From Exiguobacterium profundum (GTDB taxonomy: Bacteria; Bacillota; Bacilli; Exiguobacteriales; Exiguobacteriaceae), in the NCBI RefSeq assembly GCF_001909285.1, contig NZ_MRSV01000001.1:2509096-2573095 (forward strand): DNA of 64,000 nt. Direction: 5' to 3'. The notes under the pieces are model-generated. The model made no database searches. It saw nothing but the letters and a program-made list of their open reading frames with translations, and was not told the DNA's origin. Both the position numbers and the translations under genes were made by a program. Shown piece after piece: positions 1 through 64,000 of the stretch (the first letter of the stretch is position 1; each line of letters opens with the position of its first letter).

Positions 1-89
1 CTTCCCAAGAAGCTCCCCCTTCAATTTGCGAAGCAAATAAGTGGCGAGTAGTTCACGCTATTCTTAAGTTATAACGATCAGTAAAGGGT

Positions 90-293
90 GTGATGTTTTT
101 GTACCTAACAATCGGATTAGCCTTGCTCGTCTGTTTGATTGCAATGATTTTCACTATTATGGTCGGGCTCGGGAAAGACCGCTCCACGTACAGTCAAAAG
201 AAGAGCTGGTCGATGGTATCTTGGCTCTACATCATCTTGCTCCCTGTCTCGTTCATCGGACTCGGACTCCTCTACTATTTCATTACGAAATAA
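90..293 (+). CDS. Small two-helix membrane protein, unknown function
   Basis: This is a 67-residue protein with two hydrophobic stretches, about residues 3-27 and 44-64. They are joined by a short polar loop with several Lys/Arg/Ser residues, so an integral membrane protein is the obvious reading. The start is either GTG at 90 or ATG at 93. An AAAGGG sequence at 83-88 lies very close to both, which is poor spacing and leaves the start uncertain. A strong hairpin directly follows the stop codon. I recognise no family and assign no function. The preceding 89 bases show no gene I can support; they may hold the tail of a feature lying outside the window. Confidence 0.55.
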   Translation: MMFLYLTIGLALLVCLIAMIFTIMVGLGKDRSTYSQKKSWSMVSWLYIILLPVSFIGLGLLYYFITK

Positions 294-300
294 CACAAAA

Positions 301-336
301 ATCACGATGCCAGCATATAGGCATCGTGATTTTTTT
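301..336. terminator. Bidirectional terminator
   Basis: An 11-bp perfect stem (301-311 with 320-330) is flanked by A-rich sequence on the left and a T-run on the right. It can end both the small membrane gene and the convergent TauE gene. Confidence 0.85.
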
Positions 337-1114
337 ATGCAATCAAGTCACTCCAGATTTTGATGGTACTCGCCAAGATGAGTAGCGCTAAAATCCATTG
401 GAGTGCTTTTGTATTCATATTCTTTCCGACATTCGCCCCGATTGGAGCGGCAATCAGGCTCGCGATAATCATAATGATGGCCGGACCCCAGACAATTTGA
501 TCGGTGATGATCTTACCGAACGTCGAGCCAATCGACGAGATGAAGGTGATGGCGAGAGAACTCGCAATCGCCATCTTCGTCGGGATGCGTAAGACGACAA
601 GCATGATCGGCATGAGAATGAAGGCTCCCGCTGCCCCGACGATTCCTGCGGCGATTCCTACAATGAAGGCAGAGCTTGCTGCAATCACTTTGTTGAACCG
701 GACTTGGTCGAGTGGCATATCGTCCACTTGTGGCTTCGGCAAGAACATCATGATTGTGGCAATCGTTGCGAGTACGGCATAGACGACATTGATCATCACT
801 TCCGAAAGAATCGTCGATCCGTATCCACCGATGAAGCTACCAATTAATACCGACACCCCCATGTAAAGAATCAACTGCTTGTTTAAGTATCCACCTTTAC
901 GATAAGCATAAATCCCCCCGATTGTCGCAAAGAATACTTGAATTGCACTGATTCCGGATACTTCATGCGCGCTGAAAGCCGCGAACCCTAGAATTGGTGG
1001 AATGTATAACAACATCGGATACTTGATGATCGATCCACCAATCCCGACCATCCCAGAAATGAACGACCCGATAAATCCAATTAGAAAGATTGTAATGATA
1101 AACCCGAACTCCAT
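335..1114 (-). CDS. TauE/SafE (TSUP) family membrane transporter, probable sulfite/organosulfonate exporter
   Basis: The 259-residue, very hydrophobic protein has about eight membrane segments. It shows the internal duplication of TSUP transporters: a Gly-rich segment near residues 12-32 (FIGSFISGMVGIGG) and a second near residue 150 (FIVGIAAGIVGAAGAF). TSUP proteins move sulfite, sulfonates or related sulfur anions across the membrane. The gene lies downstream of a membrane rhodanese on the same strand and opposite a second rhodanese and a CstB-like persulfide dioxygenase. In Staphylococcus the cst locus likewise pairs tauE with cstB. An export role for sulfite or thiosulfate produced during persulfide breakdown is therefore the best inference. 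The substrate cannot be read from the sequence. Confidence 0.85.
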   Translation of the reverse strand: MEFGFIITIFLIGFIGSFISGMVGIGGSIIKYPMLLYIPPILGFAAFSAHEVSGISAIQVFFATIGGIYAYRKGGYLNKQLILYMGVSVLIGSFIGGYGSTILSEVMINVVYAVLATIATIMMFLPKPQVDDMPLDQVRFNKVIAASSAFIVGIAAGIVGAAGAFILMPIMLVVLRIPTKMAIASSLAITFISSIGSTFGKIITDQIVWGPAIIMIIASLIAAPIGANVGKNMNTKALQWILALLILASTIKIWSDLIA

Positions 1115-1147
1115 ATAGACTCCTCCATTTGCTTTCGTCTTCTCTAC

Positions 1148-1522
1148 TTATTCAATCGATTGCCAAGCTATCATCCCGCCTGATACGTCATAGATTTCCG
1201 TATAGCCGGCATCCTGTAATTGACTAGCCGCCTGGGCACTTCGGTTACCGCTCCGACAGATTACATAGATTGGTTCGTCTTTCGGATAAGGCAGTTGATT
1301 TGCATCTAATGAAGAAAGTGGTGCGTTCACCGCCCCTTCGATATGCCCCCCCTCGTATTCAGACGATTCTCGTACGTCAAGGAGCGTTATTTCCTCGTTT
1401 TCCAATTTGTTTTGTAGAGTTTTAACGTCAATTTTCTTAATTCCATCCTTTCCTGATGTGATTACAAAGATAAAAATCGCTATTAAAGCCAAAACTCCGA
1501 CAAATAAGGAAATTCTCTTCAT
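1148..1522 (-). CDS. Membrane-anchored rhodanese-domain protein
   Basis: The protein is 124 residues from ATG 1522. I chose this start because GGAGGGG lies 6 nt upstream; the frame extends to 1546 but has no better site there. An N-terminal hydrophobic helix (about residues 4-22) anchors it, with the single rhodanese domain outside or at the membrane face. The active-site loop is CRSGNRS, with Cys as the persulfide-carrying residue. Single-domain rhodaneses transfer sulfane sulfur between thiosulfate, persulfides and thiols. It is transcribed with the downstream TauE-like gene (34-nt gap) from a promoter overlapping the CsoR/CstR-type operator. It probably shuttles sulfane sulfur at the membrane. 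Confidence 0.85.
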   Translation of the reverse strand: MKRISLFVGVLALIAIFIFVITSGKDGIKKIDVKTLQNKLENEEITLLDVRESSEYEGGHIEGAVNAPLSSLDANQLPYPKDEPIYVICRSGNRSAQAASQLQDAGYTEIYDVSGGMIAWQSIE

Positions 1523-1546
1523 GTTTTCCCCTCCAATTCTTTTCAC

Positions 1547-1584
1547 TTGCGCTCATTATACCTTAGGGGGTATATTAAAGCCAA
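1547..1584. promoter_or_regulatory. Back-to-back divergent promoters for the two sulfur units
   Basis: For the minus-strand rhodanese: -35 TTGGCT (complement of 1579-1584), 18-bp spacer, perfect -10 TATAAT (complement of 1555-1560). For the plus-strand rhodanese: -35 TTGCGC (1547-1552), 18-bp spacer, -10 TATATT (1571-1576). The two promoters interleave, so one bound repressor would cover both. Confidence 0.65.
1557..1574. promoter_or_regulatory. CsoR/CstR-type operator
   Basis: The sequence TATACCTTAGGGGGTATA has perfect 6-bp arms (TATACC/GGTATA) around a G-tract. This is the architecture of CsoR-family operators (ATACCC...GGGTAT). It lies inside the spacers or -10 elements of both divergent promoters. 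Because all four flanking genes handle sulfane sulfur, the persulfide-sensing member CstR is more likely than the copper sensor CsoR. No csoR/cstR gene lies in the window. Confidence 0.65.
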
Positions 1585-1637
1585 CGAAACATTCTCGTTG
1601 CCAAAAACCTTAACCATGAAAAGGAGATCACAGACTC

Positions 1638-1934
1638 ATGAAGACGATTACGACTACTGAATTAGAAGCGTTACTTCAAGCTGACGACTCACTCAATCTC
1701 ATCGATGTACGAGAGGTGGATGAATATGCTGGAGGTCACATTAAACAAGCGAAAAACGTACCACTTTCTGAATTCGGGGCAAAAGTCGATGAGCTCGATC
1801 GCTCTAAACCGATTCACGTCATTTGCGCAGCCGGTGGACGCAGCATGAACGCATCTGCTTATCTTGACTCACTCGGATTCGACGTCACGAACGTCGACGG
1901 TGGGATGATGAGCTGGCAAGGCGAAGTCGAATAA
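1638..1934 (+). CDS. Cytosolic single-domain rhodanese
   Basis: The 98-residue protein is a complete rhodanese domain: an N-terminal LIDVRE motif near residue 21, the GGHI segment, and an active-site loop VICAAGGRS with Cys63. There is no signal or membrane helix, so it is a cytosolic sulfur carrier, the counterpart of the membrane rhodanese on the other strand. An AAGGAG site lies upstream of the ATG. It precedes the persulfide dioxygenase gene by 31 nt and is likely co-transcribed with it. A probable role is to pass sulfane sulfur to or from the dioxygenase. Confidence 0.88.
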   Translation: MKTITTTELEALLQADDSLNLIDVREVDEYAGGHIKQAKNVPLSEFGAKVDELDRSKPIHVICAAGGRSMNASAYLDSLGFDVTNVDGGMMSWQGEVE

Positions 1935-1965
1935 ACGATTACTTTACTCATAGGAGGAAATTTAT

Positions 1966-3366
1966 ATGCTATTACGTTATTTTTATGATGAGAAACTAGC
2001 ACAAGCTTCATATATGGTCGGTTGCCAAATGACGGGAGAAGCGATCGTCATCGATCCGGCCCGTAACATCGAGCCTTATCTTCAAGAAGCGAAAAAAGAA
2101 GGCATGAACATCGTCGCAACGGCAGAGACGCATATCCATGCGGACTTTGTGTCCGGTTCACTCGAACTCGCGAAGCGCACAGGTTCGAAAGCCTATCTAT
2201 CAGACGAAGGTGATGCTTCTTGGAAGTATGCATTCGCGAAAGAAATCGACGCACAACTCGTCAAAGAAGGCGACACGTTCAAGATCGGAAACGTGACACT
2301 CGAAGTCATGCACACACCTGGTCACACACCGGAACATATTTCGTTCCTTCTTTATGACCGCAACCAGACACAACCGATGGGGATCTTCACAGGAGACTTC
2401 GTCTTCGTCGGAGATATCGGTCGACCTGACCTTCTCGAAGAAGCAGCCGGTGTGAAAGGAACGACGGCAATCGGTGCGGAACAAATGTTTGATTCACTCA
2501 AAAAATTCATGGCACTTCCTGACTTCGTTCAAGTCTGGCCAGGACACGGCGCAGGTAGTGCTTGCGGGAAAGCACTCGGTGCGATCCCCACATCGACGGT
2601 CGGTTACGAGAAAGCGACGAACTGGGCGCTTCAAATGACGGACAAAGATGCCTTCATCAAAGAATTGACGACGGATCAACCAGAACCGCCGAACTACTTC
2701 GCCATGATGAAGAAAGTAAACAAAGAAGGCATTCAAGAGACGACGGACATCGCTCGTCCTGAAGTCGTCGGGTCGGACCGGCTTGATACACTCGTCGAAG
2801 AGACACAGGTCGTCGATACACGTAAAGGTGAAGATTTCGCAAATGGTCACGTACCAGGGACAATCAACATCCCTTACAACAACAAGTTCGTCTCTTGGGC
2901 AGGCTGGCTCGTCAACTTCGACAAAGACATCACGATTATCGCAAGTGCAGAAAACGTCGATCAAGTACAAACGGACCTCCAATCAATCGGTCTCGACCGT
3001 CTTCGCTTCATCGTCCCAGTCGAAGAACTCGATGCATCACTTTTGACGGAAACGTATACGGACGTGACGGCAGAAGAAGCGATTGAAGCTGCTGAAAAAG
3101 GTGACGTGTTCGTCCTCGACGTTCGAAACGCGACAGAATGGAACGCGAGCCATTACGAAAAGGCAGAACGTATCTTGCTCGGTAAGCTCGCACGTGACCA
3201 CGAAGGTCTTCCGACAGACAAAACGATTGCGGTGCATTGTGCGTCAGGCGTCCGTTCACGCATGGCGGCAAGTATCCTTCAATCGCTCGGCTACAAAGAT
3301 ATCCACAATATCCTCGGTGGCTACGGCGCGATGAAGACTGTCTTGAACGCTCAACAAATCAAGTAA
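1966..3366 (+). CDS. cstB: CstB-like persulfide dioxygenase fused to two rhodanese-homology domains
   Basis: The protein has 466 residues and three domains. Residues about 1-250 form a metallo-beta-lactamase-fold persulfide dioxygenase with the THIHAD motif (H56, H58, D60), HTPGHTPEH, FTGDFVFVGD and PGHG iron-site segments. Residues about 270-355 are a rhodanese-like domain without a catalytic Cys (the loop reads IIASAEN), so a pseudo-rhodanese. Residues about 365-466 are an active rhodanese with Cys425 in HCASGVRS. This order matches staphylococcal CstB, which oxidises thiol persulfides and releases thiosulfate. The gene follows a small rhodanese and is followed by a terminator. Regulation by the upstream CsoR/CstR-type operator is likely. 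No sulfide:quinone reductase is adjacent, unlike the staphylococcal locus. Confidence 0.88.
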   Translation: MLLRYFYDEKLAQASYMVGCQMTGEAIVIDPARNIEPYLQEAKKEGMNIVATAETHIHADFVSGSLELAKRTGSKAYLSDEGDASWKYAFAKEIDAQLVKEGDTFKIGNVTLEVMHTPGHTPEHISFLLYDRNQTQPMGIFTGDFVFVGDIGRPDLLEEAAGVKGTTAIGAEQMFDSLKKFMALPDFVQVWPGHGAGSACGKALGAIPTSTVGYEKATNWALQMTDKDAFIKELTTDQPEPPNYFAMMKKVNKEGIQETTDIARPEVVGSDRLDTLVEETQVVDTRKGEDFANGHVPGTINIPYNNKFVSWAGWLVNFDKDITIIASAENVDQVQTDLQSIGLDRLRFIVPVEELDASLLTETYTDVTAEEAIEAAEKGDVFVLDVRNATEWNASHYEKAERILLGKLARDHEGLPTDKTIAVHCASGVRSRMAASILQSLGYKDIHNILGGYGAMKTVLNAQQIK

Positions 3367-3387
3367 TGCTATACTGACTATGAATAT

Positions 3388-3417
3388 GGCGCCCGCTTCG
3401 AGAGGGGCGCCTTTTGT
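3388..3417 (+). terminator. Intrinsic terminator after cstB
   Basis: GGCGCCC (3388-3394) pairs with GGGCGCC (3405-3411), followed by TTTTGTTT. It separates the sulfur operon from the TlpA-like gene. Confidence 0.75.
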
Positions 3418-3432
3418 TTAGGAGGGAAAGAC

Positions 3433-4554
3433 GTGGTCGCCATCGGTCCACTCAACATTCGTTTCGATTTACTCATCTTTTTACTAAGCCTTGCCGTCCT
3501 TTACGGCATCTTCCGCTTTCTCGGATTGTCGAGTAAACAGCGTGAAGCCGTCATCGGGACATGGTTCTATGGTTTTCTTGCCTGGAAAGGAAGTGCCATC
3601 GTCATCGGTCTGTTAACGACACGTGACCTATCGCTCGCTCTTTACGCCACAGGAGGCGTATGGTCTCAATGGATTGCGGCCGCAATCGTCATTTGGTTCG
3701 TCTATCGACTCGATCGAGACCTTTTAGGATATTGGATGCTCAGCGGGCTCCTCATCTGGCTCGGGATGACGCTCGCGGTTCCCGTATACGGGACGATTTT
3801 GAACCTTTCCGACCAGCCGATTCATCTATGGAGCGCCATTCTCATTCTTCTGCTACTTGGAACGACGTGGCGCTGGATGCATGAACCGACTCGTGGACAC
3901 ATTCTTTGGACAGTATGCGGTGCATCCGGCATCTGGCTAGTTATGTCATATGCGGTCGGACAGATTCAATGGTGGATGATTGTCATCGCCCTCGTCCTAT
4001 TCAGACTTTCGCTCTATGTCGCCTGTCCTTCAAAAAAAGCGATTCAAGTTAGTATCGGAGTCCTCGTCTTGCTTGCGGTCGTGAATGCTGCTCTACCGGA
4101 ACGCGCGACACAAACGATCACGACAGAGACGGCATCGACCGGTTTGAACATCGGGCAAATCCCCCCATCGTTTAAGTTACAACGAACCGACGGGAGTACG
4201 TTCGACTTAGCATCGTTACGCGGTCAACAAGTCGTCGTTAACTTTTGGGCGTCCTGGTGCCCGCCTTGTCGGGCGGAGATGCCGGATATGGCGGTGTTCG
4301 CGAAAGAACGAGACGACGTGACGATTGTCGCCGTCAACACGACGACGAGCGAACGTGACCCGGACGATGCCATCTCGTTCGTCGAACCGTACGAAGACGC
4401 GTTTACCGTCGTCTATGACCGTGACGGTCAAGTCGGAGATGCGTATCGGATTCAGGCGATGCCGACGACATATGTGCTCGATGAATCCGGTGTGATCATC
4501 GCGAAACAATTCGGTGCCATCGACAAGAATTGGCTCGACGCCCAATTGAATTGA
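3433..4554 (+). CDS. Multi-pass membrane protein with C-terminal TlpA/ResA-like thioredoxin domain
   Basis: The 373-residue protein starts at GTG 3433, with AGGAGGG 7 nt upstream. Residues 1-215 hold about seven hydrophobic helices. The opening (IGPLNIRFDLLIF) and a later GGVW segment resemble the membrane core of prolipoprotein diacylglyceryl transferase (Lgt), but I do not see the catalytic Lgt motifs. Residues about 235-373 are a thioredoxin fold of the TlpA/ResA type: GQIPPSFKL opening, active site WCPPC (Cys276, Cys279) and the cis-Pro segment AMPTTYV. TlpA-like domains reduce disulfides outside the membrane. The neighbouring sulfur genes suggest a thiol or persulfide role. The N-terminal half could instead bring electrons or be only an anchor. 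Confidence 0.78.
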   Translation: MVAIGPLNIRFDLLIFLLSLAVLYGIFRFLGLSSKQREAVIGTWFYGFLAWKGSAIVIGLLTTRDLSLALYATGGVWSQWIAAAIVIWFVYRLDRDLLGYWMLSGLLIWLGMTLAVPVYGTILNLSDQPIHLWSAILILLLLGTTWRWMHEPTRGHILWTVCGASGIWLVMSYAVGQIQWWMIVIALVLFRLSLYVACPSKKAIQVSIGVLVLLAVVNAALPERATQTITTETASTGLNIGQIPPSFKLQRTDGSTFDLASLRGQQVVVNFWASWCPPCRAEMPDMAVFAKERDDVTIVAVNTTTSERDPDDAISFVEPYEDAFTVVYDRDGQVGDAYRIQAMPTTYVLDESGVIIAKQFGAIDKNWLDAQLN

Positions 4555-4562
4555 ACATGACA

Positions 4563-4592
4563 AAACCGCCGACAGTGATTTGTCGGCGGTTT
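4563..4592. terminator. Bidirectional terminator
   Basis: A 12-bp stem (4563-4574 with 4581-4592) with a 6-nt loop sits between convergent genes, with AAA on one side and TTT on the other. Confidence 0.85.
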
Positions 4593-4595
4593 AAC

Positions 4596-5345
4596 TTATT
4601 GCTTCAAATAACCTTGTGCTTTCAAAAAGTCTTTGACGTCAAGACGCGTCGATTTTGACAACATGCGCCCCATTTGACCAGTCCACGTATCTTTACGCGG
4701 GTTCGATCCACGGACCATGTAGTAATCGTGGATTAACGCATCGTAATCGGAAAGGGACTGCTTGATCCGTTCTGGATTCGCTTCATACGTATTTTCATGG
4801 TAGACATGTTGGAACGGTAAGCGTGGTTTTTGATCCTCGACTGAGGCCGGTACACCGACGGCCATGCCGAAGAGCGGAATGACCCGTTCCGGTAATGCGA
4901 GCACTTCTTTCACCGCAAAGAGGTCGTTCCGAATGCCACCGATATAACAAATTCCGAGCCCCATCGACTCTGCCGCCACTGCTGCATTTTGAGAGGCAAG
5001 TGCAGCGTCGATCACCGCGACAAGCAACTTCTCATCCGTCTCAAGTGTTGAGGACACTTCTGTTTCTTGCAGTTCACCAATCACTTCATGGCGGTGCAAA
5101 TCCGCACAAAAAACGAAGAAGTGACCGTTCTCGACGACATAGGACTGGTTGCCCGCAATCTCGGCAAGTCGTTCCTTTTTCGCTTCATCGGTCACCCCGA
5201 TGATGGAGTAGGCTTGGATAAAGCTCGACGTCGATGCCCGTTGTGCGCTCTCGACGATGGTTTGGATCTGTTCGTCTGTCAATTTCTCGTCCGTAAAATC
5301 GCGGACGGAACGGTGTTTCAATAAGGTCTCAATCACTTCGTTCAT
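4596..5345 (-). CDS. NfrA/NfsA-type FMN-dependent NADPH nitroreductase
   Basis: The protein is 249 residues from ATG 5345, preceded by GGGGGAAG; the longer frame to 5420 lacks a ribosome site. The N-terminal KHRSVRDFTDEKLT motif binds the FMN phosphate. ASTSSFIQAYS and the mid-protein GLGICYIGGIRND segment are typical of NfsA/NfrA flavin reductases, and the length matches NfrA. These homodimeric enzymes reduce flavins, nitro compounds or quinones with NADPH. It is monocistronic, opposite the nuclease gene. A redox-stress role fits the neighbouring catalase, but the physiological substrate cannot be deduced. Confidence 0.88.
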   Translation of the reverse strand: MNEVIETLLKHRSVRDFTDEKLTDEQIQTIVESAQRASTSSFIQAYSIIGVTDEAKKERLAEIAGNQSYVVENGHFFVFCADLHRHEVIGELQETEVSSTLETDEKLLVAVIDAALASQNAAVAAESMGLGICYIGGIRNDLFAVKEVLALPERVIPLFGMAVGVPASVEDQKPRLPFQHVYHENTYEANPERIKQSLSDYDALIHDYYMVRGSNPRKDTWTGQMGRMLSKSTRLDVKDFLKAQGYLKQ

Positions 5346-5515
5346 ACGTTCTTCCCCCTTTTTTTCAATCTTGGCATAAGCTCTCTGAATCCACAAATGA
5401 GAGGAATCCATCGAGCACATTTTGAGGGAGGACGCTCAAATCTCGTCTTCTTATGCTATCATTATAAGCTACATAGTAAATACGATAGTGTAACTTCGAA
5501 TAAGGAGCGAGATAG

Positions 5516-6409
5516 ATGAAAAGAATACCATTTTACATCCCATTCCTACTTGGGATGCTATTCCTCTCAGGCTGCACGGATGCCGACGTGAGTGTCTCGA
5601 CGTCGACGTCAACCGAAGAAACAGTGGAAAAGGAACCTTTACAAGAGGAACAAACCACCGAGCCCCCTAAATCTGAAGGCGATGTATTTGAAGGCTATAC
5701 GAAGATCGAGGTCGATGGCGGCGATCAGTCCGGCACACGGGAGGCGAATGTCGTCGTTGATATCGGCTTTGGCGACCGAGAGTACTGGGCGTTCACGAAC
5801 GAACACGGTCAACTGGTTCGCGTGATTGCTGATGAGATCATTCTTCAAAACGACGAGACCGAAGACGTCAATTCTTCAGGACGCTATTATGCAGACGAGG
5901 CGAAAGTTCCGGGTGTCGAAGACCCGAACCTCGACGAAGGCCATATCATCGCCGATTCACTTGGCGGTGTCTCGAACGCCTATAACATCACGCCACAAAA
6001 CAGCGCACTCAACCGTTACGGCGACCAGGCATTCATGGAAGATGTCATCCGGAAGGCTGGCGGGGCGAAAGACTTCGAAGCCATCATCACCTATCCGAAC
6101 ACGACGACTCAGATTCCTTCCCGCTACCAATACACGTATACCGTACGGGGCAATACGGTCACCGATACGTATGATAATGTGGATCCGGAGGAAGTGAACG
6201 AATCGCTCGGGTTGACGGATGATTCCCCTCCTGCAGTGACGACGGAACCAGTCGAGGAACGGGAATTATCCGATATCGACCTTGACGGAAACGGACAAGT
6301 GACAATCAAAGAAGCAAAGAACGCCGGATTCGAGATGCCGATCACGCGTGACCATTGGCTGTATCAATACATGGACGACCGAGACGGTGACGGGATGGTC
6401 GGGGAATAA
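5516..6409 (+). CDS. Lipoprotein DNA/RNA non-specific endonuclease with EF-hand-like tail
   Basis: The 297-residue protein has a lipoprotein signal peptide (lipobox LSGC, Cys about residue 20) and then a Ser/Thr/Glu-rich linker to about residue 55. The nuclease domain (about 60-225) contains DEGHIIADSLGG with His143 as the likely general base, and NITPQNSALNR with the metal-ligand Asn, as in beta-beta-alpha-metal (NucA/EndA-like) nucleases. The C-terminus has two Asp-rich loops, DIDLDGNGQVTIKE and DDRDGDGMVGE, of the EF-hand calcium type. AAGGAG precedes the ATG. A surface nuclease could degrade extracellular DNA, or cut DNA during uptake given the comK gene at 62 kb; the latter link is inference only. 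Confidence 0.82.
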   Translation: MKRIPFYIPFLLGMLFLSGCTDADVSVSTSTSTEETVEKEPLQEEQTTEPPKSEGDVFEGYTKIEVDGGDQSGTREANVVVDIGFGDREYWAFTNEHGQLVRVIADEIILQNDETEDVNSSGRYYADEAKVPGVEDPNLDEGHIIADSLGGVSNAYNITPQNSALNRYGDQAFMEDVIRKAGGAKDFEAIITYPNTTTQIPSRYQYTYTVRGNTVTDTYDNVDPEEVNESLGLTDDSPPAVTTEPVEERELSDIDLDGNGQVTIKEAKNAGFEMPITRDHWLYQYMDDRDGDGMVGE

Positions 6410-6421
6410 CTATGACGAACG

Positions 6422-6452
6422 AGACGTTTCTCCACGAGAGAGGCGTCTTTTC
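6422..6452 (+). terminator. Terminator of the nuclease gene
   Basis: An 11-bp stem with two G-U pairs (6422-6432 with 6438-6448) and a CACGA loop is followed by TTTT. Confidence 0.7.
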
Positions 6453-6459
6453 GCATAGA

Positions 6460-6486
6460 AAAAAACCGCGGTGTAAGACCGCGGTT
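6460..6486 (-). terminator. Terminator of the catalase gene
   Basis: AACCGCGG (6464-6471) pairs with CCGCGGTT (6479-6486). On the minus strand the stem is followed by TTTTTTT, just beyond the catalase stop. Confidence 0.85.
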
Positions 6487-6492
6487 ACGTGT

Positions 6493-7962
6493 TTAGTTCG
6501 ACATTTGATTCAAGAATGGTGCGAGATCGACGTTCAACTCTTTCGAGAGACGCTCTCCGAGTTCACGGTCCGCACGATAGAAGTTGCAGATCAAGAGGAG
6601 AACGGTCTTCTCGTGACGAACTTCTTTGATATGCGCCACGAGGTTACGAACGAGTGCATCCTTCTCTTCCTGAGAGTAGCGACGATATACCTCTCCGGCT
6701 TGACCGAAGTCGTTCGTCTTCTCAATCTTCTGACGACCCGTCACGCCTGTGATCGGTTGCGGCGTCTCGATATAGTCCGCATTCGGCTTCGGTGCGTCTT
6801 CGTAACGGTTCGGCTCGTAGTTGACCGGGCTCGTCTGTTGCTTGAACGGCATCGCCCCGTCACGCTGGTTGTTCGCGACTTGAGCGAACGGGCAGTTGAT
6901 CGGGAGTTGGAGATAGTTCGGTCCGATGCGGTAACGTTGCGTATCCGAATACGAGAAGAGTCGTCCTTGGAGCATCTTGTCTTCTGACGGCTGGATCCCT
7001 GGTACGAGGACGCCTGGGTTGAAACCGACAGACTCAGTCTCGGCGAAGAAGTTATCGACATTTTTGTTGAGGGTCATCGTTCCAACCAATTGATACGGGA
7101 TGACATCTTCGAACCAATCTTTCGTCGCATCGAGCGGGTCGAAGTCAAAGTTGTCCATGTCCGCTGGGTCGAGAATCTGTACATATAGATCCCATTCCGG
7201 ATAGTCTCCATTTTCAATGGCGTTGAACAGATCACGTGTCGCATGGTTGAAGTCTTCTGCTTGGATTTTCGCCGCTTCTTCCATCGACAAGTTTTGAATC
7301 CCTTGCTTCGGTACCCAGCGCATCTTTATGTACACCGTGTTGCCGAATTCATTCACCCACTTGAAGGAATGGACGGATGACCCTCGCATGTGGCGATACG
7401 ATGCTGGGATTCCCTCGTCACTGAAGAGATGCACGAGCATGTTCGTTGATTCCGGTGTGAGCGACATGAAGTCGAAGAAGCGGTCCGGGTCTTGAAGATT
7501 CGTTTGTGGGTCCGGCTTGAGCGAGTGAATCACGTCCGGGAATTTAATCGCGTCACGGATAAAGAAGACCGGTAAGTTGTTTCCGACGAAATCATAGTTC
7601 CCTTCTTCCGTGTAAAACTTGACGGCGAAACCGCGTGGGTCACGAAGCGTCTCCGGTGAACCTAATCCGTGGATGACGGTCGAGAAGCGCGCAAACACAG
7701 GCGTCTCTTGCCCTTCTTCTTGCAAGAATGCGGCTTTCGTATAGCGTTTCATACTATTTTTTACAGTGAAGACACCATGCGCCCCTGCGCCTCTCGCGTG
7801 AACGACACGTTCTGGTACTCGTTCACGATCGAAATGCGCTAATTTCTCAATTAGTTGGTAGTCTTCGAGAAGCGTCGGGCCCCGACGACCCGCAGTGATG
7901 GAGTTGGCGTTATCCCCGATTGGTACGCCTTGGTTAGTAGTTAGTTGACGGTGTTGATCCAT
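6493..7962 (-). CDS. katA: Clade-3-type monofunctional haem catalase
   Basis: The protein is 489 residues from ATG 7962 (GGGAGG upstream), the normal length of small-subunit catalases. It shows the opening TTNQGVPIGDNANS, the distal His in VVHARGAGAHG (His55), the distal Asn in FVGNNLPVFFIRD, and the proximal haem Tyr in RLFSYSDTQRYRIG. It dismutates hydrogen peroxide in the cytosol. The gene is monocistronic with its own terminator, and two PerR-type boxes lie directly upstream, so peroxide induction is expected. The start at 7977 is rejected because the ribosome site lies between the two ATGs. Confidence 0.96.
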   Translation of the reverse strand: MDQHRQLTTNQGVPIGDNANSITAGRRGPTLLEDYQLIEKLAHFDRERVPERVVHARGAGAHGVFTVKNSMKRYTKAAFLQEEGQETPVFARFSTVIHGLGSPETLRDPRGFAVKFYTEEGNYDFVGNNLPVFFIRDAIKFPDVIHSLKPDPQTNLQDPDRFFDFMSLTPESTNMLVHLFSDEGIPASYRHMRGSSVHSFKWVNEFGNTVYIKMRWVPKQGIQNLSMEEAAKIQAEDFNHATRDLFNAIENGDYPEWDLYVQILDPADMDNFDFDPLDATKDWFEDVIPYQLVGTMTLNKNVDNFFAETESVGFNPGVLVPGIQPSEDKMLQGRLFSYSDTQRYRIGPNYLQLPINCPFAQVANNQRDGAMPFKQQTSPVNYEPNRYEDAPKPNADYIETPQPITGVTGRQKIEKTNDFGQAGEVYRRYSQEEKDALVRNLVAHIKEVRHEKTVLLLICNFYRADRELGERLSKELNVDLAPFLNQMSN

Positions 7963-7980
7963 ATGATTGCCTCCCATTAT

Positions 7981-7995
7981 TTATAATCATTACAA
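7981..7995. promoter_or_regulatory. PerR box 1 (katA)
   Basis: TTATAATCATTACAA matches the PerR consensus TTATAATnATTATAA at all but one position. It lies 19 nt upstream of the katA start, over the probable -10/start region. Confidence 0.85.
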
Positions 7996-8014
7996 TCTTG
8001 ATATTAATCAAAGA

Positions 8015-8029
8015 TTAGAATGATTACAA
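8015..8029. promoter_or_regulatory. PerR box 2 (katA)
   Basis: TTAGAATGATTACAA differs from the PerR consensus at two positions and lies 34 bp (centre to centre) from box 1, upstream of the likely -35. Two boxes would allow tight repression. Confidence 0.65.
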
Positions 8030-8031
8030 AT

Positions 8032-8058
8032 AAAAAGCTCGTGAATCACGAACTTTTT
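8032..8058 (-). terminator. Terminator overlapping the stop of the DUF2238 gene
   Basis: An imperfect hairpin, AAAAAGCTCG with CGAACTTTTT around TGAATCA, spans the stop codon. On the minus strand it is followed by CTTTTTATTT. Confidence 0.6.
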
Positions 8059-8642
8059 TTCATATGTCTCTTTTGTTTGGATTTTTCACGTTGATGGAGC
8101 GTCACGACGAAAAATGCTGCCAAGATACCGCCTAGGGACCCCGCGATGATGTCGACCATCGTATCGTCATTCCCGTTCCCTTGCATCGTCGTGTTCAGGA
8201 CGACGTCAGATGTGAATTCATACATCTCCCAAAGCGCCGCCCCAGCCATGGAAAAGACGACAATGTATACGAACAAAAATCGTTTCGGGATCTCGGTCCG
8301 AATGTCATCATCGAGCCTACTGAAGAAGTCGAATCCAAGGAATGCGAGAAAGATTCCGCTTAAGAGATGAAGGAACGTGTCCCACCATCCATTCCCGTAT
8401 AGTCCGACAATCGATCCTAAATACTGGGAGGCAAACAAGAACAGGATATACGCCACCTTCATCTTGCCATCGAGTTCTGTTTTAAACGTCTTTTCAATGA
8501 AGAACGGGATGAGCCCAGAAATGATTCCGGCCCCCGCTACACTCGCATCGAACCATGATTCTTCAATGATTGATGTGATAAGTATGATCGCCATGAACAA
8601 GACGAATCCAAATTCGAGGATACGTCCTTTCGTGAGCTTCAT
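8046..8642 (-). CDS. DUF2238 (YjdF-like) integral membrane protein
   Basis: The protein is 198 residues from ATG 8642 (AAGG upstream). It has six hydrophobic segments and a basic tail ending KRHMKKSS. Family landmarks are WWDTFLHLLSGI, AALWEMYEFTSD and DTMVDIIAGSLGG, giving conserved Asp, His, Trp and Glu residues inside or near the membrane, as in DUF2238 proteins of unknown function. The upstream alternative start at 8693 would add 17 polar residues without a ribosome site. It is monocistronic and divergent from the VOC gene, so the LexA-like box at 8749 lies in the shared intergenic space. Confidence 0.8.
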   Translation of the reverse strand: MKLTKGRILEFGFVLFMAIILITSIIEESWFDASVAGAGIISGLIPFFIEKTFKTELDGKMKVAYILFLFASQYLGSIVGLYGNGWWDTFLHLLSGIFLAFLGFDFFSRLDDDIRTEIPKRFLFVYIVVFSMAGAALWEMYEFTSDVVLNTTMQGNGNDDTMVDIIAGSLGGILAAFFVVTLHQREKSKQKRHMKKSS

Positions 8643-8738
8643 GATGCTTCGCCTTCTTTCGTCTAGTTTGTTCTCTATATGCTCTATTCCCAACTCTCAA
8701 TCGTGTTCAACCACACAATTGAATTTAGTTGGACTCTC

Positions 8739-8767
8739 TTGCTATTTACGAACATACGTTCTATAAT
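8739..8767 (+). promoter_or_regulatory. Promoter of the VOC gene
   Basis: -35 TTGCTA (8739-8744), exactly 17 bp, then a perfect -10 TATAAT (8762-8767). This is a strong vegetative promoter 31 nt upstream of the VOC start. Confidence 0.8.
8749..8762. promoter_or_regulatory. LexA (DinR)-type SOS box in the VOC promoter
   Basis: CGAACATACGTTCT matches the Gram-positive LexA consensus CGAACRNRYGTTCG at 13 of 14 positions. It sits entirely in the spacer and first -10 base of the VOC promoter, the position expected for a repressor. Confidence 0.65.
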
Positions 8768-8797
8768 TAATATTATGAATTCGAGGAGGAACTTGCT

Positions 8798-9211
8798 ATG
8801 CCGATCAATCCGTATCTCAACTTTAATGGGAATTGTCGAGACGCCGTAACCTTTTATGCCGATGTGTTCAACCACGCCGCTCCAGACATTATGACGTTCG
8901 GTGATCAACCTGGTCCAGACGGTCAACCGGTGCCGAGTGAAATGGCCAATCTTGTGCTGCATACCCGACTCTCGGTTCACGGCTCATCGCTCATGTTTTC
9001 TGATGCGATGCCTGACGGACCGGTCACATTCGGGGACAATGTCACGCTCGCTGTCGTCACAGACGACCTCGAGGCCATCCATCGTGAGTTCGAGGCGCTC
9101 TCTGTGAACGGACGTGTCTTGATGCCGCTTCAAGAGACGTTTTGGAGCAAGGCGTACGGCATGCTCGAAGACCAGTTCGGCGTCCAGTGGCAGTTCAGCC
9201 ACGAAGCATAA
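8798..9211 (+). CDS. VOC-superfamily (PhnB-like) protein
   Basis: The 137-residue protein begins PINPYLNFNGNCRDAVTFYADVF, typical of PhnB-like VOC proteins, and ends with the family signature YGMLEDQFGVQWQF. Vicinal-oxygen-chelate proteins are metal-dependent dimers that include glyoxalases, dioxygenases and antibiotic-binding resistance proteins; this subgroup has no agreed activity. An AGGAGG site precedes the ATG. The gene stands alone between a strong promoter with an embedded LexA-like box and a strong terminator. This raises the possibility that it is part of the DNA-damage response, which is unusual for the family. Confidence 0.85.
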   Translation: MPINPYLNFNGNCRDAVTFYADVFNHAAPDIMTFGDQPGPDGQPVPSEMANLVLHTRLSVHGSSLMFSDAMPDGPVTFGDNVTLAVVTDDLEAIHREFEALSVNGRVLMPLQETFWSKAYGMLEDQFGVQWQFSHEA

Positions 9212-9217
9212 CGACAA

Positions 9218-9247
9218 AAATCCCCGATTCGTCAGAATCGGGGATTT
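9218..9247. terminator. Bidirectional terminator
   Basis: A perfect 13-bp stem (9218-9230 with 9235-9247) with a GTCA loop sits between the VOC gene and the end of the convergent yqe operon. Confidence 0.9.
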
Positions 9248-9249
9248 GC

Positions 9250-9975
9250 TTATTTTTGGGCAACGAAGAAGATGCGCTCGGCATCCGCTCCTGGTGCATG
9301 TTCGGTGAAATCAGAGGTGACCGATTTGACATGGAAACCGGCACCAATCAACCATTGCATGTACTGCCCTGGTTCATACGTCCGTTGTTCATGTGTCTCC
9401 TCAATTCGTTCATACGTCCCATCTTCAAGCGCGACGAAGAACGTTAAGTCATGAACGACCGACAGCGGGGCTTCTCCCGGGTCGGCAAACCAAATATATG
9501 AGCAATCTTCTCCGTTTGACGCATACGTCTTTTGGTTGAAGAGCGTCTGCATCTTGTTCGGAGCATGGACATCAAAGATGAACAAGCCGCCTGGTTTGAG
9601 TTGATTGTAGACAGATTCAAACGTATCAATCACGTCCGCCTCGTCTCGCAAATAGCAAAGGGAGTCGCAAAGAATCGTCACCGCATCGACCGGTTCCGGT
9701 AACTCCAACTCACGCATATCCTGTTCCCAAAGCGGCAACTCGATTTCGGCCTCGAGCGCCTTTTCTTGTGCGACTTCGAGCATCGACTCGGATAAGTCGA
9801 TCCCCATGACATCGTAATATTCAGCGAGGCGAATCGTCGCTGATCCGGTCCCGCACCCGACATCCGCGAGTGTCGCGCCATCTTGGACGTGACGACGCAC
9901 GAAAGCGACCCACTCATCATACGGCGCGTCTTTCATCAACTCGTCGTATACATAGGCGAATCCTTCGTAAGCCAT
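9250..9975 (-). CDS. yqeM: Class I SAM-dependent methyltransferase YqeM
   Basis: The 241-residue protein has a Rossmann-fold SAM site: motif I LADVGCGTGSATIRLA, the acidic motif II MGIDLSESMLEVA, and EPVDAVTILCDSLCYL. It is the last gene of the yqe operon. Its ATG overlaps the rsfS stop in TAATG, so translation is probably coupled. The same rsfS-yqeM order exists in Bacillus. The methyl acceptor is unknown; association with RsfS hints at a ribosome-linked or small-molecule target, but nothing in the sequence settles it. Confidence 0.9.
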   Translation of the reverse strand: MAYEGFAYVYDELMKDAPYDEWVAFVRRHVQDGATLADVGCGTGSATIRLAEYYDVMGIDLSESMLEVAQEKALEAEIELPLWEQDMRELELPEPVDAVTILCDSLCYLRDEADVIDTFESVYNQLKPGGLFIFDVHAPNKMQTLFNQKTYASNGEDCSYIWFADPGEAPLSVVHDLTFFVALEDGTYERIEETHEQRTYEPGQYMQWLIGAGFHVKSVTSDFTEHAPGADAERIFFVAQK

Positions 9976-10322
9976 TAGCCGACTTCCACTTCGACGTGTG
10001 GCGCGTCAGCCCACAATTTCTCTAGGTTGTAGTAATCACGGTCATCACGATGGAAGATGTGGACGACGACGTTCTCGAGGTCAGCGAGGACCCAACGTGC
10101 CGTGTCCATTCCTTCGAACTTGTGGAGTGGTAAGCCGTTTTCGCCAGCAACGTCTTTGATTTCACGTGCGATCGCTTCGACTTGCTTCTCCGAGTTTCCG
10201 TGACAGATAACGAAGTAATCCGCGATTGGCGAAATCCCTTCCATGTCGAGTACAACGATTTCCTCGGCACGTTTATCGTCAGCCGCTTTAACAATCAATT
10301 CTAATTCTTCTCTTGCAGTCAT
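9975..10322 (-). CDS. rsfS: Ribosomal silencing factor RsfS (YqeL)
   Basis: The 115-residue protein is a full-length RsfS/Iojap domain with KRAEEIVVLDMEGISPIADYFVI near the N-terminus and WVLADLENVVVHIFH near the C-terminus. RsfS binds ribosomal protein L14 (uL14) and blocks joining of the 30S and 50S subunits in starvation or stationary phase. AGGAGG lies 7 nt upstream of the ATG. It sits between yqeK and yqeM in the conserved operon. Confidence 0.95.
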   Translation of the reverse strand: MTAREELELIVKAADDKRAEEIVVLDMEGISPIADYFVICHGNSEKQVEAIAREIKDVAGENGLPLHKFEGMDTARWVLADLENVVVHIFHRDDRDYYNLEKLWADAPHVEVEVG

Positions 10323-10332
10323 ATTGACCCTC

Positions 10333-10890
10333 CTAAGGTATATTCACAAAATCGTTATACGTTTCAATCGTCAGTGGAAAAATACGCACCGACTTCTTCA
10401 ATAAAAATTCAATCGTTTGTTTCAGTGTCGCGACAACCGCCGCTTCGAGCGAACGCTCCACTTCTGCCCGCAACCGGTCGACGCCGGGATAATCCCGATT
10501 CGGTTCGATGGCATCAGCCACGAACAGAATTTGGTCGAGCCGAGACATCCCGGGCTCTCCCGTCGTATGATTCCGAATCGCCGAGAGCACCGCGTCATCC
10601 AGGTCGTATTGACGGGAAAGTAAAATCGCACCGACCGGCGCATGAAGTAGTTCGTCCCCGTACTCAAGTAGATTCGGGTCTAACCCTTCTTCCACGACGA
10701 CTCGACGCATTTCTTCGACGTCAAAGTACTTCGCATAATCATGAAGCATGGCAGCAAGACGAGCCTGTTCGACCTCTTCACCGAATTGAATCGCCATGCG
10801 TTCCGCCGTCTCGACGACACCGAGCGTATGGATATAGCGTTTTTCTGGCAGCGTCTGTTTAATCAACTCGTGCGCTTCTTCAAACGTCAT
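10333..10890 (-). CDS. yqeK: YqeK HD-domain symmetrical Ap4A hydrolase
   Basis: The 185-residue HD-domain protein has the metal ligands in YIHTLGVVETAERMA (His), LHDYAK (His-Asp), the downstream HAPVGA His, and RNHTTGEPGMS. YqeK enzymes cleave diadenosine tetraphosphate (Ap4A) symmetrically to two ADP using iron, removing a stress alarmone. Its start overlaps the end of nadD by 11 nt, with AAGGAG inside nadD. Linkage to nadD and rsfS is the standard Bacillales arrangement. Confidence 0.94.
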   Translation of the reverse strand: MTFEEAHELIKQTLPEKRYIHTLGVVETAERMAIQFGEEVEQARLAAMLHDYAKYFDVEEMRRVVVEEGLDPNLLEYGDELLHAPVGAILLSRQYDLDDAVLSAIRNHTTGEPGMSRLDQILFVADAIEPNRDYPGVDRLRAEVERSLEAAVVATLKQTIEFLLKKSVRIFPLTIETYNDFVNIP

Positions 10891-11449
10891 ACAACTTATG
10901 CTCCTTCACATACTCCTCGACTGGCGTCGGGACAAGATATTTGATGGATTTGCCTCGTTTCGCCCGTTCCCGGATGTCCGTCGATGAAATCTCGAGTTGC
11001 GGCATGTCAATCGCGTGGACGTCTGCCTTCTCCGGAATCAAATAACGTGTCCCTGGCCGTGCGACCGCACCGAACGTGACAAGACGGATGAGCGTCTCAT
11101 AGTCATACCAGGATTCGAGCGAAACGAGTGAATCGGCACCAATCAAAAAGTAGAATTCATCATTCGGATACTGTTCGATCAGCCGTTTCATCGTCTCGAC
11201 CGTATAAGACGGCTCACTCCGTTCAAACTCAATCAAGTTCAACTTGAAGTCGGACTGATTTTGTATGGCGCGTCGCGTCATCTCGATTCGGTGGTCTGCC
11301 GAGCTGAATCCGACCTTATGTGGTGGAATCGCAGCCGGCAGGAACCACACCTCATCAAGTTCAAGCTGTTCACGCGCTTGTTCCGCGATTAACAGATGTC
11401 CGAGATGCGGCGGGTCGAATGTTCCGCCCATCAAGCCGATCCGGCTCAT
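10880..11449 (-). CDS. nadD: Nicotinate-mononucleotide adenylyltransferase NadD
   Basis: The 189-residue nucleotidyltransferase opens with GGTFDPPHLGHLLIAE, the H-x-G-H catalytic motif, and carries SSTDIRER, the ISSTxxR ATP-binding motif, near the C-terminus. It adenylates nicotinate mononucleotide to deamido-NAD in NAD biosynthesis. Its start codon overlaps the yhbY stop as ATGA and its end overlaps yqeK, so all three are translationally coupled. Confidence 0.96.
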   Translation of the reverse strand: MSRIGLMGGTFDPPHLGHLLIAEQAREQLELDEVWFLPAAIPPHKVGFSSADHRIEMTRRAIQNQSDFKLNLIEFERSEPSYTVETMKRLIEQYPNDEFYFLIGADSLVSLESWYDYETLIRLVTFGAVARPGTRYLIPEKADVHAIDMPQLEISSTDIRERAKRGKSIKYLVPTPVEEYVKEHKLYDV

Positions 11450-11742
11450 GGGAGTTTGATTTGGCGATTTTCTTTCTCGGTCGCCTCTTTGTACAAGACG
11501 ATGACTTTTCCAATCACTTGAACGACTTCAGCCTGTGTGCCTTCAGCTAACTCACCAGCGACATCTTTAGGCGTGTCCATGCAGTTTTGAAGTACTTGAA
11601 CTTTAATCAATTCACGTTTCTCGAGTGCGTCCGCGATATCTTTACACATCGCTTCGCTGACTCCATTTTTCCCAACTTGATAGATTGGTGAAAGATGGTG
11701 CGCTTCTGCGCGTAAAAAGCGTTTTTGTTTACCTGATAACAT
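11446..11742 (-). CDS. yhbY: YhbY/YqeI ribosome-assembly RNA-binding (CRM-domain) protein
   Basis: The 98-residue protein is one complete CRM domain: it opens LSGKQKRFLRAEAHHLSP and contains the RNA-binding loop VGKNGVSEAM (GxxG type). CRM proteins bind 23S rRNA precursors during 50S assembly. It lies 6 nt after aroE and overlaps nadD by 4 nt in a ribosome-assembly operon with YqeH and RsfS. Confidence 0.95.
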   Translation of the reverse strand: MLSGKQKRFLRAEAHHLSPIYQVGKNGVSEAMCKDIADALEKRELIKVQVLQNCMDTPKDVAGELAEGTQAEVVQVIGKVIVLYKEATEKENRQIKLP

Positions 11743-11748
11743 AGTATA

Positions 11749-12534
11749 TTATTCCTCCAATAATCCTTCGATTAACTTTTTTCCAATGGTTTCGTCCGGT
11801 TTCACGCCCGTCCATTTCTCGAACGAGAGCGCGCCCTGCCCGACGAACATGGCTACACCTGTCACAACTTTGGCTCCGCGACGTTTCGCTTCTTGAAGCA
11901 TCGGGGTGACAAGTGGACGATATATGATATCACAAACGACCGTGTTTTGTCGTAATCCTTCTAATGAAAGTGGTGTCGATCTCTCGTCCATCCCGACAGA
12001 AGTGGTCTGAATAATGACATCATATCGAGAGACGTCCATCTCATCAAACGTCGTGTAGACGACTCCGAACGTGTCGGCGAGCGCTTTTGCCCGTTTCACA
12101 GTTCGATTGACAATCGTCACGTCACGCGTCGGGAGAGCTTGGACAATCCCCCGAGCCGCTCCTCCGGCACCGACAATCAGGACACGCCCTGTAAAGTCTG
12201 TGTATGGCATCAGCGCTTGGACAAGACCTGTCCCGTCCGTATTCGTCCCGATAAGTCGCCCGTCTCGTTTATACACCGTATTGACGGCTCCAGCATGTTT
12301 CGCCGCTTCGTCAAGGTCATCGAGATACCGAACGACCACCTCTTTATAGGGAATCGTGACATTGAATCCATCCCAGTCCCCTTCTCGCATTGCCGCAAAT
12401 AAGGCTGGGAGTTGATCTGGTGTGGCATCGATGGTCTCATAACGCCCGAAAAGCCCAGACGCCCTCAACCACTGCTCGTGCAGTTGGGGAGAGAGCGAAT
12501 GAGCAATCGGGTGACCGATGACGGCCAGATTCAT
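11749..12534 (-). CDS. aroE: Shikimate dehydrogenase AroE
   Basis: The protein is 261 residues from ATG 12534, which overlaps the yqeH stop as ATGA; the frame upstream of this runs inside yqeH and is not used. The shikimate site shows SLSPQLH and NVTIPYKE (catalytic Lys), with NTDGTG carrying the catalytic Asp. The NADP fold shows GAGGAARGI. It reduces 3-dehydroshikimate with NADPH in aromatic amino acid synthesis. Its place between yqeH and yhbY is conserved in Bacillales. Confidence 0.95.
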   Translation of the reverse strand: MNLAVIGHPIAHSLSPQLHEQWLRASGLFGRYETIDATPDQLPALFAAMREGDWDGFNVTIPYKEVVVRYLDDLDEAAKHAGAVNTVYKRDGRLIGTNTDGTGLVQALMPYTDFTGRVLIVGAGGAARGIVQALPTRDVTIVNRTVKRAKALADTFGVVYTTFDEMDVSRYDVIIQTTSVGMDERSTPLSLEGLRQNTVVCDIIYRPLVTPMLQEAKRRGAKVVTGVAMFVGQGALSFEKWTGVKPDETIGKKLIEGLLEE

Positions 12535-13643
12535 ACGAGCGCCTCGCGAAGTGTGACTGCGACGCCTTTTGGAGCCCATGCTGCGATACGGCCACCTTTT
12601 CCGTGAATCGCGACCCAACCGAGACCACTGAACACGATATCCGTTTTCACGCCGTCCCGTAAGCTGAACTCATGACGGACGAGTGGCGGTAAGATTTCGA
12701 GTGTCTTCTCATTCGGCGGGTTGAGCATCTTCCCAATATGTTGGTCATAGAGCTCATCGGCACGTTCGAGTTTCGTACGGTGTGCTTTCAATTCATTCGA
12801 CATATAAATGACGAACGATCGCTTATTTCCTTCAAGATAATCTAAACGTGCCAATCCGCCGAAATAGAGCGTTTGCTGCGGATTCAACTGGAACACGTGC
12901 GGCTTGATTTCTTTCTTCGGTGTGATCGTCTTCAAATCTTTCGCATCGACATAGTGTGCCATTTGATGACGGTTGATGATTCCTGGTGTGTCGTACAAGT
13001 TCGCATCATCGTCGAGCGGAATGTCGATCAAGTCAAGCGTCGTTCCCGGGAAATGACTGACGGTGATGATGGCTTCATCCTCTTCACCGAAACGTTTGAT
13101 CACCTGGTTGATGAGTGTCGACTTCCCGACATTCGTACAACCGACGACAAAGACGTCTTTGCCTTTGCGGTAGTACTCAATCTTTTCAGCGAGTTCATCG
13201 ATGCCATGTCCTTTTTTCGCACTGATCAAATGAACGTCGATTGGGTTCAAGCCGAGTTCTTTTGCCTCTGCCTTCATCCAGTTCGCCATCCGGTTCGGGT
13301 TGACCGACTTCGGTAACAAGTCGACCTTGTTTCCGACTAACAGTACCGGGTTCGACCCGACTGAGCGTTGAAGACCCGGAAGCCAACTGCCATTGAAGTC
13401 GAAAATGTCGACGATTTTGATGACGAGTGCTTCTTTTGAACTGATACCATTCAAGATGCGCAAGAAGTCATCATCTGATAACTCCACATCTTGAACTTGG
13501 TTATAGTGCTTCAATTTGAAGCAACGTTGGCAAATGACAATCTCACGGTCAAGTGCCGATTTCGGTGCATAGCCGACCCCGTTCGGGTCTTCCGTTTGGA
13601 TGGCTACGCCGCACCCAGCGCAATATCGTTTTGTTTCTTCCAT
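12531..13643 (-). CDS. yqeH: Ribosome biogenesis GTPase YqeH (circularly permuted)
   Basis: The 370-residue protein has an N-terminal treble-clef zinc site (CAGC near residue 9 and CQRC near 39). A circularly permuted GTPase follows: the NKVD (G4) motif comes before the P-loop GCTNVGKSTLIN (G1), followed by DTPG (G3). A C-terminal RNA-binding region follows. YqeH is needed for assembly of the 30S subunit. The ATG at 13643 has no good Shine-Dalgarno sequence in the usual place. The nearest purine-rich run (AAGAAGGGGAAA) lies about 23-34 nt upstream, in a potentially folded spacer after a short ORF. Translation may therefore be controlled or coupled. Confidence 0.95.
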   Translation of the reverse strand: MEETKRYCAGCGVAIQTEDPNGVGYAPKSALDREIVICQRCFKLKHYNQVQDVELSDDDFLRILNGISSKEALVIKIVDIFDFNGSWLPGLQRSVGSNPVLLVGNKVDLLPKSVNPNRMANWMKAEAKELGLNPIDVHLISAKKGHGIDELAEKIEYYRKGKDVFVVGCTNVGKSTLINQVIKRFGEEDEAIITVSHFPGTTLDLIDIPLDDDANLYDTPGIINRHQMAHYVDAKDLKTITPKKEIKPHVFQLNPQQTLYFGGLARLDYLEGNKRSFVIYMSNELKAHRTKLERADELYDQHIGKMLNPPNEKTLEILPPLVRHEFSLRDGVKTDIVFSGLGWVAIHGKGGRIAAWAPKGVAVTLREALV

Positions 13644-13663
13644 AGTTATACTTACTGCCGTTC

Positions 13664-13710
13664 AGGTTTCCCCTTCTTCATTCACCGTAGCACCTCGCTG
13701 CTACTCCTGA
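13664..13710 (-). promoter_or_regulatory. Potential folded leader before yqeH
   Basis: Two nested inverted repeats are visible. The outer pair is TTCAGG (minus strand) with CCTGAA about 45 nt apart; the inner pair is GTAGCA/TGCTAC (13687-13692 with 13699-13704). The purine-rich AAGAAGGGGAAA, the only Shine-Dalgarno-like run near yqeH, lies inside the outer pair. Confidence 0.4.
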
Positions 13711-13743
13711 AGCGTTAATTCCGACGCCTTGCTCGCCGTACAT
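13678..13743 (-). CDS. Possible 21-codon leader ORF upstream of yqeH
   Basis: The ORF starts at ATG 13743 with a near-perfect AGAAGGAGG site 5 nt upstream and ends with TGA 35 nt before yqeH. The peptide begins MYGEQGVGINAS and has no family resemblance. Its ribosome site is much better than that of yqeH, which argues against chance but does not prove translation. It may be a leader peptide whose translation opens or melts the stem-loops overlapping its 3' half. Confidence 0.4.
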   Translation of the reverse strand: MYGEQGVGINASGVAARCYGE

Positions 13744-13776
13744 GGGCAGCCTCCTTCTTCCTGTGCGTTCGAGGTC

Positions 13777-14418
13777 TTATTCATCTTTTTTATGTGAATC
13801 TTCGGAACGTGGATGCATGGCCTCACCGATTTTTTCAGCGACCGCGACTTTTGCCCGTTGTGCGTCAACGGCAAGTTCTTCCACCTTTTTCGTGATCAAT
13901 ACATACTTCCCACGACGCTTCATATGGGCGAAGACCACTTTTTCGAGCATCCGGTTAAATTTCGTGACGAGTCCGTCCGTTTTAACGACCGGTTGCACAT
14001 GAACGACATGAATGCCCGCCATGTTTGCCCCGAGAACGTCTGTAAACAGCTGGTCCCCTAAGAAGATGGCTTCCTTCGGCGAGTACCCATATTTCGAGAG
14101 TGCCGCTTTAAATCCAGATGGTAATGGTTTTCTAGCACGAGCGACATAATGAAGGCCGAGCGGCTCCGTAAATGTTCGTACACGATTCTCGTTATTATTT
14201 GATACGACAATCACATCGAAACCGTATGATTTCACTTTTTCAAGCCACATCAATAAAAGCTCTGGCGCATGTGGGACGTCCCACGCCACGAGTGTATTAT
14301 CAAGGTCCGTCAAAATAACGCGCACCCCACGGTCTTTCAATTCTTGTAGGTCGATGTCAAACACAGACGCGACGAACTGTTTCGGATAAAGTCGATTAAA
14401 CACGTAAAATTCCTCCAA
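13777..14418 (-). CDS. yqeG: YqeG family HAD-IIIA phosphatase
   Basis: The 213-residue HAD-fold protein has ILTDLDNTLVAWD (motif I with the nucleophile Asp), VVSNNNENRV (motif II) and FLGDQLFTDVLGAN (motif IV). YqeG is the conserved first gene of the yqe operon; its substrate is uncertain. Residues after about 172 form a charged, Lys/Glu-rich tail longer than in the Bacillus protein. A 33-nt gap leads to a short ORF and then yqeH. GGAGGAAT lies upstream of the start; I could not place a confident promoter in the 60 nt before it. Confidence 0.92.
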   Translation of the reverse strand: MEEFYVFNRLYPKQFVASVFDIDLQELKDRGVRVILTDLDNTLVAWDVPHAPELLLMWLEKVKSYGFDVIVVSNNNENRVRTFTEPLGLHYVARARKPLPSGFKAALSKYGYSPKEAIFLGDQLFTDVLGANMAGIHVVHVQPVVKTDGLVTKFNRMLEKVVFAHMKRRGKYVLITKKVEELAVDAQRAKVAVAEKIGEAMHPRSEDSHKKDE

Positions 14419-14478
14419 TTAGCTAAACGATTCAACTACTTATACAAGTATTGATATCCCTTCTATGGTAAACGAAAA

Positions 14479-14510
14479 CCGACCAAACGACTAGTCTATC
14501 GTTCGGTCGG
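14479..14510 (-). terminator. Terminator of the psd unit
   Basis: A 12-bp stem with one G-U pair (14479-14490 with 14499-14510) is followed on the minus strand by TTTTCGTTT. It separates psd from the yqe operon. Confidence 0.75.
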
Positions 14511-14528
14511 AAGAAAATTGACACAAAA

Positions 14529-15308
14529 TTAGTTGGATTTGATTGTCCCGATGACTTCACCGAGTCGAACCGGACCGATCTTTTCACGGTCCATTTGAAT
14601 CGTATCCTTCTCAAAACAAAGGACGACGGTCGAACCGAACGAGAAGTATCCCACCTCTTCTCCTTTGCCCGCCTGGTCTCCTTCGAGCGTCCACTCAATC
14701 GTGTTGACGTTCAAGGCACCGACCATGATATGTTCGTACGTTCCGGCCGGGCTGTCAAAGCGCGTCACGCGACGGTAGTTGCGTGAGAGCGGTCGAACCG
14801 TCTCCGTCAATCCGATTTCATTCACCGGTGCCGAACGGTCCCCGAGCTCATAGTGACTGAGCACACGACCAGAGAGCGGTGTGTGGACGCGGTGATAATC
14901 GCGCGGACTGAGGTAGAGAACGACGACCGTCCCCCCTGCATAACGTCTTGCTTCTTGTTGAGAACCGAGTAACTCCGCAAGCGTATACGACTGACCTTTC
15001 ACCTCGAAACGACTGTCTTCTGAAATCGATTCGATGACCGATAGCTTTCCATCACACGGTGATACGAGAGTATCAGACGACTCATCAATCGTACGTGCTC
15101 CAGGCTTCAAGTGACGGGTAAAGAACGCATGCAATGATGGATAGGCAGCAAACGGTTGCTCTGCCTCTTCTACCGCAATGTCATATACTTTTGCAAACGA
15201 TGGAATCAAGTGACGACTCACATCTGATTCTGCGAAACGCTTGAGGCGTGTGGCGATCCAAGGCGAGGCGTTCAGCTCAAATAACGTTTGGTAGAAACGA
15301 CGCTTCAT
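14529..15308 (-). CDS. psd: Phosphatidylserine decarboxylase proenzyme
   Basis: The 259-residue proenzyme has the self-cleavage motif FGSTVVLCF near residue 230; the Ser becomes the pyruvoyl cofactor and splits the chain into beta and alpha subunits. SPCDGKL, YLSPRDYHRVH and FALNVNTIEW-type segments are as expected for Psd. It converts phosphatidylserine to phosphatidylethanolamine at the membrane. It overlaps the upstream thioredoxin gene as ATGA. The PssA that makes its substrate is encoded 17 kb away at 32321-33019 rather than next to it. Confidence 0.95.
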   Translation of the reverse strand: MKRRFYQTLFELNASPWIATRLKRFAESDVSRHLIPSFAKVYDIAVEEAEQPFAAYPSLHAFFTRHLKPGARTIDESSDTLVSPCDGKLSVIESISEDSRFEVKGQSYTLAELLGSQQEARRYAGGTVVVLYLSPRDYHRVHTPLSGRVLSHYELGDRSAPVNEIGLTETVRPLSRNYRRVTRFDSPAGTYEHIMVGALNVNTIEWTLEGDQAGKGEEVGYFSFGSTVVLCFEKDTIQMDREKIGPVRLGEVIGTIKSN

Positions 15309-15727
15309 TCCTCTTTGGCCTCCTCATTTTTAAAGAACGTCTCATATTGTTGTTCAGAGACCGCTCCTTCAATGCGACCGACCTCTTTTCCATCTTCAAA
15401 TCGGATGATAGTCGGCGTACCTTCAATCCCATACGTCGTCCATACGTTATGGTCAGCCAAGTTGATCGAGACCGCATCATATTCTTCGATGAGGGGTTCG
15501 ACATAAGGCTTCACTTGCTCACAGTATTCGCAGCCCGTTTGCCAGAAGTAAGCGACGACTTCACCATCTTGGTCTAATTGTTGTTGCAATTCATCTGCTG
15601 TGACGGCGTTGACACCATCGTCAGTATTGTTTCCATTTAAAAAGTACAACAAACCGATTCCGATGACGATAATCGCACCGATAATGGCGAACGTGATAAA
15701 ATTCGCGCGTTTTTCAGGGTTTTTCAT
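15305..15727 (-). CDS. Membrane-anchored thioredoxin-like protein
   Basis: The 140-residue protein has an N-terminal helix (about residues 11-30, FITFAIIGAIIVIGIGLLYFL) that anchors an extracytoplasmic thioredoxin fold. The redox motif is CEYC in WQTGCEYCEQVKPY, and a cis-Pro segment GTPTIIRF follows. It is likely a thiol-disulfide oxidoreductase of the Gram-positive envelope. It is coupled to psd by a 4-nt overlap; no mechanistic link is known to me. Confidence 0.85.
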   Translation of the reverse strand: MKNPEKRANFITFAIIGAIIVIGIGLLYFLNGNNTDDGVNAVTADELQQQLDQDGEVVAYFWQTGCEYCEQVKPYVEPLIEEYDAVSINLADHNVWTTYGIEGTPTIIRFEDGKEVGRIEGAVSEQQYETFFKNEEAKEE

Positions 15728-15763
15728 ATGTGTGATCCTCCTCTATGTTGGATAAAGAAAAAA

Positions 15764-15787
15764 GACTGACTCATGCACGAGTCAGTT
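15764..15787 (-). terminator. Terminator of the DUF2929 gene
   Basis: A 9-bp stem (15764-15772 with 15779-15787) is followed on the minus strand by TTTTTTC. Confidence 0.7.
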
Positions 15788-15801
15788 TGATTGTAGACGG
15801 C

Positions 15802-15996
15802 TTACTTCTCTTGTGCAACGTCGCTGATTCCCATGTCTTGATTCAAGACATCGAGAATTGCAACGAAGATTGTGATGGCCACGCCAAATCCTGTCGCGAG
15901 CATCGCGTTGAACTCTACACCATCAACGGCAGAAATGATAAATACCGCTGTATTTGAGAGCACAATCGCCCAGATCAATGTCACTAAATAACGCAT
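15802..15996 (-). CDS. DUF2929 (YjzD-like) small membrane protein
   Basis: The protein is 64 residues from ATG 15996, with GGAGGGG 8 nt upstream; the frame upstream to 16038 has no ribosome site. It begins MRYLVTLIWAIVLSNTAVFI and has two hydrophobic helices, matching the small DUF2929/YjzD family of Bacillales. The function is unknown. It stands alone between a terminator and a divergent HAD gene. Confidence 0.78.
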   Translation of the reverse strand: MRYLVTLIWAIVLSNTAVFIISAVDGVEFNAMLATGFGVAITIFVAILDVLNQDMGISDVAQEK

Positions 15997-16158
15997 TGAA
16001 CGTCCCCTCCATCTCACAGATGATTCGTAAAAATTCATACGACATTAGTATAGCATTGTTCGAATAGAATATGCGACTTCGATTGTATATTCTTTCCGTC
16101 AAATCGAAAAATGTGATACGGTCGTAGAAACATCATTGTGAAGAAAAGAGGATGACTG

Positions 16159-16971
16159 ATGTCACGTTATTTAATCGCAGTCGATTTAGATGGAACGTTA
16201 TTAAGAGATGATAAAACAATCAGCGAACGAAACCTCCGCGCTCTTCAAGCAGCGCGTGAAGCTGGTCATGAAGTCATGATCGCCACAGGGCGTCCAAAGC
16301 GCCATTCGATCATGTATTATGAGCAAATGGGATTGACGACGCCACTCGTCAACTTCAACGGTGCGCTCGTACATCACCCGAAAGATGCGAACTATGCGGT
16401 GACACACCGACCGATTCCGCTCAAGACCGCCCATGACATCATTGAAGAAGTAGCGGATACGAAGGCACACAATATCGTCGTCGAAGTGACGGACCACGTC
16501 TACTTCCAAAAAGACCCGCAAGAGTTCTATAGTCCATATGCAGAACGTGCGCTCAGCGTCACATCAGGTAACTTGTTGAAGCATTTGCAGGACGAGCCGA
16601 CGTCCTTATTGATTCATGCGACAAAAGATCACGTCGCGCACGTCCGCACCCAACTCGACGACATTCATGCGGAGGCGGTATTGAACCGTCAGTGGCGTAT
16701 GCCCGAACATATGATTGAAGTCATGAGCAAAAACACATCGAAGGCACTTGGGCTTCAAGAGGTCTCGAAGCACTTAAACATTGACCGGAAGCACATTATC
16801 GCGTTCGGTGACGAAGAGAACGACCTCGAGATGCTCGACTATGTCGGTACCGGTGTCGCGATGGGGAACGCCATCGACCAATTGAAGAATGTAGCCAACG
16901 AAGTGACGGCTTCAAATATGGATGACGGGATCGCCCTCTTCTTGGAAGAGCGACTTGGCATCAAGGCATAA
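16159..16971 (+). CDS. Cof-type HAD-IIB sugar-phosphate phosphatase
   Basis: The 270-residue protein has all HAD-IIB motifs: AVDLDGTLLRDD (nucleophile Asp), IATGRPKRH, KNTSKALGLQ (Lys) and FGDEENDLEML. Cof-type enzymes dephosphorylate sugar phosphates, flavin mononucleotide or pyridoxal phosphate; the substrate cannot be told from sequence. It lacks the features of beta-phosphoglucomutase, so it does not supply the partner activity for the GH65 phosphorylase 1.2 kb away. It is monocistronic. Confidence 0.9.
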   Translation: MSRYLIAVDLDGTLLRDDKTISERNLRALQAAREAGHEVMIATGRPKRHSIMYYEQMGLTTPLVNFNGALVHHPKDANYAVTHRPIPLKTAHDIIEEVADTKAHNIVVEVTDHVYFQKDPQEFYSPYAERALSVTSGNLLKHLQDEPTSLLIHATKDHVAHVRTQLDDIHAEAVLNRQWRMPEHMIEVMSKNTSKALGLQEVSKHLNIDRKHIIAFGDEENDLEMLDYVGTGVAMGNAIDQLKNVANEVTASNMDDGIALFLEERLGIKA

Positions 16972-16973
16972 CG

Positions 16974-17003
16974 AAAGCACCGACTTAGAAAAGTCGGTGC
17001 TTT
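16974..17003. terminator. Bidirectional terminator
   Basis: A perfect 13-bp stem (16974-16986 with 16991-17003) with an AGAA loop sits between the HAD gene and the convergent yitT. Confidence 0.9.
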
Positions 17004-17020
17004 TTGTGATTCATTCATGT

Positions 17021-17869
17021 TTAGCGACGGAACGTCCCTTCGACGTCCTCTGTCGGTAAAATATTGATCCAAACCGATGGGTCTGCATCCTTACAGATGC
17101 GCGTGATCTCACGCACCTCGTGTCGTTGCGCGACCATCATGAGCGTCGCTTTCTCGACTTTCGAGTACGTCCCGATTGCCGGCATGAGCGTGATCCCGCG
17201 GAACACGTGTTGATGTAGTTCCTTTGTCACCTCGTCCGGGTGATTCGTCACGATGAAGAGCGTTTGACGTTGTGTATTCGTGTAAATCTCATCGATGACT
17301 TTTGACGTCACATACAAGAAGACGATCGTATAAAGCGCTGTCGGCCATCCGAACAAGGCACCTGCTGCGAGGGCAATCATCATGTTCATCAAGAAGAGAT
17401 AGACCCCAACCGAGTTGTTCGTAAACTTCGCGAGAATCAGCGCAACGATGTCAAAGCCACCCGTCGAGGCTCCATACCGAATCGTGATCCCCGAGCCGAT
17501 TGCCAAGAGCACACCGCCAAATACAGCGTTCAAAAGTGGATCGTCCGAGAGAAGCTGCGATTGCGGAAGCAAACGAATGAACAACGTGACCGAGGCGACA
17601 CTGACCAGCGTATGGATCATCATGTTCCGCCCGAGCATAAAATAACTGACGACGAGCAGTGGTGCGTTCAGAATAAAGAACCAGAGTCCTTCCCCTAATT
17701 CAAGCGGTGTACCCTCTAACAATTTCGTCAAGATTTGGGCAAGACCCGTAAATCCTGTCGAATAGACGCCAGCTGGAATTAAAAATAATGTCATGGATAA
17801 GGCAACGAACAATCCTCCGATGATCGAGACAACCCCGATTCGTGTATGTTCTTTAACGGCTTCCGTCAA
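17021..17869 (-). CDS. YitT family membrane protein
   Basis: The 282-residue protein starts at TTG 17869 (AAAGGGGAG 7 nt upstream). Five to six membrane helices fill residues 10-190 (DUF161 repeat), including the conserved GIGSGITIRYGASTGGFDIVA segment. A C-terminal soluble DUF2179 domain (about 205-275) resembles small-ligand regulatory domains. YitT proteins are often described as transporters but their substrate is not established. An inverted repeat (17927-17947) lies upstream and may be its operator. Confidence 0.9.
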   Translation of the reverse strand: MTEAVKEHTRIGVVSIIGGLFVALSMTLFLIPAGVYSTGFTGLAQILTKLLEGTPLELGEGLWFFILNAPLLVVSYFMLGRNMMIHTLVSVASVTLFIRLLPQSQLLSDDPLLNAVFGGVLLAIGSGITIRYGASTGGFDIVALILAKFTNNSVGVYLFLMNMMIALAAGALFGWPTALYTIVFLYVTSKVIDEIYTNTQRQTLFIVTNHPDEVTKELHQHVFRGITLMPAIGTYSKVEKATLMMVAQRHEVREITRICKDADPSVWINILPTEDVEGTFRR

Positions 17870-17926
17870 GCTTCAACTCCCCTTTCTCAAAATAGCTAAG
17901 AATCAAGATAACATAGATTATTCATG

Positions 17927-17947
17927 CTGCATACAGCAAATATGCAG
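17927..17947. promoter_or_regulatory. Inverted repeat upstream of yitT
   Basis: CTGCATA-N7-TATGCAG, perfect 7-bp arms, lies 58 nt upstream of the yitT start. It could be a repressor site or part of a leader hairpin. I cannot name the regulator. Confidence 0.4.
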
Positions 17948-17973
17948 GAAATCCGATAAGTTTTTCACACAAA

Positions 17974-17999
17974 AACAAGCCGACCGAGGTCGGCTTGTT
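17974..17999. terminator. Terminator after the GH65 gene
   Basis: AACAAGCCGACC (17974-17985) pairs with GGTCGGCTTGTT (17988-17999), followed on the minus strand by TTTGTG. Confidence 0.75.
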
Positions 18000-18015
18000 C
18001 GTATGAAACGATTGG

Positions 18016-20313
18016 TCACGCTTTCACTGTCTCGATTGTAATCGATTCATTCGCAGGAACCGTTACCGGATTTCCATACACATGGATTGTCACGTCTGTA
18101 CCACCTGTTTGCTTGATTGTCACTTGTTCACGTGATGATGTGACCGTCAAGTGATGGCCGCGCCAGAGCATATTGAACGAGTAACCGTTCCAATCTTTCG
18201 GAGTCATCGGGCTGAACGAGAGGTTATCCTCTTGAATGCGCATTCCAGCGAACCCATGAACGATGGACATCCACGAACCGACCATCGACGTGATGTGCAA
18301 TCCGTCTTCCGTGTCATTGTTATAGTTGTCGAGGTCAAGGCGCGCCGAACGTTGGTACAATTCGACCGCTTTGTCTTCATAACCGACTTCTGCTGCAATG
18401 ATCGAGTAGACACATGGTGACAAGCTCGATTCGTGAACCGTGCGTGGCTCGTAGAAGTCAAAGTTTGCACGTTTCTGTTCGACCGTGAAGCGGTCACCGA
18501 ACGTATAGAGTCCTTGGAGGACGTCAGCTTGTTTTATAAAATTCGAACGAAGGATGCGATCCCATGACCAGTTTTGGTTGAGTGGAAGATGTTTCGGATC
18601 GAGGTCTTCCACCAAAATCTGCTCTTTATCCATGAATCCGTCCTGTTGCATGAAGACATCTGGAACGAGATCATCTTTTGGATAATACATCTTCGTTTGG
18701 ATGTCCGCCCACTTCGCAAGTTCAGCGTCCGTGATGCCGAGTGTCGACACGAGCTCTTCGAGACGTGCAGGTTCTGCTTCTTTCAAGTAGTCGTACACTT
18801 CCTGCGTATATTCGAGCGTCCATGCGGCGATCAAGTTCGTATACCAGTTGTTGTTGACGTTGTTGTCATATTCGTTCGGACCTGTGACGCCTAGGATCAT
18901 ATACACGTCTTTGTGCGGGACAAAGTTGACGCGGCTAGCCCAGTAACGCGAGATCTCGACCAATACTTCCAATCCATATTGTCCAAGGTACGACTTGTCG
19001 CCTGTGAAGTTCGTATAGTTGAAGATAGCATGGGCAATCGCACCGTTACGGTGAATCTCTTCATGCGTGATTTCCCACTCGTTGTGGCACTCTTCCCCGT
19101 TCATCGTGACCATCGGATAAAGCGCGCCTTCCATACCGACATTCTTCACAGCATTCTCTTTTGCCTGTGGCAGTTGATTGTGACGGTATTTGAGCAAGTT
19201 CCATGAGACTTCTGGTTTGGCTGTCGCCAAATAGAAGTGGAGGCAGTAGGCTTCAGTATCCCAATACGTCGCACCGCCGTACTTCTCACCTGTGAATCCT
19301 TTTGGACCGATGTTAAGACGTGAATCTTCACCTGTATATGTTTGATACATGTTGAAGATGTTGAAACGGATTCCTTGTTGTGCCTCGATGTCTCCATCGA
19401 TGCGAACATCCGCATCTTCCCAGCGTGCGAGCCATGCTTCCGTCTGTTCAGCGAGAAGTGTCTCAAATCCTTTTTCAAACGCCGCTTCGACACGTGTCAT
19501 CCCAGCTGACTGCAATGCTTCAACCTCGTGGTCGCGGTTCGTGACGACCGACACATACTTGTAGGCTGTCGCTGTCTCACCGGCCGTTACGTTGACCGTG
19601 AATTTATTGGCAACAAACAAATCTGTCGCTTCAAGCACTTCACAACGAGCGCCTTCGACGTCCGCAATCATCGATGCCGTGACATGCCAGTCGAGTTTCT
19701 TCGTCTTCGTCGTAACGAAAGCGAAACGCTCTTCCACACCACGGTCGACCGGAAGCCAGAACTTCTCATCGTAGTTCGAGTCTTCGTTGACGACATCGCC
19801 ATCTAAATATGGAGTGAACTCAATTTTTGCTTCGTAGTTGACTGGTGTGACGTTGTAACGGATTGCCAAGACTTCTTTATCCACGATCGAGAAGAAGCGG
19901 ACGACTTGCACTTTCGTCTCTTCTGTCCCGTTCATCAAGGTGAACGTCCGTGTGAGGACACCACGCTGCATGTCGAGCTCGCGAGTGAAATCTTTCACTT
20001 CCCATTTTGCCAAGTCGACCGGTGTACCATTGATGACCACGCGGAGACCGATGACGTTTGTCGCATTCAACACTTTGGCAAAGTATTCAGGGTATCCGTT
20101 CTTCCACCAACCGACACGTGTTTTGTCCGGGTAGTAGACGCCCGCCACGTAGAATCCTTGGTGCGTATCATTCGAGTAATCTTCCTCAAAGTTTCCTCGC
20201 ATCCCCATATGCCCGTTCCCGAGCGATGTGATGGATTCTGCAAGACGGTTCTCTTTCGGGTGAAGACCTTCCTCTGTTACTTTCCATTCATCGACTGCAA
20301 ACAATCGTTTCAT
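18016..20313 (-). CDS. GH65 family disaccharide phosphorylase, probably maltose phosphorylase
   Basis: The 765-residue protein has full GH65 length: an N-terminal beta-sandwich, a central (alpha/alpha)6 barrel and a C-terminal beta domain. The segment CHNEWEITHEEIHRNGA carries the catalytic Glu, and MGVRGN-like NGHMGMRGN lies near the N-terminus. Maltose phosphorylase splits maltose with phosphate into glucose and beta-glucose 1-phosphate. The adjacent maltodextrin uptake genes support maltose over trehalose or kojibiose. No beta-phosphoglucomutase, the usual partner, is found here. AGGAG lies 9 nt upstream of the ATG, and three LacI/cre-like sites lie within 140 nt upstream. Confidence 0.88.
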   Translation of the reverse strand: MKRLFAVDEWKVTEEGLHPKENRLAESITSLGNGHMGMRGNFEEDYSNDTHQGFYVAGVYYPDKTRVGWWKNGYPEYFAKVLNATNVIGLRVVINGTPVDLAKWEVKDFTRELDMQRGVLTRTFTLMNGTEETKVQVVRFFSIVDKEVLAIRYNVTPVNYEAKIEFTPYLDGDVVNEDSNYDEKFWLPVDRGVEERFAFVTTKTKKLDWHVTASMIADVEGARCEVLEATDLFVANKFTVNVTAGETATAYKYVSVVTNRDHEVEALQSAGMTRVEAAFEKGFETLLAEQTEAWLARWEDADVRIDGDIEAQQGIRFNIFNMYQTYTGEDSRLNIGPKGFTGEKYGGATYWDTEAYCLHFYLATAKPEVSWNLLKYRHNQLPQAKENAVKNVGMEGALYPMVTMNGEECHNEWEITHEEIHRNGAIAHAIFNYTNFTGDKSYLGQYGLEVLVEISRYWASRVNFVPHKDVYMILGVTGPNEYDNNVNNNWYTNLIAAWTLEYTQEVYDYLKEAEPARLEELVSTLGITDAELAKWADIQTKMYYPKDDLVPDVFMQQDGFMDKEQILVEDLDPKHLPLNQNWSWDRILRSNFIKQADVLQGLYTFGDRFTVEQKRANFDFYEPRTVHESSLSPCVYSIIAAEVGYEDKAVELYQRSARLDLDNYNNDTEDGLHITSMVGSWMSIVHGFAGMRIQEDNLSFSPMTPKDWNGYSFNMLWRGHHLTVTSSREQVTIKQTGGTDVTIHVYGNPVTVPANESITIETVKA

Positions 20314-20368
20314 CTGTCTGCCACTCCTTTTTCTCTACAAGGCTACCTTCGACGGACAACTAGTTCAT

Positions 20369-20380
20369 GCAACCGTTTGT
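20369..20380. promoter_or_regulatory. LacI-type (MalR-like) operator upstream of GH65
   Basis: GCAACCGTTTGT is one mismatch per arm away from the GCAAACGTTTGC palindrome that recurs in the malE-malF region. Confidence 0.5.
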
Positions 20381-20383
20381 CTA

Positions 20384-20397
20384 TGAAAGCGCTGTAT
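20384..20397. promoter_or_regulatory. cre-like site upstream of GH65
   Basis: TGAAAGCGCTGTAT matches the CcpA cre core TGWAANCGNTNW and fails only at the last two positions. Confidence 0.45.
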
Positions 20398-20434
20398 TTA
20401 ATCTCACCTTTCATTTTACACAACTGAAACGAGA

Positions 20435-20450
20435 ATGCAATCGTTTGCAT
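20435..20450. promoter_or_regulatory. MalR-like palindromic operator upstream of GH65
   Basis: ATGCAATCGTTTGCAT has perfect 6-bp arms around a central CG, the classic LacI-family layout, and lies 122 nt upstream of the GH65 start. The intergenic stretch 20314-20493 otherwise holds only the two sites listed above. Confidence 0.65.
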
Positions 20451-20493
20451 AAAACTTTTTCTTTCTTTTTTTCATCACATTTTACAATCAAAA

Positions 20494-20518
20494 AAACCGC
20501 CTCTCATCGAGACGGTTT
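20494..20518 (-). terminator. Terminator of the stress-protein gene
   Basis: A 10-bp stem with a G-U pair (20494-20503 with 20509-20518) is followed on the minus strand by TTTTTTTG. Confidence 0.75.
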
Positions 20519-20521
20519 CAA

Positions 20522-20941
20522 TCAATCTTTCTGTCCATTTTCCGGATTATCACCAAACGCCGCATTCGCTTCGTGTCCCTCGAATACCGCACTTCGCCCA
20601 TCATTGAATCCGGTATCAGGTTCGTCGATGACAAGTGCATATCCCCCTTGTTTGATTGTAGAATGCGCCTGTTCGATTTCGTCGTCCGCGATCCCTAAAT
20701 CGGTGAGCGCCTGTTTCGTATCCCGATCCTCGCTTCCCCCTCCGTTGAGGTTGTCTAACCAAGATGTGTCACCTTCTTCTACGTTTAGGTTCGTCTCTCG
20801 TTTAAGAACGTGAACGGCTTCATCCCGCTCCGTTACGACAAATAGTTCCCCTTCATCGTAGCCATTTTCTTTCAGCTCATTAATTTTTGACAATAGGCTT
20901 TCTTTTGTGTCGAATGTCCCGACAAATCGTCTTTCGCTCAT
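20522..20941 (-). CDS. YflT-type general stress protein
   Basis: The 139-residue protein begins with RFVGTFDTKESLLSKINELKENGYDEGELFVVT, the 'heat induced stress protein YflT' domain (about residues 5-100) also found in general stress protein 17M. The C-terminus is acidic and Asn-rich. The molecular function is unknown. It is monocistronic, separated by terminators from both maltose genes. A sigma-B-like promoter lies upstream, in keeping with the family's induction by general stress in Bacillus. Confidence 0.82.
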   Translation of the reverse strand: MSERRFVGTFDTKESLLSKINELKENGYDEGELFVVTERDEAVHVLKRETNLNVEEGDTSWLDNLNGGGSEDRDTKQALTDLGIADDEIEQAHSTIKQGGYALVIDEPDTGFNDGRSAVFEGHEANAAFGDNPENGQKD

Positions 20942-20981
20942 CTCTATCCATCCTTTCGATTTCGATTCCTTCGTGAAACTT

Positions 20982-21007
20982 GTTCCCTACTTCATGAGGC
21001 TTCAATC
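20982..21007 (-). promoter_or_regulatory. Sigma-B-like promoter of the YflT-type gene
   Basis: On the minus strand: GATTGA (complement of 21002-21007), 14 bp, GGGAAC (complement of 20982-20987). This resembles the sigma-B consensus GTTTAA-N12-15-GGGTAT with mismatches in both boxes. Confidence 0.4.
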
Positions 21008-21022
21008 AAAAGGATATGCAAA

Positions 21023-21050
21023 AGACGACTCCGCTATGGCGAAATCGTCT
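21023..21050 (-). terminator. Terminator of the maltodextrin operon
   Basis: A 12-bp stem with two G-U pairs (21023-21034 with 21039-21050) lies just beyond the stop of the LacI regulator, followed by TTTTGC on the minus strand. Confidence 0.75.
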
Positions 21051-21056
21051 GATCAA

Positions 21057-22115
21057 TCAAGAATTCGATTCTAATGTTTCCGTCGCTTTACTCTTCTTCT
21101 GCCCACATGATTGGCGGACGACCAAATAATGTGGCACGATGACACGCTTCCCATAAGGTGGAGCGTTATCACTGATTTGTTCGATCAAGCAATTCGTCGC
21201 CTCGAAACCGAGACCGAAGATGTTAATTTCGACCGACGTGAGCGGCGGGTTCGAGTGCTCCGCGATATAAACGTTATTGAAACTAACGACCGCGACGTCC
21301 TCTGGGATTTTGAGCCCCATCTCGCTTAACGTACTGATGACACCGAGTGCCATCATATCATCACTGACGACGACAGCTGTCGGTGGTTCCTCGTTCTGCA
21401 ACAACTCACGGACAGCCTTCGCGCCACCCTTTGTCATGAATTCGGCCCGGGCGATGTAATCTTCGCATACCGGGATGCCTGCTTCCATGAGGGCCGTCGC
21501 GTACCCGTTCCGACGATCTTGTGTTACTGCGAGTTTATCCGAGCCCCCGATGAAGGCGATACGACGATGACCTAGGTTATAAAGGTGCTTCGTCACTTCA
21601 CGACCAGCCAAATAGTTATCCGTATCGACGTAAGTGATAGAAGAAGCGTCCCCGAACGGCTTCCCGACCACGACGAACGGAAACTTCGTTTGACGTAAGT
21701 ATTGGACGACTTGGTCGTCTTCACGTGAATAAAGAACGATGACACCGTCGACACGGCGTCCTTGAACCATCTCGATCACACCGGACAAAACTTCTTCTTC
21801 TGTCACGCCGGTCGTCATATAAAGCGAGTATCCATTCTGGTGCGCCTTCGTGCTAATTCCTCGTAGCACTTCCGGGAAGAACGGGTTTTGAAGTGTCTTT
21901 GTTGCCGCGCTCGGCATGACGAGACCAATCGACTGCGTCGAGCGGTTAGCGAGACTTCTCGCATGAATGTTCGGATGATACCCGAGTTCTTCCATGGAAC
22001 TTCTGACCCGTTCTTTTGTCTTTTGACTGATTCTTGGGCTGTTGGCGATGACGCGAGAGACTGTCGACGGCGCGACGTTCGCGTGCTTCGCCACATCTTT
22101 GATTGTGATTTGCAT
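21057..22115 (-). CDS. malR: LacI-family regulator of the maltodextrin locus (MalR-like)
   Basis: The protein is 352 residues from ATG 22115 (GGGGGG upstream). I prefer this start because ITIKDVAKHANVAPSTVSRVI is the standard LacI-family helix-turn-helix at the very N-terminus; the frame to 22166 adds 17 basic residues. The hinge helix (ARSLANRST) and a periplasmic-binding-like effector domain follow. It is the last gene of the malEFG-amylase operon. The repeated GCAAACGTTTGC-type palindromes in this locus fit a LacI protein, and maltose or maltodextrin is the likely inducer. Some of the sites could also be read by CcpA. Confidence 0.88.
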   Translation of the reverse strand: MQITIKDVAKHANVAPSTVSRVIANSPRISQKTKERVRSSMEELGYHPNIHARSLANRSTQSIGLVMPSAATKTLQNPFFPEVLRGISTKAHQNGYSLYMTTGVTEEEVLSGVIEMVQGRRVDGVIVLYSREDDQVVQYLRQTKFPFVVVGKPFGDASSITYVDTDNYLAGREVTKHLYNLGHRRIAFIGGSDKLAVTQDRRNGYATALMEAGIPVCEDYIARAEFMTKGGAKAVRELLQNEEPPTAVVVSDDMMALGVISTLSEMGLKIPEDVAVVSFNNVYIAEHSNPPLTSVEINIFGLGFEATNCLIEQISDNAPPYGKRVIVPHYLVVRQSCGQKKSKATETLESNS

Positions 22116-22170
22116 GGTGTTCCCCCCTGCTTCCGTGAGTTCGATTCGTGCCTTGCGGCGTTTCATGTCT

Positions 22171-23673
22171 TTATTTGCGGCGCTTCCACATGACCAAACC
22201 AGTCAAGAAAATCGGAATCGTAACGACGAGCAAGCCCATCATCCATGGATTGACCGAAGATTCCTCAACGATGTAAGCGTTCGCACTTTCACCAGATAGT
22301 TCAATTGTAAACGTTCCGCGCTGATCTGTGACCAGTTGTGAGAATAAAAGACCACGAAGTCTCATATCTTCCCCGATTTCACTGACATCGATCTCAATCT
22401 CTCGATCGTCACGATTCATGTTGATTGCATAGAGCGCAACGTCATCTCCGTCTTTCCGTTCGAAGACAGCCATCCCATCTTCCGAGGCGATCATGCGTTG
22501 CTCTCCTGTCGCAAAGACCGGATACTCTTCCCGCATGCGGTTCATGGTCGCGACGTATTCATGCAACTCCTCATTTCCCGGGAATTCCGTCATGACACGG
22601 TTCGCCGGGTCGGCTCCACCGGTCTGTGCATTTTCTGTCCCTTGGAAGACGATCGGCATACCAGGTGACGCATAAAGCGCGAACAAACCGAGGCGTAAGC
22701 GTCGTTCCGCCGATTCCACACCACCGAGTTCTGCCATATGCATGAAGCGTTCGACATCGTGATTATCGAGGAATGTCGCCATCTGATTCGGGTCGTTGAA
22801 GAACGTTTCGGCATAGCTTGCGGCAACGTCAATCTCGTCGACGTTCGCTTGCTGTTGCGTCATCGTTTTCGACACACGGTCATAAAATGTAAAGTTTGTG
22901 ATGCTGTTGAACCCGAGATCGTCATATTGCGCGACGTATTGCGGATCTGGGTCGAACACTTCGGCGAGTAAGTAAAAGTCTGGGTCGACCGACCGCACAC
23001 CTTCGACAAAGTCTTTCCAGAATGCTTTATCGACGTGACGAACCGTATCGAGGCGATAGCCGTCGATGTCCGTCTCTTCGATCCAGTACTTCGCCGCATC
23101 AATCAAATACGATTTGACTTCCGGATCCTCTGTTTTGAAGTCAGGTAAGTCGAACAACCAGTGCGTCTCGACTTGCTCCTGGTCTTTCCAAAATACAATC
23201 GGTAACTGTTCATGGAACCATTCCGGCTTTTCTTTAACCCACGGGTGGTTCGGACCGACATGGTTGACGACGAAGTCGAGAATGACTTTCATATCTCGCT
23301 TGTGCGCTTCCTGAACGAGTTCCTGTAAATCCTCTTTCGTTCCAAACTGTGGATCGATGTTATAGAAATCTTTAATCCAATACCCGTGATAGCCGTCCGG
23401 CATATTCTCAAAAACGGGCGTCAGCCAAATCGATGTGAAGCCGAGTGATTCGATATAATCGAGCTTCTCAATGATTCCACGGATATCACCACCGTGAAAT
23501 GCTTTCGGATCATCTTTGTCCACCTGTTCATTGTTGTCCGGATTTCCGTCAACAAATCGGTCGACCATAATAAAATACATGCGTTCTTGTTCCCAAGTAG
23601 CGGCTTCCTTTGCTCCGACGACGGTCGGAAACAAAAGAAGCGACAGGAGCACGAGCACGACGCCTCGCCTCAT
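22171..23673 (-). CDS. GH13 alpha-amylase, secreted and C-terminally membrane anchored
   Basis: The 500-residue protein has a signal peptide (residues 1-21), a GH13 TIM barrel, a beta C-domain and a C-terminal helix (WMMGLLVVTIPIFLTGLVMW) followed by RRK, so it is held on the outer face of the membrane. Catalytic residues: nucleophile Asp in DGYRLDTVRHVD, acid/base Glu in LLAEVFDPD, and transition-state Asp in FLDNHDVERF. The barrel entry motif DFVVNHVGPNH is present. It would cut starch or glycogen to maltodextrins for the importer encoded just upstream. AAAGGAGG precedes the ATG; the gap from malG is 23 nt. Confidence 0.92.
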   Translation of the reverse strand: MRRGVVLVLLSLLLFPTVVGAKEAATWEQERMYFIMVDRFVDGNPDNNEQVDKDDPKAFHGGDIRGIIEKLDYIESLGFTSIWLTPVFENMPDGYHGYWIKDFYNIDPQFGTKEDLQELVQEAHKRDMKVILDFVVNHVGPNHPWVKEKPEWFHEQLPIVFWKDQEQVETHWLFDLPDFKTEDPEVKSYLIDAAKYWIEETDIDGYRLDTVRHVDKAFWKDFVEGVRSVDPDFYLLAEVFDPDPQYVAQYDDLGFNSITNFTFYDRVSKTMTQQQANVDEIDVAASYAETFFNDPNQMATFLDNHDVERFMHMAELGGVESAERRLRLGLFALYASPGMPIVFQGTENAQTGGADPANRVMTEFPGNEELHEYVATMNRMREEYPVFATGEQRMIASEDGMAVFERKDGDDVALYAINMNRDDREIEIDVSEIGEDMRLRGLLFSQLVTDQRGTFTIELSGESANAYIVEESSVNPWMMGLLVVTIPIFLTGLVMWKRRK

Positions 23674-23696
23674 ATCGCTTCCTCCTTTTACGAGTA

Positions 23697-24530
23697 TTAT
23701 CCTTTCGTACCACCCGCTGTGAGGCCAGAAACGAAGTAGCGTTGGAACATGAAGAACAAGATGACGATTGGAAGGGCTGATAGAACTGCACCTGCCGCAA
23801 ATAACGTGAAGTTATTATCGAACTGTTTCGAAATCATGTTGTAAAGACCAACTGCCAATGTTTGTTTCTCTGGTGAACGAAGGACGAGCGATGCCAAGAT
23901 AAAGTCGTTGAATGGTCCCATGAAGTTAAAGAGAGCAATCGTTGCGACAATCGGCTTCGCGAGCGGCAAGATGATTTGCCAAAAGATTCGGAGGTGACCA
24001 GCACCATCCATGCGGGCTGCTTCGTCAAGTTCTTTCGGAATCGTGTCGAAGTACCCTTTCGCCAAGTACGTGTTCATCGGAATCGCACCACCCGCATAGA
24101 GCAAGATGAGCGCTGTATGTGTGTCAAGAAGGTTGAGCATGTTGAGCAACACATAAATCGCGATGATCGCAACGAACTGTGGCACCATTTGAAGGACGAG
24201 GAACAAGACGAGCGAGTTCTTCCGTCCGACGAAGCGGTAACGTGAGAAGACGTATCCGGTAATCGTCACCAAGACGACTGAGAGTGCCATCGTGATGAAA
24301 GCGATTTTCAACGTGTTCACATACCATAAACTATAATCCGAAATCGTTAGGTCAAACAAGTTTTTGTAGTGAATGAACGTAGGATTTGCTGGAATAATCG
24401 TTGACGTAATCGTACGCCCTGGGTTGAACGATGTGCCGACAACCCAAAGCATCGGATAGAGAATGATGATCGACGCAAGCGTCAAGATGACATACGAGAT
24501 CGCCAAATTGATTCGTTTTTGTTTTTTCAT
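23697..24530 (-). CDS. malG: Maltodextrin ABC transporter permease MalG-like
   Basis: The 277-residue, six-helix permease has the EAA loop EAARMDGAGHLRIFWQIILPLAKP, which docks the ATPase. The C-terminus ends VSGLTAGGTKG, typical of MalG. It forms the membrane channel with MalF. Its start is 1-2 nt from the malF stop. No ATPase gene lies in the operon, so a shared MsmX/MalK-type ATPase encoded elsewhere is presumed. Confidence 0.93.
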   Translation of the reverse strand: MKKQKRINLAISYVILTLASIIILYPMLWVVGTSFNPGRTITSTIIPANPTFIHYKNLFDLTISDYSLWYVNTLKIAFITMALSVVLVTITGYVFSRYRFVGRKNSLVLFLVLQMVPQFVAIIAIYVLLNMLNLLDTHTALILLYAGGAIPMNTYLAKGYFDTIPKELDEAARMDGAGHLRIFWQIILPLAKPIVATIALFNFMGPFNDFILASLVLRSPEKQTLAVGLYNMISKQFDNNFTLFAAGAVLSALPIVILFFMFQRYFVSGLTAGGTKG

Positions 24531-24531
24531 A

Positions 24532-25884
24532 TCAGATCATATCCTCGTCTTTGAAAGATTTTGTCCGACGGAACTGGATCACGGCAAGCGTCATGATGAA
24601 GAATGACAAGATGAGTGTGATCGCAGCCGCAAGTCCGTATTGCGGGTTGGCACCGAGAGACAATTTGTAAATCCAAGAAATCAAGATGTCGGTACCGCCG
24701 GCCGTTTGTCCAGGTACAGCAGGGCCACCGCCATTAAAGAGATAGATGATGTTGAAGTTGTTGAAGTTGAACGTGAACTGCGTGATCAAGATCGGTGCAG
24801 TTGCGAACAAGAGCATCGGCAATGTGATCAAGCGGAACTTATCAAAGATCGTCGCTCCGTCAATTGTCGCCGCTTCATACAAGTCACCAGGAATCGACTG
24901 AAGCACACCCGTCATGAGCGTCATGATGAACGGGAAGCCGAGCCACCATTGAATGAGAACGAGTGCCGTACGTGTCGCCGTCGGATCGGTCATCCAGTTG
25001 ACTGGGTCAAGACCGAGCGCCGGTAAGATTGTCGTATTGAACACCCCGAACGACTCGTTGAACATCGAGCGGAAGATTAAGATCGTGATGAATGCTGGGA
25101 CCGCCCATGAAAGAATCAAGATTGAACGGAACAAACGACGGAAGCGAAGTCCTTCTTGGTTCAAGAGCACCGCAAGGAAGATTCCGATCGCGATGACACC
25201 TGTCGTTGAAGCGACCGTCCAGACAAGCGTCCAGCCGAGTACTCCGACGAATGTGTCACGGAAGATATCAATTTCAAAGATACGCGTGAAGTTCTCGAAT
25301 CCGACCCATTCGACGAGTTTCGCTGGTGGTGCGTTGTTATAGCGATAGTTCGTGAAGGCGATCAAGAACGTGAAGATCAATGGAAGAATAACTGTAAACA
25401 CTAACAAAATGAGTGATGGGATTAACATTAAGTATGGGAATCCATGGTCACGCAAGTTGCGAAGTTGCATTTGGAACGATGGAAGGTTTAGATGCTGATC
25501 ACGAGCGCGACCGACACGATAGGCGTCACGAATGTTCCAAACATAGAACGCGATTCCGAAGAAAAGTAAAATTAACGCGACAATCCCCTCGACCATCAAG
25601 AAGATGGAGTGGTCGTTACGAGGTCCTGGCACTTCACCAAGCGTGATCAATCCCCAAAGTCCTCCACGGTCACCTGGTCCGGCGCCCGCCCCTTTGAAAA
25701 ATAGATCATAGTTTACGGCAAAATAAGATACGACGACGATAAAGAACGCTACCGCCTTCGCGTATTGTTTGTTGTATAACTGTCCGAGTCCCGGAATGAT
25801 GGAAAGTAGTCCCGCGTTCCGAGCATGGTTTGTAGGCTTGTCCGGGCGTTGGTCCGGTGATTTAGGGTTCGCAATTGCAGCCAT
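24532..25884 (-). CDS. malF: Maltodextrin ABC transporter permease MalF-like with extra N-terminal helices
   Basis: The protein is 450 residues from ATG 25884 (AAAGGAG upstream); the frame to 25917 would cross the operator region. The N-terminal 135 residues hold extra helices starting GLLSIIPGLGQLYNKQYAKA, a segment found in larger MalF/MdxF proteins. The six-helix permease core follows, with EAATIDGATIFDKFRLITLPML as its EAA loop. With MalG it forms the maltodextrin channel. A palindrome and a long hairpin lie between it and malE. Confidence 0.93.
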   Translation of the reverse strand: MAAIANPKSPDQRPDKPTNHARNAGLLSIIPGLGQLYNKQYAKAVAFFIVVVSYFAVNYDLFFKGAGAGPGDRGGLWGLITLGEVPGPRNDHSIFLMVEGIVALILLFFGIAFYVWNIRDAYRVGRARDQHLNLPSFQMQLRNLRDHGFPYLMLIPSLILLVFTVILPLIFTFLIAFTNYRYNNAPPAKLVEWVGFENFTRIFEIDIFRDTFVGVLGWTLVWTVASTTGVIAIGIFLAVLLNQEGLRFRRLFRSILILSWAVPAFITILIFRSMFNESFGVFNTTILPALGLDPVNWMTDPTATRTALVLIQWWLGFPFIMTLMTGVLQSIPGDLYEAATIDGATIFDKFRLITLPMLLFATAPILITQFTFNFNNFNIIYLFNGGGPAVPGQTAGGTDILISWIYKLSLGANPQYGLAAAITLILSFFIMTLAVIQFRRTKSFKDEDMI

Positions 25885-25920
25885 CCTCAGTTTCTCCTTT
25901 CGATTTGAGCAAATCAATCA

Positions 25921-25934
25921 AGCAAACGTTTGCT
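25921..25934. promoter_or_regulatory. Perfect LacI-type operator between malE and malF
   Basis: AGCAAACGTTTGCT is a perfect 14-bp palindrome, the best operator copy in the window. It lies 37 nt upstream of malF. Its place inside the operon suggests an internal control point or roadblock. Confidence 0.75.
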
Positions 25935-25946
25935 CAATGCTAGAAA

Positions 25947-25980
25947 ATGATGGGGAACGCCATGTGGCGTACCCCGTCAT
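25947..25980 (-). terminator. Intercistronic hairpin after malE
   Basis: A 16-bp stem with two mismatches (25947-25962 with 25965-25980) lies 9 nt beyond the malE stop, followed on the minus strand by TTTTCTAG. It probably acts as a partial terminator and mRNA stabiliser, giving more MalE than MalF/MalG. Confidence 0.65.
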
Positions 25981-25989
25981 CTCAATTCC

Positions 25990-27255
25990 TTATTGGTTGT
26001 TCGCTTGGATTTGTTGTTCGATGACTTTCACTGCATCATCTGCAGATTTTTGTGCATCTTGTTTACCAGTTGCTACAAGCTGAAGCGCTTGAGCCATTGG
26101 CTCCCAGACTTGTCCCATTTCAGGAATGTTCGGCATTGGGATTGCGTTTGTTGCTTGGTCGAATACCGCTTTCGCAACTTCGTTCGACGTGATTGTCTCG
26201 TTCGACTCGAGTGCTGCTACTGGTGGGATCTCGTTGTATGCTTCAAACATTGCCAATGCGTTTTCTTCATTCGTCAACTCTTGAAGGAACATTTCAGCCC
26301 ACTCTTGGTTTTCTGTGTAAGCTGAAAGGGCATATGTTTTCACACCCATGAACGTCTTGATTGGCTCACCGTTCGGAAGTGTTGGCATTGGAGCCGCTCC
26401 GAGGTTCACGCCTGCATCTGTGTAACCAGCTACAGCCCATGGTCCGTTCATGACTGAGTGAGCTTTCTTCTCAGTGAAGAGTTGGTCCATCGCTTGGCCG
26501 CCAGACTCTCCAATCAACCCTTTAGGGAAGAGGCCTTCTTCGTACCATTTACCGATGTATTCGAATCCTTCAACTGCGCCTTCGTTGTTCAAACCGATAT
26601 CCGCTGGGTCGAGTGCGCCACCGTCTTCTTTGAACACGTATCCGCCGAATCCAGCGACAACACCGTGTGCGAAGTAGAAGTTATCCCAAAGTGCAAGGAA
26701 TCCGTACTCGCCGTCAGCTTTTACATCGTTTGACAACTTGTAAAGGTCGTCCATAGATGCTGGAGCTTCAGCCATCAAATCTTTGTTATACATGAGAACT
26801 GGTGTCTCAACTGATTTTGGATATCCGTAAGCTTGGCCATCGAACATGACAGCTGATTTCGCAGCGTCTGTGAACGCGTCAAGCGATCCTTCGTCAGCGA
26901 TTGGAGCCAAGTGACCTTGGTCTGCGATTGTACCAATCTGGTCATGTGGTACGAGCACGATGTCTGGACCTTTTCCAGCTGGACCGTCAAGCGCGAGCTT
27001 GTCTTTTTGATCTGTCATCTGTACTTCGACAACTTCAACTTTTACGCCATGCTCTTCTTCGAACGCCTTCGCAACTTCTTTCGTTGTTTCAGACTTTTCG
27101 ATGTCTTCCCAGATGACGATCTTTTCAGGTTTGTTCTCGCTTGAAGAACCACCTTCGTTAGAAGATCCGTTGTCCGTTCCGCCACCACATGCAGCAAGTG
27201 CACCGAATGCGAATACTGCTGTTGAAAGTCCTGCTACCATTTTTTTCATCTTCAT
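25990..27255 (-). CDS. malE: Maltodextrin-binding lipoprotein MalE-like
   Basis: The protein is 421 residues from ATG 27255 with GGGAGG upstream. The signal peptide ends in lipobox AACGGG (Cys about residue 22), and a Gly/Ser/Asn linker follows. The cluster-1 sugar-binding fold begins KIVIWEDIEKSETTK and contains GKGPDIVLVPHDQIG and NGPWAVAGY. As the first gene of the operon it should be the most abundant product. It delivers maltodextrins to MalFG on the outer membrane face. The promoter is about 130 nt upstream with operators overlapping it. Confidence 0.94.
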   Translation of the reverse strand: MKMKKMVAGLSTAVFAFGALAACGGGTDNGSSNEGGSSSENKPEKIVIWEDIEKSETTKEVAKAFEEEHGVKVEVVEVQMTDQKDKLALDGPAGKGPDIVLVPHDQIGTIADQGHLAPIADEGSLDAFTDAAKSAVMFDGQAYGYPKSVETPVLMYNKDLMAEAPASMDDLYKLSNDVKADGEYGFLALWDNFYFAHGVVAGFGGYVFKEDGGALDPADIGLNNEGAVEGFEYIGKWYEEGLFPKGLIGESGGQAMDQLFTEKKAHSVMNGPWAVAGYTDAGVNLGAAPMPTLPNGEPIKTFMGVKTYALSAYTENQEWAEMFLQELTNEENALAMFEAYNEIPPVAALESNETITSNEVAKAVFDQATNAIPMPNIPEMGQVWEPMAQALQLVATGKQDAQKSADDAVKVIEQQIQANNQ

Positions 27256-27312
27256 GATGAAAAACCTCCCCAAGGAAATAGTATGGTCAGATTTGCGCAA
27301 TCGCACGACCAC

Positions 27313-27343
27313 GTCAATTTTAAAACTCCGCTACGAAATTGAC
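27313..27343 (-). promoter_or_regulatory. Stem-loop in the malE leader
   Basis: GTCAATTT (27313-27320) pairs with AAATTGAC (27336-27343) around a 15-nt loop, inside the 5' untranslated region of malE. It may stabilise the message. Confidence 0.4.
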
Positions 27344-27350
27344 ACGGTAG

Positions 27351-27364
27351 TGAAAACGTTTGCA
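27351..27364. promoter_or_regulatory. cre/LacI-type operator downstream of the malE promoter
   Basis: TGAAAACGTTTGCA matches the cre consensus at all but one position and contains the AACGTTTGC core of the MalR-like sites. It lies just after the malE transcription start, where binding would block elongation. Confidence 0.65.
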
Positions 27365-27381
27365 TCCTCACCTCAATTTTT

Positions 27382-27409
27382 ATTATACAGTTGTGAAAGC
27401 GTTTTACAA
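27382..27409 (-). promoter_or_regulatory. malE promoter with cre-like site in its spacer
   Basis: On the minus strand: -35 TTGTAA (complement of 27404-27409), 16 bp, perfect -10 TATAAT (complement of 27382-27387). The spacer contains TGAAAGCGTTTTACA (27394-27408), an imperfect cre/LacI operator. Confidence 0.65.
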
Positions 27410-27502
27410 GTCTTTTTTTACACTTTTTTTACGTCTGTTGACCCATTTATGTAATTTTTAAATGTTTGTTCTCAATTCTTCACTTTTTATGCGTTTCAGC
27501 AA

Positions 27503-27531
27503 TTGACAAAATGTAAACGCTTTATTAACCT
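27503..27531 (+). promoter_or_regulatory. Probable promoter of the neopullulanase gene
   Basis: -35 TTGACA (27503-27508) is perfect. A weak -10 TAACCT follows after 17 bp. The spacer holds TGTAAACGCTTTAT (27512-27525), a cre-like site with its last two positions off. This suits a promoter that is both glucose-repressed and weak without an activator. Confidence 0.5.
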
Positions 27532-27539
27532 TTGCTTGA

Positions 27540-27551
27540 GCAAACGTTTTC
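27540..27551. promoter_or_regulatory. MalR-like operator upstream of neopullulanase
   Basis: GCAAACGTTTTC is the GCAAACGTTTGC palindrome with one changed base, just downstream of the proposed promoter. The rest of the 370-bp intergenic space (27256-27625) holds the malE leader and the sites listed here. Confidence 0.55.
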
Positions 27552-27609
27552 GCAACATCTGTTCTCTTTGATTCCCGATGTTGTAAAATGATGTCATCCC
27601 CTATAAAGA

Positions 27610-27625
27610 AAGGAATGTTTTCCTT
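27610..27625 (+). promoter_or_regulatory. Hairpin covering the neopullulanase ribosome site
   Basis: AAGGAA (27610-27615), the only Shine-Dalgarno-like run, pairs perfectly with TTCCTT (27620-27625) directly before the ATG, with a 4-nt loop. Translation may be damped or regulated. Confidence 0.4.
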
Positions 27626-29410
27626 ATGATGAAAGAAGCGATTTATCATCGTGCCATGTCCCCGTTCGTCTACAAATATGATCGCGAGACAATCCACATT
27701 CGTTTCCATACGAAGCGAGGCGATATCGAATCTGTCGATTTGATTTGGAACGACCCTTATGATTGGCACGCTGAAGACCCAGCCATGTGGAACTTCGATC
27801 CGGATAAGCCGAGCTACTGGCGTACATACGAGACTCCAATGGAGAAAATCGGGTTTGACGACGCCTACGACTATTGGTTCATCTCCATCAAACCGCCGTT
27901 CCGACGTCTACGTTACGGCTTCCGTTTGAATGATGGACAAGAGACGGCCGTTTATACCGAAAAAGGATGGTTCGAAGAGAAGCCGCTCGATGATACGGGT
28001 TACTACTTCTGTGTCCCATTCATCAACCCAATCGATATCTTCCATGCGCCTTCTTGGGTGAAGGATACGGTCTGGTATCAAATCTTCCCGGACCGTTTCG
28101 CAAATGGCGATGCTTCGCTCGATTCTGAAGAGACGCTCCCATGGAACTCGACAGAGCCTACGACGACAAACTTTTTCGGTGGCGACTTCCAAGGAGTGAT
28201 CGACCATATCGATCATTTAGTCGAACTCGGGATCACCGGCATCTACTTCTGCCCGATCTTTAAAGCGACGACAAACCATAAGTACGATACGCTCGACTAC
28301 ATGGAAATCGATCCACAGTTCGGGACGAAAGAAAAATTTAAAGAGATGGTCGACCTCTTGCACGAGAACGGCATCAAAGTCATGCTCGACGCGGTCTTCA
28401 ACCATGTCGGATATCATCACCCATGGTTCCAAGACGTCGTCGAAAACGGTCCGTCCTCTGAGTACCGTGATTGGTTCTACCTTCGCGATTTCCCGGTTGT
28501 CACAGAACCGAAGCCGAACTATGATACGTTCGCATTTGAAAAGAACATGCCGAAAATCAATACAGAACATCCCGAATTAAAAGCTTACTTATTAGATGTC
28601 GCCCGTTACTGGGTCGAAGAATTCGGCATCGACGGATGGCGTCTTGACGTTGCCAACGAAGTCGACCATGCATTCTGGCGTGACTTCCGTAAGGCCGTCA
28701 AAAATGCGAACCCGGAAGCTTATATTCTCGGAGAGATTTGGCACGATTCACAACCTTGGCTACAAGGTGACCAGTTCGATGCCGTCATGAACTATCCGTT
28801 CACGAACGCGAGCTTGAACTACTTCGCCCTCGACCGGACGACCGCTTCGGAGTTCCGTAACGAACTGACACGTGTCGAGATGATGAACACGATGAACGTC
28901 AACGAAGTCACGTTCAACTTGATCGATTCGCATGACACCCCCCGCGCGTTGACACGAGCGAAAGGACATAAAGGCAAGTTCAAACTCTTGATGACTTCAA
29001 TGCTGACTTATACGGGTAGCCCATGTATCTACTACGGGGACGAAATCGGACTCGAAGGCGAACAAGATCCAGGTTGCCGTCGCTGTATGCCGTGGGATGA
29101 AGCCGAAGAAGACCGTAATCTCTTCCGCTACATCCAAAAGCTCATCCAGCTTCGTAAGGAACACCCTGCGCTCGCCAATGCCGGCTCATATCGCTTCAAC
29201 CTGGTCGACGATGCGAACAATGCAGTCATCATCGAGCGGTGTACGAAAGATGAGACTTACTTGGTGTACTTCAATAACTCGGACTCTGCCTCGAAACTGA
29301 ATCCGCTCGGTTATACAGGAGCCGCCACGGACCTCTTGCATGACCGTGACCTCGACTCACTCGAAATCGAACTCGCTCCATTCAGTGCTGCTATTCTGAA
29401 ATTGAAATAA
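27626..29410 (+). CDS. GH13_20 neopullulanase/cyclomaltodextrinase/maltogenic amylase
   Basis: The 594-residue cytosolic enzyme has an N-terminal CBM34-like domain (about residues 1-125), the dimerisation module of this subfamily, and then a GH13 barrel. Landmarks: DAVFNHVGYHHPW, nucleophile Asp in DGWRLDVANEVDH, acid/base Glu in YILGEIWHD, and LIDSHDTPRAL. There is no signal peptide. It would cut imported maltodextrins or cyclodextrins to maltose and glucose for the GH65 phosphorylase. The start is ATG 27626 (or the next ATG at 27629). It is divergent from malE and shares the operator region. Confidence 0.92.
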   Translation: MMKEAIYHRAMSPFVYKYDRETIHIRFHTKRGDIESVDLIWNDPYDWHAEDPAMWNFDPDKPSYWRTYETPMEKIGFDDAYDYWFISIKPPFRRLRYGFRLNDGQETAVYTEKGWFEEKPLDDTGYYFCVPFINPIDIFHAPSWVKDTVWYQIFPDRFANGDASLDSEETLPWNSTEPTTTNFFGGDFQGVIDHIDHLVELGITGIYFCPIFKATTNHKYDTLDYMEIDPQFGTKEKFKEMVDLLHENGIKVMLDAVFNHVGYHHPWFQDVVENGPSSEYRDWFYLRDFPVVTEPKPNYDTFAFEKNMPKINTEHPELKAYLLDVARYWVEEFGIDGWRLDVANEVDHAFWRDFRKAVKNANPEAYILGEIWHDSQPWLQGDQFDAVMNYPFTNASLNYFALDRTTASEFRNELTRVEMMNTMNVNEVTFNLIDSHDTPRALTRAKGHKGKFKLLMTSMLTYTGSPCIYYGDEIGLEGEQDPGCRRCMPWDEAEEDRNLFRYIQKLIQLRKEHPALANAGSYRFNLVDDANNAVIIERCTKDETYLVYFNNSDSASKLNPLGYTGAATDLLHDRDLDSLEIELAPFSAAILKLK

Positions 29411-29415
29411 ATTCG

Positions 29416-29447
29416 AAAATCACCTGATTCCTTCGGGTGATTTTTTT
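29416..29447 (+). terminator. Terminator of the neopullulanase gene
   Basis: AAAATCACC (29416-29424) pairs with GGTGATTTT (29436-29444), and a T-run follows. Confidence 0.8.
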
Positions 29448-29505
29448 GTTGAAAATAATTTAGCAAACCCCTTTCTTTTTCATTTCATAAGGAGTAAGAT
29501 GACCT

Positions 29506-29534
29506 TTGACATTTTTATAAAACAAATAGTTAAT
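29506..29534 (+). promoter_or_regulatory. Probable promoter of the MATE gene
   Basis: -35 TTGACA (29506-29511) is perfect, with 17 bp to a weak -10 GTTAAT (29529-29534), 36 nt upstream of the start codon. Confidence 0.5.
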
Positions 29535-29569
29535 AGAAAGAATTATAGAGAAAAGGGAGAATACACTAC

Positions 29570-30928
29570 ATGCAGACGAAACAAACGGAACAGCTGACCC
29601 TGTTCAAACTGTCGTGGCCGATTTTCATCGAACTTGCCCTCCACATGGGAACCGGGATCATCGCCACATTGATGCTCGCTCACTACTCAGACGCCGCTGC
29701 TTCGGCCGTCGGGGTTGCCAACCAAATCTTAAACGTGTTCTTAATTGTCTTTAGTGTGACGTCTGTCGGGGCGACCATTTTAATCGGTCAGGCCATCGGG
29801 GCACAGCGCATGAAGAAGAGTCGCGACTTCGCCCGCTCCGCCGTCAGTTTGAACATGTGGCTCGGTGCAATCATGGTCGTCGTCATCTTCTTGTTCGGCG
29901 AAACGTTCTTACGCCTGTTCGGTCTATCAGACGAACTGTTTACGCACGGGTTGTTGTTCCTGCAAATCGTCGGCTTGTCGTTATTCACCGAAGCGCTCAT
30001 CATGGCGCTCAGTTCGATTCTCCGGAGTCATGGGATGACGAAACACGCCATGCTCGCGACGCTTCTGATTGATATCATCACCGCCGTCGGTGCCATCTTT
30101 GCCGTGACCGGCTGGTTTGGACTTCCGGTCACAGGTGTTGCCGGTGTCGCCTGGGCCATCGTCATCGCACGATTCGCCGCTATGGTTCTCTTGTTCTGGC
30201 TCGTCAAACGGAAACTCATGATTCGCTTCCCGTTAAAAGAAGTGATTCGTCCGAAGAAAGACGACATCCAGTCACTCCTTCAAATCGGTGTTCCTTCTGC
30301 CGGGGAGAACTTGTCGTATCAAGCTTCACAGATTATCATCACTGGATTTATCGCGACGATGGGCGAGGCTTCTCTCGCTGCTCGCGTGTACGTAATGAAC
30401 TTGTCCATGCTTGCCTTCTTGTTCACAGTCGCCGTCGCGCAAGGGACCCAGCTTTTGATTGCACGGGACATTGGAGGGAAACGTTTTAAAGAAGCCTATC
30501 ATCGTGCCGTCAAGACATTGAAGATTGCCATGTTCGCTTCGTTCGTCGCCTCTCTCGGTTTAGCGGTGTTCAGCGAATCGCTACTCGGTCTCTTCACGTC
30601 AAACCCTGACATCATCGCGGTCGGTGTGCCGATCTTATGGGCGACGCTCATTTTAGAGCCGGGTCGCGCTATGAACATCGTCTTGATGGGGTCATTGAAG
30701 TCTGTCGGGGACGTCCGCTTCCCGGTCATGATCGGGATCGCCTCGATGTGGGGCGTCGCCGTGGCGTTCAGCTACTTGTTCGGTCTTCAAATGGGACTCG
30801 GCATCCTTGGGATTTGGCTCGCCTTCTCCCTCGATGAGTGGTTCCGCGGATTCTTCGCGTTCCGTCGTTGGAAATACGGGACATGGCAACAAAAAGGCTT
30901 CCAGTTCGAAGCAAAATCAACCACGTAA
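29570..30928 (+). CDS. MATE family multidrug/metabolite efflux transporter
   Basis: The 452-residue protein has twelve hydrophobic helices in two related halves. It shows LSWPIFIELALHMG at the start, the VSVGATILIGQAIGA segment in helix 2, and a second-half counterpart GVPSAGENLSYQASQIIITG. MATE pumps export cationic drugs or metabolites with sodium or protons. AAAGGGAG lies 10 nt upstream of the ATG. It is monocistronic between terminators. The substrate cannot be predicted. Confidence 0.92.
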   Translation: MQTKQTEQLTLFKLSWPIFIELALHMGTGIIATLMLAHYSDAAASAVGVANQILNVFLIVFSVTSVGATILIGQAIGAQRMKKSRDFARSAVSLNMWLGAIMVVVIFLFGETFLRLFGLSDELFTHGLLFLQIVGLSLFTEALIMALSSILRSHGMTKHAMLATLLIDIITAVGAIFAVTGWFGLPVTGVAGVAWAIVIARFAAMVLLFWLVKRKLMIRFPLKEVIRPKKDDIQSLLQIGVPSAGENLSYQASQIIITGFIATMGEASLAARVYVMNLSMLAFLFTVAVAQGTQLLIARDIGGKRFKEAYHRAVKTLKIAMFASFVASLGLAVFSESLLGLFTSNPDIIAVGVPILWATLILEPGRAMNIVLMGSLKSVGDVRFPVMIGIASMWGVAVAFSYLFGLQMGLGILGIWLAFSLDEWFRGFFAFRRWKYGTWQQKGFQFEAKSTT

Positions 30929-30952
30929 AAAAGCGGCCGCAGCCGCTTTTTT
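30927..30952. terminator. Bidirectional terminator
   Basis: An 11-bp stem (30927-30937 with 30942-30952) with a CGCA loop, A-run left and T-run right, separates the MATE gene from the convergent enoyl-CoA hydratase gene. Confidence 0.9.
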
Positions 30953-31686
30953 CATTTCATCAAGAATGCCTGCATCGCTTGGCGGTGCACGTCCGTGTCC
31001 CCACACTTCCGTTGCCATTTGATTTCTTCATTCAATCCGTCCTCAAATGAAGCGGCTCGCATGAGCGCCTTCATCCCTTGAACAGCGACCGGTGATTTCC
31101 TAGCGAGTGTCTCCGCATATGAAGTCAATCGCTCCGTATACATCGCATCTTCCACGAGCTCAGTGACGAGCCCGAATGTACGCGCGGCATCCGAGTCAAT
31201 CGTACTGCCACTCCAGAGCCAATCTAATGCGAGGTCGTCGCGCATGAGTCGACGTAAGTGATATGGGCCGCCCGCATCCGCGACCAACCCGATTTTAATG
31301 AACGCCGAGCTGAACTTCGTCGACTTGGCGACGATTCGAACGTCTGCCGCGAGTGCCAAACTGAGTCCTGCTCCAGCCACGACACCGTGAATCCCTGCGA
31401 TGAGTGGTTTCTGACATGAGAAAAGCGTACGTACGAGTGGATGATACACGTCTTCTAAATATTCCCCATAGTCCGCATCGCTCTCGATCGTTAAATCTTG
31501 TCCGGATGAGAATGCTCGTCCCTCTCCGACAAGAACGATGACACGAACCGCGTCGTCCTGTTCAAATGTGTCGATTGCCGTTTTCATTTCACGAAGCAAC
31601 GTCTCGTTCAAGGCGTTTAGCTTTTCAGGTCGGTTCAGTTTCAACCACCCTACTCCATTGTGTGTCGTCAATTGAATCGTCTCCAT
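30952..31686 (-). CDS. Enoyl-CoA hydratase/isomerase (PaaG/crotonase family)
   Basis: The protein is 244 residues from ATG 31686; the AAAGGGGA run is 6-7 nt upstream, whereas the ATG at 31692 is too close to it. It contains the crotonase oxyanion-hole segments GEGRAFSSGQDLT and GVVAGAGLSLALAADVRI. An Asp replaces the second hydratase Glu region (KIGLVADAGGPYHL), which is more like PaaG-type isomerases than classical hydratases. It probably acts in fatty-acid or aryl-acid degradation. A TetR-type inverted repeat lies directly upstream. Confidence 0.87.
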   Translation of the reverse strand: METIQLTTHNGVGWLKLNRPEKLNALNETLLREMKTAIDTFEQDDAVRVIVLVGEGRAFSSGQDLTIESDADYGEYLEDVYHPLVRTLFSCQKPLIAGIHGVVAGAGLSLALAADVRIVAKSTKFSSAFIKIGLVADAGGPYHLRRLMRDDLALDWLWSGSTIDSDAARTFGLVTELVEDAMYTERLTSYAETLARKSPVAVQGMKALMRAASFEDGLNEEIKWQRKCGDTDVHRQAMQAFLMK

Positions 31687-31703
31687 TTTCATTCCCCTTT
31701 CAA

Positions 31704-31721
31704 AATGAATCACTGTTCATT
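31704..31721. promoter_or_regulatory. Inverted repeat upstream of the enoyl-CoA hydratase gene
   Basis: AATGAA-N6-TTCATT, perfect 6-bp arms, lies 17 nt upstream of the start. It resembles TetR-type FadR operators of Bacillales (TGAATGA...TCATTCA), which control fatty-acid degradation genes. Confidence 0.5.
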
Positions 31722-31775
31722 TCTTCGTCATTCCTTCAAACTCCTTCCTTTACTGAAAAGTTTTTTGAAGTTCAA

Positions 31776-31805
31776 TTGCCGGGAAGTTGGTTGATTTGCT
31801 ATTCT
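31776..31805 (+). promoter_or_regulatory. Promoter of ybaK
   Basis: -35 TTGCCG (31776-31781), 18 bp, -10 TATTCT (31800-31805), 22 nt before the start codon. Confidence 0.5.
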
Positions 31806-31827
31806 AAAAGGAGTCGGTCACGAAAGG

Positions 31828-32301
31828 ATGAGTCAGATGCAACTGACAAACGCCGCTCGGCAACTGAAACAGAAGAAGATTCCGTTCACCTATCATACGT
31901 ATGAAGTTGATGACACCGATGTCTCAGCTAAACATGTGGCGATGACATTGAATAAACCGCTCGACGAACTGTATAAAACGATTTGTCTCATGAACGAGAA
32001 AAAGCAATATGCCTTCTTTCTCATCTCTGGAGAGCGTGACATCGATTTAAAAGCAGCCGCAAAAGCTTGGGGGGCGAAGAAAGCATCGACCGTCCCGATA
32101 AAAGAGCTCGAGACATTGACCGGTTATATTCGAGGAGGAGTCTCTCCGATTGGGGCGAAGAAGCCGTTCCCTGTCTATCTGCACGAAGCAGCTCAAGACA
32201 GAGAGACGATCACCATTTCTGCCGGAAAACGCGGCTATCAAATCGAATTAACACCTGAAGATTTACTGCAATTTACAAACGGGCACTGGTTCAGCCAATG
32301 A
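31828..32301 (+). CDS. ybaK: Cys-tRNA(Pro)/Cys-tRNA(Cys) deacylase YbaK
   Basis: The 157-residue protein has YbaK/EbsC-family features: TNAARQLKQKKIPFTYHTYE at the N-terminus, the catalytic Lys region ELYKTICLMNEKKQYAFFLI, and GGVSPIGAKKPFPVYL with the conserved GxSP turn. It hydrolyses Cys-tRNA(Pro) formed by prolyl-tRNA synthetase in error. AAAGGATG includes the start. PssA follows 19 nt downstream, so the two are likely co-transcribed. Confidence 0.93.
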   Translation: MSQMQLTNAARQLKQKKIPFTYHTYEVDDTDVSAKHVAMTLNKPLDELYKTICLMNEKKQYAFFLISGERDIDLKAAAKAWGAKKASTVPIKELETLTGYIRGGVSPIGAKKPFPVYLHEAAQDRETITISAGKRGYQIELTPEDLLQFTNGHWFSQ

Positions 32302-32320
32302 CCTTACTGGGGGCAAAATT

Positions 32321-33019
32321 ATGTGGAAAGAACGTATCCGTTCGTGGGTGCCAAACTCCTTTACGTTCGGAAATTTATTTTGTGGTGTCGTCGCCATCGT
32401 CTACGCCGCACGTGGTGACTTCTCAAACGCCACACTGTTAATCATCATCGCGATGATGCTCGACAGTTTAGACGGGCGCCTCGCCCGTATGCTCGGGGTC
32501 GCTGGCGATTTTGGGAAAGAATTGGACTCACTCGCTGACATCGTAACGTTCGGGGTCGCACCGGCGATGCTCGCTTATTACACCTTCTTTATTGATTACG
32601 GCAATTATGGATTGTTTTTTGCGGCACTTTTCCCGCTATTCGGCGCCTATCGTCTGGCTCGCTTCAATTTATCTGCGACAAACGTTGCAGCGAGTTATTT
32701 CTCTGGTGTCCCGATCACGGCCGCCGGGGGACTTCTCGCTGTCATCACAACGTTCGGTGACCGCGTCAGTGAACTGTTGACACCGATTTTCTTTACAGGG
32801 CTCGCCTTGTTGATGGTCAGCCGTGTTCGTATCCCGAGTTTTAAAGATGTACCATTGCCACGTCACTCGTTCATCATTACCATCAGTCTCGTCTATGTGA
32901 CGTATATGATGTTCGCACGTTGGAAAGAATGGCCGACATTTTGGTTCATCGCCATCCCGTTCTATGTCTTATTCATCGCCTTCTCGTTCGTGAAAAGACG
33001 AAAACGGATGGCCAATTGA
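32321..33019 (+). CDS. pssA: CDP-diacylglycerol-serine O-phosphatidyltransferase
   Basis: The 232-residue membrane enzyme has the CDP-alcohol phosphotransferase signature DGRLARMLGVAGDFGKELD (DG-x2-AR-x8-G-x3-D-x3-D) near residue 52, and about seven helices. It makes phosphatidylserine, the substrate of Psd encoded at 14.5-15.3 kb. A GGGGG ribosome site lies 9 nt upstream. In Bacillus pssA and psd are neighbours; here they are separated by 17 kb. Confidence 0.94.
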   Translation: MWKERIRSWVPNSFTFGNLFCGVVAIVYAARGDFSNATLLIIIAMMLDSLDGRLARMLGVAGDFGKELDSLADIVTFGVAPAMLAYYTFFIDYGNYGLFFAALFPLFGAYRLARFNLSATNVAASYFSGVPITAAGGLLAVITTFGDRVSELLTPIFFTGLALLMVSRVRIPSFKDVPLPRHSFIITISLVYVTYMMFARWKEWPTFWFIAIPFYVLFIAFSFVKRRKRMAN

Positions 33020-33046
33020 GAGTCTCGTTCAGCGAGGCTCTTTTTT
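33019..33046 (+). terminator. Terminator after pssA
   Basis: A 9-bp stem with a G-U pair (33019-33027 with 33033-33041) is followed by TTTTTT. It separates lipid genes from the carotenoid unit. Confidence 0.8.
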
Positions 33047-33108
33047 GTACATGCATTTGTTAGACGAAGACTTCAATGAGCTTTAGAATAAAAAGTAGAG
33101 GTGATGGA

Positions 33109-33858
33109 ATGAAAGTGTATCCGTTTATTTGGAAATGGTTTATTGTTTGGTATTTCATTGGGTTGATTTTAGTTGGATTCGACCTGCTTCCACCTTGGCT
33201 CGAGTGGGCAAACCCCGTCTTTTTATGGCTAGCCGGGGCGATTGGTGGAACGATTCTTTATCAAGGAATTCGACAAGGAGCTTGGATTGTTCCGTTTATT
33301 TTCTTCGGTTCAATCGCCGTTGAAACACTCGGCGTAAAGACGGGATTCCCGTTCAGCGAATACGTTTATGCTGAGGCGTTCGGTCCGACAGTGTTTGGAG
33401 TCCCTGTCACAATCGGTGCGGCATGGCTTGCCGTGATCGGCTCTAGTTTTGCCGTTGCCCGTCTCTTCACATTCCGCCACAATATTTTATGGCTCGTTCC
33501 GATTCTCGCCGTATGGCTCGATATGGCAATCGATCCCGTAGCGGCAAACGTGAAAGGCTACTGGGAATGGGCGAATGACGGCTTATACTATGATATCCCG
33601 ACACAAAACTTTATCGGTTGGTTCGGGTTATCCCTTATTTTCTCATGGTTGTTACAGCGTCACGAACGCGCTGTTGATTCCTTGTTCATCCGGCACGGCG
33701 TCTATTTGTTCGTCATGCTTCACGCACTCTTCGGTGTCACGGCTGTTAATGCAGGTCTCTATGGCATCGGGCTCCTCAGCATCCTCACATCCGGAGTGAT
33801 TCTACTTGAAAGGAGGGGTCGTGATGATCGAGTCACACAAAAAGAAATGGTTCAATAA
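33109..33858 (+). CDS. Carotenoid biosynthesis membrane protein, CruF/DUF422 family
   Basis: The protein is 249 residues from ATG 33109 (AGAGGTGATGG upstream); the frame to 33076 lacks a ribosome site. About seven membrane helices carry the family motifs GVKTGFPFSEYVY, WLDMAIDPVAANVKGYWEW and NFIGWFGLSLIFSWLL. CruF-type proteins hydrate the 1',2' double bond of carotenoids such as bisanhydrobacterioruberin. In this C30-type cluster it is expected to act on a diapo-carotenoid end group, but that is inference. It is the first gene of the plus-strand carotenoid unit, and its end overlaps the acyltransferase gene by 35 nt. Confidence 0.82.
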   Translation: MKVYPFIWKWFIVWYFIGLILVGFDLLPPWLEWANPVFLWLAGAIGGTILYQGIRQGAWIVPFIFFGSIAVETLGVKTGFPFSEYVYAEAFGPTVFGVPVTIGAAWLAVIGSSFAVARLFTFRHNILWLVPILAVWLDMAIDPVAANVKGYWEWANDGLYYDIPTQNFIGWFGLSLIFSWLLQRHERAVDSLFIRHGVYLFVMLHALFGVTAVNAGLYGIGLLSILTSGVILLERRGRDDRVTQKEMVQ

Positions 33859-34522
33859 CCTGTTCTCGACGTTCGTGCGGGAACGTCAAATACGTCCCAC
33901 CTTCCATAACATTTATATCCGAACGGACGACGTTCCGACCCCCGGATTATTTTTAAGTACACATAGCGCGTGGTGGGACGGTCTCATCATGTATATGATC
34001 AATGAACATTTTTTACGACACGATATTCATGTGTTGATGGATGAGGATGGACTACGTCGCTTCCCGTTCTTTCGACACCTCGGTGCCTTCTCGGTGAAAA
34101 AAGGAAGTCTCTCCGATGTACGGGCCTCACTGGCTTATGCGAATGAATTGCTCGCGTCCGGGAAATCCGTCTGGATGTTCCCTCAAGGACAAGAGATGCC
34201 ACAGGAACTTCGACCTGTCGAAATCGAGTCTGGCGCAACGTTGTTACTGAACGACCGCCCCGTCCAATTATGCGCCATGTACTATTCGTTTGAGAACCAT
34301 GCGGAACCCCTTGTATATGTCCGCTTTCGAACAGTAGTCGTGACGTCGATGACACGACGAGCTCAGAAGCAGGAAATCGCGCAAGCACTCGAGGCGCTCT
34401 ATGACGACGTGCGACAAGACGCCATCATTCGGTCTGATGCCTATGTGCCGCTCTTTCGACCACGTCGTAATCTTGCTGAATGGACAGAAACGATGTTCCG
34501 ACTTGGGAGGGGACGTTCATGA
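33824..34522 (+). CDS. PlsC-type acyltransferase in the carotenoid unit
   Basis: The protein is 232 residues from ATG 33824, with AGGAGG 7 nt upstream inside cruF. The glycerolipid-acyltransferase motif H-x4-D is HSAWWD near residue 46. The second block FPFFRHLGAFSVKKGS and the MFPQGQE segment (EGTR-like block III) follow. PlsC-like enzymes move acyl groups from acyl-CoA or acyl-ACP to an alcohol. Because the glycosyltransferase follows with an ATGA overlap, it probably acylates the carotenoid glucoside, replacing the unrelated staphylococcal CrtO. It could also be a phospholipid enzyme. Confidence 0.82.
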   Translation: MIESHKKKWFNNLFSTFVRERQIRPTFHNIYIRTDDVPTPGLFLSTHSAWWDGLIMYMINEHFLRHDIHVLMDEDGLRRFPFFRHLGAFSVKKGSLSDVRASLAYANELLASGKSVWMFPQGQEMPQELRPVEIESGATLLLNDRPVQLCAMYYSFENHAEPLVYVRFRTVVVTSMTRRAQKQEIAQALEALYDDVRQDAIIRSDAYVPLFRPRRNLAEWTETMFRLGRGRS

Positions 34523-35586
34523 TCTTATGGCTGCTCACCCTCTCGATGTTTATCTTTACCCTAATCAATCTTTCGTTCTTGAGACCGCTCGCCGACCCAG
34601 GACGCACACCGGCGACAGCCGTCTGCATCCCGATGCGCAATGAGTCGCGTCACGTTGAACGACTGATTTCGAACTTAAAGCAGGCGATACCGGAAGGGAC
34701 TCACGTCTATATCTACGAGGACCGCTCTGAAGATGATACATATGAAAAATTGAATCATGCAATTGGGAGCGATACCCGTTTTACCGTCATCCAAGGTGTT
34801 CCTTTGCCCCATGACTGGGCCGGAAAAGTTCATGCTTGTCATCAACTAGCATCACGCACGACTGAACCGTATCTTCTCTTTTTAGATGCGGACGTCACGA
34901 TCGATTCGAGTTTTATCGCCCGCATGCATGCCACGCTCGCTCGAGAGCAGGCCGTCTTTTTATCAGGTTTCCCTCAATTTCCGACGTCAACATTTCTCGG
35001 GAAATTGTTGATTCCGATGCAACACGTGCTCATCGCCCAACATCTGCCTTTGTTTTGGCGTAAAGTGAAACACCCCGCATTTGCCGCGGCGAATGGCATG
35101 AACGTACTCGTCGAGCGGAACAGCTACGAGGAAGTTGGCGGACATGCTGCTATTCGAACGTCGTTGATTGATGATATCGATTTATGTCGAACGTTCAAAC
35201 GTCATCAAAAAGTCACGTCACTCGTTCAAGTCTCCCCGTTCATCTCCTGCGACATGTATGAAACGAATGAAGAAGTGTGGACCGGGTTTTCAAAGAACGT
35301 ATTCAAGGGAATGAATGAATCAGTAGGACTCGCCTTGTACTTCATGACATATTACGGCATCCAGTTGACGGCTATGCTCGCTTGGATCTTTTCACCGAGT
35401 TGGCAGACGATTAGCGCAGCGATTTTCGTGCTCCTCGCGCGTCTCGCTGTCGATCTGAAATCAAATGGGTCCGGTACATGGTACCATCCACTCAGTTTAA
35501 TCGCTTACTTGACCTTACTCGGGAACGCCGTCATTCGTAAATGGAGACGGTTGCCCATCACGTGGAAAGGTCGTCACTATTCCTAA
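34519..35586 (+). CDS. crtQ: CrtQ-like carotenoid glycosyltransferase (GT2)
   Basis: The protein is 355 residues from ATG 34519, which overlaps the acyltransferase stop as ATGA. There is one N-terminal helix, a GT-A domain with VCIPMRNESRHVERL at the start, the metal-binding DxD as FLDADV, and the ED/QxxRW-like region IDDIDLCRTFKRH. Two or three C-terminal helices follow. Staphylococcal CrtQ glucosylates 4,4'-diaponeurosporenoate. The same role on a C30 carotenoid acid or alcohol is likely here. GGGAGGGGAC is its ribosome site. Confidence 0.85.
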   Translation: MILWLLTLSMFIFTLINLSFLRPLADPGRTPATAVCIPMRNESRHVERLISNLKQAIPEGTHVYIYEDRSEDDTYEKLNHAIGSDTRFTVIQGVPLPHDWAGKVHACHQLASRTTEPYLLFLDADVTIDSSFIARMHATLAREQAVFLSGFPQFPTSTFLGKLLIPMQHVLIAQHLPLFWRKVKHPAFAAANGMNVLVERNSYEEVGGHAAIRTSLIDDIDLCRTFKRHQKVTSLVQVSPFISCDMYETNEEVWTGFSKNVFKGMNESVGLALYFMTYYGIQLTAMLAWIFSPSWQTISAAIFVLLARLAVDLKSNGSGTWYHPLSLIAYLTLLGNAVIRKWRRLPITWKGRHYS

Positions 35587-35612
35587 GCAGACGTCTAAAG
35601 GGGGACAATTGT

Positions 35613-37079
35613 ATGAAACAAATCGTAGTGATTGGGGCTGGTCTCGGTGGACTAAGCGCCGCCGTCACGCTCGCAGCACGAGGTTATGACGTCACGGTCA
35701 TTGAAAAGAATCAACATGTCGGTGGCAAACTCATGCCCATTATAACCGACGGTCACCGGTTCGACTTTGGTCCAAATACGATCACGATGCCGGATGTATT
35801 TCGTTCAGTCATTCGAAATAGCGGGGCCAATCCGGATGACTATTTTGAGTTAATCAAGCTCGATCAACATACCGTCAACCACTACACAGACGGGTCATCC
35901 TTCACGTTCAGTGCCGATCGGGCAAAACTTGAGGTCGAAGTACGGCGTTTGACCGGTGACCAGTTGAAACACAATCAGATGCGCGCCTATCTAGATGAAG
36001 CTGAAAAGCTGTTCGACATTGCGAATAAGCGCTTCTTCACACAAATGGACACAAAGTTGGATCCCGGTCTTTGGGCGGACATGGTCAAAGTGCATCCACT
36101 TCAAAGTTTGCACGCCCTTCACAAGAAGTATTTCAAGGACCCACGCATTATTCAGGCGCTCGACCGCTATGCGACGTACATTGGTAGCAGTCCATACGTG
36201 ACGCCAGGTACGTTCGCCCTTATCGCACATTTGGAATTGAATGAAGGTGTCTATTTTGCGAAAGGTGGAAACTGGAATATCGCAAAAGGGTTCGCCAAAC
36301 GGGCGAGCGAACTCGGAGTGACGTTCCGACTCGGTCATGAAGTGACGAAAATTGATGTGTTGAACGGAAAAGCACATGAGGTCGTCGTCGATGACCAAGA
36401 AGTCATCTCGTGTGATGCCGTTCTTCTCAACGGTGAACTCTTGACGCAATACCCACGACTCGTCGACGCAAAAGACCGACCATCTTTCCCGGTCCCGACA
36501 CGCGACACGGTCGAACCTTCCATTTCCGCATTCGTCATGATGGTCGGATTGTCCAAACGATTGAACTTGGCACACCATAACGTCTATTTCTCAGACGACT
36601 ATGAACGGGAATTTAAAGCACTTTTCCAAGAAGAACGTTATGCGGACGAACCGACAATCTATATTTCGAATTCATCCGCAACCGATCCGTCGATGGGCGA
36701 GGCAGGAGACAACCTGTTCATCCTCGTCAATGCGCCGGCACATCTGACCGACATTGATGCAGATACGTATGAGCATTTGATTCGCAGACGATTACGTATG
36801 TTCGGTGTGGATTGGGAAGAAGAAGAGGTGCTCTACCATAAACGGGTGACCCCACAAGATTTGACCCGTGATTTTTATGCGTATTATGGCGCACTTTATG
36901 GCACATCGGCCAACTCGAAAAAAGGGGCATTTTTTAGACCTGCACCGCGATCGACAGATGTATCGAACATCTGGTTCGCTGGCGGTTCGACTCATCCTGG
37001 CGGTGGCAGTCCGATGGTGACGCTTTCAGGACAATTCGCTGCACGATCGATGTTAGAGGACATACCTCTGACAATATGA
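35613..37079 (+). CDS. CrtP/CrtNb-like diapocarotenoid oxidase (phytoene-desaturase family)
   Basis: The protein is 488 residues from ATG 35613; the ribosome site is AAAGGGGGA, and the frame to 35541 lies inside crtQ. The FAD-binding motif VVIGAGLGGLSAAVTLAARG starts the protein. YIGSSPYVTPGTFALIAHLE, LAHHNVYFSDDYE and the C-terminal FAGGSTHPGGGSPMVTLSGQ match the CrtP (CrtNb) branch better than the CrtN branch, since CrtP also ends NPGGGMPMVTLSGQ. CrtP oxidises terminal methyl groups of diapocarotenoids to aldehydes or acids. It ends the plus-strand unit; no terminator hairpin is seen before the RNA promoter at 37107. Confidence 0.85.
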   Translation: MKQIVVIGAGLGGLSAAVTLAARGYDVTVIEKNQHVGGKLMPIITDGHRFDFGPNTITMPDVFRSVIRNSGANPDDYFELIKLDQHTVNHYTDGSSFTFSADRAKLEVEVRRLTGDQLKHNQMRAYLDEAEKLFDIANKRFFTQMDTKLDPGLWADMVKVHPLQSLHALHKKYFKDPRIIQALDRYATYIGSSPYVTPGTFALIAHLELNEGVYFAKGGNWNIAKGFAKRASELGVTFRLGHEVTKIDVLNGKAHEVVVDDQEVISCDAVLLNGELLTQYPRLVDAKDRPSFPVPTRDTVEPSISAFVMMVGLSKRLNLAHHNVYFSDDYEREFKALFQEERYADEPTIYISNSSATDPSMGEAGDNLFILVNAPAHLTDIDADTYEHLIRRRLRMFGVDWEEEEVLYHKRVTPQDLTRDFYAYYGALYGTSANSKKGAFFRPAPRSTDVSNIWFAGGSTHPGGGSPMVTLSGQFAARSMLEDIPLTI

Positions 37080-37106
37080 ACATTTTGTGAACGCGAGTTT
37101 CGACAC

Positions 37107-37135
37107 TTGTCGACAATTGAAAGACGTGATAATAT
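37107..37135 (+). promoter_or_regulatory. Promoter of the candidate C-rich-loop RNA
   Basis: -35 TTGTCG (37107-37112), 17 bp, -10 TAATAT (37130-37135). Transcription should begin near 37142. Confidence 0.6.
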
Positions 37136-37141
37136 CATATT

Positions 37142-37470
37142 CGAGTTCAAGCAGTTCTGTAGCGTTTGTTACACCTGTAGCGATCGAATGGCTTCCCCGA
37201 GCCTCATCGCGTTTTGAACTTGTCACACCCGAGAAAAAGTGATGAGCGAGTTTCCCCACTCGTATCCCGTAGTTGAGACAGCTTGCGTATGATGTTCCCC
37301 CTTAGTCCATCAAGCATCCTGTTTCGACGAAGATGTCCCAACTGATTCATTCCCCATGAATCCCGGCACATCTTTAGGGCTTCATCACAAACCGATTCAT
37401 TCGTTTCCCCGATGAATGAATCACATAACGCTTACGCCACTTTTGGTCCCCCGCCAAAAGTGGTTTTTTT
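37142..37470 (+). ncRNA. Candidate regulatory RNA with six C-rich (UUCCCC) loops
   Basis: No ORF with a ribosome site explains this 440-bp gap. The predicted transcript has: (1) GCGAT/ATCGC plus GGCT/AGCC closing loop UCCCCG (37180-37210); (2) CGAGU/ACUCG closing UUCCCC (37247-37262); (3) UGAUG/CAUCA closing a loop with UUCCCCC (37290-37312); (4) perfect 7-bp GAUUCAU/AUGAAUC closing UCCCC (37344-37362); (5) perfect 9-bp GAUUCAUUC/GAAUGAAUC closing GUUUCCCCGAU (37394-37422); (6) terminator CCACUUUUGG/CCAAAAGUGG closing UCCCCCG, then seven U (37437-37470). A long-range pair AGUUCAA/UUGAACU (37144-37150 with 37214-37220) closes the 5' domain. Repeated unpaired C-runs are anti-Shine-Dalgarno elements in RNAs such as RNAIII and RsaE. 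It is not tmRNA, RNase P, SRP or 6S RNA as far as I can tell. Confidence 0.65.
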
Positions 37471-37482
37471 GCGTACAAAAAA

Positions 37483-37508
37483 CTGTAGACGCCATCGAGC
37501 GTCTACAG
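37483..37508 (-). terminator. Terminator of crtM
   Basis: A perfect 10-bp stem (37483-37492 with 37499-37508) is followed on the minus strand by TTTTTTG, just beyond the crtM stop. Confidence 0.88.
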
Positions 37509-37521
37509 GGAATCGAATCGC

Positions 37522-38361
37522 TTATAGTTTTGCCAACAACTTTCCTTTTTGTAAGGTCGATACGTATGCCCGCTTTGTAAAGACGTCATGTCGATTCGCA
37601 CGTGCCGCATCAAGAATCCCTTCATAGAGAAGAGCCGCTGCTTGTACCGGCTTTCGACTCGCGAGTGGATACAGATGATGGGTTTCGCGTGCCCGTTCAT
37701 ACAAGAACTCTGCACGATTCGCCAACGCCTCCCATAGATCGATAAAGACAGGGGTCACTTCTCGTTGGTGTAACATCGCTTCACTCACACCGTACTGACG
37801 CATCATCGTACGGGGTAAATAGATGCGGTCTCGATTCAAATCTTCACCGACATCACGTAAAATATTGGTCAGTTGCATCGCAATGCCAAGGTCGATGGCG
37901 CCTTGCCTTAGCTGACGTGTCGTCGCAGCGTCCTGATTTGGGACAAGGATCGGGAGCAGCATCAGACCGACCGTGCTCGCTGCATAATAGCTATACTGCT
38001 CGGTCTCTTCGAGCGTTTCATACCGCGACTTATGTAAGTCCCATTTCATCCCTTCCGCCAATTCAAAAAATGGTTCGACGTCCATGTCATAACGTTTCCA
38101 TACATCACGAAGGGCAACCCATAGTGCTTCATCTTGGTCGTAACCAGCTAAAAAGCGGTCGAAGTCATGCAAAAATGCTGTCAAACTCTCTTCTGGACGG
38201 TCTGATTCATCGACCGCATCATCGAGGGTGCGACAGAAAGTATATACTGCCATGACCGCTTGACGGTCTGGTTTTGAGAGCAAAGAGAAGGCCCGGTAAA
38301 AGGTTAACGAGCCCTTCTTCATGATTTCCTCACATTGACGATACGCTTCTTGTGTCGTCAC
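37522..38361 (-). CDS. crtM: CrtM-like dehydrosqualene (4,4'-diapophytoene) synthase
   Basis: The 279-residue squalene/phytoene synthase family protein has KKGSLTFYRAFSLLSK at the N-terminus and the two Asp-rich magnesium motifs DDAVDES (first) and QLTNILRDVGED (second). CrtM joins two farnesyl diphosphates head to head to give 4,4'-diapophytoene, the entry to C30 carotenoids. The two partner CrtN-like genes upstream and the CrtQ/CrtP-like genes opposite support C30 over C40. The start overlaps the upstream crtN end by 32 nt. It is last in the minus-strand unit. Confidence 0.9.
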   Translation of the reverse strand: MTTQEAYRQCEEIMKKGSLTFYRAFSLLSKPDRQAVMAVYTFCRTLDDAVDESDRPEESLTAFLHDFDRFLAGYDQDEALWVALRDVWKRYDMDVEPFFELAEGMKWDLHKSRYETLEETEQYSYYAASTVGLMLLPILVPNQDAATTRQLRQGAIDLGIAMQLTNILRDVGEDLNRDRIYLPRTMMRQYGVSEAMLHQREVTPVFIDLWEALANRAEFLYERARETHHLYPLASRKPVQAAALLYEGILDAARANRHDVFTKRAYVSTLQKGKLLAKL

Positions 38362-39808
38362 GATGCATTGCCCCCATTTCTTCTTCCATTTTTTTCACAA
38401 GTAATTGCGACCCAATCATAACGATAGGGACGCCACCGCATGGATGGACGGATGCGCCCACCGCATAGAGACGTTCGATTTTCGGGAATGGTCTCGCTTG
38501 CGGTTTGAAGGCGGCTGACTGAGATAACTTTGGTGCAATCCCAAAACTTCCTCCTTCGAACAATCCGAATCGCTCAGCATCCATCGGTGTCCGGACTTTC
38601 ATCTCGATGACGCGTTCACGGAAATCAGGCATGAATGCCTCGATTCTTCCTAATAGGTGTTCGATTGTCCCTTGTGCCTCAAAGTCTTCTCGTTCCAATT
38701 TTCGAGGAACCGGGACAAGAACATATAATACACTCGTTCCTTCTGGCGCGAGGGTTGCATCCATTCGCGATGGATTAAAGGTGTACATCGCTGGATACTC
38801 ACTTAGTTTACCATCCTCAAAGATCGTACGCATCGATCCTTCAAAATCATTCGGTAAATCGAATTGGTGAACCGGTAAGTCGAGTTCGCCGTTGACGGCG
38901 AAATAAAGAAGTAACGTACCGCTTGACGGTTCATACGTCTTTGGCGTCACACCATCAATCAGGCGCTCCATGAGTGGAAAATCACCGTTCACGACGACTG
39001 CATCATACGGTACATATTCGTCATTTACCGTGACTCCATTGGCCACCCCGTCCGTGACATGGACACGATTGACGGTAGCATTCATCTCGAAACGAACACC
39101 TCGACGCTTCAACTCTTGTTCCATTTTCGTCGCCAGCGAAAAATATCCTCCTTTTACATACCAGACTCCTTCTTCTTGTTCACGATAAGGAATGAGTCCA
39201 TATAACGAAGGAGTGGCATAAGGATTTCCGCCGATATAGAGCGTTTGTAAACTATAGGCGACACGTAAACGTTCGTCTTCAAAGAAGCGTTTCATATTCG
39301 CATGAGCCGTCTCATATGCTTTTAACCGCATGAGAAGGAGAAGTAGTTTAGGCTCGAACAACTCCGCTTTTGAGGCATAACTACGATCTAAAAACGTATC
39401 GAAGCCAATCCGATACTCTTCTTTCTTTTGGGACATGTACTGACGGAAGGCATCTCCTTCGCCGAAAGTTCGTTCGATTTCTTCCGCCTGTCTCTCGATT
39501 TCCCGATATTTATAGAATGATGTCCCGTCTTGATAACGTAAGCGGTAAAGTGGATCGACTTCAATCAATTCCACTTCATGTTCAGGAAGACCCGCCTCAA
39601 TCAGTTGTTGTTTCAATTTACTCGGCAATAAGACGATGGTTGGACCTTCATCGACTTTCGCCCCATTATCGAATTCAACGTAGTTCAAGCGTCCACCGAG
39701 CCGGTCCTCTTTCTCATATATCGTGATTTGAAGTGACGGATTGCGTTTCGTCAATAAGAGGGCGGCATATAGTGTACCGACCCCTGCTCCGACAAAGCTA
39801 ATATTCAT
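38330..39808 (-). CDS. crtN: CrtN-like diapophytoene desaturase paralogue (next to crtM)
   Basis: The 492-residue FAD enzyme opens ISFVGAGVGTLYAALLL and has GGRLNYVEFDNGAKVDEGPT and YIGGNPYATPSLYGLIPY, as in CrtN. The C-terminus is VGASVHPCGGVPIVMIGSQ, with an unusual Cys where paralogues have Gly or Ala. CrtN dehydrogenates 4,4'-diapophytoene to diaponeurosporene or diapolycopene. Direct linkage to crtM favours this one as the main desaturase, but the second paralogue upstream is also a candidate. It overlaps that gene by 4 nt. Confidence 0.85.
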   Translation of the reverse strand: MNISFVGAGVGTLYAALLLTKRNPSLQITIYEKEDRLGGRLNYVEFDNGAKVDEGPTIVLLPSKLKQQLIEAGLPEHEVELIEVDPLYRLRYQDGTSFYKYREIERQAEEIERTFGEGDAFRQYMSQKKEEYRIGFDTFLDRSYASKAELFEPKLLLLLMRLKAYETAHANMKRFFEDERLRVAYSLQTLYIGGNPYATPSLYGLIPYREQEEGVWYVKGGYFSLATKMEQELKRRGVRFEMNATVNRVHVTDGVANGVTVNDEYVPYDAVVVNGDFPLMERLIDGVTPKTYEPSSGTLLLYFAVNGELDLPVHQFDLPNDFEGSMRTIFEDGKLSEYPAMYTFNPSRMDATLAPEGTSVLYVLVPVPRKLEREDFEAQGTIEHLLGRIEAFMPDFRERVIEMKVRTPMDAERFGLFEGGSFGIAPKLSQSAAFKPQARPFPKIERLYAVGASVHPCGGVPIVMIGSQLLVKKMEEEMGAMHRDDTRSVSSM

Positions 39809-41298
39809 CGGCCGACACCTGCCCGGTCACGCAAAAGGTTCGTCGTGATCCGCGCTGATTCAAAGATGGTCGGCAGCCCACTTCCTGGGTGGGTCCCACC
39901 CCCGACGAGCCAGACGTTGTCGAGCTCTTCGAATTGGTTATGCGGGCGGAAATACATCATCTGCGATAAGTTGTGCCCTAGATTGAACGTTGCACCTTCA
40001 TATACACCAAACGCTTCCCAGTCCTCAGGCGTCAACGCCTCCATCACCTCGATGTGTTGACGGATATTTCGGTAAGGGGAACGTGTTTCAAGCGCGTCGA
40101 GAACGCGCTCTGTCATGGTCGCTTGTAACGTCTCCCACGGGAGGCCAGATAAATTGTTCGGCACCGGTACGAGAACGTAAAGCGATGACTTGCCAGGAGG
40201 CGCAAGTGTCGGGTCGATGCGTGAGGCATTCTGTACATAAAACGAGAAGTCCTCGCTCAATTTCAATTCTTGTGTCATCTCTTTGACATTCAATTCATAA
40301 TCGTCCGCGAAGTGAATCGAGTGATGCGCCACATCTTCGTAGACATGGTCGAGCCCGAGATAAAGCATGAATGTCGAGCACGAGTAACGCTTCTTCTTGA
40401 GTTGAGTCGGACTCCACTTCGTTAGTTTACCGTCTGGAACGAGCGACGTCATCGCATGTGCGAAGTCAGCACCAATCACTACTTCATCAAACGCATAATG
40501 GACATTCCCGGACACGAGACCGGTCACGTTTTGATCATCCATGAGAAGACGCTCTACCGGTTCGCCTAAACGAATGACGCCTCCCTCTTCTTCAATCACT
40601 TTCGCCATCGCATGACACAGCTGGTTCACTCCGCCAATCGGGTGATGCACTCCGTAGGCGTGTTCCATGTAAGACAAGATGGAGAATCCACCCGGACATT
40701 CCCAAGCGGACATCCCCAAATATTTAGCCTGAAACGTGAACGCATACTTCAGCTCTTCGCTCGTGAAGTACTCGGACAAGACGTCATAAAGCGATTTACC
40801 GATCGAGAGGAACGGTAGCGCCTTGAGCACGCGTAACGAGACATAGTCGGTAAGCTTGTCATGTGCGGTCTGAAGCACAGGCATCAATTTAGACAGTTTG
40901 ATCGCCTGTTCACTCATGAACCGTTCGTAACCTTCGCCATTCCCTGGAAATTGTTCTTCGATGGCGCGATACATCTGATCACGATCTGTTGTCATCGAGA
41001 GTTGACGCGTCCCACGGTCGAAGTACAAATCATACATCGGCTCCAACTGCTTCATCTCGACATAATCATGCAGATTACGCCCTGTCTCTTCAAAAATTTC
41101 TTCTAAAATATAAGGCATATTCAAAAACGTAGGTCCTCGGTCGAACGCAAATTCACCTACTTCTAAGCGCGACGTTCTTCCGCCTACAAACGGTTGTTTC
41201 TCAAATACGGTGACGTCTACACCGCGATGCGCCAGTAGCATCGCTGCAGCCAACCCACCTGGTCCTGCCCCAATAACGGCAACTCTTTGTTTCGACAC
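39805..41298 (-). CDS. CrtN/CrtI-like carotenoid desaturase paralogue
   Basis: The protein is 497 residues from GTG 41298, 9 nt after GGGAG; TTG codons at 41307 and 41304 are possible but crowd the ribosome site. The FAD motif VAVIGAGPGGLAAAMLLAHRG and a C-terminal GGGTHPGSGLPTIFESARI are of the CrtI/CrtN type. YEGATFNLGHNLSQMMYFRPHN is a classic desaturase signature. It may be the principal CrtN, or a CrtNc-type enzyme acting on the other end of the molecule; three paralogues in one cluster suggest oxidation at both ends. Confidence 0.85.
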   Translation of the reverse strand: MSKQRVAVIGAGPGGLAAAMLLAHRGVDVTVFEKQPFVGGRTSRLEVGEFAFDRGPTFLNMPYILEEIFEETGRNLHDYVEMKQLEPMYDLYFDRGTRQLSMTTDRDQMYRAIEEQFPGNGEGYERFMSEQAIKLSKLMPVLQTAHDKLTDYVSLRVLKALPFLSIGKSLYDVLSEYFTSEELKYAFTFQAKYLGMSAWECPGGFSILSYMEHAYGVHHPIGGVNQLCHAMAKVIEEEGGVIRLGEPVERLLMDDQNVTGLVSGNVHYAFDEVVIGADFAHAMTSLVPDGKLTKWSPTQLKKKRYSCSTFMLYLGLDHVYEDVAHHSIHFADDYELNVKEMTQELKLSEDFSFYVQNASRIDPTLAPPGKSSLYVLVPVPNNLSGLPWETLQATMTERVLDALETRSPYRNIRQHIEVMEALTPEDWEAFGVYEGATFNLGHNLSQMMYFRPHNQFEELDNVWLVGGGTHPGSGLPTIFESARITTNLLRDRAGVGR

Positions 41299-41367
41299 AC
41301 TCAACAACTCCCTATGTGAATAGTCTCTTATGCTTCTCTATCATTATAGGAATGACGGGAGACAAGT

Positions 41368-42399
41368 TCAATTTTGAATCGGTTGATTGAGCAGGTTCGT
41401 CTTTCCTCGCTCAGCGATGACGATATACCAAGAACCTTCCGGAATGAATGGGATGAAGCGAATTTGATCAAAACCTACTTCTTGCATCTGCCGGCGCAAT
41501 CGTGGAATGGTCGGAAGCGGGTACAGATTATCGTGGAGTGTCATGAACGCATTGAACGCGGAAGCGAATCGTCCACCGAGCGCTGTTTCGGCGAGCGGGG
41601 TCACGAGAATGGCGACACCCTTTTCTTCTAAACGCTCCCGTAGTCTCTCAAGCAACTTGATACGTTCTTCTGGTGAGAAGTAATACAGCATATTGTTCAT
41701 CATCACCGCATCGAATTGCTCTTCTGTTTCCCAGTTCATGAAGTCAGCTACTTCGAAATGAATGTCGCCACTCTCGTCTCGCGAGCGTGCCTCTTCGATT
41801 ACCTCTTCCTCTAAATCGATGCCTGTCAGTTCCCAACTCGGTTCGAGCGCTTGGAGTTTACGTAAGTAGCCGCCGTGCCCACATCCAATATCGAGCATCG
41901 ATTCGACATTTGCCTGTCGTAAAAGTTGTTGCACGATTGGAAATGCGACCGTTTCGACGAGTGTCGATGTCTTCGCGACGACTTGACCGTGTTCAGCTCC
42001 ATCAAACGTCTTTTGCTTCCCAGACTCTAGAAATTCCGGATAAGCGATTAACGCGGGGATATGAAGCTCCATCATTTCTTGAAGCATGAACCCGATGCTC
42101 CGTTCATCGTTACCGGATAATTGATATTTTAATCCACGCGTCGGATAGTAGCGCCAGCCTCTCTTTTTCAAATGACGGACGGCGACCCCGACTTCTAACC
42201 AACGCTCTAGCGCAAGTTGTGTCAATGGGCGTTTTAGACGTAAATTCATCTCCGCCATGCTCGCGCCACCTTGAAGCGCATCGAATAGTCCGAACTTGTA
42301 GCCGATATAGCCGTGCCATAAGGGTAAAAATGATTCAGTTTGTTTCATCCATTTCCGTGCGTGTAAAACTCGTGTCCATTCCATCATCTGTTGATCCAT
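41368..42399 (-). CDS. SAM-dependent methyltransferase in the carotenoid unit
   Basis: The 343-residue protein has an N-terminal helical region (about 1-150) that looks like the dimerisation/winged-helix part of O-methyltransferases. The SAM fold follows: motif I MLDIGCGHGGYLRKL near residue 167, acidic GIDLEEEVIEEA, and FDAVMMNNMLYYF. It is upstream of two carotenoid desaturases on the same strand. A carotenoid O-methyltransferase, for example forming a methyl ester or methyl glycoside, is the likely role. It may be unrelated to pigments. Confidence 0.72.
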   Translation of the reverse strand: MDQQMMEWTRVLHARKWMKQTESFLPLWHGYIGYKFGLFDALQGGASMAEMNLRLKRPLTQLALERWLEVGVAVRHLKKRGWRYYPTRGLKYQLSGNDERSIGFMLQEMMELHIPALIAYPEFLESGKQKTFDGAEHGQVVAKTSTLVETVAFPIVQQLLRQANVESMLDIGCGHGGYLRKLQALEPSWELTGIDLEEEVIEEARSRDESGDIHFEVADFMNWETEEQFDAVMMNNMLYYFSPEERIKLLERLRERLEEKGVAILVTPLAETALGGRFASAFNAFMTLHDNLYPLPTIPRLRRQMQEVGFDQIRFIPFIPEGSWYIVIAERGKTNLLNQPIQN

Positions 42400-42470
42400 C
42401 GTTTCACCTCATCGTCGTAATTACTGATTTTTTTATTTTCCCCTAATAATTTGTGTACAAACAAAAAAAT

Positions 42471-42495
42471 CCCACTTCGGTGTGCGAAGTGGGAA
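42471..42495 (-). terminator. Terminator of yisL
   Basis: TCCCACTTC (42471-42479) pairs with GAAGTGGGA (42487-42495), and on the minus strand TTTTTTTG follows. Confidence 0.85.
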
Positions 42496-42499
42496 CGTC

Positions 42500-42883
42500 T
42501 TATTGAATAAAGCTGTTGAAGAAAGATTGTCCATAAGGCAATGCATAGCCGATGAAAATCGTAATGAGTGCCAAGACGATAAACCCGCCAAATAGTCCGT
42601 TTGACGGTTTTTTCTTTTTGACTTTGACGAGCGTCATCTCACCGAAGATCAAAGTTAATAAACCGACCGTGATTTTCACGTGATAGAATGTCCCGCCACC
42701 ATTCAACTGAAGGTAGAGATAAAGTCCTGTTCCGAATGCGATGAGTAACATGAGTCGAAACGCCATATGTGCGATCTTTCCACTCTTGTTGCCGTTCTTA
42801 TAACCGATATAGGCCACGGCAAACAAAATAAGTAACAAAATCCAGCTCGTAACGTGCGTGTGCAAGAATGCAATCAGTGGCAT
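42500..42883 (-). CDS. YisL/DUF1516 (UPF0344) membrane protein
   Basis: The 127-residue protein has four hydrophobic helices, the opening IAFLHTHVTSWILLLILF and the mid segment GGTFYHVKITVGLLTLIFGEM, with conserved His residues at the helix ends, as in YisL (DUF1516). The function is unknown. AAAGGGGGG is its ribosome site. It is monocistronic. Confidence 0.85.
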   Translation of the reverse strand: MPLIAFLHTHVTSWILLLILFAVAYIGYKNGNKSGKIAHMAFRLMLLIAFGTGLYLYLQLNGGGTFYHVKITVGLLTLIFGEMTLVKVKKKKPSNGLFGGFIVLALITIFIGYALPYGQSFFNSFIQ

Positions 42884-42918
42884 TCAAATGCCCCCCTTTA
42901 TGATGTTGTACAGTCTTC

Positions 42919-42949
42919 ATTGTACACGAACTCTCTCCCGATTGGTCAA
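42919..42949 (-). promoter_or_regulatory. Probable extended -10 promoter of yisL
   Basis: On the minus strand: -35 TTGACC (complement of 42944-42949), 19 bp, -10 TACAAT with an upstream TG (complement of 42919-42924). Confidence 0.45.
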
Positions 42950-42959
42950 GCGAACGATT

Positions 42960-42989
42960 CTAAAAAATGAGCCATCCTCAAGGGATGGC
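42960..42989 (-). terminator. Terminator of the response regulator-kinase unit
   Basis: GCCATCC (42971-42977) pairs with GGATGGC (42983-42989), followed on the minus strand by TCATTTTTT. Confidence 0.75.
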
Positions 42990-42996
42990 CCATACA

Positions 42997-45555
42997 TTAT
43001 ACAGGAGTCGTCTCTGCCTCTTGGACAGCGTACTCATAGCTTGGGATTTCAACGATGAACGTCGAGCCCTCATGCTGAATCGATTCTACATGGATTTGGC
43101 CGTTGTGACCACGGACGATTTCCTGACAAATCGGTAATCCGAGCCCCGTACCGCCGATTTCACGACTGTCGGAGTTGTCGACACGATAAAACTTATCAAA
43201 TAAGCGATCGAGCGCGTCACTTGGAATCCCGATTCCTTCGTCCTTCACTTTAATGGACACGATTTGCTCGTGATGCGCAAGTTCGACCGTGATTTTTCCA
43301 CCTCTTGGAGAATACTTCACGGCGTTCGACAATAGATTACTCATCAACTGTTTGAACTTCTGGCAATCGACGAATAATTCATATGGACGTGCATCATCTG
43401 CAATCAATTCGAATTCATGTTTCAACGACGATGCCTCATAGAACGTCAACATGTCTCGGACGACCGGCTCGATATCAAGCTGTTCCCGGTCATACATTTG
43501 ACTACCGGATTCCATTCGTTGCACATCGAGGAAGTCGTTGACGAGATGTGTCAGACGCTCCGTCTCGGAGTGAATGGTCTCCAAGTATTTAGCTTGTTTT
43601 TCACTCGGCAACTGTTTTTTGACCATCAATTCCGTGAATCCATAGATGGACGAGAGCGGCGTACGCAGTTCATGCGAGATGGTTGAGATAAACTCACTCT
43701 TCAATCGCTCCGCCTCTGTCTCACTCGTGATATCTCGGAAGACGAGAAGCGTACCTTTTGAAAGTCCGCCGACAATGATGCGCTCTGCATACATCTGCAA
43801 GTTCATTTCGCCCTTACGAATCGAGAAGCTTACACTGTCATGTGGGAAATCTTCGGTGAACAGGCGATTCGTATACTTCGTAAAGTCCTCCGCTTGATCG
43901 ACCGTTTCAACAAGACGATTCCGCCATTCTTCCCACGTTTCTTCTTCAAGGTCTTGTGAACTGACGTCACTTAACTCAGGGAACATCTCATAGAGTGGAC
44001 GGTTGACGAACACGTCATTCGTCGAGTGGTCGATGTAGACGACCGCTTCTCGAATCGAATCGAGAATTCGCTCCGTCTTTCCTTTCTCCCGTTTCATCTC
44101 TTCAAATAGACGCATCCGTAAGAGAGAAAGCGAGAGCTGACGAGCGAATGACATGATGTCGCCCATCTGGGTTTGGGTGAAACGATCTTTGTATCGGACC
44201 AGATAGATGAAGGCAATGATTGAATCATCTGTCGGGTCATGGACCGGTACCGCCGTCTCAAACATATAGTACGGATACGGGAGCGGATGGTCGCTCGCGA
44301 CTTGTTTCGACGAGTGTACCGTCGTCTTCAATGTCATTGCGCGCGTCAATACGGAATTTTCGCTATCGAGCAACTGACGAGACAACGTGTCGTTCAAGCC
44401 GTGGCTCGTCACGCGATACGTGCCGGACTCATCCACAAACACGAGTGCACCGACCTCTGAATCTGTAATCGTGACCAGTTTCTCGATGATTTCCGGATAG
44501 GCCGTAAGCGAATCGCGTGATGCTAACGTCTCCGTCAATTCATTCCGATACGCGAGGTGTTGCTCGTTTTGTTGCGTCTGTTCTAAAATTTCTTCTAGTT
44601 CTTGTTGCTGTGCCTGCAACTCTTCTTGTTGTGCAATCAATTCTTCTTGTTGCGCCTGTAGTTCGTGGTTCTTCTCAATCAAATGACGTTCGTTGTCACG
44701 AAGTGTCTCAGCCATCTTATGGAACGATCGAGACATCGTCCCAATCTCATCTTCTCGTTTCATCTGATCGCTCAAATCAACGATTTCCCCTTTTAACAAG
44801 CGGTTCGATGCGATGGAAAGTCGTGAAATCAAACGTGTTTGACGGCGTAGGAACGGCTGGACAAACAATAAGATTAATACGGCGAACGAGGCGATGCTCA
44901 TGATCCACAAGAATTGAAGCATATTGTTGTTCTGTCGCCATTCTATATAGACTTTCTCTTTTTCAGATGCCATCAATTTACGATATTCCCCGAGCGCAGA
45001 CTCTACCTCATCAATCGGTCCGAGGATGTCGATTCCGCGTTGCGGATTAAATTGGACAAGCCCTTGATCAATCAGGCGCTGAGCCGTCGGCAACTCGGCA
45101 ATCGTTTGGGCATCGATAAACGTCTCTGTGACTTCCCCATCTTGTTGGGCTTGGGCATATTCATACGTCACCGGAATAATCACATCATAGTAAAAGTCGT
45201 GGAATTGCTGAAGATCTTCTGCGAACAGCTCACCTTGACGCGTCTGGACTTGTGTTTTGAACCAATTGATTTCTTGTTGAAACTTCGCCTCGTTCGCACT
45301 TGAACGTTCGAGCGACGCGGTGTCACCGAACAAGAGATAGCCTCGTGTATCATATTGGTCAGCCTGCCACTCATCCCAAAGCGTAGTCAAACGGTTAACG
45401 CGTTCGTCTAACTGACGTAATCTCGCTTCATTCGCCTCTAAGCGGTTCTCGATGTAGACATATGTCAATGCCGATCCGACCAACGCAATGACGAGGAAGG
45501 AATAAAGGACGACCATGATGTCGCGTCCGAGTTTTTGTTTAAACCACCTTTTCAC
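42997..45555 (-). CDS. Large sensor histidine kinase (CHASE3-HAMP-coiled coil-GAF-PAS-HisKA-HATPase)
   Basis: The 852-residue protein has TM1 about 12-32, an extracellular CHASE3-like helical sensor about 35-210, TM2 about 217-238, HAMP about 240-290, and a Gln/Glu-rich coiled coil (repeats of LQAQQEEL type, about 295-335). A GAF domain (about 345-490) and a PAS domain (about 500-620) follow, then HisKA with phospho-His in STISHELRTPLSS and an ATPase with SNLLSNAVKYSPRGG and GGTGLGLPICQ. It follows and overlaps a single-domain response regulator by 4 nt. The signal is unknown. A receiver-only partner suggests a phosphorelay or control of protein targets rather than direct transcription control. 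Confidence 0.9.
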   Translation of the reverse strand: MKRWFKQKLGRDIMVVLYSFLVIALVGSALTYVYIENRLEANEARLRQLDERVNRLTTLWDEWQADQYDTRGYLLFGDTASLERSSANEAKFQQEINWFKTQVQTRQGELFAEDLQQFHDFYYDVIIPVTYEYAQAQQDGEVTETFIDAQTIAELPTAQRLIDQGLVQFNPQRGIDILGPIDEVESALGEYRKLMASEKEKVYIEWRQNNNMLQFLWIMSIASFAVLILLFVQPFLRRQTRLISRLSIASNRLLKGEIVDLSDQMKREDEIGTMSRSFHKMAETLRDNERHLIEKNHELQAQQEELIAQQEELQAQQQELEEILEQTQQNEQHLAYRNELTETLASRDSLTAYPEIIEKLVTITDSEVGALVFVDESGTYRVTSHGLNDTLSRQLLDSENSVLTRAMTLKTTVHSSKQVASDHPLPYPYYMFETAVPVHDPTDDSIIAFIYLVRYKDRFTQTQMGDIMSFARQLSLSLLRMRLFEEMKREKGKTERILDSIREAVVYIDHSTNDVFVNRPLYEMFPELSDVSSQDLEEETWEEWRNRLVETVDQAEDFTKYTNRLFTEDFPHDSVSFSIRKGEMNLQMYAERIIVGGLSKGTLLVFRDITSETEAERLKSEFISTISHELRTPLSSIYGFTELMVKKQLPSEKQAKYLETIHSETERLTHLVNDFLDVQRMESGSQMYDREQLDIEPVVRDMLTFYEASSLKHEFELIADDARPYELFVDCQKFKQLMSNLLSNAVKYSPRGGKITVELAHHEQIVSIKVKDEGIGIPSDALDRLFDKFYRVDNSDSREIGGTGLGLPICQEIVRGHNGQIHVESIQHEGSTFIVEIPSYEYAVQEAETTPV

Positions 45556-45914
45556 TTCACGATGCCTCCTATGATTTTGACGAGTTCAAGTGGGCTGAAC
45601 GGTTTAGAAATGAAGTAGTCGACACCAATCTCGTTCGCGCAATCACGGTCAGATTGTTGGCTTTTCGCCGTCAACATCATCACTTTCGTCTCTTGCCGCC
45701 CTGGTAACTTCCGTACTTTTTCAATCACTTCAAGCCCTGTCATGCCGGGCATCATATGATCCACAATGACCAAATCATATTCATTTTCTTCAATCAATCG
45801 ATAGGCCTCAATTCCATCTTGTGCCTCGTCGATGTCATATCCTTCATCTTCTAATGTATCCATAACAAGCATGCGTAGCACTTCTTCGTCTTCCGCAAGT
45901 AAGATTTTAACCAT
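45552..45914 (-). CDS. Single-domain (receiver only) response regulator
   Basis: The 120-residue CheY-like receiver has the acidic pair in LLAEDEEV, the phospho-acceptor Asp in LVIVDHMMPGMTGLE, and Lys in FISKPFSPLEL. There is no output domain. It overlaps the downstream kinase as ATGA, so the two are co-translated. It may relay phosphate onward, as Spo0F does, or bind a protein target. Confidence 0.92.
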   Translation of the reverse strand: MVKILLAEDEEVLRMLVMDTLEDEGYDIDEAQDGIEAYRLIEENEYDLVIVDHMMPGMTGLEVIEKVRKLPGRQETKVMMLTAKSQQSDRDCANEIGVDYFISKPFSPLELVKIIGGIVK

Positions 45915-45979
45915 AATTGTTCCTCCATTTTTTATCCCATTTTTTTATTTTAACGGATTTGTAATTGTTACACAAAATA

Positions 45980-46013
45980 AAAAGACGTACGAAACTCATC
46001 TCGTACGTCTTTT
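45980..46013 (-). terminator. Terminator of the MarR-ABC operon
   Basis: AAAAGACGTACGA (45980-45992) pairs with TCGTACGTCTTT (46001-46012). On the minus strand TTTTTATTTT follows. Confidence 0.85.
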
Positions 46014-46047
46014 GCCTAATCACATTGCCCCAAAACCTGTATTCTAG

Positions 46048-47919
46048 TTATACGACTTCTTTTTCAGCGAACTGACTATTGTAAAGTTCTTCATAAAAAC
46101 CACCAGCTTCAAGAAGCGATTCATGTGTTCCTTGCTCAATGACCCGACCTTGGTCCATAACCAAAATCAAATCCGCATCTTTGATGGTCGATAAACGGTG
46201 AGCGATGACGAAACTCGTCCGCCCGTTCATCAGCCGTTTCATCGCCTGTTGAATCAAAATCTCAGTACGCGTATCCACACTCGACGTTGCTTCGTCTAAA
46301 ATCATAATCGGTGGGTTCGCCAATACTGCTCGCGCAATCGTCAGTAACTGTTTTTGACCTTGTGAAATGTTATTGGCCTCTTCATTCAACACGGTGTCGT
46401 ATCCGTCTGGCAATGTTCGAATGAATGCATCCGCATGCGCCGTTTTCGCCGCGTTGACGATTTCCGTCTCAGTCACACCCGTTTTCCCATAGGCGATGTT
46501 ATCACGAATCGTCCCGTTGAATAGCCACGTGTCCTGTAAGACCATTCCGAACGTATGTCGCAAATCTTGTCTCGACATTTTACGCGAGTCTTTCCCATCG
46601 ATGAATATCTCTCCACCGTTCAACTCATAAAAACGCATGAGGAGATTAATCAACGTCGTTTTGCCGGCGCCTGTCGGACCGACGATGGCCACCGTTTGGC
46701 CCGTCAACACATCGAGATTCATATCTTGAATGAGTAGGTCGTCGCCGTATCCGAAATCGACATGACGGAACGTGACATTTCCTTCGGCACGTTCTAATTG
46801 ATAGGTCGTCACATCTTTCACTTCTTCTTCTTCATCCAGCAGTTCAAATACACGTTCCGCCGCGGCAACCGTCGACTGGACGATGTTCGCGATATTCGCT
46901 GTCTGGGTGATTGGTTGGGTGAACTGACGTGTATATGTGATAAACGCTTGAATGTCCCCGATGGAGATGCTGCGCTGCGTGACCAAAATACCGCCGACGA
47001 CACTAATCAATACATAGCTGATGTTCCCGATGAACATCGTCATCGGCATGATGATTCCGGAAATGAATTGCGCTTTCCGTCCTGCATCGTAAAGCTCCTC
47101 ATTCACATCGTCAAACTCACGCACAGCTGTTTCTTCCCGACCAAACGCTTTGACGACCGCGTGCCCTGTATACATTTCTTCCACATGGCCGTTCAGTCGT
47201 CCAAGGTGACGCTGTTGATCGGAAAAATATTGTTGCGACCGTTTCAAAATCGGACGAATCGCAAAAATCGTGAGCGGAAGGGACACAAGAGAGATGACCG
47301 TCAACAGAGGACTGATCGACAGCATCATAATCAAAATCCCAATGATAGTGACGATGGAAGTAATGAATGACGTGACACTCTGTTGTAGCGTACTCCCAAT
47401 CAAGTCGATGTCATTCGTCACCCGGCTCAATGTCTCCCCGTTCGAGCGTCCGTCATAATACTTGAGCGGAAGTCGTTCTAACTTTTTGTTCACATCTTCG
47501 CGCAAATCATAGACCGTTTTTTGGGCAACACCGGACATCAAATATTGTTGCACGTAGTTGAATAGACTACTGATGACGTAAAGGCCAGCGAGGAGCGACA
47601 AAATTTGTCCGATTCTCGTGAAATCAATTTCTGCCCCTGGCACACCTGTAAACTTCGCATATGCCCCTTCAAACAGTTCGGTGATGGCGATTCCCATGAT
47701 TTTCGGACCGGCAATCATAAAGATTGTACTTAAAATCGCCGCGACAAACACAGCAATCAACGTGTTTCGCCGTGGTTTCAAATAGGCAAGCAAACGACGG
47801 AACGTGACTTTGAATGCTTTTGGCTTTTCGCCCATCATCATCATATTTCCACCGCCCGGACCTCCTGGACCGCCGTGTCCCCCATGAGTTTGTCGCGTAT
47901 TTGCTTGTTTCTCACTCAT
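46048..47919 (-). CDS. ABC exporter half-transporter, catalytic partner of a heterodimer
   Basis: The 623-residue protein has a Gly-rich N-terminal tail (HGGHGGPGGPGGG, about residues 13-25), six membrane helices, then an ATPase with Walker A GPTGAGKTTLINL, a degenerate signature NISQGQKQLL, and Walker B IMILDEATSSVD with an intact catalytic Glu. Its partner has the opposite pattern, so the pair is an asymmetric heterodimer like BmrCD/LmrCD multidrug exporters. The start overlaps the partner stop by 4 nt. Regulation is probably by the MarR protein at the head of the operon. Confidence 0.92.
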   Translation of the reverse strand: MSEKQANTRQTHGGHGGPGGPGGGNMMMMGEKPKAFKVTFRRLLAYLKPRRNTLIAVFVAAILSTIFMIAGPKIMGIAITELFEGAYAKFTGVPGAEIDFTRIGQILSLLAGLYVISSLFNYVQQYLMSGVAQKTVYDLREDVNKKLERLPLKYYDGRSNGETLSRVTNDIDLIGSTLQQSVTSFITSIVTIIGILIMMLSISPLLTVISLVSLPLTIFAIRPILKRSQQYFSDQQRHLGRLNGHVEEMYTGHAVVKAFGREETAVREFDDVNEELYDAGRKAQFISGIIMPMTMFIGNISYVLISVVGGILVTQRSISIGDIQAFITYTRQFTQPITQTANIANIVQSTVAAAERVFELLDEEEEVKDVTTYQLERAEGNVTFRHVDFGYGDDLLIQDMNLDVLTGQTVAIVGPTGAGKTTLINLLMRFYELNGGEIFIDGKDSRKMSRQDLRHTFGMVLQDTWLFNGTIRDNIAYGKTGVTETEIVNAAKTAHADAFIRTLPDGYDTVLNEEANNISQGQKQLLTIARAVLANPPIMILDEATSSVDTRTEILIQQAMKRLMNGRTSFVIAHRLSTIKDADLILVMDQGRVIEQGTHESLLEAGGFYEELYNSQFAEKEVV

Positions 47920-49640
47920 GCGATTTCCTCCTCAGACAATTGCGATTTCACGATTTCTTGATAGACCGCATTCGTCGCAAATAATTCCTCATGTGTCCCG
48001 ACTCCGGCAACGGCGCCTTCTTCTAGAACGATGATTCGGTCGGCGTCCATGATCGTGCTGACACGTTGTGCAACAATCAGTACCGTCGCATTTTTCGTTT
48101 CTTCTTTTAACGCTTTGCGAAGGGCGGCATCCGTTTTAAAATCAAGTGCCGAGAAACTGTCGTCGAATACATATAAATCCGGTTTCCGAACGAGAGCTCG
48201 CGCAATCGACAGACGCTGTTTTTGACCACCCGACACGTTTGACCCACCTTGTTCGATCACAGCCTCATATCGGTCTGGCATCTTCTCGATAAAGTCACTT
48301 GCCTGCGCGATGGATGCGGCATGAACGACTTCTTCCACTGTTGCATCGGTCTTCCCATATCGAATGTTCTCAGCAATCGTACCTGTGAACAGCAACGCCT
48401 TTTGTGGAACGAACCCGATTTTCGAACGAAGTGCCTCTTGTGGAACCGCTTGGACATCGACACCATTCACGCGAATTGTCCCCGACGTCACATCGTAAAA
48501 TCTTGGAATCAGATTGACGAGTGTCGATTTACCGGACCCCGTACCCCCAATCACCGCTGTGACCTCACCTGGATTCGCTGAAAAACTCACATCGGATAGC
48601 GCTGGTTCTTCAGCACCCGGATAATAGAAGGTCACGTGATCAAATACGAGTGTCCCTTGCTCAATGTCCGCAGTCTTTGTCCCGTCATCAATCAGTGAAG
48701 GTTTCATCTCGAGCACTTCGTTGATCCGGTTGGCAGACACAGAAGCCCGAGGAACCATGATGAACATGACTGATGCCATGACGAGCGCGAACATGATTTG
48801 CATGACGTATTGAATGAACGCCATCAAATCTCCGATTTGCATCGCACCGTTATCAATCCGAATCCCTCCGAACCAAATGACGCCGACAACCGTCAAGTTC
48901 ATCACGAGCATCATGACCGGCATTAGGAACGCCATGATTTGGTTCACTTTGATTGATACGTCCGTCAACCGTTCATTCGCTTTCGTCAATCGAACCTGTT
49001 CTTCTTTTTCACGGTTGAAAGCTCGGATGACACGGATACCCGTCAGATTTTCTCGGAGAACAAGATTGAGCCAATCCAATCGATTCTGTACCTTTTTAAA
49101 CAACGGCATCGCCTTCCAAAAAATGAGGAAAATCGAGATGACGAGTACCGGCATTGCGGCAACAATGACAAGAGACAACGTCGCATCCTTCGAGGTCGCC
49201 ATGATCAATCCACCGACAAACATGATTGGCGCACTCACAACCATTCGTAGCATCATGATGATGACCTGTTGCACTTGCGTGATGTCGTTTGTCGTCCGTG
49301 TGATGAGCGAAGCCGTCCCGACACGATCGAACTCTTCAAGCGAGAAGCGTTCCACATGATTGAACACACGTCTTCGTAAGTCACGACCAAATCCCATCGC
49401 CGCCTTTGAAGAATAAAAACTGGCCACAATAGCAGCAAGTGCTCCAAGTCCCGTCACACCAAGCATGATTCCGCCCATTTGCCAAATGTAGCCGGTATCG
49501 CCCGTCACGACCCCATTATCGATAATGTCCGCCATCAACGTCGGTAAAAATAAATCTGCTAACGACTGCGCGAACACAAACAATAAAACCATCAGAACAG
49601 CCCATTTATAAGTAACGAGACGTTTCAATAACTTAATCAT
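47916..49640 (-). CDS. ABC exporter half-transporter with degenerate catalytic site
   Basis: The protein is 574 residues from ATG 49640 (AAGGAG 9 nt upstream); this ATG overlaps the marR stop codon region. It has six helices and then an ATPase with Walker A GGTGSGKSTLVNL and a canonical signature NVSGGQKQRL. Walker B is LYVFDDSFSALD, in which Asp replaces the catalytic Glu. That substitution marks the non-hydrolysing site of heterodimeric exporters. It works with the 623-residue partner to expel drugs or lipophilic compounds. Confidence 0.92.
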   Translation of the reverse strand: MIKLLKRLVTYKWAVLMVLLFVFAQSLADLFLPTLMADIIDNGVVTGDTGYIWQMGGIMLGVTGLGALAAIVASFYSSKAAMGFGRDLRRRVFNHVERFSLEEFDRVGTASLITRTTNDITQVQQVIIMMLRMVVSAPIMFVGGLIMATSKDATLSLVIVAAMPVLVISIFLIFWKAMPLFKKVQNRLDWLNLVLRENLTGIRVIRAFNREKEEQVRLTKANERLTDVSIKVNQIMAFLMPVMMLVMNLTVVGVIWFGGIRIDNGAMQIGDLMAFIQYVMQIMFALVMASVMFIMVPRASVSANRINEVLEMKPSLIDDGTKTADIEQGTLVFDHVTFYYPGAEEPALSDVSFSANPGEVTAVIGGTGSGKSTLVNLIPRFYDVTSGTIRVNGVDVQAVPQEALRSKIGFVPQKALLFTGTIAENIRYGKTDATVEEVVHAASIAQASDFIEKMPDRYEAVIEQGGSNVSGGQKQRLSIARALVRKPDLYVFDDSFSALDFKTDAALRKALKEETKNATVLIVAQRVSTIMDADRIIVLEEGAVAGVGTHEELFATNAVYQEIVKSQLSEEEIA

Positions 49641-50115
49641 GTCGACACACTCCTTCACAATCTGTGAGCCCTTCATTCAATCCATCCGCAATATGTTGAT
49701 GGGCTGTAAGCATATGATGATACGTATCCTGATCGAGACGAGACAAAATTTGATTCAATTGATATTCCGTCCCTTCTTCTTGTCGCTCAATCTCCTCAAT
49801 CAAGCGTTTACCTGATTGGTCAATGGTCAACACAACTTCTCGCCGATTATCCGGGTTGATATCCCGACGAATCAATCCTTTCTCCACGAGACCATCTAAT
49901 GATTGACTTAACGTGCTCTTTGGCATTCTCGTTCGCTGAACCAGTTCCTTTTGCGTAATCGCACCCTGTTCATTCAACATCATCAGACCGTGCAGTTGAG
50001 GTAATGTGAGATCGTTTTGTTGCGCCGTCTGATGCATGAGACGAATCAGGACACGCTGCACACGCCAAAATGATTGCATCATCTCCCGTGCCCGATTTGT
50101 ATTTGTCTCGGTCAT
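49633..50115 (-). CDS. MarR-family regulator of the ABC exporter
   Basis: The 160-residue winged-helix protein has LTLPQLHGLMMLNEQGAITQKELVQRT (helix-turn-helix), MPKSTLSQSLDGLVEKGLIRR (recognition helix), and the beta-wing DINPDNRREVVLTI. MarR proteins are dimeric repressors released by small molecules. It heads the exporter operon, its end overlapping the first exporter gene. A 24-bp inverted repeat upstream is its probable operator, giving autoregulation and drug-inducible export. AAGGAG is its ribosome site. Confidence 0.93.
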   Translation of the reverse strand: MTETNTNRAREMMQSFWRVQRVLIRLMHQTAQQNDLTLPQLHGLMMLNEQGAITQKELVQRTRMPKSTLSQSLDGLVEKGLIRRDINPDNRREVVLTIDQSGKRLIEEIERQEEGTEYQLNQILSRLDQDTYHHMLTAHQHIADGLNEGLTDCEGVCRHD

Positions 50116-50144
50116 TCTTATTCACTCCTTTATCGTTCCGAATC

Positions 50145-50168
50145 GAATTGTTCTAAACGGAACAATTC
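50145..50168. promoter_or_regulatory. MarR operator candidate
   Basis: GAATTGTTC-N6-GAACAATTC, perfect 9-bp arms, lies between the proposed -10 and the marR start (30 nt upstream of the ATG), where a bound repressor would block transcription. Confidence 0.75.
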
Positions 50169-50180
50169 TTTATATAAAAT

Positions 50181-50209
50181 AAATTACTCCTCTCCAACTC
50201 GATTGTCAA
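50181..50209 (-). promoter_or_regulatory. Promoter of the MarR-ABC operon
   Basis: On the minus strand: perfect -35 TTGACA (complement of 50204-50209), 17 bp, -10 TAATTT (complement of 50181-50186). Confidence 0.6.
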
Positions 50210-50239
50210 CGAAATCGAATGTGAATTTGCACATAGGAA

Positions 50240-50271
50240 AAGAGCGATGTCCTATAGCTGACATCGCTCTT
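50240..50271 (-). terminator. Terminator of addBA
   Basis: A perfect 12-bp stem (50240-50251 with 50260-50271) lies beyond the addA stop, with TTTTCC following on the minus strand. Confidence 0.85.
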
Positions 50272-50284
50272 CATTTATTCACAT

Positions 50285-53200
50285 TTATTTAGTCGACACG
50301 GTCACGATTTCCTGCAGATCAAGCGAATAAATCAAAGTTCGCTCGACCCGAATATTCCAGATCGTCTCAATCGCCTCTCGATATAATTGTAGTTGAATCG
50401 CATATCGATCTCGCAATCGCTCATGTGCCTCTTCCCGGGAATCGGATAGATGCGTGACAGCATCCGATTTATAATCGAGAAGCACATACGAATCCCCATC
50501 GAAATACAGACAATCGATAATCCCTTGGATCAAGACATGCTCATCCGTAAAGTGTCCATCCGGATTGACGCGTTCGGCCGGCACCGTGTAGGTGAAAGGT
50601 AGCTCTCGCCATGCCGTCCCTCGCTCTAGTGCACCAGCGAGCGCTTGACCGACTTCTGTTTGGAAAAACATCTCGATATCCGGGATGGCGAGGCGTGCCG
50701 TCTCTGCCTCGATCGGACTGAGCATCCCTTGCATTTCCCATTGATTGATTTGGTCGACAATCGGTTGGTTCGGGTCAGCCAGTTGGAAAATCAAGTGTAA
50801 CGTCGTCCCACGTTCCGCACCGGTCTGTTTGACTTGACGCCATTTCGGTTCCCGATAAGGGGTATCGACCGGACGTACCGGATCTTCGAAAGCGGCCTGT
50901 TCGAGTTGCATCGCCCGCTTCAGTTCGGTCACCGTCTGTTTCGCCGCCGTACGTACCGCATCCTGTGCAGGGTATTCGTAGGTCAAAGCTTGTTGTACGG
51001 CACAAATCGTCTCTTCTTCATTTTGAATCGGAAAATCGATTGCTTCAAATCGTTGGACGTGGTGCAACTGTGCCATCATCTCTTGTAGAGTCGCAATCTC
51101 CGCAAGGTCCGCTTCTCCGATGACACGATAAATCCATGAAGTCGATTCTTGGAAAGTAGAGGGAACCGTGAAGCCGAATGATTCGATAAACGAAGTGGCA
51201 CTTGGAAGGCGTAAAAGCGCCGGTGCAATCCAATCGAGATACGTTTTTGCCTCTCGCCTCGCCTCACTCGCCAATAGATCTCCAGATTGACCGACCTGAA
51301 GCCACTGCTGAAGGTGTTTGAGTGGTTCGCCTACCGTTCCCACGAGAATCAATTTTTCTTTCGCACGTGTCAAGGCCACGTAAAGCACGCGCATCTCTTC
51401 CGCTTTCATCGTCGCATCTAAATCTCGTCGAATCATCTCCTTCACGAACGTCTCCGATTTCGTACGTGTCACAACGTCAATCGCATCGAGTGAGATGCCG
51501 TACTGTTTGTGGAAAATGACACGTTGCATTTGATCGCGTTTATTAAATTGTTTTCCGAGTTGGGCAACAATCGTGACCGGAAACTCAAGTCCTTTCGACT
51601 TGTGCACGGTCATGATACGAACGACGTTTTCCTCGTCCCCGAGCGACCGCGCCTCTGACAAATCTTCACCAGTATCCTGTAGTCGGTCCATCACACGTAA
51701 GAAGCGATAAAGACCTCGATAGCCACTACGCTCATAGGCTAGGGCCCGGTCATAAAGTGCCTTCAAGTTTTCCTGCCGCCCTTTTCCTCCAGGTAATCCC
51801 CCTGAGAAGTCATAAAACCCGGTGTCATTGAATAACTGTTGAATCAATTCCGACAGGCTATGATTTCGTGCATAAGTACGCCAACGGGAGAGGCGGTCAA
51901 GCATCTCGCCACATTTTACGCCAAGCTCATCATCGTCATCCGCTTTCGCCTTGAGCGCCTCATAGAAAGAATCTTCTGATTCAAGTCGAATCCGTGCCAA
52001 TTCACTATCATCAAAACGGAACATCGGGGAGCGCAGCGCACCGGCAAGTGGGATGTCTTGAAGTGGATTATCAATCACTTTCAAAAGTGCCAGGATCATC
52101 CGAATCTCGGTCGCTTGAAAATACCCGCCATCCGAGTCGGTGTAGGCCGGAATATTGTACTGTGTCAAAATATCCATCAATTGCTCCACACGTTCTTTTT
52201 TCGAACGAACGAGAATCACGATATCCCGATATTCACAGTTTCGGAGTTGACCAGTTGATTCATCCGTCACTTTAAACGGTTCGTCTCCCGATACGAGTTC
52301 TAAGATGCGAGTAGCGATCGCCCGCCCTTCTACTTCTTGCTTCGATAACTCACGACTCGCGCCATCGACTAAAATAAACTCAGGGTCCGCTGGAATCGGT
52401 TCATACTCACGTCCAGGAACAAGTTGTGCCGCCTCATCATATGCGATTTCGCCGACCTCTTCGTCCATGAGCTGGACGAACAAATCATTGATCCCGTAGA
52501 GGACTTCGGAACGACTTCGGAAATTTTGAGAAAGGTCGATCCGTTTCCCTGTGTTCGCCTGTCTAAAGCGTGTCGCCTTATCGATGAAAAGACCCGGTTC
52601 TGCATGGCGGAATCGATAAATCGATTGTTTGATGTCGCCCACCATAAATAAATTCCCGATTTCCTCTCGTTCATTTGCGACCAGGTTGATGATTGTTTCT
52701 TGAATCTCGTTCGTATCTTGGTATTCATCAACGAGTACCTCAGCGAAACGTTCCTTATAGAGCGCTGCAACATCGGACGGTCCCCCATCTTGTCGTAAAA
52801 TGGCGAGCGCATAATGTTCCAAGTCACTGAAGTCGACAAAGGCACGGTCGCGCTTCGCCTGCTCATAGGCTTGGGCGAACGCACGGACGGTTCGAACGAG
52901 TGTTTCAACGAGCGGTTGTTGCATCGAGACGCTCTCTAATAAGTCCGCCCCACTGACCCGAGCCTGTTCGACCGCTGCTGTCAATTTTTTCTTCGCTTGG
53001 TCGTAAGCCGGTTTGAGGATCTCGTGGTAAATCTGGTGCTCTTCTTTCTTCGGAACAGCCTTCATCGTGCCAAACTTCATCGCACGAGCCGCCGTCTCGA
53101 GTTCACTCCAGACAATGGTCTCCCCTTCAAGTTGTTCGAACGGAAAAATTGCTTGCCGGATGTTTTCAGACTGTGGCTCATACCCAGCGACCCGAAGCTC

Positions 53201-53902
53201 CGCTTCAAGTTTCCGAAGATCTCGTACGGCTTTTTTGATGTCATGCCACAGCATCTGTCCAAACTCAATCAGGATTGCTTCCTCATCAGGATCTTCTCCG
53301 AACGTGTACATGGATACGAGATGATCTAAATAAGCATCAGGGTTTGGGAGAGTACGCGCATAGTGATATAAGCCAAGAATCAAATCCTCGATTTCGCTGT
53401 AACCCCGGTCTGACGTATACGCATCGACAAGAGCGAAGAAATCGGTATCTTGTTTCCCGTACTCTTCCTCAAGCACTTCTTCTAAGACGTCATCCTGCAA
53501 GAGGACGAGGTCTCGTTCTTCCGCAATCTTGAACGCCGGATCCAAATCTAACAGGTAGTAGTTCTCACGAATCACCTCTAGACAAAATGAATGGATGGTC
53601 GTGATGAGCGCCCGGTTCAACATTTGTCGCTGTTTTCGGACATATTCATTTGTCGGGTCGTCGCGCAACGCCTCTTCAAGTGCCTTTGCGATTCGTCGTT
53701 TCATCTCTGCCGCTGCCGCGTTCGTAAAGGTGACAACGAGCATCCGGTCTGCCGTGAGTTCATCCGTTTCGTCAAGCAATCGACTAGACAACCGCTCGAC
53801 AAGAACTGCCGTCTTTCCGGACCCTGCCGCAGCCGAGACGAGCACGTGACTCCCTCTTGCTTCAATCGCGGCGAACTGATCATTCGTCCATTTCACGGTC
53901 AT
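50285..53902 (-). CDS. addA: AddA helicase-nuclease subunit
   Basis: The 1205-residue UvrD-type helicase has Walker A AAAGSGKTAVLVERL near residue 25, Walker B VLVDEYQDTNEIQ, RFRHAEPGLF, and later TVHKSKGLEFPVTIVAQLG and ALTRAKEKLILVG. The RecB-like nuclease lies at the C-terminus with GTTLHLIFQLAD and GIIDCLYFDGDSYVLLDYKSD (catalytic Asp and Lys). With AddB it forms the enzyme that resects double-strand ends and loads RecA. It overlaps addB by 23 nt; its start is ATG 53902. Confidence 0.97.
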   Translation of the reverse strand: MTVKWTNDQFAAIEARGSHVLVSAAAGSGKTAVLVERLSSRLLDETDELTADRMLVVTFTNAAAAEMKRRIAKALEEALRDDPTNEYVRKQRQMLNRALITTIHSFCLEVIRENYYLLDLDPAFKIAEERDLVLLQDDVLEEVLEEEYGKQDTDFFALVDAYTSDRGYSEIEDLILGLYHYARTLPNPDAYLDHLVSMYTFGEDPDEEAILIEFGQMLWHDIKKAVRDLRKLEAELRVAGYEPQSENIRQAIFPFEQLEGETIVWSELETAARAMKFGTMKAVPKKEEHQIYHEILKPAYDQAKKKLTAAVEQARVSGADLLESVSMQQPLVETLVRTVRAFAQAYEQAKRDRAFVDFSDLEHYALAILRQDGGPSDVAALYKERFAEVLVDEYQDTNEIQETIINLVANEREEIGNLFMVGDIKQSIYRFRHAEPGLFIDKATRFRQANTGKRIDLSQNFRSRSEVLYGINDLFVQLMDEEVGEIAYDEAAQLVPGREYEPIPADPEFILVDGASRELSKQEVEGRAIATRILELVSGDEPFKVTDESTGQLRNCEYRDIVILVRSKKERVEQLMDILTQYNIPAYTDSDGGYFQATEIRMILALLKVIDNPLQDIPLAGALRSPMFRFDDSELARIRLESEDSFYEALKAKADDDDELGVKCGEMLDRLSRWRTYARNHSLSELIQQLFNDTGFYDFSGGLPGGKGRQENLKALYDRALAYERSGYRGLYRFLRVMDRLQDTGEDLSEARSLGDEENVVRIMTVHKSKGLEFPVTIVAQLGKQFNKRDQMQRVIFHKQYGISLDAIDVVTRTKSETFVKEMIRRDLDATMKAEEMRVLYVALTRAKEKLILVGTVGEPLKHLQQWLQVGQSGDLLASEARREAKTYLDWIAPALLRLPSATSFIESFGFTVPSTFQESTSWIYRVIGEADLAEIATLQEMMAQLHHVQRFEAIDFPIQNEEETICAVQQALTYEYPAQDAVRTAAKQTVTELKRAMQLEQAAFEDPVRPVDTPYREPKWRQVKQTGAERGTTLHLIFQLADPNQPIVDQINQWEMQGMLSPIEAETARLAIPDIEMFFQTEVGQALAGALERGTAWRELPFTYTVPAERVNPDGHFTDEHVLIQGIIDCLYFDGDSYVLLDYKSDAVTHLSDSREEAHERLRDRYAIQLQLYREAIETIWNIRVERTLIYSLDLQEIVTVSTK

Positions 53903-56900
53903 CGCCTCCTAACTCCTGAAATACCTCTTCTTTCTCGAGCTTCTTCAATTTACGAGGCACATTCGAGAGCGCTTCGTCAAAATGACAGACACTCTGATAC
54001 GGACACGTCTGACACGGGCGCCGTTCTTTATATTCATAAGGTTCTACGTCAATTTTTCCTTTGTACATCTCCTCGGCACTCGCTTTGACGACGTCGAACG
54101 CATGGTCCATCAACTGCTCAAGTTGAGGGGGCGTCACAATTTTCTTCAAGGTGTTGGCGTCAGGCGTACCATCTTTTTTATATTTGACCGGAATGACAAT
54201 TGATTTTTTGGATGAGCCTTTCGCCGAGCGGTCCATCATCTCTAAAATTTCCGGGTCATCTACTAATAGCCCTTGCATCTGATACGACTCCAATACTTTT
54301 TGACGCGTTTCTTCTTCAGAACTAGCAGGTGGAACGAGTGGTCGGTGCACGTGGAAATAGAGCGCCGCAGCAGGTGCGACGTTCTCTTTTGTCCACACCT
54401 CTGCCTGCTCAATCAATACCTTCAAATAGATGAGCATCTGCATCGCCAGACCGTAATAAATTTCTGCAAAGTCGACTTCACGTTTACTCGACTTATAGTC
54501 GACGATTCGGACGTATAGTTGGTCGTGGACCATCGCAGTGTCCACACGGTCGATTCGACCGACTAGTTCACATGTCGCCCCGTTCGATAATGTGAACGAA
54601 ACGGGTGGAAATTGTCCGCTGCCGAACGCGAGTTCAAACGCTTCCGGGTCAAAGCCGTCTCGTTTTGATTGTTCAATCAACACTTCTGCCGTCTTACTGA
54701 CGACGTCCGTCAATTTTTTCTTTAAGTAGGCGTAACGATTCGAACTCATCAAGATGGCATGCTGAATCTCTGGGGTCACGAGCTCGACCGCCTGCTCCGC
54801 TAAATGGGAGCACTCGTCAGGAGTGACATCTCGCCATTCCTTTCCGTCCATCTTCACCGTCTGCGACATATGTTCGATGGTCCGGTGATACAGATTCCCG
54901 ATATCCGGGGCCTCGAGTCGATACAACCGTCGTTCCTTCAGACGCAAGCCATAACTTGCGAAATGTTTGAACGGACAGGCTTGGAATGTCTCGAGACGTG
55001 AGACACTCGCCCGAATCGACGGAGTATATAAGGATTTTGCGACACGATCATCCAACGATTCCGGGATGTTTTGATAGAAGAGCGCGCTCGTCAACAACTG
55101 GAGACGTTCCCGTCCATCCGGATGCTTCAACAGTTCATTATAGACAGCAAACCACATATCTTGAATCGGATAATGACGACTCAACCGCTGAAGTTCAAGT
55201 GCCGTCACCGCCGCCGTCTGATTCACATTCGTCAAGAAGGCGAATTGATCACGTGGTCGGTGCTCACCTGCTTCAGCAAAATGAGTCTTGATGACGTTTT
55301 GGTGAAGTCGCGCCTTCAAGTCAGCGATAAACCGCGCCGGCTGAACGGCTTTCCCCGTTCTGTCGACTAGTGCGTAGCTAATGTATAAACGCTCGCTCGG
55401 TGCCGTCACAGCTTTGTATAGGTAATACGTTTCATCATCGAACAAGTGCTCTGTCGCCTTACCGGCACGAAGTCCATTCTCATGCATGAAATCCAAATCT
55501 TGATCGGTCAACAGTTTCGACTGTGTCGTGACAAGAGGAATTTGATCTTCATTCGCTCCGAGCAAGAAGACGACTTTCTTATCTATCAATCGACCACGCA
55601 CATAATCCGTTATCGTCAATTGATCAAGCGAAGGTGGGATCAAGGCATAGCGAAGACTATCTAGTCCGGTGTCCATCATCTGGAGGAATAAGTCCGTCGA
55701 CAACGTCTCTTCCGGAGCTGCGGCTTCTAGCTGCTCGAGCAAGTGCAAAACCGCGTCCCATACTTGAGTATGCTCACGCGCTTCGAGTAGTTCCGCCTCT
55801 TCAATCGCCTCATCGCGCCAGTGCGTCAGACAGTCTGATACACCGACACGCTCTAGAAAGGCATACATGGCGTGCGTATAAGCCTGCATCGTCTTTGCCT
55901 GTTTTAAATCTGATAGAAATGGATCAAAAGTTTCGATAACACGTTCCCGAGACCGATTCAGCTCAGCCTCAATATCGAGTTCTTCGCTCGTGAGGCGTGC
56001 TTCTTCCCCGGAACGACGACGCAACTGCCATTCGTCGTGCCAATGATAATGTTTGATCCCCCGTTCGATAACGAACGCTTCAAGCCGGTCAACGGACGTA
56101 CGACGATGTACCGGATCGAGGACGACGAGTTCTGTTTTAAGGGCACGGAATACGGACTCTTCTCGATATCCACGTAGAGCGATGTCAATCGTCGCTTTCA
56201 ACAGTTCGACAAGCGGGTGGTCGAGCATTGGTTGCCGTTCATCAAGGAAATAGGGCAGTCCCATCTTTTGTAGCGCCTGAGATGCCAAATCACCATATTC
56301 GTCGAGTGAACGCGATACGAGTGCGATATCCCGATAACGATATCCTTCTTCACGTGTCAGACGAATGACTTCTCGAACGGCCGCCTCCACCTCGACGGTT
56401 CGGTCGACTGCGGCATGTAAATCGATTCGGTTCTCTGAACCAGTGTAAGGTTCCGCCGTCAATTGGTCGAATGTAGCCTCTAGATAACGGAGACTCGGAT
56501 GCGTATAACGATAGACGGTATCATACAGCTCGTCTCGAGAAGGAATCTGCCGTTCTGTCAACAGTTCTTTGAAACGCATGAGTGTCCGCTGCGTCGGTCC
56601 AAACAATGGATTTAGACGATACAAGGAGATAGGATCGATTGTCAGCAATACATCGACATCGACCTTCTCTGCAAGTGCAACGAGCACCGCCAACTCCTGC
56701 TCTGAAAACTCGTTGAATCCGTCCACATAGACACGCACATCCGTCAAATCTGTTTCCGGAAGGATTTGCAACATGACGTTGAAATAGTCTTCTGCATGAA
56801 GTGACTTACCTTCCGTCATCTTTAAAAATCCTTCATAGATGATGGAAAGGTCTTGTAACTTCAAAGCACGGTGCTGCGCCTGTTCGCTTAACCGCAACAA

Positions 56901-57317
56901 GTGCTCCGGTTCAACAAGCCCTCGCTTCAGCATCGAGATTAATTGGTTCAATTCTTCATAAAATCCGAACTGATTCATCGTACGGCGGAACAAGGTCAAT
57001 CGTTCTTCGCTCATCTCGACGACCCTTCGTAACAACAAATGGGTCCCCGTCTGGTCTAAGAATTGATCTGTCGCTACACCGGCATCTCGCATCATCAAAA
57101 AAGCGAGACGACGCATCGAAAGGACTTGAATGCGCGTCGAACCATGCAAACCATCGACTGTCGCCATTTTCTTTTCCATCTCAAACGACATCTGGTCCGG
57201 TACGATCACATAAATCGTCGGCCCGCTCGGGTTTTGTTTCAGTTCTTGAATGACCTCATGGATCATTTGTTCACTTTTTCCCGTCCCCGATCGACCAACG
57301 TGAAAGGTCACTGTCAT
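53880..57317 (-). CDS. addB: AddB helicase-nuclease subunit
   Basis: The protein is 1145 residues from ATG 57317; AAGGAG is 11 nt upstream, and the frame to 57365 is not supported. Walker A is GRSGTGKSEQMIHEV. An inactivated helicase core follows, then a C-terminal nuclease with GRIDRVDTA and VRIVDYKSSKREV. The iron-sulfur cysteines are seen as FQACPFKHF (first) and CQTCPYQSVC near the C-terminus (three more), the AddB four-Cys cluster. It forms AddAB with the downstream gene for recombinational repair and Chi recognition. Confidence 0.96.
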   Translation of the reverse strand: MTVTFHVGRSGTGKSEQMIHEVIQELKQNPSGPTIYVIVPDQMSFEMEKKMATVDGLHGSTRIQVLSMRRLAFLMMRDAGVATDQFLDQTGTHLLLRRVVEMSEERLTLFRRTMNQFGFYEELNQLISMLKRGLVEPEHLLRLSEQAQHRALKLQDLSIIYEGFLKMTEGKSLHAEDYFNVMLQILPETDLTDVRVYVDGFNEFSEQELAVLVALAEKVDVDVLLTIDPISLYRLNPLFGPTQRTLMRFKELLTERQIPSRDELYDTVYRYTHPSLRYLEATFDQLTAEPYTGSENRIDLHAAVDRTVEVEAAVREVIRLTREEGYRYRDIALVSRSLDEYGDLASQALQKMGLPYFLDERQPMLDHPLVELLKATIDIALRGYREESVFRALKTELVVLDPVHRRTSVDRLEAFVIERGIKHYHWHDEWQLRRRSGEEARLTSEELDIEAELNRSRERVIETFDPFLSDLKQAKTMQAYTHAMYAFLERVGVSDCLTHWRDEAIEEAELLEAREHTQVWDAVLHLLEQLEAAAPEETLSTDLFLQMMDTGLDSLRYALIPPSLDQLTITDYVRGRLIDKKVVFLLGANEDQIPLVTTQSKLLTDQDLDFMHENGLRAGKATEHLFDDETYYLYKAVTAPSERLYISYALVDRTGKAVQPARFIADLKARLHQNVIKTHFAEAGEHRPRDQFAFLTNVNQTAAVTALELQRLSRHYPIQDMWFAVYNELLKHPDGRERLQLLTSALFYQNIPESLDDRVAKSLYTPSIRASVSRLETFQACPFKHFASYGLRLKERRLYRLEAPDIGNLYHRTIEHMSQTVKMDGKEWRDVTPDECSHLAEQAVELVTPEIQHAILMSSNRYAYLKKKLTDVVSKTAEVLIEQSKRDGFDPEAFELAFGSGQFPPVSFTLSNGATCELVGRIDRVDTAMVHDQLYVRIVDYKSSKREVDFAEIYYGLAMQMLIYLKVLIEQAEVWTKENVAPAAALYFHVHRPLVPPASSEEETRQKVLESYQMQGLLVDDPEILEMMDRSAKGSSKKSIVIPVKYKKDGTPDANTLKKIVTPPQLEQLMDHAFDVVKASAEEMYKGKIDVEPYEYKERRPCQTCPYQSVCHFDEALSNVPRKLKKLEKEEVFQELGGDDREMDE

Positions 57318-57432
57318 TTTAGCGAACACTCCTTCCCTTTTTTCTTCATTATGAACCATCCCCAAGCATTTGTAGAGGGAAACCTCTTCTACACCTTGTC
57401 CAAAAAAGTAACAGCCTACATCATTCCCTTTT

Positions 57433-57446
57433 TCGATTGAAATCGA
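57433..57446. promoter_or_regulatory. Short palindrome in the globin upstream region
   Basis: TCGATT-GA-AATCGA lies 30 nt upstream of the globin start and contains a possible -35 (TTGAAA). It could be a regulator site; the regulator is unknown. Confidence 0.3.
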
Positions 57447-57475
57447 TTAGACTGAACGTATGAGGGGGAATATAT

Positions 57476-57856
57476 GTGAGTGCCTATGAACAATTTGGAG
57501 GCGAACGTGGTGTACAACAACTCGTTGACGCGTTCTATGACCTCGTCTATGCCGATCCAATTTTACTTCCACTATTTCCGGAAGATCAAGATCGAGTCAA
57601 ACAGCACCAATTTGAATTTTTAACACAGTTGCTCGGCGGTCCAAAGTTGTATTCGGAACGTCGTGGCGGTGGAAACTTGGCGATGATTCATCATGAGCAT
57701 CCCATTTCTGAGACACATGCCGGCCATTGGCTTGGATGCATGGAACAGGCGCTCAAGACCGTGGATGCCCCAGAATCGATCAAACGTCAGTTATTTCAAC
57801 GGTTGATCATGTCATCTTCGAATGTCGTCCGTGTTTGTTCGCATCATTTTGAGTAG
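57476..57856 (+). CDS. Group II truncated haemoglobin
   Basis: The 126-residue protein starts at GTG 57476 (GGGGGAA 6 nt upstream; the nearby ATG at 57474 is immediately followed by a stop). It shows YEQFGGERGVQQLVDAFYDLVYADPILLPLF, the proximal-His region MIHHEHPISETH and the distal Trp in HWLGCM, all typical of group II truncated globins such as B. subtilis YjbI. These bind oxygen, nitric oxide or peroxide. It is unlinked to other haem genes and divergent from addB. Confidence 0.93.
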   Translation: MSAYEQFGGERGVQQLVDAFYDLVYADPILLPLFPEDQDRVKQHQFEFLTQLLGGPKLYSERRGGGNLAMIHHEHPISETHAGHWLGCMEQALKTVDAPESIKRQLFQRLIMSSSNVVRVCSHHFE

Positions 57857-57911
57857 TCACAACTATAAAAAGTGGGTATGATAGGAAAGTAAGCAAAGGA
57901 GGTCGTTTCAC

Positions 57912-58298
57912 ATGACAGAAGAAGAAAAAAAAGAAGTCGTCTCATCTGAGGAAGAGACGGAAGAAAAAGAAGAAACGGTAGTCCTCGCCGACGCGCTTGA
58001 TGAAGCTAACGAAGCTGCTGAAGCAGAAGAAGATGAGGACGATGATGAGGATCAGCCGGAAGAGAAGAACATGGACCACATCAAAGGCGTCTTTAACTAT
58101 GATCATGAAAATGGTCGTGAATACCGTGTCGTCTTTTACAACGATCGCAAAAACTTAGTGTTCCGTGAACTCGGTAATGGCAAGGTTGAATTTGTCGGCC
58201 GCTTCTCGGATGATGCATACGATGAAGAGAATGAAGCAGAAATGCGTGAACTTGGTCAACGTGAACTCGAGCGCATCCTCGCTGAACGCTTCAACTAA
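57912..58298 (+). CDS. Acidic protein of unknown function
   Basis: The 128-residue protein is in two parts. Residues 1-50 are almost entirely Glu/Asp with some Lys, so disordered and strongly acidic. Residues 55-128 look folded, with alternating hydrophobic and charged residues (REYRVVFYNDRKNLVFREL) and an acidic helical end. The AAAGGAGG ribosome site is excellent and a strong terminator follows, so it is a real, probably well-expressed gene. I do not recognise the family. The next gene, on the opposite strand, encodes a very basic protein. Confidence 0.75.
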   Translation: MTEEEKKEVVSSEEETEEKEETVVLADALDEANEAAEAEEDEDDDEDQPEEKNMDHIKGVFNYDHENGREYRVVFYNDRKNLVFRELGNGKVEFVGRFSDDAYDEENEAEMRELGQRELERILAERFN

Positions 58299-58328
58299 AA
58301 AAATCGCCGAAATTTCGGCGATTTTTTT
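58297..58328. terminator. Bidirectional terminator
   Basis: A perfect 32-bp palindrome (arms 58297-58312 and 58313-58328, A-run and T-run at the ends) sits between two convergent genes and overlaps the stop of the second. Confidence 0.85.
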
Positions 58329-58737
58329 AGTTCTTCTTATTCCGTTTCTTTTTGCGAAGTGCATAGGCGACACCGGCAATCCCACCGACGACCGCGAGTC
58401 CAGCAACGACCGGAACGAGAACACGTTTCGTCGGAATCATCTCTTTCACACGTTCATATGGCGTTGGTGTCGAGAACTCTAATTGTACGGCTGTATCGCC
58501 ATGTCCATGCGCCCGCGCTTTGCGTGATGCATCCGTGACGACCACACGTCCCGTTGTCCAGCGACGATTGCCGTATTCGTCTACGTACGGACGACGTACA
58601 CGTTTCACATCACGTACCACCTTCCCACGTGCGCGATCTGGTCGGACGACGCGTTCACTCGACCACGAACGGCTCCCAGTCACACTGTACGCTGGTCGTA
58701 CTTTGCGGCGATTGAGCCAAGTATATGAATCGTTCAT
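58327..58737 (-). CDS. Basic protein with a C-terminal membrane helix, unknown function
   Basis: The protein is 136 residues from ATG 58737 (GGGAGGG 8 nt upstream). Residues 10-80 are rich in Arg, Lys, Val, Ser and Trp with repeat-like RRKVRPAYSV, ERVVRPDRARGKVVRDVKRVRRPYV and TTGRVVVTDA segments, which suggests a nucleic-acid- or surface-binding region. A hydrophobic helix (about 108-126, VLVPVVAGLAVVGGIAGVAYAL) is followed by a Lys/Arg/Asn tail. I recognise no family. The adjacent acidic protein is convergent, so the opposite charges may be coincidence. Confidence 0.65.
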   Translation of the reverse strand: MNDSYTWLNRRKVRPAYSVTGSRSWSSERVVRPDRARGKVVRDVKRVRRPYVDEYGNRRWTTGRVVVTDASRKARAHGHGDTAVQLEFSTPTPYERVKEMIPTKRVLVPVVAGLAVVGGIAGVAYALRKKKRNKKN

Positions 58738-58827
58738 CTTCAATTCCCTCCCATACTGTTCAAAACCTCTCTTCTAATTATACCCATACAACATCACCCA
58801 AAACATGTGACAAATGGTTCAAAAAAA

Positions 58828-58855
58828 GATGTGACACCATACGGCATCACATCTT
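58828..58855 (-). terminator. Terminator of the RND gene
   Basis: AGATGTGA (58828-58835) pairs with TCACATCT (58848-58855), with an inner CC/GG pair; TTTTTTT follows on the minus strand. Confidence 0.8.
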
Positions 58856-58864
58856 CAAGCTAAA

Positions 58865-61800
58865 TCATTCTGTAAATGGTTTGTCCTTATGACGACGTTT
58901 CGCCAAAATCAGGTAGTACGCCGGGACAAGGACGAGAGTCAACACAGTTGAGAATAGAATACCCGATACGATGCCGATCGCAAGCGGTTTGAAGAGCGGG
59001 TCTTCACCAAGTGCGACTGGCAAGAGGGCAACGACTGCCGTGAGCGCCGTCAAGAGAATCGGACGAATCCGAGCGCGCCCTGCTTCGTAAACGGCGGTTG
59101 TGACCGGTAATCCTTCACGAATGCGTTGTTCGATAAACTCGAACAGGACGACTGCGTTCCGAACGACGATTCCCGCAAGTGAGACCATCCCCATCGATGC
59201 CATGAAACTGAACGGCGTCTGTGTCACGAACAATCCGACGACCGCTCCAGCAATCGCGAGATAGATTGTGAACAAGACGAGTAACGGCAACGAGAGTGAA
59301 TTGAACTGGAATGCGATGATCAAGTAAATCAAGAACAAAACGACGACGAACAATGTCGCAAGTTCTAAGAAGAACTCGTTCTGCGTGTCGCTCGCACCGG
59401 ACTGGTCGAACGTGATTCCTTCATCTTCTAACCCCGACTTCGCGTCATCTAACACCTGCTCGACATCTTGTTTAAATGCCTCTTCATCCGTGCCTTCGCT
59501 TGCATAGATTTGGAGTGTGACCGAGCGCTCCCCGTTCTCACGAGGAATCTGTTGAATTTGTTCCGTAGTCGTCTCCGTCACGAACGTACTGAGTGGTGCA
59601 ACAGGTGGACCTGCTTCTGTTTCGACAGGAACTAAAATCTCGTCAAGGGCAAGTGCTTCGCGGTTCGCCTCTGCATCAATGACGATTTTCACGTCACGCT
59701 GTTCTACCCCGTCATCGAATGTACCAATTGGAACACCGTCTGTGACGAGACGAATTTGGTCACTGATTGTTTTAGCCGTCACGCCGGCCTGTGCCATTTC
59801 CTCACGATTCAATTCGTATGTGAGTGTTTGGAACGGTTCTTTAATATTATCGAGGACGATTGCCCCGTCAATTTCTTCAAGGTCGGCCTTCACTTGGTCA
59901 CGTGCAGCCACGAGCTGATCAATCGTCTCGCTCCGCATCGTGAATTCGACAGGTGCCGATGCCGGCGGTCCTTGTTGTTGCGTATCTAGGAAGATTTCGG
60001 CATCTGGATAGTCTTCACGCAACACGTTCGTATACTTATCAATCAATTCGATGGCATCGATTGACTCGTTGTCGACACGAACGACCACTTGTCCCGTATT
60101 TTCACCAGACTGATCGAGTCCACCTGTGAATAAACCAGGAAGACCTCCACCTGCGAAGACGGATGTTTCCACGACACCCTCTTCTTCTTTGAATCTCGCT
60201 TCAATTTCTTCAAGACGTGCCTCCGTCTCGTCCAAATCGGTTTGAACGGGGAAGGTCACGCTGGTCACGACTTCCGGACGGTTCGCGGCCGGGAAGAATT
60301 CAAACGGCGTGAGTAAAATCAAACCGTACAATGCCGTCGTGATAACAAATCCAACAATCCCAAACGTCCACGGCCGCTTCGCGACACTCGGTAAAAGGCG
60401 GTCGGCGTAGAAATTACTGAGTCGGTTGAGCGGTCCACCGAGCCAACCTGGTTCACGTTTTGATACTTTCACTTCTTTACGATTCAAACGATACTGCGCG
60501 ATCGGTACGAGCGTCAAACTGATGACCATCGAGGCCAACACAGAGAGGGCTAGCACCGTCGGTAAGGCGCGAATAAAGTTTCCGTTTGCGCCCGACAGCA
60601 AGGTGAGCGGTAAAAAGGCGAAGACAACTGCGAGTGTCGACGTGACAATCGAGCCCCATACCTCTTTCGTTCCTCGTACTGCCCCAAGCATCGCTGAGTC
60701 TCCATTCCGATACCGTCGTAAGATGTTGTCGTTGACGACAATCGCATCATCAACCAAAATACCCAAGGCGATGATTGCACCGATAATCGAGATTTGGTTC
60801 AAATCGACCCCAGTAAACTGTAACGGGATCAAGGCGATCAAGAATGACAACGGAATTGCCAGACTGACGATAATAGAGCCAGAGAATGTTAGACCAATCG
60901 TCGTCACGGCAATAACGGCGATAATGGCGACAATAAATTCACGAGTCAACGATGAGAAAATCGCATCGACTGCTTTCGCTTGTTCATAATAAGGAACGAG
61001 CTCAAAACCATCTAAGTCTCCAAGTTCTGTTTCGACCACGTCATTGACGCGGTCTTGCATCGTTGGAATATCCAAGCCTGATTCAATCGGAACTGTAATC
61101 GAAACAGCCGGCTTTCCGTCTAATGAAACGAGATCGGTTTTACTTTTCGCTGTCTCTTCGACCGTTCCGACGTCTGCTAGTATGACAGGTTCCCCATTGA
61201 ATGAGCCGACGATGACTTGCTCCATGTCGTCTACATTCGTCAAGTTATCGATTGCTAGTTGATAAATCCCCTCTTCAGTCGATTGACGTCCGAGCGGTGT
61301 CGTCTTGTATTCTTCGTTAATGGCCGTTAACACATCAGGAAAGGCAAGTTGACGTGAACTCAGCTCTTCAGAATTAAGTGACACAACATACTCCTGCTCT
61401 GGTAACCCTTTGATCGTGACTCCCGTCACGCCATCCGTTCGCAAAAGTTTCGACTCTAATTGTTCGATGTCTGATCGAACATCCTCAAATGATTCACGAT
61501 CGTCTGCTGTCAATAAGTACGATGCGACAGGTAACTGCCCGAGTGAATCATTGACCGTTGGCGCAAGCGCGTTTTCAGGAAGTTTAGGTGTCGCATCCGA
61601 CAACGCTTGTCGAACGTTCGCCTGAAACTCTGCCAGATCGGTTCCATCCGCATACTCGACCGTGATGTTCGAGAACTCTGAAGCCGAAATCGACGTCACG
61701 TTCTCTACTCCTTCTAAACTACGTAGTTCCTCTTCTAACACGCCGGTAACATTCCGTTCAACCGTTTCCGCTGTCGCACCAGGATACGGTGTTTGAACGA

Positions 61801-61933
61801 GTACGATATTGATCCCGGTTTCAGGAATCTCACGTTTAGGGAGCTGGAAGAACGTCAGCACACCCACGACGATTGCGACGAGAAGAAACACGACAACCAG
61901 TTTCCCTCGCTCAATCATTTTTTCAAAAAACAT
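58865..61933 (-). CDS. RND-family efflux permease (SwrC/AcrB-like)
   Basis: The protein is 1022 residues from ATG 61933 (GAGGGG upstream). Twelve helices are placed as in RND pumps: one near the N-terminus, a large extracytoplasmic loop, a block of five to six, a second loop, and a final block. The opening is PKREIPETGINIVLVQTPYPGA, and the proton-relay Asp pair is in LGILVDDAIVVNDN. Gram-positive members such as SwrC export surfactants, lipids or drugs without an outer-membrane channel. No membrane-fusion protein is adjacent. The start codon directly follows a long inverted repeat that buries the ribosome site. Confidence 0.92.
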   Translation of the reverse strand: MFFEKMIERGKLVVVFLLVAIVVGVLTFFQLPKREIPETGINIVLVQTPYPGATAETVERNVTGVLEEELRSLEGVENVTSISASEFSNITVEYADGTDLAEFQANVRQALSDATPKLPENALAPTVNDSLGQLPVASYLLTADDRESFEDVRSDIEQLESKLLRTDGVTGVTIKGLPEQEYVVSLNSEELSSRQLAFPDVLTAINEEYKTTPLGRQSTEEGIYQLAIDNLTNVDDMEQVIVGSFNGEPVILADVGTVEETAKSKTDLVSLDGKPAVSITVPIESGLDIPTMQDRVNDVVETELGDLDGFELVPYYEQAKAVDAIFSSLTREFIVAIIAVIAVTTIGLTFSGSIIVSLAIPLSFLIALIPLQFTGVDLNQISIIGAIIALGILVDDAIVVNDNILRRYRNGDSAMLGAVRGTKEVWGSIVTSTLAVVFAFLPLTLLSGANGNFIRALPTVLALSVLASMVISLTLVPIAQYRLNRKEVKVSKREPGWLGGPLNRLSNFYADRLLPSVAKRPWTFGIVGFVITTALYGLILLTPFEFFPAANRPEVVTSVTFPVQTDLDETEARLEEIEARFKEEEGVVETSVFAGGGLPGLFTGGLDQSGENTGQVVVRVDNESIDAIELIDKYTNVLREDYPDAEIFLDTQQQGPPASAPVEFTMRSETIDQLVAARDQVKADLEEIDGAIVLDNIKEPFQTLTYELNREEMAQAGVTAKTISDQIRLVTDGVPIGTFDDGVEQRDVKIVIDAEANREALALDEILVPVETEAGPPVAPLSTFVTETTTEQIQQIPRENGERSVTLQIYASEGTDEEAFKQDVEQVLDDAKSGLEDEGITFDQSGASDTQNEFFLELATLFVVVLFLIYLIIAFQFNSLSLPLLVLFTIYLAIAGAVVGLFVTQTPFSFMASMGMVSLAGIVVRNAVVLFEFIEQRIREGLPVTTAVYEAGRARIRPILLTALTAVVALLPVALGEDPLFKPLAIGIVSGILFSTVLTLVLVPAYYLILAKRRHKDKPFTE

Positions 61934-61935
61934 AA

Positions 61936-62002
61936 AAACCCCTCGCTTTCGGATGATGTGCAAATACACATATGATATCTCTTCTTCATCATAGAGGGGT
62001 TT
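61936..62002 (-). promoter_or_regulatory. Structured leader hiding the RND ribosome site
   Basis: AAACCCCTC (61936-61944) and GAGGGGTTT (61994-62002) are perfect 9-bp complements. In the minus-strand RNA the upstream copy pairs with the Shine-Dalgarno GAGGGG, and the T-run before the ATG would make the same stem a terminator. Inner pairs ATGATG/CATCAT and GTG/CAC arms lie between them. Confidence 0.55.
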
Positions 62003-62019
62003 GTCATTGAATTCAATCC

Positions 62020-62490
62020 TTAAGCGTGTTGCAATGTGCTGTCATGGAAACGTTTTTGAAAAGCGTACGATAATTCGATTGACCGCTGTTTTTGTCTAGA
62101 CACGGTATGGTCGGACACGTGTACCTTGACCGATTCCCCCGTCAAAAACTGAATGAGTGTCTCTTTACCATCTCTCTTGATGGCCGTCACGTGTTGAAAG
62201 TTAATCCACGCACAATCTGGACTTTCTTTGGCAATCGTCGGAAAGAAGACGGCATCCGCATGCCAATCCATGACGACCGGCGTCTTTCGATGTGGTCCGA
62301 GGACGTGTCGCGCTGCCTCGATTCGACCTTGAATGCTCGACCCGTAGTATAGACATGCATGTTCCAATAAGTCGATTGGCGACCCCTTTACCCGCATGAC
62401 GCCTTCCGGTTGATACACAAGTGTCTCCGCTTCGCCAAACTCGTTAAATACAGGAATTAAAGCTCTCGTTTCATTGGTCAATCTGCTCAT
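62020..62490 (-). CDS. comK: ComK-family competence transcription factor
   Basis: The protein is 156 residues from ATG 62490 (GGGGGA 7 nt upstream, itself around the alternative ATG 62505). It shares with Bacillus ComK the blocks CLYYGSSIQGR, PVVMDWHADAVFFPT and PDCAWINFQHV, but it is about 35 residues shorter and lacks the C-terminal region. ComK activates DNA-uptake genes by binding AT-rich boxes. It precedes the RND gene by about 90 nt with no classical terminator of its own between them except the long RND leader stem. Confidence 0.88.
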   Translation of the reverse strand: MSRLTNETRALIPVFNEFGEAETLVYQPEGVMRVKGSPIDLLEHACLYYGSSIQGRIEAARHVLGPHRKTPVVMDWHADAVFFPTIAKESPDCAWINFQHVTAIKRDGKETLIQFLTGESVKVHVSDHTVSRQKQRSIELSYAFQKRFHDSTLQHA

Positions 62491-62585
62491 CTTTTCATCC
62501 CCCATAACGTATGTAGTGACTTACATGTCATTCATACCAGGATTTGATCCGCCCCGCAAATCGGCTTTCGTCTATTTCCCATGAA

Positions 62586-62612
62586 AAAACCAGCCGTTTC
62601 CTGGCTGGTTTT
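62586..62612 (-). terminator. Terminator of the sensor kinase unit
   Basis: AAAACCAGCC (62586-62595) pairs with GGCTGGTTTT (62603-62612), near the kinase stop, with TTTTTTC following on the minus strand. Confidence 0.8.
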
Positions 62613-62617
62613 GAAAA

Positions 62618-63988
62618 TCAAGCATTCGATTTTAAAGGTTGGTTCGACTTGAGTCGGGGAAAGTAAAATCGCACTGCAGTTCCGTCACCTGTATTTCGCA
62701 GAGACACTTCCCCTGTGTGAAGCGTCACAATTCGCTGCACGATGAACAGACCGAGTCCGAACTTCCCTTGCTTCCCTCGAGAGAATTGGTGGAACAAGTC
62801 TAAACTCTCATCAACTGGTGGCCCATCGTTAAAGATGGTGATTTCCACGCCGGCGTCATCTTGACGTAGGTCGATGCGGATGCAGGATTCCGCGTAACGG
62901 AGTGCATTGTCGAGCACGTTCTCAAACGCGACCCGAATCTGTTCACCATCGCCAAGCATCTCGCCGCCTTCTCCATTGATTTCCCAATCGAGCTGGCCTC
63001 TGAGTTTGAAGCGCGCGACGAGCAGTTCCATCAACTTGTCGAGATTGATTGGTTCGAGTTTCATTTCTTGTCCTTTGAAATATTCAAGTTTTGTAACGTA
63101 CAACAAATCGACGACTTTCTTCTCGAGTCGAGACGCTTCCTCATCAATGACCTCGGCAGAACCTTTCAAATCTCCTGTCGGATAAATCCCATCCCCAATC
63201 GACTGGGCATATCCACGAATGACCATGATCGGTGTCTTTAAGTCATGGGATATATTTTGAAGCAACGCCTGTTGTGCCAGGTCTTGCTCTTTCAACTCTT
63301 TTCGCATGGCATCAATCGAATGGGCCAATTGACCGAGTTCATCTTGACGATCTAATGGTAAAGCCGTCTCCCACTGTCGATTCGAAATCTTCTCAACGGC
63401 CCGTTCCATCTCCACAATCGGTTTCGTCAGTTGACGCGACATCAGTAAAGCTGGAATCAGTGACAAGAGGCTGATGATACCTATCAGAATCGAGATTCGC
63501 CAGTATAATGTCGACACCAACTCACGACGATAGGCATCCCAAGCGTAGGAGGCTTGATACACAATCGTTCCATCGTATTCATTTTGACGAATGATGTAGT
63601 AGACGTCCTCTCCGTCAATCGTAGTCTGATACCGTTCGACCTGACCACTTTGATTTAACGCTTCCTGATACATGCGGTTCGTCAATTCAAGCGGTGCCGA
63701 TCCGTAGATGATCCGTCCGTTCGGGAGAAAGATCAATTGGTTGACCGAACGGGACTCTTGTTGGCGTCGATCATACTCAATCGGGTTTTGGGGATAATTC
63801 TCTAACTCATTCGTGTTCCCTAAATAATAGTCCACATCTCGTAACGTCTCATATACTTGTTCATCGATGAACTGGGTGATGGATGAACGGACCGTAATCA
63901 AAATCATGAGCGCGAGCGTCACGATGATGAGTAAGATGAGCACCCAAATCTTCCACATGAGCCGCTTCGGTTTAAGCGCGTCCATCAT
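62618..63988 (-). CDS. Two-component sensor histidine kinase
   Basis: The 456-residue protein has TM1 about 13-34, an extracellular loop about 35-165, TM2 about 168-190, HAMP, HisKA with phospho-His in QNISHDLKTPIMVIRGY, and an ATPase with FENVLDNALRYAE and GKFGLGLFIVQ. The signal is unknown. It starts at one of two adjacent ATG codons (63988 or 63985) only 12 nt from the window edge. A response regulator gene almost certainly overlaps or adjoins it outside the window. Confidence 0.92.
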   Translation of the reverse strand: MMDALKPKRLMWKIWVLILLIIVTLALMILITVRSSITQFIDEQVYETLRDVDYYLGNTNELENYPQNPIEYDRRQQESRSVNQLIFLPNGRIIYGSAPLELTNRMYQEALNQSGQVERYQTTIDGEDVYYIIRQNEYDGTIVYQASYAWDAYRRELVSTLYWRISILIGIISLLSLIPALLMSRQLTKPIVEMERAVEKISNRQWETALPLDRQDELGQLAHSIDAMRKELKEQDLAQQALLQNISHDLKTPIMVIRGYAQSIGDGIYPTGDLKGSAEVIDEEASRLEKKVVDLLYVTKLEYFKGQEMKLEPINLDKLMELLVARFKLRGQLDWEINGEGGEMLGDGEQIRVAFENVLDNALRYAESCIRIDLRQDDAGVEITIFNDGPPVDESLDLFHQFSRGKQGKFGLGLFIVQRIVTLHTGEVSLRNTGDGTAVRFYFPRLKSNQPLKSNA

Positions 63989-64000
63989 GGTCTGACGAGA

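Follow-up and report, generated by a model that had tools for sequence, protein, structure and literature searches.

The 64,000-nucleotide stretch of Exiguobacterium profundum DNA analyzed here (hereafter, the window) carries, at the 3' end of a carotenoid desaturase gene and facing crtM, a plus-strand RNA gene whose existence is, on sequence grounds, as sure as comparison allows. Positions 37080-37520 are without a supported open frame, and the RNA starts approximately 60 bases past the desaturase stop codon. The locus was compared among 38 genomes of the family, 19 from the host's own genus and 19 from a second genus, and its features, with the hairpins numbered H1 to H6, are as follows.

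Ends at 37079, plus strand: crtI-family carotenoid desaturase gene, identified by family search
37075-37091, plus strand: direct repeat TATGAACATTTTGTGAA, ResD-type by resemblance, present in 38/38 homologues
37107-37112, plus strand: -35 box TTGTCG (TTGTAC in the second genus), from sequence and homologue comparison
37130-37135, plus strand: -10 box TAATAT after a spacer of 17 bases, from sequence and homologue comparison
37141-37470, plus strand: the RNA, from the conserved start TCGAGTTCAAG to the end of the T-run, in 38/38 family genomes, fold z -8.84
37144-37220, plus strand: 5' domain with the closing stem AGUUCAA (37144-37150)/UUGAACU (37214-37220), enclosing H1, from the folds
37190-37203, plus strand: H1, GGCU-UCCCCG-AGCC, with GACU/AGUC around an identical loop in 18/38
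37247-37262, plus strand: H2, CGAGU-UUCCCC-ACUCG, invariant in the own genus
37290-37312, plus strand: H3, UGAUG-UUCCCCCUUAGUC-CAUCA, with loop complementarity to the ribosome-binding site of sucC
37330-37374, plus strand: H4, GAUUCAU-UCCCC-AUGAAUC (37344-37362) within an outer stem (37330-37336/37368-37374), with compensatory changes
37394-37422, plus strand: H5, GAUUCAUUCGUU-UCCCC-GAUGAAUGAAUC, with compensatory changes
37437-37470, plus strand: H6, the terminator, CCACUUUUGG-UCCCCCG-CCAAAAGUGG followed by seven U
37522-38361, minus strand: phytoene/squalene-synthase-type gene (crtM), identified by family search

An earlier note on this DNA had proposed that a promoter (TTGTCG, 17 bases, TAATAT) and a strong terminator bracket the RNA. 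Both were recovered, the former at 37107-37112/37130-37135 and the latter, with its seven T, at 37437-37470, and both are kept in the two genera, the -10 box becoming TAACAT in some own-genus species and TACGAT in most of the second genus. A promoter scan is by itself no evidence (3 found versus 2.7 expected); terminator-like sites numbered 6 against 2.5 expected. The 5' end of the RNA is expected near 37142. Over the -35 box (37100-37113) lies a palindrome, TCGACA-CT-TGTCGA, which is present in 19/19 own-genus genomes, absent from the second genus, and possibly an extra operator. At the other end of the locus, a minus-strand terminator belonging to the crtM operon occupies 37483-37508 of the window, and in the second genus the RNA terminator has an A-run before its stem and a T-run after it and may serve both strands.

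The RNA is found at the same locus in all 38 family genomes. By DNA search the stretch is present once in each of the 19 own-genus genomes, where the RNA part averages 94% identity per column and sequence conservation ends after the T-run. The same search of the second genus returned no true counterpart, just matches of 28 to 31 bases in 4/19 genomes; reading of the junction beside crtM revealed the RNA counterpart in 19/19, with the start TCGAGTTCAAG and the box spacing kept, H1 and H3 recognizable, and much of the remainder rewritten. The 28- to 31-base matches, which join the RNA promoter and 5' end (37131-37161) to sites near base 1501 of L039-L042 in four second-genus genomes, are antisense to a gene named by reading as glutamate dehydrogenase and were judged to be chance; at up to three mismatches, own-genus matches of that segment comprise the RNA locus itself and, in G009, a single additional site. 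The 5' half was also modeled by covariance from 20 of the homologues, which match by construction; the model matched 38/38 family genomes and 0/360 other Bacilli genomes, the latter searched under the tighter filtering applied to large sets. A gapped pattern, run against GTDB release 220 with each species represented by a single genome, gave 24 matches, all of them Exiguobacterium. No Rfam family matched 37060-37520 at E values up to 10, in agreement with the earlier suggestion that the RNA is none of those already known.

The plus strand from 37144 to 37472 folds with z = -8.84, none of 100 shuffles being as stable; the minus strand, over the longer stretch 37080-37480, gives z = -3.16, likewise with 0/100 shuffles as stable. 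The two second-genus RNAs examined also fold better than their shuffles (z of -6.38 and -6.67), and second-genus folds include the closing stem of the 5' domain. Sequence and fold bear out the six C-rich loops that had been described, at 37194, 37252, 37295, 37351, approximately 37406 and 37447, together with the perfect stems (7 bp in H4; 9 bp plus three further pairs in H5) and the C-rich loop of the terminator, UCCCCCG in H6. The loop of H3 starts UUCCCCCUUAG in 38/38 homologues, with its stem passing from GAUG/CAUC to GACG/CGUC, and H2 of the second genus presents ACCCA or CCCCA loops carried by several different stems. In H4, 12/19 own-genus genomes lack pairing at the innermost position of the outer stem, and the loop reads UCCCU in one genome. 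The 10-bp stem and loop of H6 are invariant in the own genus, and the second genus has a different stem with a UCCCCG loop; H4 and H5 of that genus likewise enclose C-rich loops with different stems.

Each of the 38 homologues has six or seven runs of at least four C, and these are nearly invariant, with 1/38 having lost one C (in H4). When a stem score of 4 or more is required, 98.3% of the 240 C-runs fall in hairpin loops, versus 32.2% in shuffles of all letters outside the C-runs, and C-run bases (n = 1018) have a mean unpaired probability of 0.93, versus 0.31 for other C (n = 2588). As judged from these alignments and folds, the comparison shows that selection keeps the count (six or seven) of accessible C-run hairpins across two genera while the stems are rewritten.

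Conservation of the stems had been named in advance as a check on the proposal, and in relatives the stems are indeed kept with compensatory changes around nearly constant C-runs. Within the own genus, a 59-pair structure covers 1120 cells, 98.7% of them standard pairs, and five pairs have changed on both sides, a number reached by 1/500 shuffles; further pair types are not above shuffles (487/500 as high), and no both-sided change is found in seven of the nine helices. Across both genera, both-sided changes affect 23/69 pair positions, and the 1463 cells comprise 1372 Watson-Crick, 83 G-U, 2 A-C and 6 other combinations; the two-genus pairing patterns fix some innermost stem letters and thereby favor those pairs, an effect of which the 59-pair own-genus count is free. 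The 83 G-U versus 2 A-C stem cells point to the plus strand, the strand originally favored, as that of the RNA. The absence of a supported open reading frame likewise held, in that no frame of at least 18 aa is common to the nine homologues listed. In the four second-genus homologues listed, a GTG frame of 19 to 73 aa has a common start, and this frame is missing from the own genus; a peptide gene was rejected given the lack of a frame common to the nine and the position of the second-genus frame in the unchanged 5' domain of that genus.

With a promoter and terminator of its own, no shared frame, and unpaired UCCC-type loops, the RNA has the sequence characters of a C-rich small RNA (sRNA) that blocks Shine-Dalgarno (SD) sites, and it very likely belongs to that class. 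Several members of the class offer comparison. RNAIII of S. aureus is long and structured, at least three of its hairpin loops bear UCCC and pair with SD sites, and it encodes delta-haemolysin and serves quorum sensing (PMC3861533); unlike the peptide-coding RNAIII, the present RNA has no frame common to the homologues listed and sits at a carotenoid locus. LhrC of Listeria binds the SD region through several redundant UCCC sites, three in number and including the terminator loop (PMC4132741). The present RNA has six or seven C-runs and a single copy per genome, against three sites and five gene copies for LhrC, and the search of Rfam families at E values up to 10 gave no match that would place it in LhrC. 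RosA and RsaI, stand-alone sponges of C-rich sRNAs in the RoxS/RsaE network (PMC8216469), carry G-rich regions where this RNA carries C-rich ones. RoxS/RsaE (RF01820) likewise possesses C-rich SD-pairing regions, and sucC is a proven target there and a predicted one here; the RsaE model spans 112 positions versus approximately 330 nt, and the RNA does not match it. Accessible C-rich regions complementary to SD sites are present, as in RoxS/RsaE, and the RNA, although outside the RsaE family by the model test, probably works like RsaE. Known kin have three such sites (LhrC) or at least three UCCC loops (RNAIII), and the six copies of the motif, earlier called unusual, are a larger number of an element already known. 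The open-access literature searched yielded neither a report linking Exiguobacterium with RsaE nor, among the matches listed, a described single sRNA of the C-rich class in the genus, and the available portion of one survey counts predicted Exiguobacterium sRNAs and names no single one (PMC10837837).

A clue to the regulation of the RNA, and one that the earlier note does not contain, is provided by the direct repeat upstream of its promoter; the first half of the repeat overlaps the desaturase stop codon. In 38/38 homologues (25 counted by script pattern and 13 own-genus rows, with a TTTGAA first half, by eye) the repeat lies 48-49 bases before the start region, in the form TGTGAA(A/C)GTTATGTGAA in the second genus and T(A/T)TGAACATTTTGTGAA in the own genus. 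In B. subtilis, a conserved sequence lies near -65 of roxS, which is activated by ResD and responds to nitric oxide (NO), and S. aureus rsaE behaves in the same way (PMC4409812); B. subtilis roxS is also repressed by Rex from an inverted-repeat site (PMC5419742). No printed ResD consensus string was found in the open-access literature, among the matches listed. The host genome contains a res-type operon, with a ResB family match, a response regulator, and resA-, resC- and resE-like neighbors named by reading. Sites of the repeat type precede this operon (at resA), a cytochrome bd subunit I gene and a COX2-type oxidase gene, as well as genes for alanine dehydrogenase and an MFS transporter. Genome-wide, the repeat pattern with one mismatch occurs at 71 sites versus 33 for its mirror, of which 45 were viewed (ten loci picked by eye), plus the resA site and that of the RNA itself; 16 of the first 30 sites fall within long open frames, indicating that many matches are noise. 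Several TGTGAA-type repeats also stand at L144:720-1054 (G000:C1 about 2679920-2680253), before a frame of approximately 50 aa with the leader GATCGGGGGATAAT; with its membrane-like stretch, this frame possibly encodes a small protein under the same control as the RNA.

The same kind of repeat is found at a diverged roxS/rsaE homologue that lies at a separate locus, L141 (G000:C1:2293600-2295600), on the minus strand near 2294850, with own-genus counterparts at L272-L290. The Rfam RsaE model matches this homologue weakly in 4/38 genomes (35.6 to 39 bits against a cut-off of 79), and RF01820 exceeds the cut-off in none of the 38. Its 5' end is present in 19/19 own-genus genomes, and at up to three mismatches in none of the second genus, in which there is one weak model match. 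In 19/19 own-genus genomes the roxS homologue is preceded, at 50 bases, by CGTGAACA(A/T)TATGTGA, a spacing close to that between the RNA and its own repeat. This repeat, common to both promoters, suggests which signal the RNA may answer, and ResD control of the RNA is likely. The two differ at their 5' ends, in that the local roxS start GTGTGAAATCAATCACAAAC, by reading, carries a Rex-type inverted repeat, whereas reading of the 5' ends of the 38 RNA homologues revealed no TGTGA...TCACA inverted repeat.

Potential targets were considered among 426 called leaders, sampled from the window and 400 kb of the host genome. GGGG occurs in 87/426 of these leaders and GGAGG in 139/426; on the former count, roughly one gene in five could be within reach of the C-loops, and complementarity of the loops to SD sites is plausible. 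With self excluded, the 10-base complement of H3 occurs at five places in the host genome and six in G023, and 10 of these 11 places are SD positions. In the host genome the matches, with extensions, reach 14 bases at sucC, 15 at a sugar ABC permease gene, 13 at ribF and 11 at a 143-aa gene of unknown function; the fifth site is off a start codon, on the minus strand of L185 near base 1500, directly before a terminator-like hairpin. Those of G023 lie at amino-acid-dehydrogenase-type, E2 acyltransferase, cytochrome c551, pyridine-nucleotide oxidoreductase, AgcS carrier and DUF350 genes. The 10-mer itself is not enriched (6 versus 9 for the mirror in the host genome and 7 versus 17 in G023, the RNA's own copy being counted), and a G-rich 10-mer lies at SD sites in any case; the notable points are how far the H3 match extends and which genes are listed, both judged post hoc.

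Among the best of these predicted partners is sucC. The 14-base H3-sucC duplex is valued at -28.4 kcal/mol versus -22.7 for the best of the 426 sampled leaders, a comparison in which the ranked leaders were picked by the H3 10-mer and the independent part is the extension beyond it. The sucC leader has two G-runs, reading AAAGGGGACTAAGGGGGAA in 19/19 own-genus genomes and CTAAAGGGGTTAAGGGGGA in 11/19 second-genus genomes examined (L222-L251 holding leaders of both genera), and H3 pairs with the second. In the own genus, approximately 60 bases before sucC show hardly any change, and conservation of the H3 site is not special there. In the second genus the H3-sucC pairing is weaker (-17.9), and the own-genus loop fits that leader better (-21.6). 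sucCD is a direct target of RoxS (PMC4409812) and is reported as a target of RsaE (PMC10433868). The C-rich region of the local RoxS scores -13.5 on the own-genus sucC leader, with 37/426 leaders scoring better, and its fit to the two G-runs is similar (-13.5 and -12.4). Adjacent sucC sites for the RNA and RoxS are possible, and sucC as a target of the RNA in the own genus is a fair bet. Autoregulation of the crt genes found no support; the desaturase leader scores high for H3 (-18.0), but it was found in 5/19 own-genus loci, in four as AAGGGGGACA and in L006 as GAGGAGG. The earlier proposal of a multi-target translational repressor is partly supported: SD complementarity is plausible and the H3-sucC match long, the direct evidence concerns H3, and the other five loops may act on SD sites as well.

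We consider it probable that the RNA represents a family of trans-acting, C-rich, SD-blocking sRNAs of the Exiguobacterium family, controlled by ResDE and standing beside RoxS. A sigma-A-type promoter would be activated by ResD through the repeat at 37075-37091 under low oxygen or nitric oxide, and the transcript would end at its own terminator and fold into at least six hairpins that offer unpaired UCCCC or UUCCCC. These loops would pair with G-rich SD sites and so block ribosome entry. H3 would be the most specific loop, its best predicted partners being sucC (TCA cycle), ribF (FAD synthesis) and the sugar permease gene, and the RNA and the local roxS homologue would together reduce central metabolism in response to disturbed respiration. 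A more elaborate version, which we advance tentatively and regard as rather doubtful, makes the RNA a multivalent hub: each of the differently flanked C-loops would address its own group of SD sites, selection would preserve the count and exposure of the loops as the stems are freely rebuilt, and H3 and RoxS would share the sucC G-runs, placing the TCA cycle under the joint control of two ResD-linked RNAs. The unexceptional fit of the local RoxS to sucC renders this version less likely.

Among the alternatives, an RNA of the same C-rich SD-blocking kind that obeys another regulator, and has targets outside redox metabolism, is unlikely but deserves weight. The own-genus palindrome over the -35 box may bind such a regulator, the promoter repeat is short and common, and the H3 10-mer is not enriched, so that the sucC match could be a coincidence of a G-rich SD site. 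The palindrome, however, is absent from the second genus, while the repeat is kept at the same distance in both genera and recurs before roxS in 19/19 genomes, and the sucC match extends over 14 bases. Far less probable is a decoy that titrates G-rich sponges of the RosA/RsaI type, or other G-rich RNAs, and thereby protects RoxS; a multi-loop C-rich RNA would compete for the G-rich sponges of C-rich sRNAs (PMC8216469), but the length of the H3-sucC match argues for pairing with mRNA. It is more improbable still that the sequence is simply the 3' untranslated tail of the desaturase transcript, serving only for protection or termination. The proximity of the RNA start to the desaturase stop codon would fit a tail, and read-through from the crt operon may occur in addition to initiation at the RNA's own promoter, yet the promoter boxes and upstream repeat are kept in both genera, and a tail has no need of six accessible C-loops.

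Very remote, finally, is a minus-strand RNA that titrates CsrA with GGGGA loops in the manner of CsrB/RsmY, for although GGA stands in every minus-strand hairpin loop, the CsrA motif has an A two bases before GGA where these loops have G, the minus strand would need the reverse of the 83 G-U to 2 A-C ratio, and the conserved start region and T-run, with no conservation beyond the latter, belong to the plus strand.

On the preferred reading of a ResDE-controlled, SD-blocking sRNA, Exiguobacterium, a widespread extremophile genus, gains a strong candidate regulator for which both a signal and a target can be tested. The roxS homologue and the RNA, which carry the same kind of promoter repeat, would additionally permit a direct test of many versus few seed loops.
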